A DNA stretch of 64,000 bases from Hysterangium stoloniferum. Taxonomy: Eukaryota; Basidiomycota; Agaricomycetes; Hysterangiales; Hysterangiaceae. Each line of letters begins with the position of its first letter. The stretch's first letter is position 1. Shown piece after piece: positions 1 through 64,000 of this stretch. Location of the stretch: assembly GCA_015178975.1 (NCBI GenBank), contig WHVD01000078.1:310001-374000 (forward strand), read 5' to 3'. The notes under the pieces are model-generated. The model saw only the letters and a program-made list of their open reading frames with translations, did no database searches and was not told where the DNA came from. Made by a program: the position numbers and the translations under genes.

Positions 1-1398
1 CGAGAAGACATCAACACGAGACGTGTTACTGAGCATGGTGGTTGTCACGGCAGGCGTCTCCACGGGGGCATGGTCGGACGCTGAGAACGTGCGCGCTGCG
101 TGAGGGGCGGAGGAGTCGGAGAAGGAATACATTCCATGCTGCAGATCGGGAGGAGCAAGCCAAACGGTCTTGCGGCCAACGACTTGGCCTGCATTGCACC
201 ATAAGGGTAAGATATTGGTGTTTACTGCACAAACGTACCATAACAATTGAAATAAGGATCCTAGATGAAACGGGCCCATCAATCTCAAGTAAATTGCATT
301 GTAAGAGAGAATACCGTATGAGCCGGAGAAACTGTTCCTCTTGGCCCAAGCCAAGCATTGATGACTACTTGCTCGTCGTTTTCTGGGGGTCGATAATTTG
401 GGAAAGAAGAAGGCGGGAGAGGCGAGGAGTAAACGTAATCGGGGATTATTATATCAGAACGTAAAGCGGGGAATTGGGTGAGGAGAGAATGTTGTGCAAG
501 ATACAATATACCATGATGGGGATTCTCAGCGGGATGGCCATTAGATGCATCGCTCGGTTCCGAGAGCATTCCTATTCCTGCCAAAAACTCTTCCCAAGGG
601 AGCATACTCTGCTTCCAGTCTGCCGTCCTATAATCACCACCTATTTCAACGGGAACAATCCTACCTCTGCCTGCAACCCGCATTAAATATTCTGGGGAAC
701 CCCAAGGATGTTCTCGTAACGCAGGCCAATCATTAATAAACCCCGACAATATAAATGGGGAACACGATTGGCTAAGAAAATTAGTAAGAGAAGGTGGCGC
801 GATTCGTGGAATAGCATTCGCGGCTAAATCTTGTATTTCCAAAGGCTGGGAAGTCGGGCTTGGGACATTGAAAGGGACGCATCTATCCATCCACGGGAGG
901 TACAGCGTCTGTATTCGTTCGATTGTGTCGAAAATATCATCCAAGCGACCGCCCCCCGCTGCGCCCGCAACGACAATAGCCATATCTAACCGAGCAACGG
1001 CTTGTTTCCATTTTTCTATGTCGTTGCCCAAATCAGGGTCACGCAAATCAACTAGTGAGTGGATGAGACGGGCATCTGTGTAAAGGCGCCTGGTATACAG
1101 TGAGACGGTTGTGTGCTCCGCCACTTCATTTTTGATGTTTTGTTCAGAAAGTACTTCGAGACGTTCCAAAGTGACACGGGCGTCAGCCGGTGTAACACTG
1201 GGGTGAGACACTTGACAAAGCTGCGAGAAATATGGATGACCAGTAAGGGCCATTTCTAGTCAACAAAATCAGCAGATGTATTTCGAGGATAATTTCCCAA
1301 GGTAACTCACCTGTAGTCGAAAGTTGACGGCCCAATAATTGGGCGTGGATCTCCCCAAGCTTTTCTAAAGCCCAAGCACGACTTGAGTCAACAGACAT
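1..1398 (-). CDS. KDM8/JMJD5-like JmjC-domain hydroxylase, 3' end outside window
   Basis: Fe(II)/2-oxoglutarate-dependent oxygenase of the JMJD5 (KDM8) type, known elsewhere as an arginyl hydroxylase; its role here is inferred. Exons on the minus strand: 1398-1311, 1255-315, 260-239, 188-1 (continues off the left edge). The three introns (55, 54 and 50 nt) have GT-AG ends and keep frame. The start is the ATG at 1398; an upstream TTG is not needed. An N-terminal helical region of about 190 residues is followed by the JmjC core (PFILSGFINDWPAL, then NAWLGPRGTVSPAHT). The metal motif HxD reads H-T-D, with His in exon 2 and Asp in the 22-nt exon 3, followed by QVVGRKTVWLAPP as in JMJD5. The distal metal His and the stop lie beyond the edge. 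CpG content is ordinary, unlike nearby transposons. Family assignment is strong; the substrate is unknown. Confidence 0.9.
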
Positions 1399-1783
1399 TG
1401 CCAACTGAAAGTATAGTCTGATATATAAATTCTCAAGACAAGTATTAGTCTATCTCTTGACTAACTGGAGCATACGATTCACTTCCAAGTTTCAAAGATT
1501 GTTCCAAGATGCCGCGTGTTGAAGGCGGGGCGCCTATTATGCCAGTTTCTCACACAATTTCAACAGTGTTGGAACAGACTAATGAAGTTAGTCCGTGTTC
1601 TTTGTAATGGAAATGTTTTCCTTTTAAGCTCCACGATCGTGGAGTCAGCTCCTGTCACCTTTGTCTCTTGCCACCATCGTCTGAGTGGGGGAGCCCAAAT
1701 ACCCACTCTGACGTGGGAATATTATGTTTGGTCACACCATCAAATAAAATTCATTTTCACCACAAGTACAGCACAAAGTGCAC
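1399..1783. other. Intergenic, no gene seen
   Basis: Upstream of the JMJD5-like start. A 113-codon plus-strand frame runs through here, but only its end (from about 1784) resembles a protein (GAPDH). Nothing else is recognisable; it probably includes the JMJD5 promoter. Confidence 0.5.
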
Positions 1784-2401
1784 TGAAGATCGGCCTTATT
1801 GTACTCTGTAATGCTCTGCAATATGACAATGTCGAAGTGGTTGCAGTCAACAAGTAAGTAGTTGTCTTCTGTATGGATTCAAATTTAGCTGAACATTGCT
1901 TTAGCCCTTTCCTCGACCCCGAGTATGTTGTAAGTCCATTACCTGCAAATCATTCGAAGCATTCCTTCAAAAACAACCAGCTACTTGTTCAAATACAACT
2001 CTGTTAGAATTAAGCTCGCGAGAACAGAGAGCAATAAGGTTCCGTTTGTCTATTTGGCCGTAAGGCAAACAAATAACTAGATACATGGACTCTAGGCTAC
2101 TTATATGTATCTGCTAAACAAAAGGAATACTAAAATAGAGAACAAAAGGGGAGAACAAAAGGGGAGAGACAAAAGGCTTGACAATGGTGCGCGCAAACCT
2201 TTGATTACATAAGCGGAATGAACGTGTAATCAGCTTGATAAATTCCAACAAACTCAACCCACAGTCACTTCAAGGGTGAGGTTGCACTAAAGGATGGCTG
2301 CCTCATTGTGAACGGAAAGAGCATCATTATCTTTGCAGAGTGCAATCCCAGCAATATTCCATGGGGCAAAGTTGGCACTGATTAGGTTGTAGAGTCTACT
2401 G
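1784..2401 (+). pseudogene. GAPDH pseudogene, 5' fragment with introns retained
   Basis: A broken copy of the N-terminal NAD-binding part of glyceraldehyde-3-phosphate dehydrogenase. Translated pieces read KIGLIVLCNALQ, then NVEVVAVN, an intron (gtaagt...tttag, about 1854-1904), PFLDPEYV, a second intron (about 1931-1980), then YLFKYNS. The frame is cut by a solo LTR (2002-2250) and resumes as THSHFKGEVALKDG, IVNGKSIIIFAE and SNIPWGKVGTD. A stop TAG at 2383-2385 sits where GAPDH has Tyr, before VVEST. The usual GINGFGRIGR start is eroded (IGR reads IGL) and all of the protein after VVEST is absent. Kept introns mean a DNA-level duplicate, not a processed copy. It cannot make active enzyme because the catalytic Cys domain is missing. 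Confidence 0.88.
2002..2250. mobile_element. Solo LTR, Ty1/Copia-like, inside the GAPDH pseudogene
   Basis: 249 bp beginning TGTTAGAATT and ending AATTCCAACA, flanked by a perfect 5-bp target duplication (aactc at 1997-2001 and 2251-2255). Removing it restores the GAPDH reading KYNSTHSHFKG. Terminal sequences of this form are common in Copia LTRs, so Copia is the better guess; no internal region remains. It inserted after or around the time the GAPDH copy lost function. Confidence 0.85.
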
Positions 2402-2953
2402 TGAGTTGCCATGGTAAAATTTTCCATTTCGATGGTGGACTAAGCAATGTTTGTGTTGTGTATTTTTAAGGTTTTTATTATTTTTTACAATTGCCCAAAA
2501 TGAAATTCTTAACAAAGGCTCTTAAATGTATTTATATGGTGATTATAAAACTGTACAATATTGTCTTGATTTATCTTGAAATTATGCAATTTATTTTGTA
2601 TTTTTATCTTATAAATTGAGTGAGCTACAGAATTTCTATCTTTTATTCTTTTTTGATTAACATGTCATTCACCTGGCAACTCAACACTTATGCACAACAC
2701 ACAAGAATATATATTGTCATGAAATGTGACAATTGTTACAATTGTCATGAATATGATAAATTGTCACGAACCCGATACTTGTCACAAATGCAACTAGCCA
2801 TCACAAATGGCTGACAGTCACAAGTACCACATACATGATGTGTGTGCAGAAACTTTGTGACATGTGGGAATATTACATCAGCATATATGCTACAATAAAG
2901 GTAGTGGAAACTCCTGCAGTATTTCAGAAGGAAATAGGTATATACAAGTAGAT
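2402..2953. other. AT-rich intergenic, no gene seen
   Basis: AT-rich DNA with short TGTCACAA/CACAATTGT-like motifs at 2715-2820 that resemble the ends of LTR family D, but no complete element can be defined. No coding signal. Confidence 0.4.
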
Positions 2954-5280
2954 TGTTATGACCAGAATTCCTGCCAGACTCTGTGCACTAACTTATGTGC
3001 ACCTGCACCCTATACACACCAATTGTCAGTTTACCAGAAAACCCGCCAGACTCTGTATGTCAGACCTGTCCACGTTCAACTTTGTTACTTCATGTATCAG
3101 TCACCAGAATACCTGCCAGACTCTGTCCCTGTCTATCTCCAACCCTGTCCCACACATCAGTCACTGGACCCTGGTCAGCCCTCTAACTGAGCCCCATTCC
3201 CATTATAGTCAAATGACCTGTCACAATTTGGACTCCACTCCTGCCCTGTTTCCCATTATGGTTTTATGACCTGTCATGATTTGGACTCTGCTCCATTCCG
3301 TCCCATTCTTAACACCAAGTTTGGTGTTTATTTATCTCGTTTTATGTTTGTTAGTTTAGTTTTCATTATTACTGGATTTGGTATGTTATTCATTCCACAG
3401 TCTATATAGTCTGGCAGATGTTGTACATACAATCCAGTCAGAAAATCAGCTTAGATTCTCCCCAGTAATCTTAGTATGTTTTCCACTCTAAATTCCTCTT
3501 TGAAACACACTGCTCTTATTCGTCAGAGCCCATGGGCTCTGACGCATCTATCACTCGGCCTCTGACTTATCAATCTCGACTCCCTGACCTCTTGACCCAC
3601 AAACCCCACCTGGACTCCTGGGATTCCCATCTGCCCATTTGAAATTGGACAAGATGATCTAGTGAGGGTGCAGCCTATAAGCTGAAGCCAAGTCCTACCA
3701 GCTTTCCCACAGGTTTCTCTGGAAACCCTCCGTGTACGCACCTTAACAGTATTTTCTGACTAAGACTCGCAGATTGTTCAATATGCCACCAAGAAGAAAA
3801 GCACACATACAGGAATCATTACCTGGACCATCGACTCTTCATTCCCCACTTACTTTGTATACCAGCCAGACACTCACAAACCAGCTGGAAGCCATGGAAG
3901 AAGCCTGTATCAAAGAAGTCCCGGAAAACCAGGACAAATCCGAGCACAAGGACGAGTCTGTGGCTCCCAACAAGGGCAAGGGTGTCGAAAATTCCCCATC
4001 TAATGACCAACCACCACTTTCAGATCCTGCTTCCGAGTATTTAGCAATCACTTTAGAAAGGTTGATGAATCATATGCTTGGAGAAGGCAAAAAGAAGGAT
4101 CTGGAACCTCTGCAGTCAAAAGTCAATGCTCTGGAACCCTTCATGGGTTCCAACTCAAACAAACTTTCCACTTTCCTCATGCAATGTCACTTCAATTTCC
4201 ATGATCGATCTGCTGCATTCTCCATGGACTCCTGAAAAGTCAACTATGCACTTTCATACTTGTTGGGATCTGCATTGAAATAGTTTGAACTGGCTTTTAG
4301 CGGACTTTCTGAGGAAGAGCCACTTTGGCTTGAAGATTGGGATGCTTTTGTTGAGGAGCTAGAAACCAACTTTGGCCCATATGATCTGACCGGAGAAGCC
4401 AGAACAGTCTCACTAATCTTTGTATGAAGGACATGCAGCACATCATGGACTATATTGTCCAATTCAATAATCTTGCAGCTTGTTGTCAGTGGGACAATCC
4501 TGCTCTCTGCCACCAATTCTATGCTGGTCTGCTGTCCCACCTTAAAGACAGAGTCTCAAAAGGAGGAGATGGCAAGCCAAAAACACTGTCCCATATGCAT
4601 CTCAAGGCTCAAAACATGGATACATGCTATTGGGAACGTTGCATGGAAGTTGCCCATGAGACCTCCACAGACAAAGTGAACAAGTCCATGGCCAATAAAA
4701 ACAACAACAACACTTCATCCACCAGCAACCAAAACTCCACGGAATCCAATAAGAAGAACAATAAAAATTCTTCTAACAACAACATCTGCCAGACTATATA
4801 GACTGTGGAATGAATAACATACCAAATCCAGTAATAATGAAAACTAAACTAGCAAACATGAAATGAGATAAATAAACACCAGCAACCAAAACTCCACGCA
4901 ATCCGACAAGAAGAATGATAAAAAGTCTTCTAACAACAACAACAACAACAACAAAGGTCAACAGTCTAGCAAGCAAACCAGAAAACCTAACCTCACAGGC
5001 AAGCTCGGACCTGATGGCAAATTGACCCCACAAGAAAGGCAACGTTGAATGGACAATAATCTTTATCTCTTGTGTGGGAAACCCAGTCATTGAGTTCCGG
5101 AATGTCCACTGGCAAAAGCAAACTCTGCAAAAGGTCAAACAGCCAAGACTTCCTCCACAGAGTTTGAAACTCCGTCAAAGGACAAACCAGCTTCTGACTT
5201 GAAAAAAGAGTAAGCAACCCTGCATACTCCATGCAGGTTGGGGGTTGTGTTGCCTCTCCACACATTTGTAATGTATTAGC
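2954..5280 (+). mobile_element. Ty3 chromovirus family A: 5' LTR and gag region, 3' part lost
   Basis: The LTR at 2954-3748 (795 bp) starts TGTTATGACC and ends CCTTAACA. It holds a TATA box (3403), a conserved box ending ATAAGCTGAAGCC near its 3' end, and a putative self-primer site. The leader is followed by a gag-like region from the ATG at 3783 (MPPRRKAHIQESLPGPS; later FMGSNSNKLSTFLMQC), a weak CCHC-like segment near 5060-5100, and the gag-end hairpin at 5214-5238. No protease, RT or integrase follows. It is an old, CpG-poor fossil with several breaks. A duplicated gag stretch encloses an inverted scrap of LTR (see findings). Confidence 0.8.
3403..3446 (+). promoter_or_regulatory. LTR A TATA box and putative RNA 5' end / self-primer
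   Basis: TATATA at 3403, then GTCAGAAAAT at 3437-3446, 34 nt downstream. That sequence is the exact complement of ATTTTCTGAC at 3751-3760, which begins 3 nt after the LTR. This is the arrangement expected if the 5' end of the RNA folds back to prime reverse transcription, as in Tf1. The transcription start is inferred. Confidence 0.6.
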
Positions 5281-5544
5281 CTTATTTTAATACTATTTTC
5301 TGAAAAAGGAGTCCAATGCTCAGTCAAAATGTGCAAATACTCAATTCACTGCAAGGTAAAATAATTTAAGTATTTGATATTAATCAGTGGCAGCCTTAGT
5401 AGACTTAGAACCCCTGAAGTCAAGAGTTTACTTGAATATATGCACCCTACTCCACTGCACCCTTAGTTGGTCACCCACTAGCTGAGGATTCCTTAGACTT
5501 TTCTCTTCAGATTCCCTCTGCTAGGTAAGTAATACTGTATTCTA
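5281..5544. other. Non-coding remnant with a short dispersed repeat
   Basis: No gene. Positions 5467-5535 (gaggattccttagacttttc...ctaggtaagtaat) recur almost unchanged at 10768-10832, so this is a piece of another repeat. Confidence 0.5.
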
Positions 5545-5840
5545 CATGTACGCATACATCAAGCATATCAGAGAAAATGTTGTTGATAAAACACTGAAAA
5601 ACAGACAGAGCATTGGTGAGTCCAAAGGGCATCACCAACCACTCAAAGGCCCCATAATGGGTTCTAAAAGTGGTTTTCCATTTGTTGTTCACAGATATCC
5701 GGACCAAATGGTAGGCATGTTTAAGTTCTATTTTGGTGTAAATCTGGGCATTCCATGGAGCATCAAGCAGATCAGATATAAGTGGAAGTGGATACTTATC
5801 CTTTTTTGTGATAGCATTGAGTCCTCTGAAATCAACACAT
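5545..5840 (-). mobile_element. Chromovirus reverse transcriptase fragment, inverted
   Basis: Minus-strand translation gives RT core pieces such as [20 protein letters not shown] and GLTNA, with upstream [15 protein letters not shown]. These match the RT of elements B and C in this window. It lies opposite to the flanking family A element and stops where an LTR C begins, so it is a rearranged fossil fragment. Confidence 0.8.
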
Positions 5841-6584
5841 TGTTATGACCGTGTTGCAACCCAACGGTCCCCAAGATTATTGCCACTTATTGACGATTCA
5901 AGTCATCGCTCAAGTCCTCACATCGGAAGCCGTCGGTTCCCCGACACTGACGTATACTTTCGCGGTGATCAAACTCTGTTTATGCCCCCGTCAAAATATA
6001 CTCATACTATCTGGTTAAACTCTGATACATCCCTTTTCATTATGATGATCTGTTCTACTCTATGTTTCACATATGTCTAAATATACATGTAACTCTCGGA
6101 CTTTTTCCTTTTCTCATAATTCCGCTCTCGGTTAATGTATGGCCTCCGAACTAATCATAACCTTCCTGTTTCTAGTCAAGCTTATTTGTCAATACCGCTT
6201 TCCACTCTTCTCCTAGTTAGTGTTTGTTAGACACCTGATACTTGTATATGAACTCGCTGTAGTTGTAGTTACTAGGCAATCAGAATATCGACTCAGAATA
6301 CCCTCTTATGTCTATAGAAGTCTCATACTAAGTACACCACTATCCGCCTTCACGTGCACTCACCCACTCTCGGTCCCTGACCCCCTTGGCCCAACACCCG
6401 ACTTATCCTTTGTTTCCGATCGGTAGCTTTGCCGAGAGGTATTCGTTAGGACTAGTCTTCACCTGCCCAAAATTTAAGGACACCTGACAGATAACTGTGA
6501 GGGTGCAGCACATAAGCTGAATCCAAGTCCTTCTGATTGGTCCCCGTCGGCCCACCGACATTAGTCAGTTTTCAGTTCTTAACA
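5841..6584 (+). mobile_element. LTR of family C
   Basis: 744 bp from TGTTATGACC to TTCTTAACA, collinear with the LTRs of element C. It contains the AATCAGAATAT self-primer block and the conserved box ending ATAAGCTGAA near its 3' end. The flanks (cacat and gtttt) do not match, so it is not a simple solo insertion. Probably one end of a rearranged element. Confidence 0.75.
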
Positions 6585-6585
6585 G

Positions 6586-6612
6586 TTTTACCACAATGAA
6601 CCTGTGGTAAAA
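6586..6612. repeat. 10-bp perfect inverted repeat (hairpin)
   Basis: TTTTACCACA at 6586-6595 and TGTGGTAAAA at 6603-6612, loop of 7 nt, just after LTR C. Function unknown. Confidence 0.5.
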
Positions 6613-6744
6613 GCATACTCCTCACAGCCATGAGGGGTAATAACATAGGCGGGGGCTCTGATAATGAGATGATGAGGGTTTCTGTCACAACAGTCACAGT
6701 CACAATATTGTCACAAAATATTCAAGGTAATTTTTGACAACTTT

Positions 6745-6890
6745 TTGACTTTGACTAGACTCTTTGACTTTGACTGGACTCTTTGACTTTGACTGGACTC
6801 TTTGACTTTGACTGGACTCTTTGACTTTGACTGGACTCTTTGACTTTGACTGGACTCTTTTGACTTTGACTGGACTCTTATTTGACTTTC
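6745..6890. repeat. Minisatellite, about 21-bp unit
   Basis: Repeats of tttgactttgactggactc, about seven near-identical units with small length variants. It lies inside the D/D' LTR and is a private expansion of this copy. Confidence 0.85.
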
Positions 6891-6985
6891 TTTGACAATC
6901 TTGAATATCTTTGACATGTCTCATTTCGATGTCACAAATGATTTCATTATTAAATTATAACATAGTCATAGGTAAATGATGGAAA

Positions 6986-7964
6986 GTGTTTAAGTTCCAA
7001 ATATTGGGTGGAATTCCCAGTGGATATTCTGGACAAGTCCCAGTACATGTCCACAGAGTTCCCAGGGATTAGTTTGGGGAGTATTGGAATATTACCAGAG
7101 AGTACAGATTGGACTTGGCTTCAGCTTATGTGCTGCACCCTCATGCACTCACTCGGATGTCCATATCTCAGAGGGCAGATATATCTGGAGTGTTTACAAA
7201 TACTCAGAGTTCCCAGGGGCTCCAGATGTCTGGAGTCCAGAAAGAATACAGGAGAAGGTTAACTAAGTTGAGATTAAAACTAAAGAGTAAGTATATGACT
7301 ATGAAAGATTATATAGATGTTCCAATTATTGTACTACAAGTCTAGGAGTATTATAAGACTTATTTGGAACTGTTTCCAAACTAAGAATAATATAATAACA
7401 GGTCAGATAAATGAGGATACAAGGATGGGGACAGATCAGGGAATAAGAGCAAGAACAATAAACAAACAAAAGAACATCTGTCAACCAGTCAGTTACCAAA
7501 TGTGAAACAAAGGAAGCGAGTTGGAATATCCATGGACATCTGATACTATCCAGAAATGGATCCTAACACTATAATGACTAAGTGTGCATATTTCCAGGAA
7601 AGCCACAGGTTCCAGGTAAGTCAGAACATTGGCATAGAGAGGTGACAAGGATGATCTGGTGAAGGTTGGGCCACAGACCAAAGTATCTAGAACAAACACC
7701 AGGAGTCCAGCCAGAGTCTGATCCAGGAAATGACCCAGGACACTTGGAGATACTAACTGGGGAAAGATGGAGTCTGATGGGTCCCAGGTTGTAACAGGAG
7801 GTGTCTAGTCAAGGGCAGAATACCAGAATGGGATATGAAGGGTACTTGAGGGATAAGGGATGGGTTCTGGTGGATTCTGGATCTTGATACTAGTCCAGAA
7901 GATATTTTGGAACTGATATGATTTCTGGGAAATACTCTGTGGAGTCTCTGGGAATGGATCTTCA
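6986..7964 (-). mobile_element. H-type LTR remnant, antisense
   Basis: About 980 bp inserted in the D LTR. It starts TGTTTAAGTTCC and carries the conserved LTR box in reverse (ggcttcagcttatgtgctgc at 7122-7141). Its ends are not clean enough to call a target duplication. No coding region. Confidence 0.5.
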
Positions 7965-8228
7965 TAAAAGGACTATGATAGGAGCAATGGAAGTCAGTCA
8001 GAAAATCTCGACTATCATCTGTATGGTAGTTTCTGTATTAGTAATCCATGTCTCATACTGTCATAACTTTTTGACATTACATCAGTGAGCCTTTGCATCT
8101 AGTATTACATAGCCTCTCACTTTATCAACAGGACAAAGTAATACTTCATTGAATGAGGCTTCCAAATTCAATAAATAGAATATTATTCAATTAGTATTCA
8201 ACTTTGTCAAGTAGAAATCTGATTCATG

Positions 8229-8489
8229 TCAGTTTCTTGGTGAAATGCAAGGTGCAGGGGTCCAAAAATGACAGGATCCCAACACTGTCAACCACTCTGG
8301 ATCTTTGAACCATCATGGCTTATACTACACTACTTGACTTTGTCAGCTCATTGCTGCCATGTTCCTAATATTGAACCATAATGGCTATCCAGTATGCCAA
8401 TTTCACCATTGTCACCTATGTTCCTATGATAATCCAGTGGCTCTTTGAAGACATTGCTTTTCTGTCTTCCCTTTCCTCATCCTGCAGGA
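8229..8489. other. Unassigned non-coding stretch
   Basis: No open frame with recognisable similarity and no repeat shared with the rest of the window that I could see. Confidence 0.3.
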
Positions 8490-9500
8490 TGTTAAGCTCT
8501 GGGATTATGAGTAGGATCTGGTGGGAAACCTGTGGATAATGTGGTGTGCAGGTAGGACTTGGCTTCAACTTATATGCTGTGCCCTTGCAATATTGTTATG
8601 TCCAATTTCAAAAGAAGCAAAATGGAAAGTCTGGGAAGTCTGAAAGGACAAGGGGATAGTGATGGGAAGTCTGGAGACTCTCAGGTGGAAAACCCATGGG
8701 TTCTGAGGTTATGAATAGAGAGTTAACTGATGCAAGATATGGGGGTAACTTAGTTGATTTTCTGATTGGATTGCAAATACAAATTTGTCTAGTATTAAGT
8801 GCTGTGTCGGGAACTTATTCTGGAACTATTGGAAAGTCACCAGAAAGTCAGAAACTATCAGATAGGGTCAGGATGTTGGCTTCAGCTTATGTGCTGCACC
8901 TCTATGCAAACACTCAAAGTCCTTAATTTCAGAGGTGAGACTTATGATGGAAGATATGGATATTCAGTGTTCTGAAGAGTTCCAAATATTGAGCATACAG
9001 AAAGATGGAAGAGGGAATAAGAAACTAAGTTGATATCAGATCTGAAGTAAAGTACAAATTCATGGAAACTAATATAAGTCTTCTCATTATTGTACTACAA
9101 ACTAAGACCATAATAAGATGGAAATGGGAGTATTCTGAAACAGGAATACAATAAGACATATTGGGGAACAATATTCTGAAATGGGAATATAATAGGCAAA
9201 CAAGTGAATACTTGTCAACAGACAAATTACCAAATGCAGAACAAGGGAAGAACGTGGAAGATACTGTAACTATGATGTTCCGTAGTTGGAGGTCAGAAGT
9301 TGGAAGTTGGAGGTTGGAAGTTGAGGTTGGAAGTCAGATATTGAAACATCTGGGAATGGGATGTAACATCTAGTTTATATAGACAAGTTGTACTATAATC
9401 CTAGCAGAATGGATAAATAAACAAATGGGTGGAAAATGAGGAATGGGGAGGGGAGGCTGAAGTCTGGGGAAAATCTGAGATAAATCCAGGGATATACACA
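8490..9500 (-). mobile_element. Family A2 LTR remnant (antisense) carrying a nested LTR B
   Basis: Segments 8490-8792 and 9369-9500 are A2-like LTR in antisense (ggacttggcttcaacttata; ttgattttctgattggattg; a tatatagac promoter block). They are separated by the solo LTR B at 8793-9368. The left end is unclear and the right end is cut by a D LTR. Confidence 0.6.
8793..9368 (-). mobile_element. Solo LTR, family B
   Basis: 576 bp, the reverse complement of the element B LTR, with a perfect 5-bp target duplication (tctag at 8788-8792 and 9369-9373). No internal sequence remains. Confidence 0.85.
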
Positions 9501-9925
9501 TGTCATGAACATACAAGCTCAAATTCCAATAATATTCAACTTGACTTCTGACTCAACTATTTTTCAACAATCTCAAATATCTCTGAATTGTCTCAGTTTG
9601 ACATCATTGATGATTTCACTTTGATATCATACATATTATCATCATAGGTTAATGATATATAGTATAAAAGGGCAATGATAGGAACAAAGGAAGTCAGTCA
9701 GAAAACTTGTACCATAATTATATTATTAACTGTGTTATATAATCATTGAACTTTTCTGAGACCTTCTTCAACTTAATTATTCATGAGCCTCTGTGTCCTA
9801 TCTTTGCCTCACACTTTATCAACAGAATGAATTAATACTTTGTCGAATGAGGCATCTGTATTTGGTTTTCTAGAATATATTACAATTATTATTCAACTTA
9901 ATTGAAGGAAATTTGTTTTGTGTCA
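9501..9925 (+). mobile_element. LTR of family D
   Basis: Starts TGTCATGAAC and ends TTGTGTCA. It shares with other D copies the blocks TTGACATCATTGATGATTTC, GGGCAATGATAGGAA and CCTCTGTGTCCTATCTTTGC. No clear target duplication. Confidence 0.7.
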
Positions 9926-10947
9926 GTGTTTTCTGACTACCAACTGTTGATGAAGTATAGGATACTCTGAGCACACACCACAAATCCAATTCATTTCATA
10001 TCCCCTTCATCATCATTCCCACAACCACATTATCTGGACTTGTCATGTCAAGTGGTATTTGGACTCAATCAGCTGAAGTAATACAATCCTAAGATTGACT
10101 AGCGATCTGGCCATTACATCATTCAAACCTACTTTGACAATCTTCGAGAAGTCCAAATCCAATTCAATTGTCAATCAAGACTTTATTGGAAAAAGAGGCA
10201 TGCTTCGATCTGGGCAAGCCAAATCTTTTATTTCCAAGAAGATTTACAAGAAATCAAAATCTGAGACTTTTCAATTCTTCTACCACACAATTATCTTCCA
10301 ACTTCTTTTTTCCAACTTTCAAAGATTTCTGACTTTCAAAGGTTACTGATTTTGGAAGATTTCCAACTTTTAAATTTTTCAATTTTTCAAAGATTTCGAC
10401 TTTTCCGAAATTTTCGACTTTTCGACTTTTCAACTATTTCAACTTTTGAAGATTTCAAACTTTAAAATTTCCAATTTTCAAGTATTTCCGACTTTGAAAT
10501 ATTTCCAACTATTGAAGGTTTTCAATTTTCAAAAATTTCCAACTTTTTGATTTTCTTGATCAAATCAATATTCAAGTGAAATCTGGGACTATTAATTCAA
10601 TTACAATTCGACCTTGTGGGCTCAGTCATAAAAGGGGAATACTGTGATTGTCAGGGGACAATCTCAAGTTTTCTAAATTCATCCCTGACCTTCCTTAATA
10701 TAGTCTCATAAGTCAAGGATAAGAGTACTTTGTTTTTATCACATTTTCAAACTCAGCTGCACCTTTAGTTAGTCACTCACCGAGGATTCCTTAGACTTTT
10801 CTCTTCGGATTCCCTCTGCTAGGTAAGTAATAATGTACATTGTATGTATATAATAGATAGGTATAAAGCTTACTTCAGATTCCCTCTGCTAGTGCCCCAA
10901 CTCAGTCATAGTGCGAGTCAGTGTGGTCTAGAGAGTTGCCCTTACAG
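9926..10947. other. Low-complexity AT-rich DNA plus a short repeat
   Basis: 10290-10560 is degenerate TTTCRAC/TTTCAAC-type low complexity, and the open frame at 10095-10349 is an artefact of it. Positions 10768-10832 repeat the segment seen at 5467-5535. No gene. Confidence 0.5.
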
Positions 10948-12118
10948 TGATGAACATACAAGCTCAAATTCTGATAATATTCAATTCAACTTTTGTTTGA
11001 CATTCCTTCAACTTTTTGACTCAACTTTTTGACTCAACTTCCAACTCAACTTTTTGACTCAACTTCCAACTCAACTTCTGACTCAACTTCTGACTCAACT
11101 TCTGACTTAACTTCCAACTCAACTTCCAACTCAACTTCAGACTTGACTATTTTTTAACAATCTCAAATATCTTCGACAATCACTAAAGGCATCCCAAGAT
11201 TTTTGAAGTTTGAAAATCTTCCAAAAATCCTAATATTTGGCCAAATTTTCTAAGAATTCTTTGAATTGACAAATTGTTTGAAAATTTTTAAGTTTTAGTA
11301 GGATTTTCCAAAGTGGAAAATCATATCTGAAAACCTTAAAATTTTGTGTCAAGAAACTCTGACTAAAAATGTTTCCTTAGATTTTGTTAGGGTATGTACA
11401 TGGTGGGTTTCTGGGAAAACCCACAGGAAATCCAGTAGGACTTGGCTTCAGCTTATAGGCTGTGCCTTAGCAAGATCATGTTGTCCAATTTCAGACAGGC
11501 AGATGGGAATCCCAGGGAGTCCGGGTGGGGTTCATGGGTCAAGGGGTTGTAGGTTGGAGGTTGTGGGTTGAGAGGTCGGGGAGTCGAGATAAATAAGAGA
11601 GATAGATGCATCAGAGCCCATGGGCTCCAACTAGCAAGAGCAGTGTAATTCAAAGAGGAGTGTAGATGTTATGACTGTGTCATAACTGTGTCACAATCTG
11701 ATGGCCCCCGAGAATACTACAGTCTATCGATGTTCCAAGTTATTGATCAAGTCATCATTTCGGCAATCTTCGGAACACCGATGCTGACGTATACCTTCAT
11801 GGCAATCAAACCCCATTTACGCCCCTGTCAAAATATACTCGTACCATCTGGTTATGCTTTGATACGTCCCTTTTCATTATGATGATCCATTTTACTCTAT
11901 GTTTCACATATGCCCATATATACTTGTAGCCCATGGACTATTCCCTTTTCTCGTAATCCCACTCTCGGCTAAATCTCAGCTTCCGATCTTATCGTAACCT
12001 TCCAGTTTCTAGTTAAGTCTATTTGTCAAATAGTGTTTCCGCTCTTCCCTTAGTTAGTAGTTTCTAGATGCTGATAACTCTTATATAGACCTGCTGTAAA
12101 TGTAGTTACTGGACAATC

Positions 12119-12232
12119 AGAATATCAACTTAGATCAACTTAGATCAACTTAGATCAACTTAGATCAACTTAGATCAACTTAGATCAACTTAGATCAACT
12201 TAGATCAACTTAGATCAACTTAGATCAACTTA
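12119..12232. repeat. 10-bp tandem repeat (ATCAACTTAG)
   Basis: About eleven head-to-tail copies. It starts directly after the AATCAGAATAT self-primer block of the LTR. Confidence 0.9.
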
Positions 12233-12330
12233 GATACCCCTCTAATTTCCAACTCCATTATCTATTCACGACCACCATATTCCAACTCCATCCGATTTAC
12301 AATTCAACTTACATTTACGACTTCAACCTC

Positions 12331-12893
12331 TAATCTCCAACTCTCTCAGTCTCCAACTCTCTCAGTCTCCGACTCTCTCAGTCTCTGACTCTCTCAGTCT
12401 CTGACTCTCTCAGTCTCTGACTCTCTCAGTCTCTGACTCTCTCAGTCTCCGACTCTCTCAGTCTCCGACTCTCTCAGTCTCCGACTCTCTCAGTCTCCGA
12501 CTCTCTCAGTCTCCGACTCTCTCAGTCTCCGACTCTCTCAGTCTCCGACTCTCTCAGTCTCCGACTCTCTCAGTCTCCGACTCTCTCAGTCTCCGACTCT
12601 CTCAGTCTCCGACTCTCTCAGTCTCCGACTCTCTCAGTCTCCGACTCTCTCAGTCTCCGACTCTCTCAGTCTCCGACTCTCTCAGTCTCCGACTCTCTCA
12701 GTCTCCGACTCTCTCAGTCTCCGACTCTCTCAGTCTCCGACTCTCTCAGTCTCCGACTCTCTCAGTCTCCGACTCTCTCAGTCTCCGACTCTCTCAGTCT
12801 CCGACTCTCTCAGTCTCCGACTCTCTCAGTCTCCGACTCTCTCAGTCTCCGACTCTCTCAGTCTCCGACTCTCTCAGTTCCGACTCTCAGTTC
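12331..12893. repeat. 14-bp minisatellite (CTCTCAGTCTCCGA)
   Basis: About 40 near-identical units with early C/T variants at the left edge and a homogeneous core. It keeps one CpG per unit, unlike the surrounding old LTR DNA, which suggests recent amplification. Confidence 0.92.
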
Positions 12894-14031
12894 ACTCTTG
12901 GTCTCTGACCCCTCAGCCCAACCCTTGACTTATCCTTTGGTTTCCGATCGGTAGTTTACTGAGTGGTTTACTCGACAGGACTAGTTTCCACCTGCCCGAA
13001 ATTTAAGGACACCCGACAGTAACTTGTGAGGGTGCAGCACATAAGCTGAAGCCAAGTCCTTCCGATCGGTTCCCGTCGGCCTACTGACATCCATCAGTTT
13101 CTGTTCTTAACAGTAGAGCAGAAAATGTATTAGATTACTGGGGGGAATCTAAGCTGATTTTCTGACTGGATTGTATGTACAACATCTGCCAGACTATATA
13201 GACCATGGAATGAATAACATACCAAATCCAGTAATAATGAAACAAAACTAGCAAAACATAAAATGAGAATAGTAAACACTTTGGTGTTAGGAATGGGACA
13301 GAATGGAGCAGAGTCTGAATTGTGACAAATCATAAACCATAACAGGAAATGGAGTGGGAGCGGAGTCCGAATCATGACAGGTCATTTGACTAAAATGGGA
13401 ATGGGGCTCAGTTAGAGAGATGACGGGTTTTCTGAGCGGGGTCCGGTGACTGATGCGTGGGATGAGGTTGGACATAGCCAGGGACAGTGTCCAGCGGGTA
13501 TTCCGGTGACTGATACACAACATAACAAAGTCAAATGTGGATAAGTCTGATGTATGGAGTCTGGTGGGAATTCCAGTTAACTGACAATCGGTGTGTATAG
13601 GGCATGGGTGCATACATATAAGTTAATGCCCAGAGTCCAGCAGGAATTCCGGTCGTAACAGATTTCCTGATACAAATATTTAAAATTTTCAGATATGATT
13701 TTCCAGGGTGGAAAATCCTACTAAAACTTAAAGTTTTTAAGCAATTTATAAGTTCAAAGAATTATTAGAAAATTTGGCCAAATAGTAGGATTTTCAGAAG
13801 ATTCTTGAACTCCAAAAACTTTGGGATGTCTCCAGTGAATCTCGAACATCTTTGACTTGTCTCAGTTTGACATCATTGATGATTTCACTTTGATATCATA
13901 TTATCATCATAGGTAAATGATATATAGTATACATAAAAGGGCAATGACAGGAACAAAGGAAATCAGTCAGAAGACCCATACCATAATTATATTATTAACT
14001 GTATTATATAATTGTCAAACTTTTCTGAGAC

Positions 14032-14412
14032 TGTCACGAATTGATTATTCTTCAATAAAGTCGAATAATATTCTACTGATCAAACTTGAAAGTCTCATTC
14101 AACGAAGTATATATTCGCCCTGTCAATGAAGTAAGAGGCTATTACCAGTCATGAGAACTCACAGAAGTATTTGTCGAAGAAGTTACGACAAGTTAGATTA
14201 TTAATATCACTAATTTACAGATATTTTGACTGACTTCCCTCACTCCTTTTGTGGCCCTTTTCTGCTTTTCTTCATATCATTATGACTATATTATGATCTA
14301 ATAATGAAATCATTCATGACATCGAAATGAGACATGTTGAAAGAGATTCAATGTTGTCGAATATTACCTTTGAATGTTTGTGACAATATTGTGACTTATG
14401 ATGGTTGTGACA
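14032..14412 (-). mobile_element. Solo LTR, family D', nested in the D LTR
   Basis: 381 bp, TGTCACGAATTG ... GGTTGTGACA, with a perfect 5-bp duplication gagac (14027-14031 and 14413-14417). A second D' copy lies at 17451-17880. Confidence 0.85.
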
Positions 14413-14578
14413 GAGACCTTCAACTTAATTATTCATGAGTCTCTGTGTCCTATCTTTGCCTCACACTTTATCAACAGGACAAATTAATACTTTGTTGAAC
14501 AAGGCATCTGTATTCAACATTATTGAATATTCTTCAATTGTTTATTTGACTTTATTGAGTAAAATCCAATTCATGTCA

Positions 14579-14873
14579 GTTCCTGCTACTACATCTCACA
14601 TTTGGTAGTATTTACATTAGTTCAAAGATTTATGTATGCCTGTGAGTACATAGACACTTGTGGGCATGCACACCATAGTTTTATGTACATTAGCATGCAT
14701 AGTTAGAACTTAGACATTTTTAACCCCATATCCACAACTTGCCCAGACACCCTTTTTAGTGTCCTGCAAGTTGTGACTGGGTACTGTCTCAGCCATCTTG
14801 AATGGCTTCAACTTGAACTTGCAATTACTATCTAGCTTCATACTGAATAGTCAAAGCTTGAACTACATATAAC
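14579..14873. repeat. Dispersed repeat F
   Basis: Non-coding. Shares blocks (CTTGCCCAGACACC, AGTGTCCTGCAAGTTGTGA) with 20447-20622 and, more weakly, with 63640-63960. Type of element not determined. Confidence 0.45.
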
Positions 14874-17037
14874 TGTTAATGGTCATGCAGACTCACAGAG
14901 GGTTTCTGGAGAAACCTGCAGATAATCCAGTAGGCCTTAGCTTCAGCTTATAGGTTGCACCTTCATGAGATTGTGGTGTCCAATTTCAAACAGGTGGATG
15001 GAAAACCTGGGGAGTCCAGGAGTAGTTGATAGGTCAATAGGTCAAACAGTCAATAGGTCAGTAGGCCAGTCAGAAGGGCCCACAGGCTCTGATGAGGTCA
15101 ATAGCATTGTGTTTTGAAGATGAGAGATGGGGATAGAGCAGGATATATGCTACGTTACTGGGGGAGAACTAAGTTGATTTTCTGACTGGATTGTATGTAC
15201 AACATTAGCTAGACTATATAGACTGTGGAATGTATGCAATGCCAAATCTGGTAATAATAAATATCAAAACAAGTAATCATGAAATGAGATGAGTAAACAC
15301 CAAACTAGGTGTTAGGGATGGAATGGAACAGAAGCAGTGTGCAAAACAGAACAGGTCATATGACCATAATGGAAATGGGGCTCAGTTAGAGAGCTGACAG
15401 GTTGTCTGGATAGAGTCCAGTGACTGGTGCATGAGACAGAGTCAGATATAGATAGGTTTGATGTCTACGGGTCCAGGTGGGCACTCCAGTTGTGACTGTA
15501 CTTTGGGTACCATATAGAGGGTCAGGTGCATATAGGGTGGGGTTTGGGTGCTGGTGGGTTTTCTGGTTAACTGTAACCTGGTGGGTATAGAGAGTCAGGT
15601 GCATGTAGGATGGGTGGGTTTTCTGGTCCTAACATTTGTTCACTGTGGACTTATTGGACTTGTCCAACAGGTGTCTTTCAGGCAACTTCTGCTCCATGTT
15701 CACAATAGTGTGCATCTGCATTTTGAGCTTTGAGGTGCATCCAGGAAAATGTCTTGGGTTTGCCATCCTTGCCTTTGGAGACTTCATCCTTGAGGGTGGA
15801 AGGCAAACTGGAGTAAAACTGATAGTGGAGTGTGGAATTGCCCCAATGACAATGCACTGCAAGGTTATTGAATTGGACTATATACATAGTCTGTGATGTG
15901 CTGATTGTCCTTCATGTGAAGATTAGTGAGGCTATTCTTGGCTTCTCTGATCAGGTCATATGGGCCAAAATTAGTTTCCGGTTCTTCAACAAATGCATTC
16001 CAATTTTCAAGCCAGGTTCACTCTTCCTCAGTAAGTCTGCTATGTAAAAGTCAGTTCAAACCATTTCAATGTGGATCCCAAGAGGCAAGAGTGTGTGTAG
16101 TTGAGTCTTCAGGAGTCCATGGAAAAGTGGCAGGTTGATCACAGAAGTGAAAGTGACACTGCATGAGGAAGGTGGACAGTTTGTTGGGGTTGGAACCCAT
16201 GAAGGGTTCTTGAGCATTGACTTTTGACCATGGGGGTTCTTGATCTTTCTTCTTTCTTTCTTTGAGCAGGTGAGTCATAAATTTATCTACTGTATAGTAC
16301 CTGCTAAAAATTCAGAAGTGGGATTTTTGAGATGCAGTTGTTCTGTAGTTGGGAGGTTTTCAACACCCTTACCCTTGTCAGGGGCCACAGACTCCTCCTT
16401 GTGCTCAGAGCCATCCAGATTCTCCAGTACTTCTTCAGTGTGAGATTCACCCATGGTGTCTGGGTTGTTTCTCAATGTCTGGGTGGTGTACAAAACAAGT
16501 GGTGACCAGAGTACAGAGGACTCTGGTTGTTTGGATGGTTTCTTTCTTGGAGGCATGATTGAGACAATCTGTGAGATCTGATCAGAAAATACTGTTAAGT
16601 GTGGGGCTTATGGGTGGGTCTCTGGGGGAAATCCATGGAAGTTCTTGGGAAGGACTTGGCTTCAGCTTATGTGCTGTGCCCTGGCAAGATCAGGTTGTCC
16701 AACTTCAGACAGGAGTGGACTGGAAACCCATGGGTTCCAAGAATATGCTGAGACAAATTACTAGAGGGATACTAAGTTGATTTTCTCATCAGATTGTATG
16801 TACAGATAGCTATTGACTATATAGACTTATAGACTATTGTACTACTGATTCAGAGATACAAAAAAGACATAACAAGCATACAACAAAACAATAAACCAGA
16901 TGTCAAATGGGCAAGGATGGATTGAGAACAAAGGGACCAGTCAGAGTCCAGTGACTGGTCCATATGATATAGAGAGTTGAGTACATATGTATATGTAGGA
17001 TGGGTTCTGGGTCCCAGCAGGTTTCCTGGTCCTAACA
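14874..17037 (-). mobile_element. Antisense chromovirus fragment: A-type LTR, gag, A2-type LTR
   Basis: On the minus strand: 5' LTR A2 at 17037-16593, a leader, and gag from the ATG at 16556 (MPPRKKPSKQPESS; FMGSNPNKLSTFLMQC) down to about 15640. It is joined to an LTR of related type at 15634-14874. No pol. The leader after the 5' LTR again complements a block inside that LTR. Fossil with several breaks. Confidence 0.75.
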
Positions 17038-17450
17038 TCCTCATCCCATGCAATGATGCTGCCAACATCTCAACCTCCCCTTCTTGCTTAGATTTCAACA
17101 ACCCCAACCAAATGTACCTGACCCATCATTTGGATGTGACAAAAGGCTTACAGACAGACATTGGGTTTCCACTATATGTATATGTAAGCTTGAAGAATTG
17201 CCACAAAGCCACCACCACAATGCAAAGCTGGAGGGCATACAGTAATAGAGTCATTCCAGAGCAAGCATGCAAATTGGGCCCAGGCTATCTTACAGCTAGG
17301 AGGTTCCTATCAAGAGGCTTGAGGAGGAGTTTCCAATGTCCTTCAAAACTTCATCTGACATAGCTCTTCAAACTGGGGGGCACTGTGAGGGGTACCCCCT
17401 CTAGAAAATATAATCATTCATTGTATTATATTTCTGTTACATAAGCATTC
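17038..17450. other. Unassigned stretch
   Basis: A plus-strand frame (to about 17363) has no family I can name. A G-rich run ggggggcactgtgagg near 17376 looks like a polypurine tract next to an LTR start, so this may be the tail of another retroelement; weak. Confidence 0.3.
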
Positions 17451-17880
17451 TGTCACGAACCGATTATTCTTCAATAAAGTCAAATAAAATTCTACTAATC
17501 GAACTTGGAAGCCTCGTTTGATGAAGTATATATTCACCCTGTCGATGAAGTAAGAGGCTATTACCAGTCATGAGAACTCATGGAAGTACTTGTCGAAGAA
17601 GTTACGACAAGATAGATTGCTATATCGCTAATATACAGATATTTCGACTGACTTCCCTCGCTCCTTTCGTAGCCCTTTTATGCTTTTCTTCATATCGTTA
17701 TGACTATGTTATGAACTAATAATGAAATCATACATGACATTGAAATGAGACATGTCGAAAGAGATTTGATGGTGTCAAATAATGTTCGGGTTTGTCAAGT
17801 CAAATTCGATGTGTTGAAGAGTTGTTGAATATTACCTTTGATCGTGTGTGATGGTTTTGTGACTTGTGATGGTTGTGACA
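17451..17880 (-). mobile_element. Solo LTR, family D'
   Basis: 430 bp, TGTCACGAACCG ... GGTTGTGACA, with a perfect 5-bp duplication cattc (17446-17450 and 17881-17885). Confidence 0.88.
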
Positions 17881-17998
17881 CATTCCCTGCAATGAACACT
17901 ATACCAACTGGGGTAAAAGAGCCACTTTGCCAGGCTATCTGATATAGGTTGCAGGCACTATATAACACTTGATATATCACATATGTATATTCACCAAC

Positions 17999-18839
17999 TG
18001 TTAGGATACACACACAGGGTGGGTTTCTGGAGAAACCCACGGGATATCTGGTAGGACTTGGCTTCAGCTTATAGGCTGCACCCTTGCTAGATTGTGTTGT
18101 CCAATTTCAAACAGGCAGACGGGGATCCTGGGGAGTCCGGGTGGGGTTCGTGGGTCGTAGGTCGTGAGTTGGGGGTCGTGGGTCGTAAGTCGGAGGTCGT
18201 GGGTTGTGAGTCAAGATAGTTGGGAGAGATAGATGCGCCGGAGCCCGTGGGCTCTGACTAGTGAGAGTGGTGTGAATCAAGTAAGGTTTTAGAGAGGAAA
18301 ATGTTATTAGATTACTGGGGGGAATCTAAGCTAATTTTCTGACTGGATTGTATGTACAACATCTGCCAGTTTATATAGACCGTGGAATGCATGACATACC
18401 AAATCCAGTAATGATGAAAACAAAACTAACAAAACATAAAACGGGAATAGTAAACACCAAATTGGTGTTAGGAACAGGACGGAACGGAGTGGAGTCCAAA
18501 TCATGACAAAGCATAACCCATAACAGGAAACGGAGTGGGAGTGGAGTCCTAAATCATGACAGGTCATTTGACTAAAATGGGAATGGGGCTTGATTAGAGT
18601 GGTGATGGGATTCTGAGTGGAGTCTGGTGACTGATGCGTGGGATGAAGACAGACATAGACAGAGATGGAGTCCAGGGGAAGTCCAGTGACTGATATGTGT
18701 TGTAATGAGGTTGAACGTAACAAGTCTTGACATAATGGAGTCCGGGCGGGAAATCCTATAAACAGACAATTGGTGCTTGTAGTGCGTGGGGGCATACAGG
18801 TTAGTGCCCGGAGTCCGGCGGGATTGTCCGGTCGTAACA
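17999..18839 (-). mobile_element. Solo LTR, family A
   Basis: 841 bp, TGTTAGGATACAC ... CCGGTCGTAACA in antisense, with a perfect 5-bp duplication ccaac (17994-17998 and 18840-18844). Confidence 0.88.
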
Positions 18840-18845
18840 CCAACC

Positions 18846-20446
18846 TACAGTAGGCAACAAAACCCTTACAATGTTTGGCACTTTTTGAAAGACATGGCTA
18901 TTCCTCCAGAAGTAAATTCTGTAAATTGCTGAAAATATTATGTAATATACTTCAACATCATACCTCCAGAAATCCACAGCCACAAGGCACCATGTCCTTA
19001 TTTGGTAAGTCCACATCACACACAAACCAATAGCTCATTGTAAGGGTTTTGTTGCACACTATTTTGAGACTATTATTACAAGAAATTAGTATTTAGTATG
19101 GCCCCCCTTTGCTCTAATCACTGCTGCAAGTCTTCTAGGCATACTCTCAATAAGCTTCTGACACTCCTCCTTTGGAATTTCTTCCCACACCTTCTGCATC
19201 CTATCCCACAGTTTATGTACTCTATTTGCAGGCTGTTCATACTCCCCCAGCTTCTTTTTGACATAATTCCACAGATGTTCAATAGGATTCATGTCAGGAG
19301 ATTGTGCAGGCCACTTGAGGACTGTAACATCATGGTCAGTGAACCATTTCTGGGCCTTTTTGCTGTGGTGTGTTTGGGGTCATTGTCTTGTTGAAACACA
19401 ATGTCGGCCACTGTTTTGTTGTACTATTTGAGGGTTTGCTGGAGTTCATCATCCAGGATCTCCACATAAAGCTCAGCATCCATCCTCCCATCAATTTTGG
19501 TTGCAAACCTAATCCCATCCCAGCCCATGCATCCCCACATCATCAGGTTTCCTCCTCCAAGCTTGACTGTTCCCTCTACTAACCTATCATTTAACCCCTC
19601 ACCCACATTTTTCCACACATTTTTCCTTCCATCTGATCCCAGCCTATTAATCTTAGTCTCATCAGACCATATGATTCTCTTCCAGTCCTCCAGGGTCCAT
19701 TCCAAATGCCTTTCTGCAAACTCCAATTGAGATTTCCAATAATGAGGTTTGAGAAGTGGCCTTTTTCTCTTTACCACAGCCCTCATGCCTATGGTTTTGA
19801 GGTTGTGACGCACTGTTTGTGAAGTAATAGGAGTGTTGATGATGTCTATAAGTTTCTTGGTTGCCTGTGTGGGATTATCAACCTTCCCATGCAAATTATT
19901 CTTCTAGCATAGGCAATATTGGCTGTGGTAAGCTTTGTAGGACTGCCACCAGAGCATTTGGGGAGGTCAGGGTGATGCTCAGGGCAAATATGACTAATGG
20001 TGGCACTGCTGAGATGAGTTTGGTAACATATTTGAGCTCCAGAAATGCAAGAGTCAAGTAGAGTAAGAACATGTTGGATTTGGCTAGAGGAGAGCTTTTT
20101 CGTTGTGAGTAGGGTGATTGTGGGATTCCAACTGGTTGCTTTCATCTTATATACATTGAGGAAGAGTGGTCACATGACTTTGTTGAACTTTATAGACAAA
20201 GTCATGTGACTAGGACCCATTTTGAACTTTAAAAATGTGTGCAACAAAACCCTTACAATGAGCTATTGGTTTGTGTGTGATGTGGACTTACCAAATAAGG
20301 ATGTGGTGCCTTGTGGATGTGCATTCCTGGAAGGTATGATGTTGAAGTATATTACATAATATTTTTGGCATTTTACAGAATTTATTTCTGGAGGAATAGC
20401 CATGTCTTTCAAAAGGTACAAAACATTGTAAGAGTTTTGTTGATGC
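18846..20446 (-). mobile_element. Tc1/mariner transposon with long inverted arms (copy 1)
   Basis: About 1.6 kb starting TACAGTAGGCAAC. The inverted arms are about 210 bp each (18846-19060 and 20233-20446). Between them on the minus strand is a DDE transposase (20145 to 19086) with an N-terminal HTH-like part, then RIIWSDETKINRLGSDGRKN, IVFQQDNDPKHT, MNPIEHLWNYVKKKL and the C-terminus PRRLAAVIRAKGGHTKY. The D, D and E residues are visible and fit the DD34E Tc1 group. The copy is dead: frameshifts near 19900 and near 19370 and a stop near 19424. Each arm is itself bounded by an inverted 20-bp box (see findings). Confidence 0.88.
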
Positions 20447-20622
20447 CAGACTTATGTATTCTAGCACCAGTAGTTAGAACTCAGACACTGTTTTACCCAT
20501 AACCACGACTTACCCAGACACCCATTTAGTGTCCTGTAAGTTGTGATTGGGGTATCATCTCAACCATCACAGATGGACTTTAACTATCAGCACAATCAGA
20601 GTGTCGAAACTCAAACAGTTAT
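20447..20622. repeat. Dispersed repeat F, left part
   Basis: Shares CAGACACC and AGTGTCCTG...AGTTGTGA blocks with 14579-14873. It continues to the right of the LTR B insertion, through 21234-21780. Confidence 0.45.
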
Positions 20623-21233
20623 TGTTATGACCCATTCCCGGATGTTTCAATATCCGACTTCCGATCTCTGACTTCCAACTTCCAACTTCCAACTTCCAAC
20701 TTCTGATCTCTGACTTCCGACTTCCGACTTCCGATCTCCGACTACGGAACATCATAGTTACCGTATCATCCGCATCCTCCCTTGTTCCGCATTTGGTAAT
20801 TTGTCCATTGACAAGTATTCACTTGTTTGTTTGTTGTATTCCCATTTCGGAATATTGTCTCCCTAATATGTCTTATTGTATTTCCGTTTTAAGAATATTT
20901 CCGTTTCCGTCTTATTATGGTCTTAGTTTGTAGTACAATAACGAGTAGACTATATTAGTTTCCGCGAATTTGTACTTTACTTTAGATCTGATATCGACTT
21001 AGTTTCTTATTCCTCCTCCCGTCTTTCTGTACGCTCGATATTCGGAACTCTTAGGAACTCTGAATATCCGTATCTTCCATTGTAGTCTTATTTCCGAAAT
21101 TAAGGACTTTGAGCGTTTGCGTAGAGGTGCAGCACATAAGCTGAAGCCGACGTCCTGACCCTATCCACTAGTTCCCGACTTCCCGGTGACTTTCCAATAG
21201 TTCCAGAATAAGTTCCCGACACGGCACTTAACA
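20623..21233 (+). mobile_element. Solo LTR, family B
   Basis: 611 bp, TGTTATGACCCATT ... GGCACTTAACA, with a perfect 5-bp duplication gttat (20618-20622 and 21234-21238). It retains more CpG than the LTRs of element B at 21781-31634, so it is probably a younger insertion. Confidence 0.88.
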
Positions 21234-21780
21234 GTTATCTCAATCTGCATGGACTATATCCATGCTACTCTGTTATTTGACTCTCTCATTATTCTCTTCA
21301 ACACTTGAGCAGTCATTCAGAATTGTACTTCACAGTCAATTCTCCTTTATTTGTCTTAGCTCTCTATTCTACTTTAGATAGCTAATTCTCTCAATCATAT
21401 TGAACTAGACAGTCAATACGTGTTTGGTCTATATCAGACTTAGATCGTCAATACATCATTGTGTCGTACCTAAATGGTCGATATTCTTTGTATATAGAAC
21501 ACTTAGAACTTCCACCATTCTTCACAACATGTCCTCACATCATTCCATTCCTTCTTGCAAACCATCTCTTATCTTCACTTCACTTCATTGGATCTATTCT
21601 AGTGGGAATTGTACTGTTAAGGTCTATTCCATCTCCTTTTATCTCAGTTGCCTCCAGCAACTGTGAGTTGCTTATGGAGACTACTATTTCTCTTATACTT
21701 GTATTGCACTTGATAATCAATACATCCATATCACACCTAGAGGGTTGATACTCTTCATACATATGTATATTGAACAATTA
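21234..21780. other. Non-coding repeat DNA, right part of F
   Basis: No supported gene. Pyrimidine-rich, with repeated CAGTCAATACG/GTCAATACATC-like motifs. Short open frames here show no family features. Confidence 0.35.
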
Positions 21781-22080
21781 TGTTATGACCCGTTCCCAGA
21801 TGTTTCAATATCTGACTTCCAACTTCCAACCTCCGACTATGGAACATCATAGTTACCGTATCTTCTGCATTCTTCCCTTGTTCCACATTTGGTAATTTGT
21901 CTGTTGACAAGTATTCACTCATTTGTTTTATTATATTCCCATTTCAAAATATTGTCTCCCCAATTCATCTTGTTGTATTCCCATTTCAGAATACTTCCAT
22001 TTCCATCTTATTGTGGTCTTAGTTTGTAGTACAATAACGAGAAGACTTATATTAGTTTCCACGAATTTGTACTTTACTTT

Positions 22081-22345
22081 AGATCTGATATCAACTTGGT
22101 TTCTTATTCCCTCTTCCATCTTTCTGTACACTCGATATTCAGAACTCTTTGGAACTCTGAATATCCGTATCTTCCATCATAAGTCTCACCTTTGAAATTA
22201 AGGACTTTTGAGCATTTGCATAGAGGTGCAGCATATAAGCTGAAGCCAACATCCTGACCCTATCCAATAGTTCCTGACTTCCCGGTGACTTTCCAATAGT
22301 TCCAGAATAAGTTCCCGACATGGCACTTAACAGTATATCAGATCT
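22081..22345 (+). promoter_or_regulatory. Element B self-primer pair: LTR site and primer-binding site
   Basis: AGATCTGATAT at 22081-22091 inside the 5' LTR is the exact complement of ATATCAGATCT at 22335-22345, which begins 3 nt after the LTR end. A TATATT box lies 33 nt upstream, at 22048. Same geometry as families A and C. Confidence 0.7.
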
Positions 22346-22359
22346 CAATTCTGCAACTC

Positions 22360-22912
22360 TGTCACAAACGTATAAACTCAAATTTCAATAATATTCAATT
22401 TAATATTTCTTCGACATTTCTTCGACATTTCTTCGACATTTCTTCGACATTTCTTCGACATTTCTTTGACATTCCGACTCAATTTCGGACTCGACTTCTG
22501 ACTCGACTATTCTTCGACAATATCTTCGACAATCTCGAATATCTTCGACTTGTCTCAGGTTGACATCATTGATGATTTCACTTTGATATCATATTATCAT
22601 CATAGGTAAATGATATATAGTATATAAGGGCAATGATAGGAATGAAGGAAGTCAGTCAGAAAACCTGTACTATATTATATATTTACTGTTTTATATAATT
22701 GTCGAACTTTTCTGAGCCTACTTTCGACTTATTTATTTGTGAGCCTCTGTGTCGTGAGCCTCTGTGTCGTGAGCCTCTGTGTCCTATCTTTGCCTCATGC
22801 TTTATCAACAGGACGAATTAATACTTTGTCGAATGCGGCATCTTTATTCAATATTGTTGAATATTCTTCGATTGTTTATTCGACTTTATTAAGTAAAATT
22901 CAATTTGTGACA
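22360..22912 (-). mobile_element. Solo LTR, family D, in the element B leader
   Basis: 553 bp, TGTCACAAACG ... AATTTGTGACA, flanked by aactc (22355-22359) and aactt (22913-22917). It includes about six copies of an ATTTCTTCGAC unit (22405-22470) and three of a 15-bp unit near 22740. Confidence 0.82.
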
Positions 22913-24134
22913 AACTTGCTCATCATGGGTCCCAAATGCAAAGCTGCCAAAGGACCATCTCAACTTCAATCCCTGTTGCAACTTTAGACCACCCAACCCA
23001 AAACCCCAAATCAGCTGACAACATCAGCTTCCATCGAAGAAGTTACTGAAGAAGTTACCGAGGATCTCAATGCTCCCAACACTTCCAACAATGAAGTAGA
23101 AGAACAGCTGGCAACATCGAAAAAGAAATCTTCCGATGAACCGACTGAACTGTTGTTTGTCAACTCCATTGTGAAATTTGCTGACTATTTGAAATCTGCT
23201 GAGGAAAGCAAAGAATCATCCCACACCAGAGTCAAAGAACCTAAACCATTTACTAGCAAGGATCTGAAAAAATTGAAGAATTTCCTTCTCCAATGCCATT
23301 TCAGTTTCCATGATCGACCTGCTGCATTTAAGTCCGACAATCAAAAAGTCAATTTCACACACTCTTATCTCAAGGATACCACTCAGGATTGGTTTGAACC
23401 CGGACTATTTAGAATATCCGATGAGACACACATACGGCTCGATGACTGGAACACATTTGTGGAAGAACTGGAAACTAATTTTGGACCTTACGATCAATCC
23501 GGTGAAGCAGAAAATGAATTAATGATGCTCAAGATGAAGGACAATCAACGAGTCTCCGATTATCTTGTCAAGTTCAATACCCTCACCACATGATGTGGAT
23601 GGGATGATTCTGCCCTTGGCACCATTTTTATATGGGACTTCCGTCATGCCTTAAAGATGAGATTTGCAAAGATGGGAAGCCGAAAACTCTCCAACTCATG
23701 TGGATTAAAGCTCAGACATCCGATGCCTGTTATTGGGAATGAAAAGCCGAGGTCTCCTGAGAGAATCTGATGGAACATTCTCAGAACAACAAGGCGTCAA
23801 CTAGCAAGTCTTCCAGCAATAACTCAGGCAATAACACCAGCAACTCATACTGGCAAATCAAATTCTGATCAGAAAAAGGACAAGAAATCCAACAAGGATA
23901 AACAGTCAACTTCCGACAAACCCAACATTTCCCATTTGTTGGGCACCGATGGTAAACTCACCCCGAAGGAGAAACAATGATGCATGGATAATGACCTCTG
24001 CCTTTTCTGTGGGAAAGGTGGACACAAGGTTTCTGACTGTACTGTTAAGTCTAACTCTTCCATGGCCCATGTGGCAACTTCCACTATGACTACAACTTCC
24101 AAGGAAAAACCCACCATGGAGTCAAAAAAAGTAA

Positions 24135-24169
24135 GCAACCCTCCAGAATCTGCATGGACAGAGGGTTGC
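24135..24169 (+). promoter_or_regulatory. Gag-end hairpin of element B
   Basis: GCAACCCTC at 24135-24143 pairs perfectly with GAGGGTTGC at 24161-24169, just after an A-rich AAAAAAG run. It is equivalent to the hairpins in elements A and C. Candidate gag-pol recoding signal. Confidence 0.55.
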
Positions 24170-24341
24170 ATTGACTCTCTCTGGGTTTCCAAGATTATCT
24201 GTCTCAACATGTCCGCTCTCTTGAATCCTGACTCATTATTTGTAAAACTCATCTCTGACCTTCTTGGAAATTTAGTGTTCCAAGCTCTGATAGATTCTGG
24301 CTCCACACACTGTTTTGTAGATACCACCTTTGCCATGAAAC

Positions 24342-26184
24342 TTTTACGACCCATTCCTGGATGTTCCAATATCCGACTTCTTACCTCTGACTACAGAACA
24401 TCATAGTTACCATATCTTCCGCATTCTTCCCTTGTTCCACATTTGGTAATTTGTCCGTTGACAAGTATTCACTCATTTGTCTATTATATTCCCATTTCGG
24501 AATATTGTCTCCCTGATATGTCTTATTGTATTCTGTTTTAGGATACTCCTATTTCTGTCTTATTGTAATGTATTCAGGGGATTCTCTTAGATAGCTCAAT
24601 ATATGCTATAGTGTCACAGAGCTTCAACAATAGAATAAGCAAAGGTCCAGTAATTTAAATACTGATAGATTAATGAGCTGCGCTATTAAGCTTAAACAAC
24701 TCAAATCAATGCTTATTTTGATTATTGAAAGGTTCAATATAACTGTGTATGACTCTTTTAGCAAATAAAAGAACTATTCCTTGAGAATAGGGGCTGGAAG
24801 CTGAATATATGCGCAGTAACTTGGCAGAGACTTGATATAAGAGCTTCGGATTCTTGTATGCTTATTTGTAACTATTAATAGTTATTTAACAAGGTGTTAA
24901 ATAATTTATTAATAGAGAAAATAATATGTATTGGATTATCTGAGTGCTTGTACTTGATTAATTCAATAAACTTAGGGCTGGGCCTTGAATAATCTAGTAT
25001 TGGCAGGGAATTTCAGTAAGGATACTTAGATACTTATTAGGTTTATTATGTAATTAATAAGCCTAAAGGGTAGCTGTGAGGCTGGGGGAACTTAGATGAT
25101 TAGCTAAGTTCAAGAGTTGCTGACAAAGATTCAAGATGCTGCAAGTGTAGGTGCTTGCAGTTAGTGTATCAGACTAAGGCTATTATTGTCCTTAGGATGA
25201 TTAGATAAGCTGGTGCTGTGCTGCAAATATGTGTGTGATAAGATTGGTTTTATTGGAAACTTGGCCCTCCTTATATACATTTTGACAACTCAATGATTAG
25301 CTAATTATTTAGTTTATGAGGTCATTAGTTAGATCATAATGACCTCATATTCTACTCATTATTTACCCTTTGTTTATCATGTGATTCCCTTCTCTGAGAC
25401 AAGGGTTCTAACCTCTTGCTTGAACATGAAGGTTCAAGGCCGCGGTCCCGGGACAGAAGCAAATGATGAGTCGGCGGGATCAAATAATGACTCGGGTAGT
25501 CACATTTGTGACTTGTGTGACTCGGGTGGTCACATCCGTGACTTGTGTGACATCCCGACACCGGAGGCTTATCTAATAAGTCACATGACTCCAAAAATGC
25601 GCAAACTGGGCTGCAGCAAGGTGCCAAAAGGTAATAACTAAGTAAATAAAATATAAATAATTAGTTAAAAATTATAATAAATTAACTAAGATATAATAGC
25701 ATAATATGAGTTCATATATGCTATTATTATGCGAAGTTAAAAGGAATAGAGCCTATATTTCACAATAAAAATATAATAAAAATACAATAAATTCGAAAGA
25801 ATATTAAATAATCCACAGAAAATTAAGAAGATATTATGATATGATGCTGATACATCACACTTATTATGGTCTTAGTTTGTAGTACAATAACAAGAAGACT
25901 TATATTAGTTTCTGTGAATTTGTACTTTACTTTAGATCTGATATCGACTTAGTTTCTTATTCCCTCTTCCATCTTTCTGTATGCTCGATATTTGGAACTC
26001 TTTGGAACTCTGAATATCTGTATATTCCATCATAAGTCTTACCTCTGAAACTAAGGACTTTAAGTGTTTGCATAGAGGCACAGCACATAAGCTGAAGCCA
26101 ACATCCTAACCCTATCCGATAGTTTCCAACTTCCCGGTGACTTTCCGATAGTTCTGGAATAAGTTCCCGACACAACACTTAACA
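24342..26184 (+). mobile_element. Solo LTR, family B, nested in element B's protease region
   Basis: LTR B in two parts (24342-24563 and 25860-26184) around a G LTR, with a perfect 5-bp duplication gaaac (24337-24341 and 26185-26189). A same-family insertion into a family member. Confidence 0.85.
24564..25859. mobile_element. Solo LTR, type G
   Basis: 1,296 bp, TGTAATGTATTCAG ... GATACATCACA, with imperfect inverted ends and a perfect 5-bp duplication cttat (24559-24563 and 25860-25864). No coding content. Around 25490-25555 are repeated GACTCGGGT/GTGACTTGTG motifs. Only copy in the window. Confidence 0.8.
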
Positions 26185-29100
26185 GAAACATAATCTGAAA
26201 CTCCATTCTGTTCCCACAATTTCTTTGCATCTGTTTGATGGCACTAGCAATACGGCAATTACCCAAGCCTGCAACATGTCTATCCAGTTCCCATGTGGAA
26301 CATCCCAGACAGTTACTTTTTTCATAACACAGTTGGACTCTAGCTGTTCGGTAGTTCTTGGATACAACTGGCTCACCCGATATAATCCGTTGATTGATTG
26401 GGTATTGGGCAGTATTAATTTCCAAATTCCCAACACTTCCATTCCTCCTGCAGCATCTTTTCCGGCCAGAGCCTTTTTGGGCTCGACAGCACCTCCAGCT
26501 TCTACCAAAACCTCCAAGCCTCCAAAAATCTCTCTCATCAACACTTCAGCATTTGTTAGGGTGAGCTGTATAGATCACAGTGTTTTTCAATCAGCTTAAA
26601 AGTTGATGAAGCATCTGGATGTTTTGTGACTCCAGAATTATCCGAGCTAAAAGCTGGCCTGGAAGGAGTTCCCAAAAAATACCATGATTTTGCAGATATT
26701 TTCAGTAAGCAAAAAGCTGACTGGCTTGCACCACATAGGCCCTAGGACTTAAAAATTGATATTGAGCCCAGTTCAAACCCTCCATTAGGACCTATTTACC
26801 CGTTATCCCAATTGGAACTTTCATCTATTCGGGAGTTCTTGGATGAACATCTGTTGATAGGCTTTATCCATCCCTCAAAGTCTCTGTATGGAGCACCCGT
26901 CCTTTTCATCAGAAAGAAGGATGGTTCCCTTCGACTCTGTGTCGATTTCAGAGGATTAAATTCCATCACACAGAAAGATAAGTACCCACTTCCACTTGTT
27001 ACCGACTTACTCGATGCCCCACAGAAAGCTCAGATCTACACCAAAATAGACCTCAAACATGCCTATCATTTGGTCTGAATTGCTGAGGGCAATGAATGGA
27101 AAACTGCTTTTCAGACTCGCTATGGATCCTTTGAATGGTTGGTTATGCCATTTGGCCTTACCAATGCCCCTTCCACTTTTCAATGTTTTGTTAACAATAT
27201 ATTTTCCAACATGCTTGATGTATGTGTTATAGTCTATTTGGATGACATTTTGGTATTTTCCGAGGATCCCACTCTTCATGATGAACAAGTCCACCATGAA
27301 GTCTTCCAAAGACTCCGAAAACACGGTCTTTTCACCAACAGTAAAAAATGCTACTTTGACATGGATTCTATTGAATACTTAGGTTTCATTATCGGACCCA
27401 AGGGTCTCCGTATGGACAAAACCAAGGTTCAAGTTGTCCATGACTGGCCCAAACCATGGAAAGTCAAAGACATTCAGTCATTTTTAGGTTTTGCAAACTT
27501 TTACTGTCGTTTCATTTGGAATTACTTGGATATTACAATACCACTTACTCGTCTTACCCATAAATCTCAACCATGGGTCTTTGATGACAAATGCCACTCT
27601 GCTTTCCAGACTTTGAAAAATGCTTTCACTTCCATCCTGATTCTTTCTCATTGGAAACCTGACATTCTGATTATTGTGGAAACTGATGCTTTCAATTATA
27701 CAATTGCCCAATTCTTTCCATTCAAGATTCCGACAGTGAAATTCATCTGGTCACATTCCTTTCTCGGACACTGAAAGTGTCCGAACTCAACTACAACGTT
27801 CATGATAAGGAACTTTTGGCAATTTTTGAAGCTTTCAAACATTGGTGTCATTACCTCAAAGGTTCTGCAACTCCCGTTGACATTGTTACTGATCACAAAA
27901 ATCTCGAATATTTTTCTACCACTAAACCTTTGACCTGCCGGCAAGCCTGCTGGTCCAAATTCCTTTCCACTTTCAACATGATTATCCGTTTCTGACGATT
28001 ATCCATTTCTGACCTGGATGTCTTGGTGGAAAACCAGATGCCATGACTCAACAATGGGATGTCTATCCTAAAGAGGGGGAAAGTAACTATGCTGTTGTTA
28101 ATCTGCATAACTTGAAACCAGTTTTTACAACACAGCAACTTTCCACATCTATTCGAGCAACTATCCAATTATGCATAGCATTATGATTATGGACATTGAG
28201 CAATTACATCAAGATATCCTTTCTGCACTCACTTCCGACCTGGCTCTCAAGCCACACCTAGAAATTCCCAATAATCCCAACCAACCCTGATGGTCACAAG
28301 ACTCTCTAGGTTTTATCCATCTCAATGGACATATCTACATTCCAGATTCCAATAATCTCCGACTCCGCATACTTCAGTACAAACATGATCATCCAATCTC
28401 CAGACATTATGGCATTAACAATACTCTTGGTATAATCTGTAGAGAATATACTTGGTCCAACCTCCAAGATTTCATAACCCAGTTCTGTAAGTCATGCACC
28501 ACCTGATTATGCTCTAAAACCCAGAGACATAAGCTGTATGGCCTTCTCAAGCAACTTCCAATACTGGAAAAACCCTGGAACTCAATTTCCATGGATTTTA
28601 TTGAACAACTTCCAACTTCCGAAGGCTTTACATCCATTCTAGTTGTTGTGGATCGATTCTTGAAACAAGGCATTTTCATACCCACTCACGATACAATCAC
28701 ATCCTTACAATTAGTGGAACTTTTCATTATTCACGTATTTTCCAAACATGGTGTTCCATCTCATGTAACTTCCAATTGAGGCTCCAAGTTCATCTCCCAT
28801 TTCTTCCAGGCCCTCAGAAATGCCCTCGACATGAAACTACACTTCACCTTGGGATATCACCTGGAAGGTGATGGACAAATGGAACATGTTAATCAAATAT
28901 TGGAACAATATCTCCACATCCATTGCAACTATCAACAGGACAACTGGAAATCCCTTCTTCCGATCACGGAATTCACCTACAATAACTCTCTGAATGCAAC
29001 TACCAGCATCCCTCCCTTTTTTGCCAACAAAGGCTATAATCCAAATCTCACAGTACATTCTGAATGAGATTTGGCTTCTATCCGTGCTCAAGAATTTATT

Positions 29101-29739
29101 ACCGATCTCGACGAGTTACATCAAGAACTTCAGAAAGCTATTTCTTCTGCCCAGGAATATTATCAACATTTTCATGGACAAAAACAGGATCCCACCTCCT
29201 AATTTTAAAATTGGTGATCAGGTTTTTGTAAAAGCTCAATTCTTCTGTACCACCTGACCTTCTAAAAAACTTGCTGAGAAATTCTTAGGCCCTTTTGAAA
29301 TTATAGCACAAGCCAGTTCACTTTCATGGACTCTCTGACTTCCCAATAGTATGCAAGCAGTCCACCCCATTTTCCACATTTCCATGTTAGAACCTTGTGT
29401 TCCTAACAATATCCCGGAACATACTCAACCTCCACCCCCTCCAGTCATCATTGACGGAGAACCAGAATTTGAAGTTTCCGAGATCTTGGATTCAAAAATC
29501 GACAATCGCTGACGTACTTGTAAATTGCTCTATCTAGTCAAATGGGCAGATTATGAAGGTACCGATGAGGAAACTTCATGGATATTGGCCAAGGAACTTG
29601 GACACGCTATGGAAATTGTTACCAACCTCCACACAGCTTATCTGAGCAAACCCAGACCTTTATCATCACTCTGACCTTTTTCCATTTTCTTTCTGTTCAG
29701 TTTCTGATACTTCCTATATCACACTCGTTTTGAAATCAT

Positions 29740-30860
29740 ACAAGTCAAAAATATATATTTGCAACTACTTCAAAGTCTCTGACACCCCAAATCCTCCTTC
29801 CACCTCTACTCCTGTATCATCCACAACCTCTGCACTTTCCACCATATCCTGCACTTCATCATCCTCACTTTCTGGCCCCTTTCCTGACTCCCACCGTTTC
29901 TCGACACATTCCACCAACAAATCATTTGGCTGTTCCCTTGCCTTATCGGAAAACCTCTCAGAAACTGCAATAACGCCGATGCTAACCATTACCTTCTCCA
30001 GAAATTCATTTTGCCTTCAGAAATTCCAGGTCAACGAACAGAAACCTTTTTCCTGGATATCATTATGGCGCTCCAGTGCATCCCACATTTTCATAAGTTC
30101 CGTCCCGATAAAAACTAATGCTAATGCATCTACAGTGTCCTTGAGGAGCTCAATGCCAGTGCTATCTGTATTCGGCACTTCAGTTTCCACAATCTTGGCC
30201 GTTCCCAGATTTTCCACATTGTCAGTTTTCTGAGCCTTCTCACCTTTCAGAACCCTCTTCACAGCGAGAGTTCACAGAAGTTTGAGAGCCACACAGGATA
30301 GCAAGTTCCACCCCATTTTACCTTCTGTTTCCAACATGTCATGTTCCAAATTGAACATCAATAACATGGACTGTTGTGGATGACTTCCATCTGTTCCGGA
30401 GCTTTGACCTTTGTTTCTGTTTCAGAAATTAATCAACTTCTGACCTTTTACAAAGTCACTTGCTTTGGGACTCAAAGGCCCAGCCTCTCCCTCTACCTCC
30501 ACCTCCACAGCTTTTTGCTGTATCCAATAGTTATTGGATGAAAATACAGAAACTTATTGCTTAAACTTACCTTTCCCTCCCTTATCTCCTTTCTCTTTTC
30601 CACTGCCTCAGACTCCCACTGTTTTCTCTCTGCCTCTTCCTTCTTCCTCACCATCTTCCGCATCCATGCCTCCTTTTCTGCCTTCACCCGCTCCAACTCC
30701 CATTTTTCTGCCTCTTCAGCCTCCTTCAACTCCCACATCAACACCTTTTCCTCCTCCTCCTCTTGTCATCACTTCATCTCCTCAATCCTCTGTCATTTTC
30801 ATTGAAGTTCTTCAACCTTTGACATTTTTTGAAGCACAGTAATTTCAGTGTCTGAATCTT
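29740..30860 (-). mobile_element. Antisense reading region of element B
   Basis: Between chromodomain and 3' LTR, the better coding signal is antisense. There is a Glu/Lys/Arg-rich predicted coiled coil (KEAEEAEKWELERVKAEKEA, 30744 downward), and further down acidic and Ser-rich stretches (GPESEDDEVQDMVESAEV). It occupies the same place as the antisense region of element C. A GT donor-like boundary follows the coiled coil in both. Degraded here; function unknown. Confidence 0.6.
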
Positions 30861-31634
30861 CCGGGGTAGTGATGAACAATGGCCAATGAATTGACATGCA
30901 AGTTGTGGATAAAGAAACAAAATCATTAATTCGAATATTTGGAGGTTTTTATACTCAGACCAGCAGCTGAAACTCTCACCTCCAGAATTGTGTAAATTTC
31001 ACAACACATAACAATCAGCCGTCACTTCAATCACTCAGTACCTTATCGCCTCTATGGGACTTCAGCCTAACAGGGGGGTAGTGTTATGACCTGTTCTAAG
31101 ATGTTTCAATATCCAACCTCCGACTTCTGAACCTCTGACTATGGAACATCATAGTTACCGTATCTTCTGCATTCTTCCCTTGTTCTGCATTTGGTAATTT
31201 GTCTGTTGACAAGTATTCACTCATTTGTTTTACTATATTCCCATTTTGGAATATTGTCTCCCCAATTCGTCTTGTTGTATTCCCATTTCAGAATACTTCC
31301 ATTTCTGTCTTATTGTGGTCTTAGTTTGTAGTACAATAACGAGAAGACTTATATTAGTTTCCACAAATTTGTACTTTACTTTAGATCTGATATCAACTTA
31401 GTTTCTTATTCCCTCTTCTGTCTTTCTGTATGCTCGATATTCGGAACTCTTTGGAACTCTGAATATCCATATCTTCCATCGTAAGTCTCACCTTTGAAAT
31501 TAAGAACTTTTGAGTGTTTGCATAGAGGTGCAGCACATAAGCTGAAGCCAATGTCCTGACCCTATCCGATAGTTCCTGACTTCCCGGTGACTTTCCAATA
31601 GTTCCAGAATAAGTTCCCAACACGGCACTTAACA

Positions 31635-32383
31635 AGTTAGAATTTCAATGACTCTTCACAGGGAGTGTTAGGATTAGGTGACATTTGCTCAGAAGCATGA
31701 CAATGGGACTGTAGAGGACTGGAAGAGGTCATTTGGTCAGATGGATACAAACACTGCTGGAATAAGCCTAGGAGAGCCACTTGGGGGATAGGAAGGTGGA
31801 GACCAAGTGAAAACAAGAATGTAATTAGATTCACTACAAGAAGCTCCAGATACTAAGAGGTATGAGGAATGAAGTCACAGCAAGGCTGAGGATCAAGGAA
31901 GAGATATAGCAATATAAACAATACATATTCCAGAGAGACTGAAAGTATTATAATGCAAGCTTCAAAGAAAGGGGGGAGGGGGAGGGGAGGTTTCTAAGTT
32001 GATATTGAAACTGGAGAATAGTAATGTACAAGAAAATTATACTATAACAGCAAAAAAGAGAAAAGGTACAAAACATGGATATGGAATGACAGGAACAGAA
32101 TGGACATAAATAGGATGGAGAGAATGGAGGGATAAATGGAAGAAATGGATACCTGAAAAATCAAATGACTTGGCAAAATAAATATGACAGAAATGGAAGA
32201 CTGGTGCAGTTGGGATACATGGTTAATGCAGGGACAAGTAGAAGTGGCTTTGGATGGGAATCACATGTTAGAGAGTATCAGGACATCACTGTAAGAGACA
32301 CCATGATTGGGAAAGCTGATGTTGGGAAGCCAAAGGACATTAAAAGGAATGAGTATGCAGATGAGAAGGGCCTTAAATAATAC
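31635..32383. other. Flank between element B and the NLR stop
   Basis: No gene or repeat recognised. Purine-rich, with a G-rich run at 31970-31990. It should contain the NLR 3' UTR and terminator, which I cannot pinpoint. Confidence 0.35.
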
Positions 32384-35300
32384 CTAACAGATAGCAGGAT
32401 CAGCACCATTAGCTAAGAGGAGCTGGACTACATCTAAATGACCATTTCTGGTTGCAAGTATCAGGGCAGTGCCTTCAGAGGTCTGGACATTGGGATCAGC
32501 CCCCTTGGCTAAGAGGAGCTGGACTACATTTAAATGACCATCTATTGCTGCAAACATCAGGGCAGTGCCTGTGGAGTTCTGGACATTGGGATCAGCTCCC
32601 TCAGCTAAGAGGAGCTGGACTACACCTAAATGGCCATCTATTGCTGCAAGCATCAGAGCAGTGCCATTAGAGGTCTGGAGATTGGGATCAGCACCAGTAC
32701 TTAAGAGGAGCTGGACTACATCTAAATGACCATGTATTGCTGCAAATATTAGGACAGTGCCTTCAGATGTCTGCACATTGGGATTAGCCCCCTTGGCTAA
32801 GAGGAGTTGGACTACATCTAAATTACCATCTTTTGCTGCAGCCATCAGGGCAGTGCCTTTCGAGGTCTGGACATTGGGATCAGCATCATTGGCTAAGAGG
32901 AGCTGAACTACATCTAAATGACCATGTCTTGCTGCAAGCATTAGGGCAGTGCCTTCAGAGGTGTGGACATTAGGATCAGCTCCCTTGGCTAAGAGTTGCT
33001 GGACTACATATGAATGATCATTCCTTGCTGCAAGCATCAGGGCAGTGCCTCTAGAGGTGTGGACATTGGGATTAGCTCCATTGGCTAAGAGGAGTTGGAC
33101 TACCTCTGAATGACTATTTTGTGCTGCAAACATCAAGGCAGTTCCTTCAGATACCTGGGGATTGGGGTCAGCTCCTTTGGCTAAGAGGAGAAGGATGATT
33201 GCTAAATGGCCATTCATAGCTGCAAACATCAGGGCAGTCCCTTCAAAAACCTGGACATTGGTATCAGCTCCCTGGTCTAAGAGGAGCTGGGCTACATCTA
33301 ATTTGCCATTTCTTGCTGCAAACATCAGGGCAGTGGCTTTAGAGGTCTGGACATTGGGATCAGCATCATTGGCTAACAGGAGCTGAATTACATGTAAATG
33401 CCCATTTCTTACTGCAAACATTAATGCAGTGCCTTCAGAGGTCTGGACATTGGGATCAGCACCCTTGGCTAAGAGTTGTTGGACTATATCTGAATGACCA
33501 TTTTGTGCTGCAAGCATCAAGGCAGTGCCTTCAGAGGTGTGGACATTTGGATCAGCACCATTGGCTAATAGGAGCTGGACAACATTCAAATGACCAACCA
33601 TTGCTCCAAACATCATGGCAGTGCCTTGAGAGGCCTGCACATTGGGATCAGCACCATTGGCTAACAGGAGCTGGACAACATTCAAATGGCCAGCTATTGC
33701 TGCAAACATCAGGGCAGTGCCTTGAGAGGCCTGCACATTGGGATCAGCATCATTGGCTAACAGGAGCTGGACAATACTCAAATGACCAGCTATTGCTGCA
33801 ACCATCAGGGCAGTGCCTTGAGAGGCCTGCATGTTTGGATCAGCTCCCTTGTTGAAGAGAAACTGGAATACAACATGGTCAACTATTGTGGGACCTATTA
33901 GGGCAGTGCCTGCTGAGATCTGGACATTGGTGTCAGCTCCCATGTATATAGGGGGATGGAGTACACCTAAAAGACAAACTATTGTTGTAGAAAATAGGGC
34001 AGTGTCCTCAGAGGCCTGCACATCAGGAGCAGCACCATTTGCTAAGAGGAGCTGAACTATCTCTAAATGACCATTTGTTGCTGCAGCCATCAGGGCAGTG
34101 CCATGAGAGGTGCAGACATTGGGATCAGCCCCCTTGGCTAAGAGAAGCTGGACTACATTAGAATAACCATGTCTTGCTGCAAGCATCAGTGCAGTGCCTT
34201 CAGAGGTCTGAACATTGGGATCAACACCTTTGGCTAAGAGGAGCTGGACTACATCTAAATAACCACCTCTTGCTGCAAGTGTCAGGGAAGTGTCCTCAGG
34301 AGCCTGGACATTGGGATCAGCCCCCTTGGCTAAGAGAAGCTGGACTACATTAGAATGACCATTTCTTGCAGCAAGCATTAGTGCAGTGCCTTTAGAGGTC
34401 TGGACATCAAGATCAACAACTTTGGCTAAGAGGAGCTGGACTGCATCTGAATGACCACCTCCTGCTGCAAGTGTCAGGGCAGTCCCTTCAGAAACCTGAA
34501 CATTGGGATCAACACCTTTGGCTAAGAGGAGCTGGACTACATCTAAATAACCACCTCTTGCTGCAAGTGTCAGGGCAGTGTCCTCAGAAGCCTGGACATT
34601 GGGATCAGCCCCCTTGGCTAAGAGAAGCTGGACTACATTAAAATGACCATTCCTTGCGGCAAGCATTAGTGCAGTGCCTTTAGAGGTCTGGACATCAAGA
34701 TCAACAACTTTGGCTAAGAGGAGCTGGACTGCATCTGAATGACCACCTTCTGCTGCAAGTGTCAGGGCAGTCCCTTCAGAAACCTGAACATTGGGATCAA
34801 CACCTTTGGCTAAGAGGAGCTGGACTACATCTAAATAACCACCTCTTGCTGCAAGTGTCAGGGCAGTGTCTTCAGAAGCTTGAACATTGTGATCAGCCCC
34901 CTTGGCTAAGAGAAGCTGGACTACATTAGAATGACCATTTCTTGCAGCAAGTATTAGTGCAGTGCCTTCAGAGGTCTGGACATCAATATCAACACCTTTG
35001 GCTAAGAAAAGCTGGACTACATCTGAATGACCACCTCTTGCTGCAAGTGTCAGGGCAGTCCCTTCAGAAGCCTGAACATTGGGATCAACATCTTTGGCTA
35101 AGAGGAGCTGGACTAAACCTAAATCACCATCTGTTGCCACAGCCATCAGGGCAGTGCCTTCAGAGTCCTGGACATTGGGATCAGCACCATTGGCTAGGAG
35201 GAGCTGGACTATATTAGAATGACTATGTCTTGCAGCAAGCATCAGTGCAGTGCCTTTAGAGGTCTGGACATCAAGATCAACACCTTTGGCTAAGAGGAGC

Positions 35301-38026
35301 TGGACTACATCTAAATAACCACTTCTTGCTGCAAGTGTCAGGGCAGTGTCCTCAGAAGCCTGGACATTGGGATCAGCCCCCTTGGCTAAGAGAAGCTGGA
35401 CTACATTAGAATGACCATTTCTTGCAGCAAGCATTAGTGCAGTGCCTTTAGAGGTCTGGACATCAAGATCAACACCTTTGGCTAAGAGGAGCTGGACTAC
35501 ATCTGAATGGCCACCTCTTGCAGCAAGTGCCAGAGCAGTGCCTTCAAAAACCTGGGTATGGGGATCAGCCCCCTTGGATAGGAGGAGCTGGACTATATCC
35601 AAATGACCAGCTCTTGCTGCAAATATCAGGGCAGTGCCTGCAGAGTCCTGGACATTGGGATCAGCTCCCTCAGCTAAGAGGAGCTGGACTACACCTAAAT
35701 GGCCATCTATTGCTGCAAGCATTAGAGCAGTGCCTTTAGAGGTCTGGATATTGGGATCAGCACCAGTACCTAAGAGAAGCTGGACTATATCTAAATGACC
35801 ATATATTGCTGCAAAAATTAGGACAGTGCTTTCAGATGGCACATTGGGATTAGCCCCCTTGGCTAAGAGAAGCTGGACTACATTAAAATGACCATTTATT
35901 GCAGCAAGTATTAGTGCAGTGCCTTTAGAGGTCTGGACATCAATATCAACACCTTTGGCTAAGAGGAGCTGGACTATATCTGAATGACCACTTCTTGCTG
36001 CAAGTGTCAGAGCAGTCCCTTCAGAAGCCTGAACATTGGGATCAACATCTTTGGCCAAGAGGAGCTGGACTATATCTAAATCACCATCTGTTGCTGCAGC
36101 CATCAGAGCAGTGCCTTCAGAGTCCTGGACATTGGGATCAGCACCATTGGCTAGGAGGAGCTGGACTATATTAGAATGACTATGTCTTGCAGCAAGCATC
36201 AGTGCAGTGCCTTTAGAGGTCTGGACATCAATATCAACACCTTTGGCTAAGAGGAGCTGGACTACATCTGAATGACCACCTCTTGCTGCAAGTGTCAGAG
36301 CAGTCCCTTCAGAAGCCTGAACACTGGGATCAATACCCCTGGCTAAAAGGAGCTGGACTATATCTAAATCACCATCTGCTGCTGCAGCCATCAGGGCAGT
36401 GCCTTCAGAGTCCTGGACATTGGGATCAGCACCATTGGCTAGGAGGAGCTGGACTATATTAGAATGACTATGTCTTGCAGCAAGCATCAGTGCAGTGCCT
36501 TTAGAGGTCTGGACATCAAGGTCAACACCTTTAACTAAGAGGAGCTCAACTACATCAAAATAACCACCTCTTGCTGCAAGTGTCAGGGCAGTGTCCTCAG
36601 AAGCCTGGACATTGGGATCAGCCCCCTTGGCTAAGAGAAGCTGGACTACATTAAAATGACCATTTCTTGCAGCAAGCATTAGTGCAGTGCCTTTAGAGGT
36701 CTGGACATCAAGATCAACAACTTTGGCTAAGAGGAGCTGGACTACATCTGAATGACCACCTCTTGCAGCAAGTGCCAGAGCAGTGCCTTCAGAGGTCTCA
36801 ACATAGGGATCAGCACCATTGGCTAGGAGGAGCTGGACTACATCTAAATAACCCTCTATTCCTGCAAGCATCAGGGCAGTGTATCCAGAGTGCTGGATAT
36901 TGGGATCAGCCCCTCTGGCTAAGAGTAGCCGGACTATATTTAGCCGGGCTACATCTGAATGATCATGCTTTACTGCAAACATCAAGGCTGTTCCTCTAGA
37001 GCTCTGGACATTGGGATCAGCATCCTTGTCCAACAATTGCTGAACTACATATGAATGACCATTTGATGCTGCTAACAGCAGGGCTGTTCCTTCAGAGGTC
37101 TGGACATTAGGATCAGCATCCTGGGCCAACAGTAACTGAACCACATATGAATGACCATTTGTTGCTGCTAACATCAAGGCTGTTCCTCTAGTGGTCTGGA
37201 TATTGTGATCAGCATCATTCACTAAGAGAATATGGACTACATCTGAATGACCATTCAATGCTGCTAATATCAGTGGTGTTCCTTCAATGGTCTTGACATT
37301 AGGATCAGCACCCTTGACTAAGAGAACTTGGACAACCTCTGAGTGACCACTCATTGCTGCTAACATTAGGGCTGGACCCTCAGGGGTGTGAATATTGGAA
37401 TCAGTAACCTCAGGTAAGAGCAGCTGGACTACATCTGAATGACCATTTATTATGGCTAATGTCAGGGCTGTTCCTTTAGCAGTCTGGGCATTGGGATCAG
37501 CATCCTTGGTTAACAGTAGCTGGACTATATCTGAATTCCCACACTCTGTGGCCAGCATTAGGGCTGTTCCCATAGGAGTCTGGATATTGGGATCAGCACT
37601 ATTTGCCAACAGGAGTGGGACTATCTCCATATGTCTATGATTTATTGCAGTGACCAAGGCTGTTCCCTCAGGGATGTGGGCATTGGGATCAGCACCCTTG
37701 GCTAAGAGTTGCTGGACTACATCTGAATGACCATTTCTTACTGCAAATATCAGGGCAGTGCCTTCAGAGGTCTGTATATTGGGATTCACACCCTTGGCTA
37801 AGAGAAGTTGGACAATATCTAAATAACCATGGCTTGCTGCAATTATTAGGGCAGTGTCTTTAGAGGTCTTGACATGGGGATCTGCACCATTTGCTAACAG
37901 GAGGTGGGCAACATCCAAATGACCATTTTCCAATGCTATCATCATGGCTGACTTTCCCCATAGCTTGATATTTGGATCAGCACCATCTTCTAATAAAGCC
38001 CTGGATATATTATAAAGTCCATGACA
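32384..38026 (-). repeat. 99-bp ankyrin-coding tandem array
   Basis: About 57 units of 33 codons with consensus DPNVQTSEGTALMLAARNGH and then a VVQLLLAKGA helix. Most units are highly alike at DNA level. Exceptions are one unit with four extra residues (near 36930), one with a small loss (near 35850), and a degenerate unit near 33960. By eye only about four CpG dinucleotides occur in the array. Confidence 0.93.
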
Positions 38027-40894
38027 TGCTGCCATATACAATGGGTGTCTCAGCTTCCACCACATGCTATCTTCATATTTCATCCACAGTTCAAATTGCT
38101 GGCTTCTATCCTGAAAGAGCTTCATGATTAGATTGTGACACTTTCTCAAAGAATTCTGGCTGCCCAATTTTGCATGAAAAACCCAGTTTTTAGCACTATA
38201 TTTGGCAAGAGGATGCTGCTTTGTCACAGCTGAAAGACTCCAATGTGATGGAATGATCCCATGTTGAAACTGAAGTAAATATATTATGCACATTTTGGTG
38301 ATATTATCATGTGACAATTTCTCCTCAATATAGAAGTCTGTAACTTGCTGTCCCATTGAAGTTTTTGTCATAAGAAATTCCTTTACTGAAAAATGAGCCA
38401 ATTTGATTGCATCTACATTATCAAGATTAGCAACTTAGCCCTTCCTCCAGCAATCAGTTATCCAATACCCACCATATGAATTAACAATGAGACCAGAGCA
38501 AACATTGAGAACATCACTGGAATCATCATATACATCTCCAGGATTGAAAGGGGATGCTTGACTACCAATTTCATAATTAGTATTTATTCCTGTGACTTGA
38601 ACCAATTGTCCAATTCCCAGGGGCTCTACAGAAAAAGCCACCCATTGTAAGAACTTTAGCACATCTGCTTGCTGTCTTCCAGGAACCTTTTGGATCATCT
38701 TAGTATAAGTTTCATTGAGAGTAACTGGAAGTGTTTCAAGTTGTGCCTTCATGTGACCAGCACTGTAACAGGTGGAGAGTTCCTGCACCTGTAATGCAAC
38801 CCATCTAAACCTGAAGTATACACAACCTTAGTGTTATACTTCATGGAAGGTATATGAATCACATACATTCCCTCAGCCTTTTCATTTAGTGTCCTAAAAA
38901 TCTTTTCCTGAAGAGCTCTGTCTAAAGAGGCAAACCGCTTCACCTTCTCAAATCTATCATAGAGATAGATTGAGATGTCCGGGTTAACTCTTGTATTGTG
39001 CAATAGTAAAGATCGAGAACCAAGAGCATCTAACTCTGTTTGAATTGATGGCTCTGGACGGGTAGTTGCTAGAATATGCAGATTGTCTAATTTCTGAGCT
39101 AGTAAACTTTGAAGCCATTCAAGGAGCTTTGATCTTTCAGAACATTCATCCAAGGCATCTAAAACAATATACACATGTTTAAACCTCCCTACCAGATCAC
39201 AGAATACACCTTGAAAAGCCTTCAAGGATGCCTGTTGAGTCCCATTGCCAAAGATTTGTAACAGAGGGCAAGGAATGTCAAAACACATTGCACAGAGCTG
39301 TTTAAGGAGAGATTTGATTAGTTTATGAAGGGATTGAAACTCCTCTCGGGAATCCCGTGAATCAAAAAAGAAATAGGCAATTGCATTCAACCTATAATCA
39401 CCACAGTACTCTTGAAGGTTTTTGATTATAGAGGAACTGCCAGACTGTCAGCATGTCTGAAGAATGGAACAAAGCTACTCTCTCTCACCATAGAATTGTT
39501 TTGCCACAGCCAGCTGAAAAGTACCAAGTCAGATAAGGTCAATGCCTCACACCCAAACATACAACTTCCATATATCCAGAGAGATTCACCCCCAGTTTTT
39601 ACCCATTGTGTAAACTGAGTACTGTTGAGAAACCATGATCCTGTTCCCTCAACATGCTGTTCTTGGGCAGCATTCAAATTGTTAGATGGATCTGGGGCAC
39701 CAAGCCATGTGTACACTCTGTCACGAAGTTCTTGAGTGTCTAGACATTTTATACAGTGAATCCATTTGATACATTACAAGAGGTATGCAGGATGAACTTT
39801 ACCTGGGTTGTTGGTCGACCACTTCGGCAAAATACCAGATGGTGCTTTTTCCACCATTCGTAGTAAGTTCCGAGCCAGTGTGAAATAATCATCATCCATT
39901 GAGCTGAACTGTACAAGACCCATATGATTCTTGTGAAGACCAAAGACCTCTGTGTTTGTTGAGCCCGGCACGATGGCAGAGAAAATAGGGACATGCTACA
40001 AGCGACTGTCAAAGAAAACCGGTGAGGGTAGCTAATCTACTTACCGTTGATGAACCACCTTGTACTTTAGTCGGGTATACCTCATAGCAAAATATTGTGT
40101 GATACCTAATACTGATGGCATTATATAGCATTAGCTGTTGTTGCAATGTCTCCGAATGCAGTCCCAAGTGCTTTAAAAGAGGGTCATTTATTAGAGAGTT
40201 GATTGAAAGGCACTTTAGCAGAGAATGAGTCCAGCTTGTAAGATCAATACCCTGATGTGGCGTGCCCAAGTAAATGACACCATAAGTTGAGCTTTCAACG
40301 GCCTTGTGCTCTGGGAGATGTTTGGCACCGGCTATGTGGGCATGGATCAGTGCCTATAATGTATGAGTCAGTCATCTGAAATGAGGCGATGTCATTCTTT
40401 CATACATTTTTCAGCATTATCCCACCAAAACTATGTGCGACGAAGATCAAAGGCCGTTGCTACAAGGGATAGGTTACCAAGCCCTAATATCAAGATAAAC
40501 TACTCACATCAGTCTTTGTGTCGACTCTATAGTTGGATAAATGTGCAATGAAGTTGGTGGATAAGTCGTACAACCCTTGTTGAGATCTATTCTCGCCCCG
40601 AGTGCGTGCGTCATAGCCGTACGTTAGAATCCTCGCGTTAGGAATCAATCTTGGTAATAAATCTCGCAGCCAAAGGACGCCATTGGGAGCAGTGAAGGAT
40701 GTCTCACGGTGTCCATCGAGGCCGTGAATGGCGACGATACTGAGAGGAATGTTTGTGAATGCGTAGTTGGGATTTTTTTCTCGGACTTACTCGACGGTTG
40801 GGGAATCACCTCCAGACACGAGCTCTTTGACCCCATAATCGAATGTTCCGCCAGATGGCATCAGTGATATAGAAGGTGATAAGACCGTAGACAT
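32384..40894 (-). CDS. NLR/STAND receptor: alpha/beta-hydrolase, NACHT, about 57 ankyrin repeats
   Basis: Predicted 2,676-aa intracellular receptor. Exons: 40894-40791, 40739-40508, 40459-40406, 40353-40045, 39995-39803, 39739-39563, 39513-39489, 39436-38867, 38810-38473, 38412-32384. All introns are GT-AG, 46-63 nt, and the total is an exact multiple of three. Residues about 36-235 are a lipase-like hydrolase: HGLDGH, nucleophile elbow AHSFGG (Ser122) and GTPHQG. NACHT: Walker A WIYGSSGCGKT (352-362) and Walker B IVLDALDE (about 455-462). A winged-helix-like segment ends LAHFSVKEFL, and ankyrin repeats fill about 796-2676. In this class of fungal NLR the repeats sense ligand, NACHT oligomerises and the N-terminal enzyme executes a response, often heterokaryon incompatibility or defence. 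The ligand here is unknown. A TAA in the raw frame near 38435 is removed by the 60-nt last intron. Confidence 0.87.
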
Positions 40895-43800
40895 ATTTAA
40901 CGGAGGTGAAAGCGTACTTAGATCGATGGTTAACTAGTAGTTGATGATGCGTGGGAACAAATGGAACATCTTCCTAACTGAGTTTGAAGATTTTAAGTTA
41001 GTTAAGTCTGGTGGTTCCATATGGAACCACAGCGGTATGCGACGACGACACTCGCTTACCAATATCACCACCCTCTGTTCGCACAAGAGACTCAACACAC
41101 ATCTACACATGCTTTCCGCCGCAAACTTTCCTCCTCTCAGCAGTTCCTCTCAGTCCCAGTCACAGTCTGCATCTTAAAAAAGAACGGGCCATTCCAAAAG
41201 TCACGTGCCCAGCAACATTACCGGTTCAAATTCGGAAACGAACGACGAGGGCTTTAGAGAGTTTCCTGGTGTCTTCACCCTATATACACCGGATGAACAA
41301 AGGTCAAACACACCTTATGATGGCTGTGGCTTCGGCCTTCACATGGTGTCCCGGACACGTTAACTACCATTATGTCATCACTTCAAGTCACCGCTGCACA
41401 CCAACTTTGACGAGGTTGCATCAACATTTTCATACACATCGCCCGTTATCTAATAGGACTTCATGATTCCTTACAGCTGTCTGTAGAGAAGCTCACTGCG
41501 ATCAGAGGTTGTATTGAATTCTGGTTACAACCGTGCATCGCGACATCACATCCTGCCTACCAAAACCATGACAGACAATATCGCCAGCGATAATCTCTCT
41601 TTTATATATACCTTATACGGCTTCTTGTGGATACAATCCACCAAGATGCATGGTCTCGAGATATTGCTGGAGTTGTACTGAAGGTTTTTTTGGACGACAT
41701 AAACATGTATATAACATCACTGACATTTAATATTGATTGGAGACGTCATGTTTACTGTCTTGGAGTATTCATTCCTTGAAAACCTTTTTCACCGACAGCG
41801 CCCTTCTCACCGATCACATCAACGAGCTGAATGTGGTTCCTTCGTTCATTGAGCCCATCGTATGGTACGTTCACAATGTTTCACCTTCTCTTACATCCGC
41901 CCATGAAACTGTCGTGTGGTAAGAGCTGACTCTGAAACTGATAGCTGGATCTTCCAAGCCCAAATCCGCGTGTGCCACAGTGCGCAGCCTCGATCCCGTT
42001 GCCATTATCATGTTTCTCCTTCCAAACTGTGACACAATGCGTGGCTTGACCAATGACCAATACATCAGTGACCCGCTTGAACATTTATATTTCACCGCGC
42101 GTTCCTTCCTTTGTGTGGTCGCCACACCTTCCACTCGTGTGTTGGTACGGTCTAACTATAACCCCATATCAGTGTTATACGGAACATGGTTTCCCTGACA
42201 AAGATCTTGCACCATCAAATCGACACAATTCCTACTCACTTCTCTGGGATGATTCCGGCACATCTCAATCAAACCACGAGGAGGTCAATAGCGTCACCAT
42301 TTAATTAATTCACTTTGCAGCCGCATGTGCAGATGGTACAAAGCTATATGATTTGAGCCAATGTAAGAGCGCATATAGTCACCTTTTACTATCACCGCGA
42401 GCTCGGTAGCTTGTCCTCGCACAATCAGTTGCTGGCTTAAATGAATTAATTGCCCATTCGCCCTTATGTGCAATCGCCACACTTTTCACTGTGTATCGGC
42501 AGTGTCAAAGTCTAACTTGGTGTTATAAGAGCTGAAGAATACACAAGACGACCCGCCGCGTGTAGAAGCCAATCCACGAGAAATCTCGTTTGTGCTGTGT
42601 TTCAATATTTCAGTCGCTAGGGTCACTCACTACATGCCCCCACAACAACTTATTTTACTCGCTATCTCGGCATTTCCCTTACTGCTCCTATTTATGTTGA
42701 CCAGAGTTCATTCCACCGATTGCCATGTTCAAATTATTTCATTTCGAGCAATAGCAAAACAACCATTGGATTCAATCAAATATTTAAGAAGTCATTGACT
42801 AGTTGCGTGGACCTCTTGAAAGTTCTTGCCGCCCGTTCCTTCCTATGCCTGGTCGCCACACCCCCACCGGTGTGTCGGTAGCGTCGACGAATCCAATTAC
42901 ATCTTTGTTTTCCAGAACACAACCCCCGGAACATAACTATGAGGCCTCCATGCCAGTGCGTCAGTTGCCATAATGGTGCTAGCCAAGGAGACACCGCCAG
43001 ATGTCAGTTTTGACTTTCGCAAGGACTCACAGGACTTTACAATCCTTAATCTACCTTGCCGTTGTCACATCGAAAAGCCACAGCAATGGATGAATAGTTT
43101 GAGCCTGGGGTAAAACAGTTCACTCAGCAAGGCAGACAATAATAGGACTAGTTGTACTTAATTATGACTCATTATGAATTGCAGGCACAATTTGTTCATA
43201 AGAACTCCGGACTCGCCAAAGTAGAGAATTATTGAACTTAGTTTCTCCTCATTCAAAGTCTGGAGAGAATCAAGATAGAATTGACCCAGAAGCGCATCAT
43301 TTCGCCAGCTCGTAGACCAACTTTGTCTGATCGAAGCTCTTCTGCCCCTGCCTCCGGCCTCTTTTATGATAGACAGATTAACCCGGCTGATCAAAGATCT
43401 TGTGCACAGCACAGCCCCTCTTTTAAAAAATAATAATAACTACAAATCTCTTGTTGGTTGATGGTACAACTGTACTAAAGTTATAGCTTAGTCGTCAAAA
43501 CGGAACAAATAATAAATAATAAATAATAATAGTCCTAAAATAATACTTGAGCTTTGCTCAGCCAACATATCTGTCCTCCTGCATCTGACCTCTTAACAAA
43601 CCAAATTGTGGCTAACTGAATCTGTCTCATCCTCTCGCTCTGCTCTGATCACTGCTCTTCTGTCCCTGCCTCATCTTTTACTCCCATCAAAGATGAGGGA
43701 TGCCTCCGCCTTATCAGGCTCACAAAACGTAAAAAAATACCGCTTGCTTAATTCCGATAGCGGGCATTGAATTAAACGATGACCATTGTTCTGGATACCA

Positions 43801-44879
43801 TCCACTGCATTTACGCTATCCAAGTATATGTAACCTCTCAAATAACAGACAAGATATCAGAACAGATGGATTGGCGTGAAATATAGCGCTCCAGAATTCT
43901 GAAGTTGCTACATTATGCAGCGAAGAAATAATTGCGGTTACTCTGATCCTGATAGCTGAACTTTTCAACTCAGAACCCGGGTGTACCACGGTGCACAGCT
44001 TCAATACCATTCCCGTTTCTTTCCTTACACATTGGGATGCAAACCGTGGCTCAGTCAACGAAAAATCCATGATTGACTATAAAGGTCTAGTTCTTACCGC
44101 CCATTCCTTCCTATGTATGCGTCGTTGTCACACCTTTCACTGATGTGCCCATATCATCTAATCTAAACGTGATCTCAGTGTTGAAAAATATGGTTGGCTT
44201 GGGGAAGGTCTTGCTCGCTCAATTTAGCACAATCTATTATCATATCTCTTCATATCTCAACCAGACCAGCGGAATCATAGGACTATTGATCGTTTCTTAA
44301 CTCGCGTGACCCTATGTTCAGGCCACATAGTAGTTTGATCTAATTTAAGAGCACATACAGCCACTTTTTCTTCGAGGGGTGCTCTAGAACTCATTGATGT
44401 CACACGTGTTGATTATACTGGTTGTGTGCTAGTCGTGGCTTGAACCACATCCGATTCATTAACGACAATCACCTCATATAGAATACCACTACTAAGTCTA
44501 ATACGAGATTATATTTATAATCTGTTAATACAATCCCTGATGGATTTCCCAAAATTAAGAACATTAAGTTCGACACTTACCTACCTCAATAAAATCTACC
44601 TTGAGAACTCTGGACTTGCTCTTCGTCTTCCTCAGGTGCTCCACATAATTCAAGCTGTTTGATATGGCACCAACTTGAACAGCTGGGAAGCATCACTCTG
44701 GACTGCAATGCCACTCCTCCAATATCAAAAAGTGGTTTTGCTTTCAACTCTGATGCTCAATGATGCCAGAAATACTATACTATGGGGTGATAATTGATGG
44801 TGCTTGGTGAGAGCAGCATAATGTTTTAATGCAGATAACATCATCTCATGCTTGAAGATCTCTGCCCTGATCCATTCCT
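40895..44879. other. Intergenic, with old degenerate repeats
   Basis: About 4 kb without a supportable gene. A 20-bp palindrome lies at 41011-41030, in the NLR promoter. Related segments recur at about 41930-42190, 42470-42530, 42820-42920 and 43960-44200 (GCCCRTTCCTTCCTATG; GTCGCCACACC; CTGATAGCTG). They suggest a decayed repeat family. Short frames at 41011-41466 lack family features. Confidence 0.45.
41011..41030. promoter_or_regulatory. 20-bp perfect palindrome upstream of the NLR
   Basis: GTGGTTCCATATGGAACCAC is its own reverse complement and ends 117 bp upstream of the NLR start codon. Possible dimeric transcription-factor site; function inferred from position only. Confidence 0.45.
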
Positions 44880-45371
44880 GAACCTGTTTGACATCCGGTT
44901 TATTATACTCCTGCATTTGTCCTTATTTCATATTGACCCTTGTTCCTAGCATGGTCAACCCTGCCTTGTTTCTTGTTCTCCCATTTTGTCTTTTTATCTC
45001 ACTGAATTAGTACAATAATCTTTAGTTCTATATAGTTTAGCACATGTTTGTGCTTACAATCCAATCAGAAAATCAACTTAGCACCCACCTAGTATTCTAT
45101 CTATTTGTCCTAGTAACTTTACACCAGTGTACATATTCCTGGAGCCTGTGGGCCCTCTGACCAAGACATAACATATTCTTGGGACCCCAGGTTTTCTGTC
45201 TCTACTCTTTTGTGTATCCCCAGACCTCATGGGTCTCCTATGTCCTCCTGTCTGAAATTGGACTCAACAATCATATGAGGGCACAGCACATAAGCTAAAG
45301 TCAAGCCCTATCTGTCCCACAACATCCATGGGTTTTCCCCAGACACCCACCTGTAAGCCCTGAGCTTAACA
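44880..45371 (+). mobile_element. Family A2 LTR remnant
   Basis: Matches the 3' part of the A2 LTRs: a ttctatatag promoter block near 45030, AATCCAATCAGAAAATCAAC, the box GCACATAAGC, and the end GAGCTTAACA. The 5' end is unclear. No internal region. Confidence 0.6.
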
Positions 45372-46163
45372 ACTTGCTGCAGAATCTGCATGGGTGGTGA
45401 CAGTTGACACTGGTGGTTCTGCATGTGTCATGAAGGTGCAATACTCCCCAGGTGCAGAGGTAGTAGGAGTCAAGGGGGCAGCAAGCACCATTGCTACATG
45501 TGTGTGGTTGGTTTTGAGGCATTGGTTAATGGTTTTGCTGAGCTGTGCCTGAATTGCTGTCAGTTGTGAGTCCCTTCTTCCTCCACTAATCTGGATATTG
45601 GCCTTCCATTTCCCTGCCAGATTTGGAATACCTGTCAATGATGTGCCAATATGCTTGCAGTTTGAGTTCGAGAAAACATCGGCAGAATGATTAGGTCTGC
45701 CTTGTATTGTTGCAAGGCCCTGGGATGGCTAGGGAGTCTGATTCCTGTGTTGATTGGATTAATTGACTTGACAAACCCTGTAGCATCATTATTGTGATTT
45801 ATGGGAGAAGAATCTGCTTGTTCACCTTTTATTAACACCAAGAGTTGCAGCAAGGCATCCAAATACTTAGTGGCCCATCGGGAAAATCAAAGATTGACTT
45901 AAATGCACTTAATTTCTCCTTTATCATGCTTATTGTCCTTTAAGTAAAATAGGCATGAAATCAAGCAGAAGTTGTTTGTATGAGTGGGGTGTAAATATAG
46001 GATATCAACATTTTTTTCTATGCAGATAAACGGAGAGAATGTCAATGCGAGCGAGATATGACCCATGAAAAGCGGTTATAACAAAAAACAAAGCAGACCT
46101 GACAGCGGATGGCGCATGACGCCTCTAAAATTCCACCCCTCATTCTTCCTGCACAACAGACCA
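45372..46163. other. Unassigned stretch before the aminotransferase
   Basis: Two overlapping minus-strand frames (45366-45638 and 45635-45862) show no motif I recognise and may be remnants. The last 150 bp probably hold the aminotransferase 3' UTR. Confidence 0.3.
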
Positions 46164-47785
46164 TTAAGCCGCATACCTCGCAAGGAATCCCCGATGGAAC
46201 CTTTCCAGCTTGCCAACATACTCCTCAACGCCATCACAGAGGCACGTCAAGCGATAATGGAACTCGCCTTCCATTTGCCCAAATCCAGACCCGGGTACAG
46301 TACAGATACCTGTCTCGTCCAACAACGCCAACGAATACAACGCATCGGGCTCCTTGCCAGCTTTCCGCGCAGCCTCGATAGCCTTCGGGGGAAGAACGAT
46401 GCGCGGGAAGAGGTACAGCGCACCGGGAGAGTCGACACACGACACGCCCTCGAGAGCATTGAGCCGCTCAGCCATAATGCGCGTGCGGCTCGCGAGTGCG
46501 GCGTGAATAGCATCCGACTCGGCTTTCCAGACCGCATACGACGGCGCACCGACCTTGGGGGGCCGCACGAGGCAGTCGACGCCGATCTGGCCGGCGAGGG
46601 GGGGACAGAGTGTGACGCTGCGCATCTTGTAGATGAGCGCATTGATCTCGGGCGAGATGTTCGTCGTCTCGAAGTAGCCTCCGCGACGACCGCATTCTCC
46701 TGTGACGCCTTTCGAGATAGAGTGGAAGGAAACGAGAGGGACACGTGAGTTTAGGCTGCAGACCATCTTTTTGAAGGAGATGAATGGCTGTTCTGCACGG
46801 TGATGGAGGTTATCCTGGTATACTTCATCGGCAAGAAGGACGAGGGAATGCTTTTCCGCAATCTGTACAAGACGGGCTAGCGTAGCTTCTGTGAGGAGGG
46901 ATCCTGTAGGGTTACCTGGATTAATCACGACAAGGCCTTTCGGCTTTGTACCCTCAGCAATGGCCTTCTCGACCGCCTGTTCGACGCTGTCGGGATCTGT
47001 GGACCATCCAGAACTTTCATCTAGGAAATAGGGAATAGGCGCGCCAGAGTATTGGGCAAGGGTTGCAGTGTAAAGGGGGTATTGAGGTATGGGGATGAGA
47101 ATGCCATCCTTGCGCCCAGTGATAAGCATATTTATCAGAAGGGAAACACCTTCTGAAGCACCCGCTGTAAGGAATATATTATTGGGATCCGAAGGATATC
47201 CGTCACGGTCTATGGATTTCACAATAAATTCCATGCAATTCCGAATCAAAGGTCGGATAAATCGCACCTTGAATGAATTTTGCGACGTTTTTCCTTATAA
47301 AGGGTACGCCTTGGCTGTGAGAGTACGCTCCCACTGACCCGATCTCCTCACACAGCTCTTTAGCACGTTCTATGGCGTCTACCGGGAACAAGTCCTTGCC
47401 CGTCTCGATTAACGGTGGATATTCTGTTAAAGCGGCGACCTTTTGTTGTTTAGTGACACGTCAGCAACTTGAACCCCAAACGTAACACAGAAAAAAAGGC
47501 ATCCCAACACACCTGTCGTGCAAATGTTATAGGTTTTTGATCGAGACCCTTTGCCTGAGGATTGCCAATATTAGCAGTAATGATTCTGTCGAATGGCAGG
47601 CCGTGATTTGGCTTGGAGAGTTGTTCACGATAGGTCTCTGCCTTGATGGCGAGCTCACCACGGACTGCATACTCGACGTTGAGAAGTGCAGGGTTGATAT
47701 CAGATATCTGCAAAGGCATAGTCTTAAACGTTTGAGTATAGTGACGGCAGGAGGAGTGGAACAAGCGGCGAACAGTAGCTGCCAT
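46164..47785 (-). CDS. Alanine aminotransferase (PLP-dependent, class I/II)
   Basis: Predicted 496-aa enzyme converting alanine and 2-oxoglutarate to pyruvate and glutamate. Exons: 47785-47513, 47439-47268, 47209-46164, with introns of 73 and 58 nt and frame kept throughout. The N-terminus (MAATVRRLFHSSCRHYTQTF) is Arg/Ser-rich without acidic residues, like a mitochondrial presequence; a second Met (KTMPLQISDINP) could start a cytosolic form. Family features are NPGNPTG, the cofactor Asp in LLADEVYQ, and the PLP Lys in FHSISKGVTGECGRRGGYFE. The C-terminal part has GSGFGQ and FHYRLTCL. Length fits fungal alanine aminotransferases. CpG-rich, in contrast to the transposons around it. A plus-strand frame of 227 codons over it is a shadow. 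Confidence 0.93.
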
Positions 47786-48675
47786 GCTATGCTACGGACC
47801 TCCTTAGGGATGACCGGGCTTCGCCGAAATCACGTGTGAGCCTCAGTATGCAGATTCCATAAATATTAATGTAACTGTTGAAACAAGGATGGCTAATGTA
47901 CTTGTACTTGAGTAAACAACTCAATTATGATAAAGGTACTCTCCATATGATGTATTTTGTCAGCAACTCTAAGCGTTCCTACGTGCTTCCAATAATACTA
48001 CCTCTGTTCTCACGGATATGACGTGCAGTCGAGAGCTAGGATTGTATGGAGACTCTGTCCAATACAGTTTCAAGTTTAGTTATCGGACCTGTACCTATCG
48101 ATATATTTCAATTTCGTTTCTCTCCCAAGTTGAGAAGTAGAAGAGGCGTTGGGACTACTTAGGGATCGACTGCTTAACTGCCGACAACTACATGCCTCGA
48201 ATCTTATCCTAGTTGAATTGTAATAAATTCAGCATGCCACCAGGGGGTTTTAGTGAGAGTGGGTACTTCCGCTTTGACCAGTGGCTCCCACCCCACACTA
48301 TCTGCTGGCTCTCCGGCAGTACTACTGTTTACATGTGTACTTCCTCTATCAAAATTGAAGGGAGTGTTTTGGGCCAGAAAGTATAAAAAAAAAGAGTTGA
48401 AGAGGAGACCGAGAAAATACAGTGAACTAGGGAGACTGTAATGAAATATGCTACAGTAGGCTTTAGTTAAATAACACATCATGAAAGTAACAGTAGTTAC
48501 ATACCTCAGTCAATACACATAATGGTTCAACTGAGGTATGGGATAGCAACTGTAGCAGTTAAATAGGTTGTTGCTAATATAAGCTTCAACCATTAGTATA
48601 CACATCAGGAACAACACGTCCTGGTATGGCTGTGTAAGCTTGACATAGACTTGACATAGGATTAGAGTGCAAGAG
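47786..48675. other. Intergenic upstream of the aminotransferase
   Basis: No gene. Near 48500-48545 an 11-bp inverted repeat (CATACCTCAGT / ACTGAGGTATG) could form a hairpin. A GC-richer segment at 48240-48370 has no identifiable content. Confidence 0.4.
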
Positions 48676-49162
48676 TGTCACGAATCGAATTTTACTCAAT
48701 AAAGTCGAATAAACAATCAAAGAATATTCAACAATATCGAATAAAGATGCCTCATTCGATGAAGTATTAATTCGTCCTGTTGATAAAGCGTGAGGCAAAG
48801 ATAGGACACAGAGGCTCATGAATAATTAAGTCAAAGAAGGACTCGGAAAAGTTTGACGATTATGTAATACAGTAATAATATAATATAATACAGGTTTTCT
48901 GACTTCCTTCGTTCCTATCATTGCCCTTATATACTATATATCATTTACCTATGATGATAATATGATATCAAAGTGAAATCATCAATGACATCAACCTGAG
49001 ACAAGTCGAAGATATTTGAGATTGTCAAAGATATTGTTGAAGAATAGTCAAATCGGAAGTCAAATCGGAAGTTGAGTTGGAAATCGAGTCGGAAAGTTGA
49101 AGGAATGTCAAAGAAATATAATATTGAATATTATTGAAATTTGAGCTTGTACGTTCGTGACA
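48676..49162 (-). mobile_element. Solo LTR, family D, best-kept copy
   Basis: 487 bp, TGTCACGAATCG ... GTTCGTGACA. The ends are a 9-bp inverted repeat (TGTCACGAA/TTCGTGACA), and the target duplication aagag is perfect (48671-48675 and 49163-49167). Carries GGGCAATGATAGG-type and TATATA promoter blocks. Confidence 0.88.
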
Positions 49163-49167
49163 AAGAG

Positions 49168-50730
49168 CCTATTTCAACAGAGACAATGAAGAAGAAGCTG
49201 AGCACAGTGCCTCTGGCAATACCATGATATACAAGTTTGACTGTTAAAACAGAAGGATAAAGTTACAAGAACTGCCACTTGCTGTTTTCGAGGAGACAAT
49301 GGTCGATAGAATTTGCCCCTTGAATTAGGATATGGCTCGCAGCCAGAGACAAATACATTTTCAGGAATATAAGAAACTATGTCGGGAGGACAATACACAA
49401 CTTGTGTCATTTGGGGAAATGGTAGTTGAGTATTGGAAATCAATCAAATTTTCAAGCATTTTCTGCATGGCAAAAGAGACTTACTGGAGGGTTTTTTGCA
49501 AGGTCTGGTTATGTGTGACAAGGTATTACAACTAGAATTGCTCAGTTGACATGAAAATGATAGTAAGTTGACTGAGGTACTGTGTATCGTACTGTAGGAG
49601 GATATCTGAAAACTATTAAGTATACCAAATTCTAATATACTCTAAAGACCATTTAAACATCTGGGATGTGATTCAAACATAATTTGGTTTTTAAAACTTT
49701 CAAAAAGTTTCAAACTCTCTCATACATTACAAACTAAAGAATCTTTCCAGACACAAGTAGACAATAAAAAAAATTAGTAGTTTGAAACACTAATACTTTT
49801 AAAAAATAGATACCTTTAGATAGTCCATTCCATGCATATGTATATCATTGGCACCTCTAAATACATATGTATTACTTCGGAATGGATCTGTTAATCTAAA
49901 CAGATTTCTACTTGGTTTGACATACCCAGAATATATAGGGGGTTTTACTTAATAAAGACAGCTGTGGTATGAAAAATTTCCAATAATATTTTACATATTT
50001 TACATGGAAATAACTACATTACAACTTTTAAAAAACAAAGTACTAATAAAAGTATTAGTAGGCATCTGTAAAGGGAAGGAAATTATATACAATGGAATTC
50101 GTTAAATAACTATGGGTTGTATAAGATGTAATATGGAGAACTATTTCTGATGGTTGTTTTTTGATGATATAATTGTTTCAGAATAGATATCACTATTTAA
50201 AGATGGAGTTTTGTAAAAATAAGACTTTTATTAGTAAGTATTTGAGATTATAGTAATTATAAACACCCTCCGTAGGTATTTATGGTGAAAGAACAATATG
50301 AGCGTGAAACTATTAGTGTGAAACATCATTAATGTAACATAGAAGAAAAAAATGACTTGCGGATCACATGGGTATTTTAGGGTGTTGTTGAAACCCCTGA
50401 TTGTATTACCTCATAGAAACATAGATATGAGCACACGTAGACACAGAGTGCAAAAAACTTTAAGTTTTTTTTTTCTCTTTCTGGTTTTCTCACTCTTTCT
50501 GGGGGCCAAAAAATGTTGAATTTCCAAACAAACTTTCAGGGCACCTGTGACCCATAACTGGGCTATAGGAAAGTGCTGTGACATGTTTCTTTTTCAAAAT
50601 AAGTAGATACTTCATCAATTTTGTATTGGAAATCACCAAAATAAAATAATATTACATTAGATCATCAAAACATGAGAACTGCTACATCTAGTATGCAGTT
50701 TCCTGGTGAAATATACCTTGTGCAACACTT
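49168..50730. other. AT-rich intergenic
   Basis: About 1.5 kb without a recognisable gene. Short frames (49174-49535) do not resemble a family. Ends at the Tc1 terminus. Confidence 0.4.
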
Positions 50731-51134
50731 TACAGTGACCCAAAAAAGCGTCTGGATGTTTGGTGAAATTGGAAAGATGGGTTTACAGCTCCAGAAATAA
50801 AATAGATAAAATTCTGAATAAATCAGAGGTAAGAGGTATACATATGACCTACATGATGACATAATAATGACATCATAGCTTTCCTTATCAGGAAAGTAGG
50901 AAATTAATAATGGACATGGTGCATCTGGACACTTTTTTTGCTCTTGTAATTAATTACTAGTTTTTACCAGTTTCAGTATTTAGTGTACCCCCCCTTGGCC
51001 TTTAGTACTGCAGCAACCCTTCTAGGCATGCTCTTGATCAATTTAAGGCATTTCTCCCTTGGAATACCCTCCCATTCCACCTCCACTCTCTCCCAGAGCT
51101 CCAATATGCTCTTGGGTGCCTCAGGGTATGTTCC
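50731..51134 (-). mobile_element. Tc1 transposon end, truncated by element C (copy 3)
   Basis: The terminus TACAGTGACCCAAAAAAGCG is typical of Tc1. The left arm, to about 50942, ends in an inward inverted box. The C-terminal transposase end follows on the minus strand (ILELWERVEVEWEGIPREKC, then PRRVAAVLKAKGGYTKY). The rest is absent because element C starts at 51135. Confidence 0.85.
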
Positions 51135-51565
51135 TGTTACGACCGTGTTGCAACCCTATCGGCCCCGAGGTTATCGCCACTTATCAACGATTCAAGTTAC
51201 TATTCGAGTCACCACTTCGGAAACCCTCGGCCCTGAAGCTGACGTATATTTTCGCGATGATCAAACTCCGTTTATGCCCACATCAAAATAACTCGTATTG
51301 TCTGGTTAAACTTTTGATACGTCCCTTTTACTATGTTGATCCGTTCAATCTTATGTTCACATATGCCTATCTATATTTGTAGTCCTTGAACTATTTCCTT
51401 TTATTGTAATTCCATTCTCAGTTATCATCGGCCTCCAAACTAATCATAAACCTCCCGTTCCTAGTCAAGCTTATTGTTAATACCATTTTCCGCCTTCCTC
51501 CCCGTTAGTATTTCCTAGATGCCTGTTACTTGTATATGAACTCGCTGTAGTTGTAGTTAATAGGC

Positions 51566-52702
51566 AATCAGAATATTGACTTAGAATCCCCCCATACGTC
51601 TGTAACAACCTCATACTAAGAATTTCCTCTTCTGCCTTCGCGTGCGCTCGCCCACTCCCGGCCCCGACCCCCTGGCCCAACACTCGACTTACCCTTCAGT
51701 CCCGATCGGTATCTCACCAAAAGGAACTCCCTGTTAGGATACACACACAGGCTGGGTTTCTGGAGAAACCCGCGGGATATCCGGTAGGACTTGGCTTCAG
51801 CTTATACTGCGCCCTTGCTAGATCGTGTTGTCCAATTTCTGACAGGCGGACGGGAATCCCGGGGAGTCCGGGCAGGGTTCGTGAGTCGTAAGTCGTAGGT
51901 TGTAGGTCGTGAGTCGTGAGTCGTGTTGGTTGAGAGAGATAGAATGCGCCGGAGCCCGTGGGCTCCGACTAGCTTAAGCGGTCTGATGAGAGTAAGGTTT
52001 AGAGAGGAAAATGCTATTAGATTACTGGGGGAATCTAAGCTAATTTTCTGACTGGATTGTATGTACAACATCTGCCAGTTTATATAGACCATGGAGTGAA
52101 TGAACATACTAATCTGGTAATAATGAAAACGAAACTAACAAAACATAAACGGGAATAGTAAACACCAAATTTGGTGTTAGGAATGGAATGGAACGGAGCG
52201 GAGTCCGAATCGTGACAAAGCATAACCCATAACGGGAAACGGAGCGGGAGCGGAGTCCTAATCGTGACAGGTCATTTGACTAAAACGGGAACGGGGCTCG
52301 GTTAGAGTGGTGACGGGATTCTGAGCGGGATCCGGTGACTGATACGTGGGACGAAGACGGACATAGACAGAGACGGAGTCCAGGGGAAGTCCGGTGACTG
52401 ATATGTGTCGTACTGAGGTCGAACGTAACGAGTCTTGACGTAACGGAGTCCGGGCAGGAAATCCTATAAACAGACGATTGGTGCTTGTAGCGTGTGGGGG
52501 CATACGAGTTAGTGCCTGGAGTCTGGCGGGATTGTCCAGTCGTAACACTCCCTAGGATTAGTCTTTGTCCGTCCGAAATTTAAGGACACCCTGTGGATAT
52601 TTGTGAGGGCGCAGCACATAAGCTGAAGCCGAGTCCTTCCGATTGGTCCCTGTCGGCCACCGACATTAGTCAGTTTTCAGTACTTAACAGTATATTCTGA
52701 TT
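51566..52702 (+). promoter_or_regulatory. Element C self-primer pair
   Basis: AATCAGAATAT at 51566-51576 inside the LTR is the exact complement of ATATTCTGATT at 52692-52702, which begins 3 nt after the LTR end. A TATAT block lies 33 nt upstream, at 51533. Confidence 0.7.
51732..52547 (-). mobile_element. Solo LTR, family A, inside the element C 5' LTR
   Basis: 816 bp, TGTTAGGATACAC ... GTCGTAACA, with a perfect 5-bp duplication ctccc (51727-51731 and 52548-52552). The element C 3' LTR shows the empty site (ctcct followed by taggattag). CpG-rich, so family A was active after element C arrived. Confidence 0.92.
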
Positions 52703-54012
52703 TCACACTAGCATTTTCCACTTTAATCATGCCTCCAAGGAAAAATGCCAAGCCAAGCGGTGAAGCAGAATCTTCCACTCTCAAGTCTCCTTTCCTGTAT
52801 ACAGCCTGAGCTACTCAGAGAACCCCGCTACCAGAAACCTCTGAAGAATCTCACTTTGTGGAGATTACTGGCGATGCTGAAGAAGTAACTGAAGCAACCG
52901 AACCCAAAGCAACTGAAGAGATTAACAATCAACCAGTTCCGGAACTCGAACCCGAGGATGGCGACCAACCTGAGGCTAGTGGTTCCAAGTCCGCAAAAAA
53001 GAAACCAGCTCTCGACCCTGAAGAGACATGGGAATTGTTCTCAGGTACCCTAGGATCCCTTAACAAATTCCTTAAAAGCAATATCAAGGAAAAAGAACCT
53101 GGGCAAACCCAAGTCAACAAACCCAAACCATTCACTGGCTCAAACCCGAAGAAATTACTGACATTTCTTATGCAATGTCGATTCAATTTTCGGGACCGCC
53201 CGGCTGCATTCGCAATGGATGACCTAAAGGTAAACTTTGCACTCTCATACCTTAAGGATTCCGCAGCAGCCTGGTTTGAACCTGCATTCTCTGGCCTCAC
53301 CTCCGAAGATCCCGATTGGCTTCACCATTGGGATGCCTTTGTAGAGGAACTTGAAACAAATTTCGGTCCCTATGACCAAACCGGCAATGCTGAAACTGCG
53401 CTTTCTAATCTCAAAATGAAAGACACCCAGCGCATCACCGACTACATCGTCCAGTTCAACAACCTCGCCGTGCGTTGCGACTGGGGCGATTTGGCCCTCT
53501 GATACCAGTTTTACTCCGGCCTCCCGTCTCGCCTCAAAGACGAAGTTTCCAAAGGAGAGACCGGCAAGCTGAAGACCCTCCCTCTCATGCGTCTGAAAGC
53601 CCAAAATGCAGATGCCCGATATTGGGAACGATGTTTGGAAATTAGTCGTGAAAACCCCTCAGACAAGAAATCGTCGGACAATAAAAATGCCAACAAGTCT
53701 GGTAATCAAAACACCAACAACAGTGGCAACTCAAATTCCGATAAGGAGTCCAAAAACAAAGGGGCAAACGACAAAAAAGGCAAGGGAAAACAGTCGAATA
53801 AGTCTCAAGACAAAGACAAACCTGACTTAACTGGCAAACTCGGCTCCGATGGCAAGCTTCTACCACAGGAAAAGCAATGCCGAATGGACAACAACCTTTG
53901 TTTGTTGTGTGCAGATCCAGGACACCGAGTCGCTGCCTGCCCAAAGGCCACAAAAGCCCGATCAGCCACTACAGCCACGACCTCCCAACCAGCTAAGCCG
54001 GCTGCTGAGTCG

Positions 54013-54059
54013 AAAAAAGATTAAGCAACTCTCTGGATTCCATGCGGTTGGAGAGTTGC
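54013..54059 (+). promoter_or_regulatory. Gag-end A-run and hairpin of element C
   Basis: AAAAAAG at 54013-54019, then GCAACTCTC (54025-54033) pairing perfectly with GAGAGTTGC (54051-54059). The same layout occurs in elements A and B. Many Ty3 elements recode between gag and pol, so this is a candidate recoding signal. Confidence 0.6.
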
Positions 54060-57000
54060 GTTGAATCTCCTCGCACACCGGAAAATTGTCACCTTAACGC
54101 ATCCGCCTTGTATGATCCTAATTCCTTGTTCATAAATCTTACTTCGGAACCTCTCGGGAGTCTCACCTTTCGAGCCTCATAGATTCAGGTTCAACCCATT
54201 GTTTTATAGATACAAGTTTTTCCCGAAAAAATCAGTTAAAAACCTATGCAATAGACCCAATTCTGCTTCGACTCTTTGATGGTACCTCAAACTCCGTAAT
54301 CTCGCAAACCTGCAAACTCCGACTTCGGTTCCCATGTGGAACTTTTCAGACAGTTACGTTCTTTGTAACACAGTTGGACCCGAGTCGCTCCGTGGTTCTA
54401 GGACATAACTGGATCACCTGCTACAATCCATTGATTGATTGGGTATTGGGCAGTATCCATTTTCGAACCCCATCAGCACCCGATACGACTGGTCCATTTC
54501 TGCCTGTTTCAGCAAATATGGCCTCTACAGCACCGCTGGCCCTCGTGGCAAATCCGAGCTCTCCGCCGCCCGTCTCTCTAATAAATGCTGCAGCTTTTAT
54601 GAGAGCCATCAAGTTGGATGGCTCCCGAGCATTTACAGTCAATCTCAAAGTTGACGAAGTCACCGGTCGCTTTGCATCCCGGTGGCTGAACTGATCGCAG
54701 ATTTGGAAGGTGTTCCCAAAAAATACCATGAATTTGCAGATGTCTTCAGTAAACAAAAAGCCGATCGACTTGCCCCTCACAGGCCTTACAATTTGAAAAT
54801 TGATATTGAAGATGGTTCACATCCGCCCCTAGGCCCAGTTTATCCTCTCTCACAGTCCGAATTATTGGCTATCCGAGATTTCTTGGATGAACATTTGGCT
54901 ATAGGTTTTATCCGACCCTCAAAGTCTCCTTATGGAGCCCCTGTCCTATTCGTTCGGAAAAAAGACGATTCCCTTCGGCTTTGCGTTGACTTTTGAGGAC
55001 TAAATGCGATCACTCGAAAAGATAAGTACCCGTTACCACTAATCTCCAATCTACTTGATGCCCCTTGGAAGGCCCGAATTTATACAAAGATAGATCTCAA
55101 GCACGCCTATCATTTGGTTCGGATCGCCGAAGGCGACGAATGGAAAACAGCTTTTCGCACTCGCTATGGCTCCTTTGAATGGTTAGTGATGCCTTTCGGC
55201 CTCACCAACGCTCCATCAGTCTTTCAACATTTTATCAACGACGTCTTTTCCGACCTCCTCGACGTTTTTGTCATTGTGTACTTAGACAACATCCTCATAT
55301 TCTCCGAAGATCCTAGACTTCATGACAAACATGTTCGTGAAGTTCTCCGAAGACTCCGAAAACATGGTCTTTTTGTGAATGGTAAAAAATGTTCTTTTGA
55401 TGTCGACACAGTTGAATACTTAGGTTTCATGATGGGACCTGACGGTCTCCACACGGACGACACTAAAATTCAAGTCATTCAAGATTGGCTGGAACCCCGA
55501 AAGGTTAAAGACATTCAGTCCTTTTTAGGCTTTGCCAATTTTTATCGTCGTTTCATTCACAACTACACAGTTAATCCGCATAATTGCAAGCCTATGTTTT
55601 CATCGGAACAACTGTCCGCGTCTATCCGAGCCACTTACCTCATTCATCCAGTCTTGCGAAGTGTTATCCTTATGGATGCCGAAAAGTTACATCAAGACAT
55701 ACTATCGGCAATTCCATTAGACCCAGTCACCAAAGCACACCTCGATAACCCATCCGACCCCGATCAACCCCGATGGTCATTAGACTCACAAGGTTTTATT
55801 AGATTTGACAATCGCATTTATGTACCGGACTCCGACACCCTTTGGCTGCGAATCCTACAGCATAAGCATGACCACCCAGTCTCGGGACATTTCGGCCTCA
55901 ATAAGACCCTCTCACTCATTAGAAGAGAATATACATGGCCCGGCATCCGAGATTTCGTTAAGCACTATTGTAAATCTTGTACTACGTGTTTACGCTCTAA
56001 ATCACAGTGACACAAACCATATGGCCTACTCAAACAATTACCGATACCGGAAAAACCCTGGAACTCAATTTCTATGGATTTCATTGAGCACCTACCGGCA
56101 TCCAAAGGTCACACAGCAATCCTAGTTGTTGTGGATCAGCTTACGAAACAAAGTATTTTTATTCCAACATATGACACGATAACATCAGTACAGTTAGCCA
56201 AACTATTCATCACCCATGTATTTTCCAAGCATGGCGTTCCATCACATGTCACATCCGATTGTGGATCCAAGTTTGTCTCTCACTTCTTTAGGTCACTCGG
56301 AAAAGCACTAGACATGAAGTTACATTTCACTTCAGGCTATCACCCAGAAGGCGATGGCCAAACCGAATGCATGAATCAAACCTTGGAACAATACATCTGT
56401 GTCTATTGCAACTATCAACAAGACAATTGGAAATCACTACCACCGCTAGCCGAATTCGCATATAACAATGCACTGAATGCCACCACTGGCATTTCACCTT
56501 TCTTTGCAAATCAAGGCTACAACCCCAACATCGCAATCCACCCAGAACGCAATCCCGCATCCACCCATGCTCAAGACTTTGTTATAAACCTTGACGAGCT
56601 ACATCAAGAACTTCGTAAAATTATCGCAATGGCTCAAGAACGATACCAACGGTCTGCAGATAAGAACCGACTTCTGCCCCCTGACTTCAAGATCGGAGAC
56701 TGAGTATTCATTAAAGCTGAGTTCTTCCAAACTACTAGACCTTCTAAGAAGCTCTCTGAAAAATATTTAGGTCCTTTTGAAGTTATAGCACAAGCAGGCA
56801 CGCTTTCATGGACGCGTCGGCTCCCCGACAACATGTGTGCAGTACACCCGGTATTTCATGTATCTATGTTAGGACCTTGTGTTCCTAACAGTATACCGGA
56901 TCGCATACAACCACCACCTCCACCCATGATTATTGATGGGGAACCCGAATTCGAGATATCAGAGATCCTAGACTCAAAAATCGACAATCGCCGATGCTCA

Positions 57001-57239
57001 TGCAAATTACTTTATTTGGTCAAATGGGCTGGCTATGAAGGTACAGATGAAGAAACTTCATGGATCCTAGCTACCAAGCTCGGTAATGTCTCGGAAATCG
57101 TTTTAGGGTTTCACTAAGCTTATCCGAACAAACCCGGTCCTCTCAATTTTTTATAAGTCTATCACACGGTATCCGACCTTTTCCTGACTATGCACTTATG
57201 ATTTTCACGCTATGTTTTTGTTTGTTTTTAAAACCGATA

Positions 57240-58213
57240 TATTTTTGCTATCTAAGTTTCTTCTTCTACAACTTCACCTTCCTCTCCGGCCTCTGAACCT
57301 CCCGCACTGACAGCCACCGATACCGCATCACCGACCTTTTCCGACACCCCAATCTCGTGCCCAATTCCATCGCAACTTGAGACTTCCAAGTATTGCTCAA
57401 GCTGACCTCCAAGAGACTCGATCACACTGGTCTGCTTCTCCAGCCCGACGCCCAAAAGCCACAACTGCTCGGTCATGAGCCCTTGTTGTCACAGTGTCTC
57501 GAATTGGAACCGAGTCATCTCCGAGAAGTATGTCCACATAAGGCGGTTTTGCTCTTCTAGAGCATCGGCCTGTCGCTCCTGGAACGATCCATCGGCCCCC
57601 GGGAAGACACATCCAAGCTTCTGATCGGCACACTCTTGACAAGTGCGGCCCCAACCATTGGCCCGAGGATGGCAAGTTCGACCCTGTTTCATGCACCGGT
57701 TGCACTTAGGGTCGTTTTCGGGCCCCGCCTTAGGGGCTTGTTTTTGTTTCTATAAGAAAATTGTTAGAAAGGTTTTCCTTTTAGAAAACCAAACCCACCT
57801 TGGGGCTCGATGGCCCCGGTGCATCCTCCTTGTCCTCCTCTTCCTCTTCGTCATCAGACTCCAAAGGCGTTGCAGCCTTGTGCTGAGATATGAGTCAGTT
57901 AAGGTTCACATAAACATCCGAGCCGACTTACCTTCCCCTCCCGTTTCTTTTTCGCCGTTTCCTCTCGCACCCGATCAGCCTCCTGCTGCTTTTTCTTCGC
58001 AAGCACCGCATCCCAGTGCTTGCGCGTGGCCTCTTTCTTCTCCTCAGCCTCGATGGCCGCCAACTCCTCCTTCTCCTTCTGCTCCTCCTCTTCACGCACC
58101 TTTTTCTTCTGCTTGAGTACACGATGACATTCCTGCGCGTTCGCTGGTCCACTCGGGACCGACATAGGAGCAACTGTTAGCCGAACCAGGAAAGGTTTCG
58201 ATCCTGAACCCAT
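57240..58213 (-). mobile_element. Antisense reading region of element C, with Zn2Cys6-like cysteines
   Basis: Reads opposite to gag-pol, between chromodomain and 3' LTR. From the ATG at 58213: MGSGSKPFLVRLTVAP, then a Glu/Lys/Arg-rich predicted coiled coil (to about 57930). A separate block near 57605-57705 has six cysteines spaced C-x2-C-x6-C-x10-C-x2-C-x6-C, which fits the fungal Zn2Cys6 pattern. A Leu- and acid-rich block (to 57252) lies beyond. Short gaps between blocks look like introns. A Zn2Cys6 cluster suggests DNA binding, but that is inference. Element B has a matching but more eroded region. Confidence 0.62.
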
Positions 58214-59099
58214 GGTCATGGAAGTTAAGGGAAGAGAAGTGATTTTCAAGTGCCAGGACCCCTCAAATTTTTATATGTAAAATTTTGCCGAGTCACATGA
58301 TGTTTTGACACACCCAGCCGTACCCGACAAGCTTTTATGTATGGGATCTAGATTTTCGGCCTCCTTGGGATTTCGGCCAAAAGGGGAGATACTGTTACGA
58401 CTGTGTCGCAACCCTATCGGCCCCGAGGTTATCACCACTTATCAATGATTCAAGTTACTATTCGAGTCACCACTTCGGAAACCCTCGGCCCCGAAGCTGA
58501 CGTATGTTTTCGCGATGATCAAACTCCGTTTATGCCCACGTCAAAATAACTCATATTGTCTGGTTAAACTTTTGATACGTCCCTTTTACTATGTTGATCT
58601 GTTCAATCTTATGTTTCACATATGCCTATCTATATTTGTAGTCCTTGAACTATTTCCTTTTATTGTAATTCCGTTCTCGGTTATCATCGGCCTCCGAACT
58701 AATCATAAACCTCCCATTCCTAGTCAAGCTTATTGTTAACACCGTTTTCCACCTTCCTCCCTATTTCCTAGACACCTGTTACTTGTATATGAACTCACTG
58801 TAGTTGTAGTTAATAGGCAATCAGAATATCGACTTAGAATCCCCCCATACGTCTGTAACAACCTCATACTAAGAATTTCCTCTTCCGCCTTCGCGTGCGC
58901 TCGCCCACTCCTGGCCCCGACCCCCTGGCCTGACACTCGACTTACCCTTCGGTCCTGATCGGTATCTCACCGAAAGGAACTCCTTAGGATTAGTCTTCGT
59001 CCGTCCGAAATTTAAGGACACCCTGCGGATATTTGTGAGGGCGCAGCACATAAGCTGAAGCCGAGTCCTTCTGATCGGTCCCTGTCGGCCACCGACATT

Positions 59100-59242
59100 A
59101 TTACAGGACCGAAGGGTAAGTCGAGTGTCAGGCCAGGGGGTCAGGGCCAGGAGTGGGTGAGCGCACGCGAAGGCGGAAGAGGAAATTCTTAGTATGAGGT
59201 TGTTACAGACGTATGGGGGGATTCTAAGTCGATATTCTGAAA
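59100..59242 (-). repeat. Inverted LTR C segment at the element C border
   Basis: 59106-59240 is the reverse complement of 58826-58960, with about one mismatch by eye. It makes a large inverted repeat with a spacer of about 145 bp, and it replaces the last 20-odd bases of the 3' LTR. Confidence 0.85.
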
Positions 59243-59944
59243 ACCCACCGGACTCCACCAGACCTCCTGCACATCAAGCCTGTCTATACCTGACACTATC
59301 TTGTGCACCAAGTCACCGGACTCTGACCGGACTTCCGGAACCCCTCTAACTGAGCCCTGCTCCAGTTATGGTTAAATGATCTGTCATGATTCATTCTCCG
59401 CTCCCGTTCCATTCCATCCCTAATTCCCAGTTTAGTATTTACTTGTTTCGTTTTATGTTTAATAGTTCTGCCTCTCATTAATACCAGATTTGGTATTATT
59501 ACATTTCACAGTCTATATAAGTCTGTTATATTCATGTACTTAGAATCCAGTTTCAATCTCGAACTAGTTTTCCCCTGAACAAGTTTGATCCTTGAACAGT
59601 CTCTAGTCCTCTTGTCTGTCTGCACACTCGATTCCCAGAACTCCCACGGGAACTCCGGAATCTATATCTTCCTGTATGCATTCTGTCAGCTCGAAATATG
59701 GACACCCGAATGAGTGTACGAGGGTGCAGCCTATAAGCTGAAGCCAAGTCCATCTCAGTCGTTCACCATACTTTCTGGTAATTATTCTGATACCACCGTT
59801 CCTTGTACTAATATCCCCGGACCGTTCCCGGGACCTATTACCCGGGGAGTCTGTGGGACAATTCCCGGAAGCAAGTGTGTGTTCGGAATAGTTACCGGAA
59901 ACCTCCGCAGGACTATCCGTGGAGCTTTGTTCGGGAACTTAACA
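59243..59944 (+). mobile_element. LTR, family A3
   Basis: Lacks the first few bases, then AAAACCCACCGGACTCC through to GGGAACTTAACA. It contains a TATATAAG promoter block and the conserved box CCTATAAGCTGAAGCC (near 59731). About 700 bp. Confidence 0.7.
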
Positions 59945-60293
59945 CAGAAAACCTTTTTATTTGCATGAAAACATTTTACACATGCCTCTAAGTCTCTTTA
60001 TACATATGTAATTCAGCCTGGGTCATTTTCTGAGTATTCGTTTAGGCTGCTTCTGAAACAAAACATCCTTACACATTCCCTCTGCTTTTCACTTCTGAGC
60101 TGGTCTGATTTTTAGTCTATTCAGAGAGAAAATGTGAGATTCTTGAGTGTTTGGTTCACTGCCTTCACTAAACCCACATTACATGAAAGTATGAGCATTC
60201 ATCTATATCATATTTTGAAATTGATACTCAAATACCTGATATTCAGTCTCCATTGGTTCAGGAATATCACATTCATTCCAAGAGTGATGAATA
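59945..60293. other. Unassigned stretch
   Basis: Follows an A3 LTR but does not look like a gag leader. No gene seen. Confidence 0.35.
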
Positions 60294-60828
60294 TGTTAAG
60301 TGCAAGGCTCATGTGGGTCTCTGGGGGAAACCCACAGAAGTTCTGGGGATGGACTCAGCTTCAGCTTATTATGTGCTGTGCCTTTGCAGATTGCATTGTC
60401 CAATTTCAAACAGGAGTGGATGGGAAACACATGGGTTCCAAGAATATGCAAGGTGCAGAAAGTGGATGCTAAGTTGATTTTCTGATTGGATTGTATGTAC
60501 AAATAGCTGCTTAGCTATATAGACTAGTAGTTTATTGTACTACTAATTCAGACATACAAAAAGGCATCACAAGAATACAAGAATACAATAAACCAGGTGT
60601 CAAAGCTAATCAGGAACAAAGGTAAAACTGAACCAGATGACAAACAGGCAAAGACAGATTGGGAACAAGGGGTTTTGGAATGTCTGGGCAGGGTCTGGTG
60701 CATTGTTTGTATGATATAGAGAGTCAGGTGTATGTAGGATGGGGTCCAGGTCCTGGCAGGTTTTCTGGTTGTAACAGTACCCTCCTTTAAGGCTGAAGTC
60801 CCATGGAGGCCCTGTTAGAGTTGTTGGT
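60294..60828 (-). mobile_element. Antisense A2 element: 3' LTR and polypurine tract
   Basis: LTR 60294-60776 (483 bp, TGTTAAGTGC ... GGTTGTAACA). Directly right of it, the reverse complement reads a purine tract (AAAGGAGGGTAC), as expected beside a 3' LTR. The internal region is cut at once by Tc1 copy 2. Confidence 0.72.
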
Positions 60829-62742
60829 TACATGTAGGCAACAAAGCTGTTTGGATGTTTCTTTGTTTTGAAAAGACCCTTTTACATTAGCCCAAAACAA
60901 ATTCAAAACATTCTGAATAAATTATGACAGATACTCTAATATCACTAAAGGTTTATGATATAACCATGATGTCATATGTCCATTTACGGAGATGTGTTAT
61001 GACTGGAATTCCCACCAGACTCCAGGCACTAACTTATATGTACACATCCATGCCCTATACGCACCAATTGTCAGTTTACTGGAATTCCTGCCAGACTCTG
61101 TACATCAGACTTGTCCACGTTCGACTTTGTTATGTCATGTATCAGTCACCGGAATACCCACCAGACTCTGTCCCTGTCTATGTCTGACCTCATCCCACAC
61201 ATCAGTCACCGGACCCCACTCGGAAAACCTGTCATCCCTCTAACTGAGCCCCGTTCCCATTTTAGTCAATAACCTGTCACCACTCCCACTCCATTTCCCA
61301 TTATGGTTTATGATTTGTCACGATTTGGACTCTGCTCCATTCCATTCACCAAATCTGGTGTTTACTTATCCCATTTTATGTTTTGCTAGTTTCATTTCAT
61401 TATTACTGGATTTGGTATGTTATTCATTCCACAGTCTATATAGTCTGGCAGATGTTGTACATACAAGCCAGTCAGAAAATCGGCCTAGATTCTCCCCAGT
61501 AATCTAGTACATTTTCCACTCTAAACTCCTCTTTGAATTACCCCGCTCCCACTAGTCGGAGCCCACAGGCTCCGATGCATCTATCACTCAACCTCCAACT
61601 TATCTATCTTGACTCCCGACCTCTCGACCCACAACCTCTCGACCCACAACCTCTCGACCCACAAACTCGACCCGGACTCCCCAGGATTCCCATCTGCCCA
61701 TTTGAAATTAAACAACACAATCTCGCGAGGGTGCAGCCTATAAGCTGAAGCCAAGTCCTACCGGATATCCTGCAGGATTCTCCGGAAACCCACTGTGTAT
61801 GTACCCTTAACAAGATGTAATAATAGGATTAATGCAGCTTGTACATCCAAATGGTTTTGTTGCCTGTATTTTATAAACCCTATATGCTAAACTAGTACTT
61901 GGTATACCCTTGGCCTTAATTACAGCTTCTACTCTTCTAGGCATACTCTATACCAAGTTCTGACACACCTCCTTTGGTATCTTTTCCCATTCCACTTGAC
62001 AGTGCTCCCAAAGCTCCTCCACTCCACTAGGTGGTGTTTCATAGTCTGCTAGCTTCCTTTTCAAATGCCCCCAGAGATGCTCTATGGGGTTTAGATCTGG
62101 AGACTGTGCTGACCACTTGATCATATTGTAGCTATGGTCATCAAACCACTTTCGAGCCAGTTTGCTGGTATGCTTTGGATCATTATCCTGCTGGAAGATG
62201 ATATCACATGGAGTTTTCTTGTAAAACTCAAGGGATTGCTGAAGTTCACCCTCCAAGATAGAGCAGTAAAGCTGTGAATCCATCTTCCCTTCAATTCTAG
62301 TGGCATATACAATGCCTTCCCAAAGCATGCAACCCCACATCATCACACTACCACCACCAAACTTCAATGTTCCCTCCACCTGCCTATCAGTCAACCCCTC
62401 CCCAACCTTTTTCCACACCCACTTCCTTCCATCTGACCCAAGACAATTGATTTTGGTCTCATCAGAGAATACAACTCTCTTCCAGTCCTCCAGAGTGTAC
62501 TCCTGATGTCTCTCTGCCTACTGTAGCCTCTCCCTCCTGTGAGATTGTCACAGAAAAGGGCACTTCTTCTTCATCACAGGCCTTAGGCCAGCTTTGTATA
62601 AGGCATGACAAATAGTTTTGGAGGAGAGGGATTGATTTGGGACATCCTGAAGAGACTTGGAACTTGTACTGCATTATCAGCTTTCTGCCAAATGAGATGC
62701 CTAGCATAGCTGATATTGGCAGATGTGAGTTTAGTTGGATGA
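60829..62742 (-). mobile_element. Tc1/mariner transposon (copy 2) with a nested solo LTR A
   Basis: Starts TACATGTAGGCAAC. The left arm (60829 to about 61880) is opened by a solo LTR A. The minus-strand DDE transposase has TKINCLGSDGRKWVWKKVGE, IIFQQDNDPKHTS and DLNPIEHLWGHLKRKL, so both a D and the E of DD34E are visible. It is broken: a stop at about 61948, within NLV-SMPRR, and a frame-disrupted N-terminal part (62462-62742). The right arm is missing because an LTR C begins at 62743. Diverged from copy 1, so a different lineage. Confidence 0.85.
60995..61812 (+). mobile_element. Solo LTR, family A, inside Tc1 copy 2
   Basis: 818 bp, TGTTATGACTGG ... GTACCCTTAACA, with a perfect 5-bp duplication agatg (60990-60994 and 61813-61817). 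Confidence 0.9.
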
Positions 62743-63530
62743 TGTTAAGAACTGAAAACTGACTAATGTTGGTAGGCCGACGGGGACTGATCGGAAGGAC
62801 TTGGCTTCAGCTTATATGCTGCACCCTCGCAAATAACCGTCAGGTGTCCATAAATTTCGGACAGGTGAAGACTAGTCCTAATGAGTACCTCATGGTGAGT
62901 TACCGATCGGGACTGAAGGATAAGTCAAGTGTCAGGCCAAGGGGGGTTGGGGACTGAGAGTGGGCGAGTGCACACAAAGGCAGAGAGCAGGATACTTAGA
63001 GTAAGACTTCTAGAGATGTATGTGGGTGTTCTGAGTCGATATTTGATTGCCTAGTAACTACAACTACAGTGGGTTCATATACAAGTTATCAGTGTCTAGA
63101 AAATACTAACTAAGGGAAGAGCGGAAACATTATTTGACAAATAAACTTGACTAGGAATGGGAAGGTTACAATAAGTTCGGAGGCTGTAATTAACTGAGAG
63201 CAGGATTATGAGAAAAGGAAATAGTCTGAGAGTTACAAGTATATATAGGCATATGTGAAACATAGAGTAGAACAGATCATCATAATAAAAAGGGATGTAT
63301 CAGAGTATAACCAGATAGTACAAGTATATTTGATGGGGGTGTAAACGAGGTTTGATTGCTGTGAAAGCATACGTCAGCATTGGGAGACTCACAGTTTCCG
63401 ATGCGATGACTTGATTGATAACTTGAAACATCGATAGGTGGAAATAACCTCGGGGACTGTTGGGTTGCAATGTAGTCATAACAGTATCCCCCTGTGAAGG
63501 ATAGGTCACATAGGAGGCGTGACTGAAGAC
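62743..63530 (-). mobile_element. Antisense family C element: 3' LTR and polypurine tract, leaving the window
   Basis: LTR 62743-63483 (741 bp, TGTTAAGAACTG ... TAGTCATAACA). The adjoining sequence reads, in antisense, CACAGGGGGATAC, a polypurine tract. The body of the element should lie to the right, beyond this window or lost. Confidence 0.75.
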
Positions 63531-64000
63531 TCTAAGCCTTACCCCTTAGCTGCTTTATAATTCCATTATTTCCTTTATGTTTTATATTTTTATTTTCTTT
63601 TCTATCACTCATAAATACAGGTCATACCCCTTTTCATTAGTTTGAGAGTCCATGTATGCTTGTGGGTGCTCTAGCCCACAAGAAGTACACGCATGTCACA
63701 GTAGTAGTCACATGTGAGAAACTTAGGCACTTTTCAACCCCGACAACCATCACCTGCACACGCAAGTACTGGTTCGGGGTCTTGTCTAAAACTAACCTTC
63801 ACTCTATCTCTCTTCCCAGATCAGCAGTAACTACACTTCACACTGTAACAGTCAAAGTTAGTTACTACTGTTCGACTCGACTTCAAGTTCTTGCTTCGTG
63901 CGGTAAGAATATCCATTGTAGCTCCCTTTCTTAGGCTATTCTCTCTCTCTTGCAATATATACTTTCTCTCATCTACTTGGCCATTGGCCCAGCTAGCTAC
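63531..64000. other. Right edge, unassigned, weak F similarity
   Basis: Pyrimidine-rich. 63640-63900 weakly resembles repeat F (ACTTAGGCACTTTTCAACCCC). The 92-codon plus-strand frame at 63656-63934 has no recognisable domain. Confidence 0.3.

Follow-up and report, generated by a model that had tools for sequence, protein, structure and literature searches.

LTR retrotransposons commonly start reverse transcription from a tRNA primer; Tf1 of fission yeast was the element on which self-priming was first elucidated. In Tf1, the first 11 bases of the RNA are complementary to the primer-binding site (PBS) and RNase H cuts between bases 11 and 12 (PMC7175516). The Tf1 RNA has been described as a “pretzel” of three duplexes, one between primer and PBS and two between the flanks of the PBS and the LTR behind the primer (PMC10085805). 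Self-priming has been proposed for Tj1 (PMC4600332) and for fungal, vertebrate and plant elements (PMC6317226; PMC10085805), and Tj1 of S. japonicus as well as Tosmo1-3 and Tcry1 of other fission yeasts are all able to form the pretzel on paper (PMC10085805). In the plant Tcn1 and TAR lineages, a self-primer was called where complementarity of at least 10 bp started 0 to 5 bp behind the 5' LTR (PMC6317226); for SM-Tcn1 of a spikemoss, a different paper reports finding no sign of self-priming (PMC2864245). Among the matches listed by a literature search on pretzel folds and compensatory change, nothing was closer than the fission yeast paper (PMC10085805).

In the window (the whole stretch of 64,000 nucleotides of Hysterangium stoloniferum DNA analyzed here), three families of LTR retrotransposons, A, B and C, are very probably of the Tf1/sushi kind that primes its own reverse transcription. 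The mechanism is already known and in print for many families, and the families described here are new examples of it. As in Tf1 and Tf2 of Schizosaccharomyces pombe (PMC7175516), self-primer and PBS pair over 11 nt; of the two extra duplexes of the Tf1 pretzel (PMC10085805), one has a counterpart here, between U5 and the leader, giving two of the three duplexes in all, and element C carries an SH3 domain of the same type as that of Tf2-1. Unlike in Tf1 and Tf2, the primer sequence varies between families, and several families with 518 candidate places are found in one genome. The LTRs also share a 23-nt motif in U5, a motif compared here among these families. Tj1, Tosmo1-3 and Tcry1 are reported as single elements of fission yeasts, compared with the 120 copies read here (100 sampled plus 20 of family B). 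The plant Tcn1 and TAR elements resemble ours in that a self-primer was recognized by complementarity just behind the 5' LTR, and differ in lineage and host, TAR being Ty1/copia (PMC6317226). The several families and their 518 candidate places offer natural variation in the RNA fold, in the 11-nt primer length and in joint change of the two sites. They also carry a warning for annotation: searching for tRNA primer-binding sites alone misses such elements. Coordinates of the features are collected in Table 1.

Table 1. Window coordinates of LTR, promoter, priming, duplex and coding features of elements A, B and C.
Feature	Start	End	Strand	Remark
A: 5' LTR	2954	3748	+	TGTTATGAC at start, CTTAACA at end
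A: TATA box	3403	3408	+	starts 33 nt before primer site
A: self-primer site AGTCAGAAAAT	3436	3446	+	exact complement of PBS; would be first 11 nt of RNA
A: U5 arm of second duplex	3653	3666	+	3653-3660 and 3662-3666, one bulge; predicted
A: conserved U5 motif GGTGCAGCCTATAAGCTGAAGCC	3667	3689	+	
A: PBS ATTTTCTGACT in leader	3751	3761	+	exact complement of 3436-3446
A: leader arm of second duplex	3766	3778	+	predicted
B: 5' LTR	21781	22332	+	
B: TATA-like box	22048	22053	+	starts 33 nt before primer site
B: self-primer site	22081	22091	+	exact complement of 22335-22345
B: conserved U5 motif	22225	22247	+	
B: PBS	22335	22345	+	exact complement of 22081-22091
B: 3' LTR	31082	31634		
C: 5' LTR	51135	52689	+	inverted A-type solo LTR inside at 51732-52547
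C: TATA-like box	51533	51538	+	starts 33 nt before primer site
C: self-primer site	51566	51576	+	exact complement of 52692-52702
C: U5 arm of second duplex	52593	52607	+	52593-52597, 52602-52604 and 52606-52607; predicted
C: conserved U5 motif	52608	52630	+	
C: PBS	52692	52702	+	exact complement of 51566-51576
C: leader arm of second duplex	52708	52721	+	predicted
C: integrase end	56704	57114	+	Tf2-1-like SH3 domain and weak chromodomain match

LTRs of the elements in the window start with TGTTAYGAC and end with CTTAACA. The 5' LTR of C owes its apparent length to the inverted A-type solo LTR that interrupts it, and this nested LTR is flanked by a perfect 5-bp duplication, CTCCC (51727-51731 and 52548-52552). 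The 23-nt U5 motif (G[GA][TC][GA]CAGC...TAAGCTGAAGCC) is common to the LTRs of all three families and matches the window 10 times on the + strand and 6 times on the - strand (the 5' LTRs of the three elements and 13 further places); adjoining the U5 arm of the second duplex, it may be a recognition element. A sequence-only reading of the window had claimed that a leader stretch of 10 to 11 nt, beginning 3 nt in behind each 5' LTR, is complementary to a site inside the same LTR, with a TATA-like box 33 to 34 nt before that site. All three pairs proved exact at the positions given, the leader site starts at base 3 behind the LTR (after CTTAACA and GT) in A, B and C, and the distance from the box is 33 nt in each. 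The length had been understated for A, whose pair also spans 11 nt; base 12 is unpaired in all three elements alike. The self-primer site occurs once in each of the three LTRs, and in dinucleotide-shuffled LTRs the needed 11-mer turned up 3 (A), 12 (B) and 9 (C) times per 20,000 trials. When the leader was slid over offsets 1 to 200, only one complement of at least 10 nt appeared beyond the match at offset 3 (11 nt, C, offset 20); it falls at 52006-52016, within the nested A-type LTR, and we take it to be a chance match.

The pattern formed by the U5 motif, 48 to 78 nt and TTAACAGTAT was matched against the 111-Mb genome, giving 518 places (0 for the reversed control), and the first 100 of the places listed were read. 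A scan of up to 900 bases before the U5 motif of each copy found 11 of 11 Watson-Crick pairs in 65 copies, 10 in 14, 9 in 9 and fewer in 12; some of the 35 copies without a perfect 11 were visibly nested, cut or mutated. The motif YRRCT stood directly after 64 of the 65 perfect sites (background 0.0082 per base). With the TATA-like box and the following YRRCT as anchor, which was chosen after the copies had been inspected and was ambiguous in 7 cases (the place nearest the LTR end was used there), the LTR site was located independently of the leader in 84 of the 100 copies, with 11 pairs in 60, 10 in 12, 9 in 4 and 2 to 5 in 8. Over these 84 copies, the paired fraction at positions 1 to 11 was 0.98, 0.95, 0.93, 0.93, 0.93, 0.89, 0.90, 0.88, 0.90, 0.89 and 0.87, and at position 12 it was 0.12, a sharp edge after 11 nt. 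The TATA-like box lay 33 nt before the site in 62 of them and 34 nt in 14 (76 of 84 together). Among 20 further B copies, 17 had 11 pairs and 3 had 10 pairs, in a set (half of the 40 B-family matches) that was picked for reaching the leader and so favors B-like leader sites. Two of the weakly pairing copies combine an A-type site with a C-type leader and appear to be A LTRs that had inserted into C. The leader site was unrelated in sequence in 7 of the 100 sampled copies, which we take to be solo LTRs or 3' LTRs with host DNA behind them; no target duplication was present in the two of these with the LTR start in view, and 50 normal copies examined in this way yielded 0, in line with expectation. 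TTAACAGT followed by C, G or T occurs at 237 places, most of which are probably LTRs that adjoin host DNA. It is also worth noting that C to T and G to A differences were frequent by eye among copies L031 to L130, often at CpG (the U5 arm, for example, has GCGAG/GTGAG/GCAAG), the kind of change that methylation decay or repeat-induced point mutation would produce.

It is very improbable that the leader site instead binds a tRNA, whole or as a cleaved half, or another host small RNA, with the LTR match as a by-product. Priming by a tRNA is the usual way among LTR retrotransposons, and the comparison covered 20 of 62 tRNA matches, ARAGORN recognizing a tRNA gene in 14 of the 20. Within those 20 loci, the tRNA control that had been suggested for the leader gave no better match and no rival primer: no TGG start occurs at the leader site, and the longest tRNA complement there is 5 nt (A), 4 nt (B) and 5 nt (C), with at most 7 nt over offsets 3 to 6. 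Nor would a tRNA explain an LTR site that tracks changes in the leader over exactly 11 positions. We give similarly little credence to the idea that the two sites form an inverted repeat serving some purpose other than priming, for instance binding of a transcription factor, or packaging or dimerization of the RNA. The core TCAGAAAAT/ATTTTCTGA does recur in many copies, and an RNA fold could serve packaging too; however, a primer would account for the fixed place directly behind the LTR, for the 11-nt edge and for the constant spacing from the TATA-like box, none of which is expected for a protein site, and neither a protein site nor packaging accounts for the edge.

Preserved pairing with changed sequence, which had been claimed for the three families of the window, extends to six perfect pair types (ATATTCTGATT, ATTTTCTGACT, ATTTTCTGATC, ATATCAGATCT, ATTTTCTGACC and ATATTCTGATC, each with its complement), which are only partly independent since the families are related. 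Among the six, positions 3 and 5 to 11 vary, on both sides each time, whereas the first two bases of the leader site are unable to vary because the sampling pattern fixes TTAACAGTAT. When leaders were reshuffled among the 84 located copies, a mean of 27.5 and a maximum of 41 perfect pairs were obtained (2,000 shuffles) against 60 observed, which is in line with the compensatory change across copies that the earlier reading had suggested looking for. The contrast was weaker for the 29 distinct pairs (6 perfect, shuffled mean 1.7, shuffled maximum also 6), and two types dominate the perfect pairs (40 and 14 of 60). These last figures are what might be expected if pairing across copies were inherited identity only, a few founders with a chance match having been copied many times, but the likelihood of this is negligible given six perfect types, three families that with different primers each match independently at odds of about 1 in 1,700 to 1 in 6,700, and a loss of pairing just past position 11 although the flanks are inherited too.

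All three families are predicted to form a second duplex, in which U5 pairs with the leader. The arm sequences differ between families and the geometry is common, the U5 arm lying just before the conserved motif GGYGCAGCNYATAAGCTGAAGCC and the leader arm just behind the PBS. Predicted duplexes in the window comprise 13 bp with one bulge in A (-13.7 kcal/mol) and 10 bp in three runs in C (-10.6 kcal/mol), that of B being weaker (-7.4). Over 79 sequences (A, B and C of the window together with the 76 sampled copies in which 9 or more primer positions pair), the mean z-score against mononucleotide-shuffled leaders was -2.11. By type, mean z was -2.43 for A (17 sequences), -2.31 for C (46) and -1.18 for B (4), and small types ranged from -2.4 to +1.04 (ATTTTCTGATC: -1.19, 3 sequences; ATATTCTGATC: -0.78, 2 sequences; L071: -0.04; L130: +1.04). 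Of the 20 further B copies, 17 gave a mean z of -2.05, including L170 at +0.6, and the other 3 were without an anchor. For 69 distinct sequences, mean duplex energy was -10.98 when each was paired with its own leader, compared with -9.01 for leaders of other types; the 3 ATTTTCTGATC and 2 ATATTCTGATC sequences, however, pair better with the leaders of relatives than with their own. With helix positions derived from the predicted duplexes of example copies, the outer helix of C covaries (163 of 215 cells paired over 43 distinct sequences, shuffled mean 147.9; 0 of 2,000 within-family shuffles reach 163). Within-family covariation was not significant in the inner helix of C (1,347 of 2,000 shuffles reach the observed value) or in A (inner 216, mid 2,000 and outer 152 of 2,000). 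Pairing fell in every one of the five helices with each of four slides. Two things speak for the U5-leader duplex: it is predicted in three families, and one of its helices covaries. A possible third duplex consists of 3 bp, RCU with AGU, and its sequence hardly varies.

Because the primer and U5-leader duplexes cross, the latter cannot join the former in nested folds. When 22 hand-chosen RNAs were folded without pseudoknots (C of the window was left out because of its nested LTR), 17 gave the primer duplex a mean pair probability above 0.75 and the other 5 gave it less than 0.3; A of the window (0.27) is one of the 5. Two other pairings were considered and rejected. One, a local hairpin joining the U5 motif to the LTR end, differs per family, but its energy barely beats mononucleotide-shuffled sequence (mean z of -0.68; 27 of 66 at or below -1). 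The other, CRRCTTAG behind the primer with TAAGCTG of the U5 motif, gives 7 bp in A by eye and is mismatched in B and C, and its U5 side was fixed by the search pattern.

Self-priming, as the sequence-only reading had proposed for these families, is thus supported by pairing in most of the copies read, the matched change of both sites from family to family, the 11-nt edge, the fixed TATA distance, the lack of a tRNA rival among 20 loci and the second duplex. Transcription would start some 33 nt downstream of the first base of the TATA-like box and the RNA would accordingly begin with the 11-nt site; these first 11 nt, complementary to the PBS 3 nt behind the 5' LTR, would fold back onto it. 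The second duplex behind the PBS, and possibly also the 3-bp RCU/AGU duplex before it, may stabilize this fold. By analogy with Tf1, the RNase H of the element would then cut after nucleotide 11, and the freed 11-mer would prime minus-strand DNA, leaving GT between the LTR and the PBS. Retroviruses copy their tRNA primer. In the same way, and this we put forward only tentatively, each replication cycle might rewrite the PBS from the self-primer, with the 11-nt RNA being copied into plus-strand DNA. Were this true, a single mutation in the LTR site would change both sites and families could switch primer sequence freely and fast; the 11-nt edge would then be the mark of a copied primer and not a limit from selection on pairing.

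The three families had been labeled chromoviruses, and for C this finds support, with an SH3_Tf2-1 match of 53.7 bits (cutoff 30) and a Chromo match of 23.0 bits, just below its cutoff of 25.1. Other pieces of C match gag, protease, reverse transcriptase (RT) and integrase. No RNase H match was found in the scanned pieces of C, although self-priming needs RNase H, and this copy has probably suffered a deletion. Among the pieces of B there are matches to gag, RT and RNase H (RT_RNaseH, 85.1 bits); the chromovirus label finds no backing in B or A, with no chromodomain or SH3_Tf2-1 match in the 12 pieces of B scanned, and with a weak gag match (20.1 bits, below the cutoff of 24.1) as the sole match in the 4 pieces of A scanned. 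The copies look decayed because their frames are broken in pieces. In one frame of C (54997-56007), RT and integrase zinc-binding matches lie only 135 residues apart, without an RNase H match between the recorded domains. Elsewhere in the window, one gene has two “alanine aminotransferase 2” chains as its best PDB matches, an array of tandem repeats, each of roughly 16 bases, occupies 12328-12888, and an ankyrin-repeat frame on the - strand (32384-38401) runs uninterrupted for 2005 residues in 96-base units.
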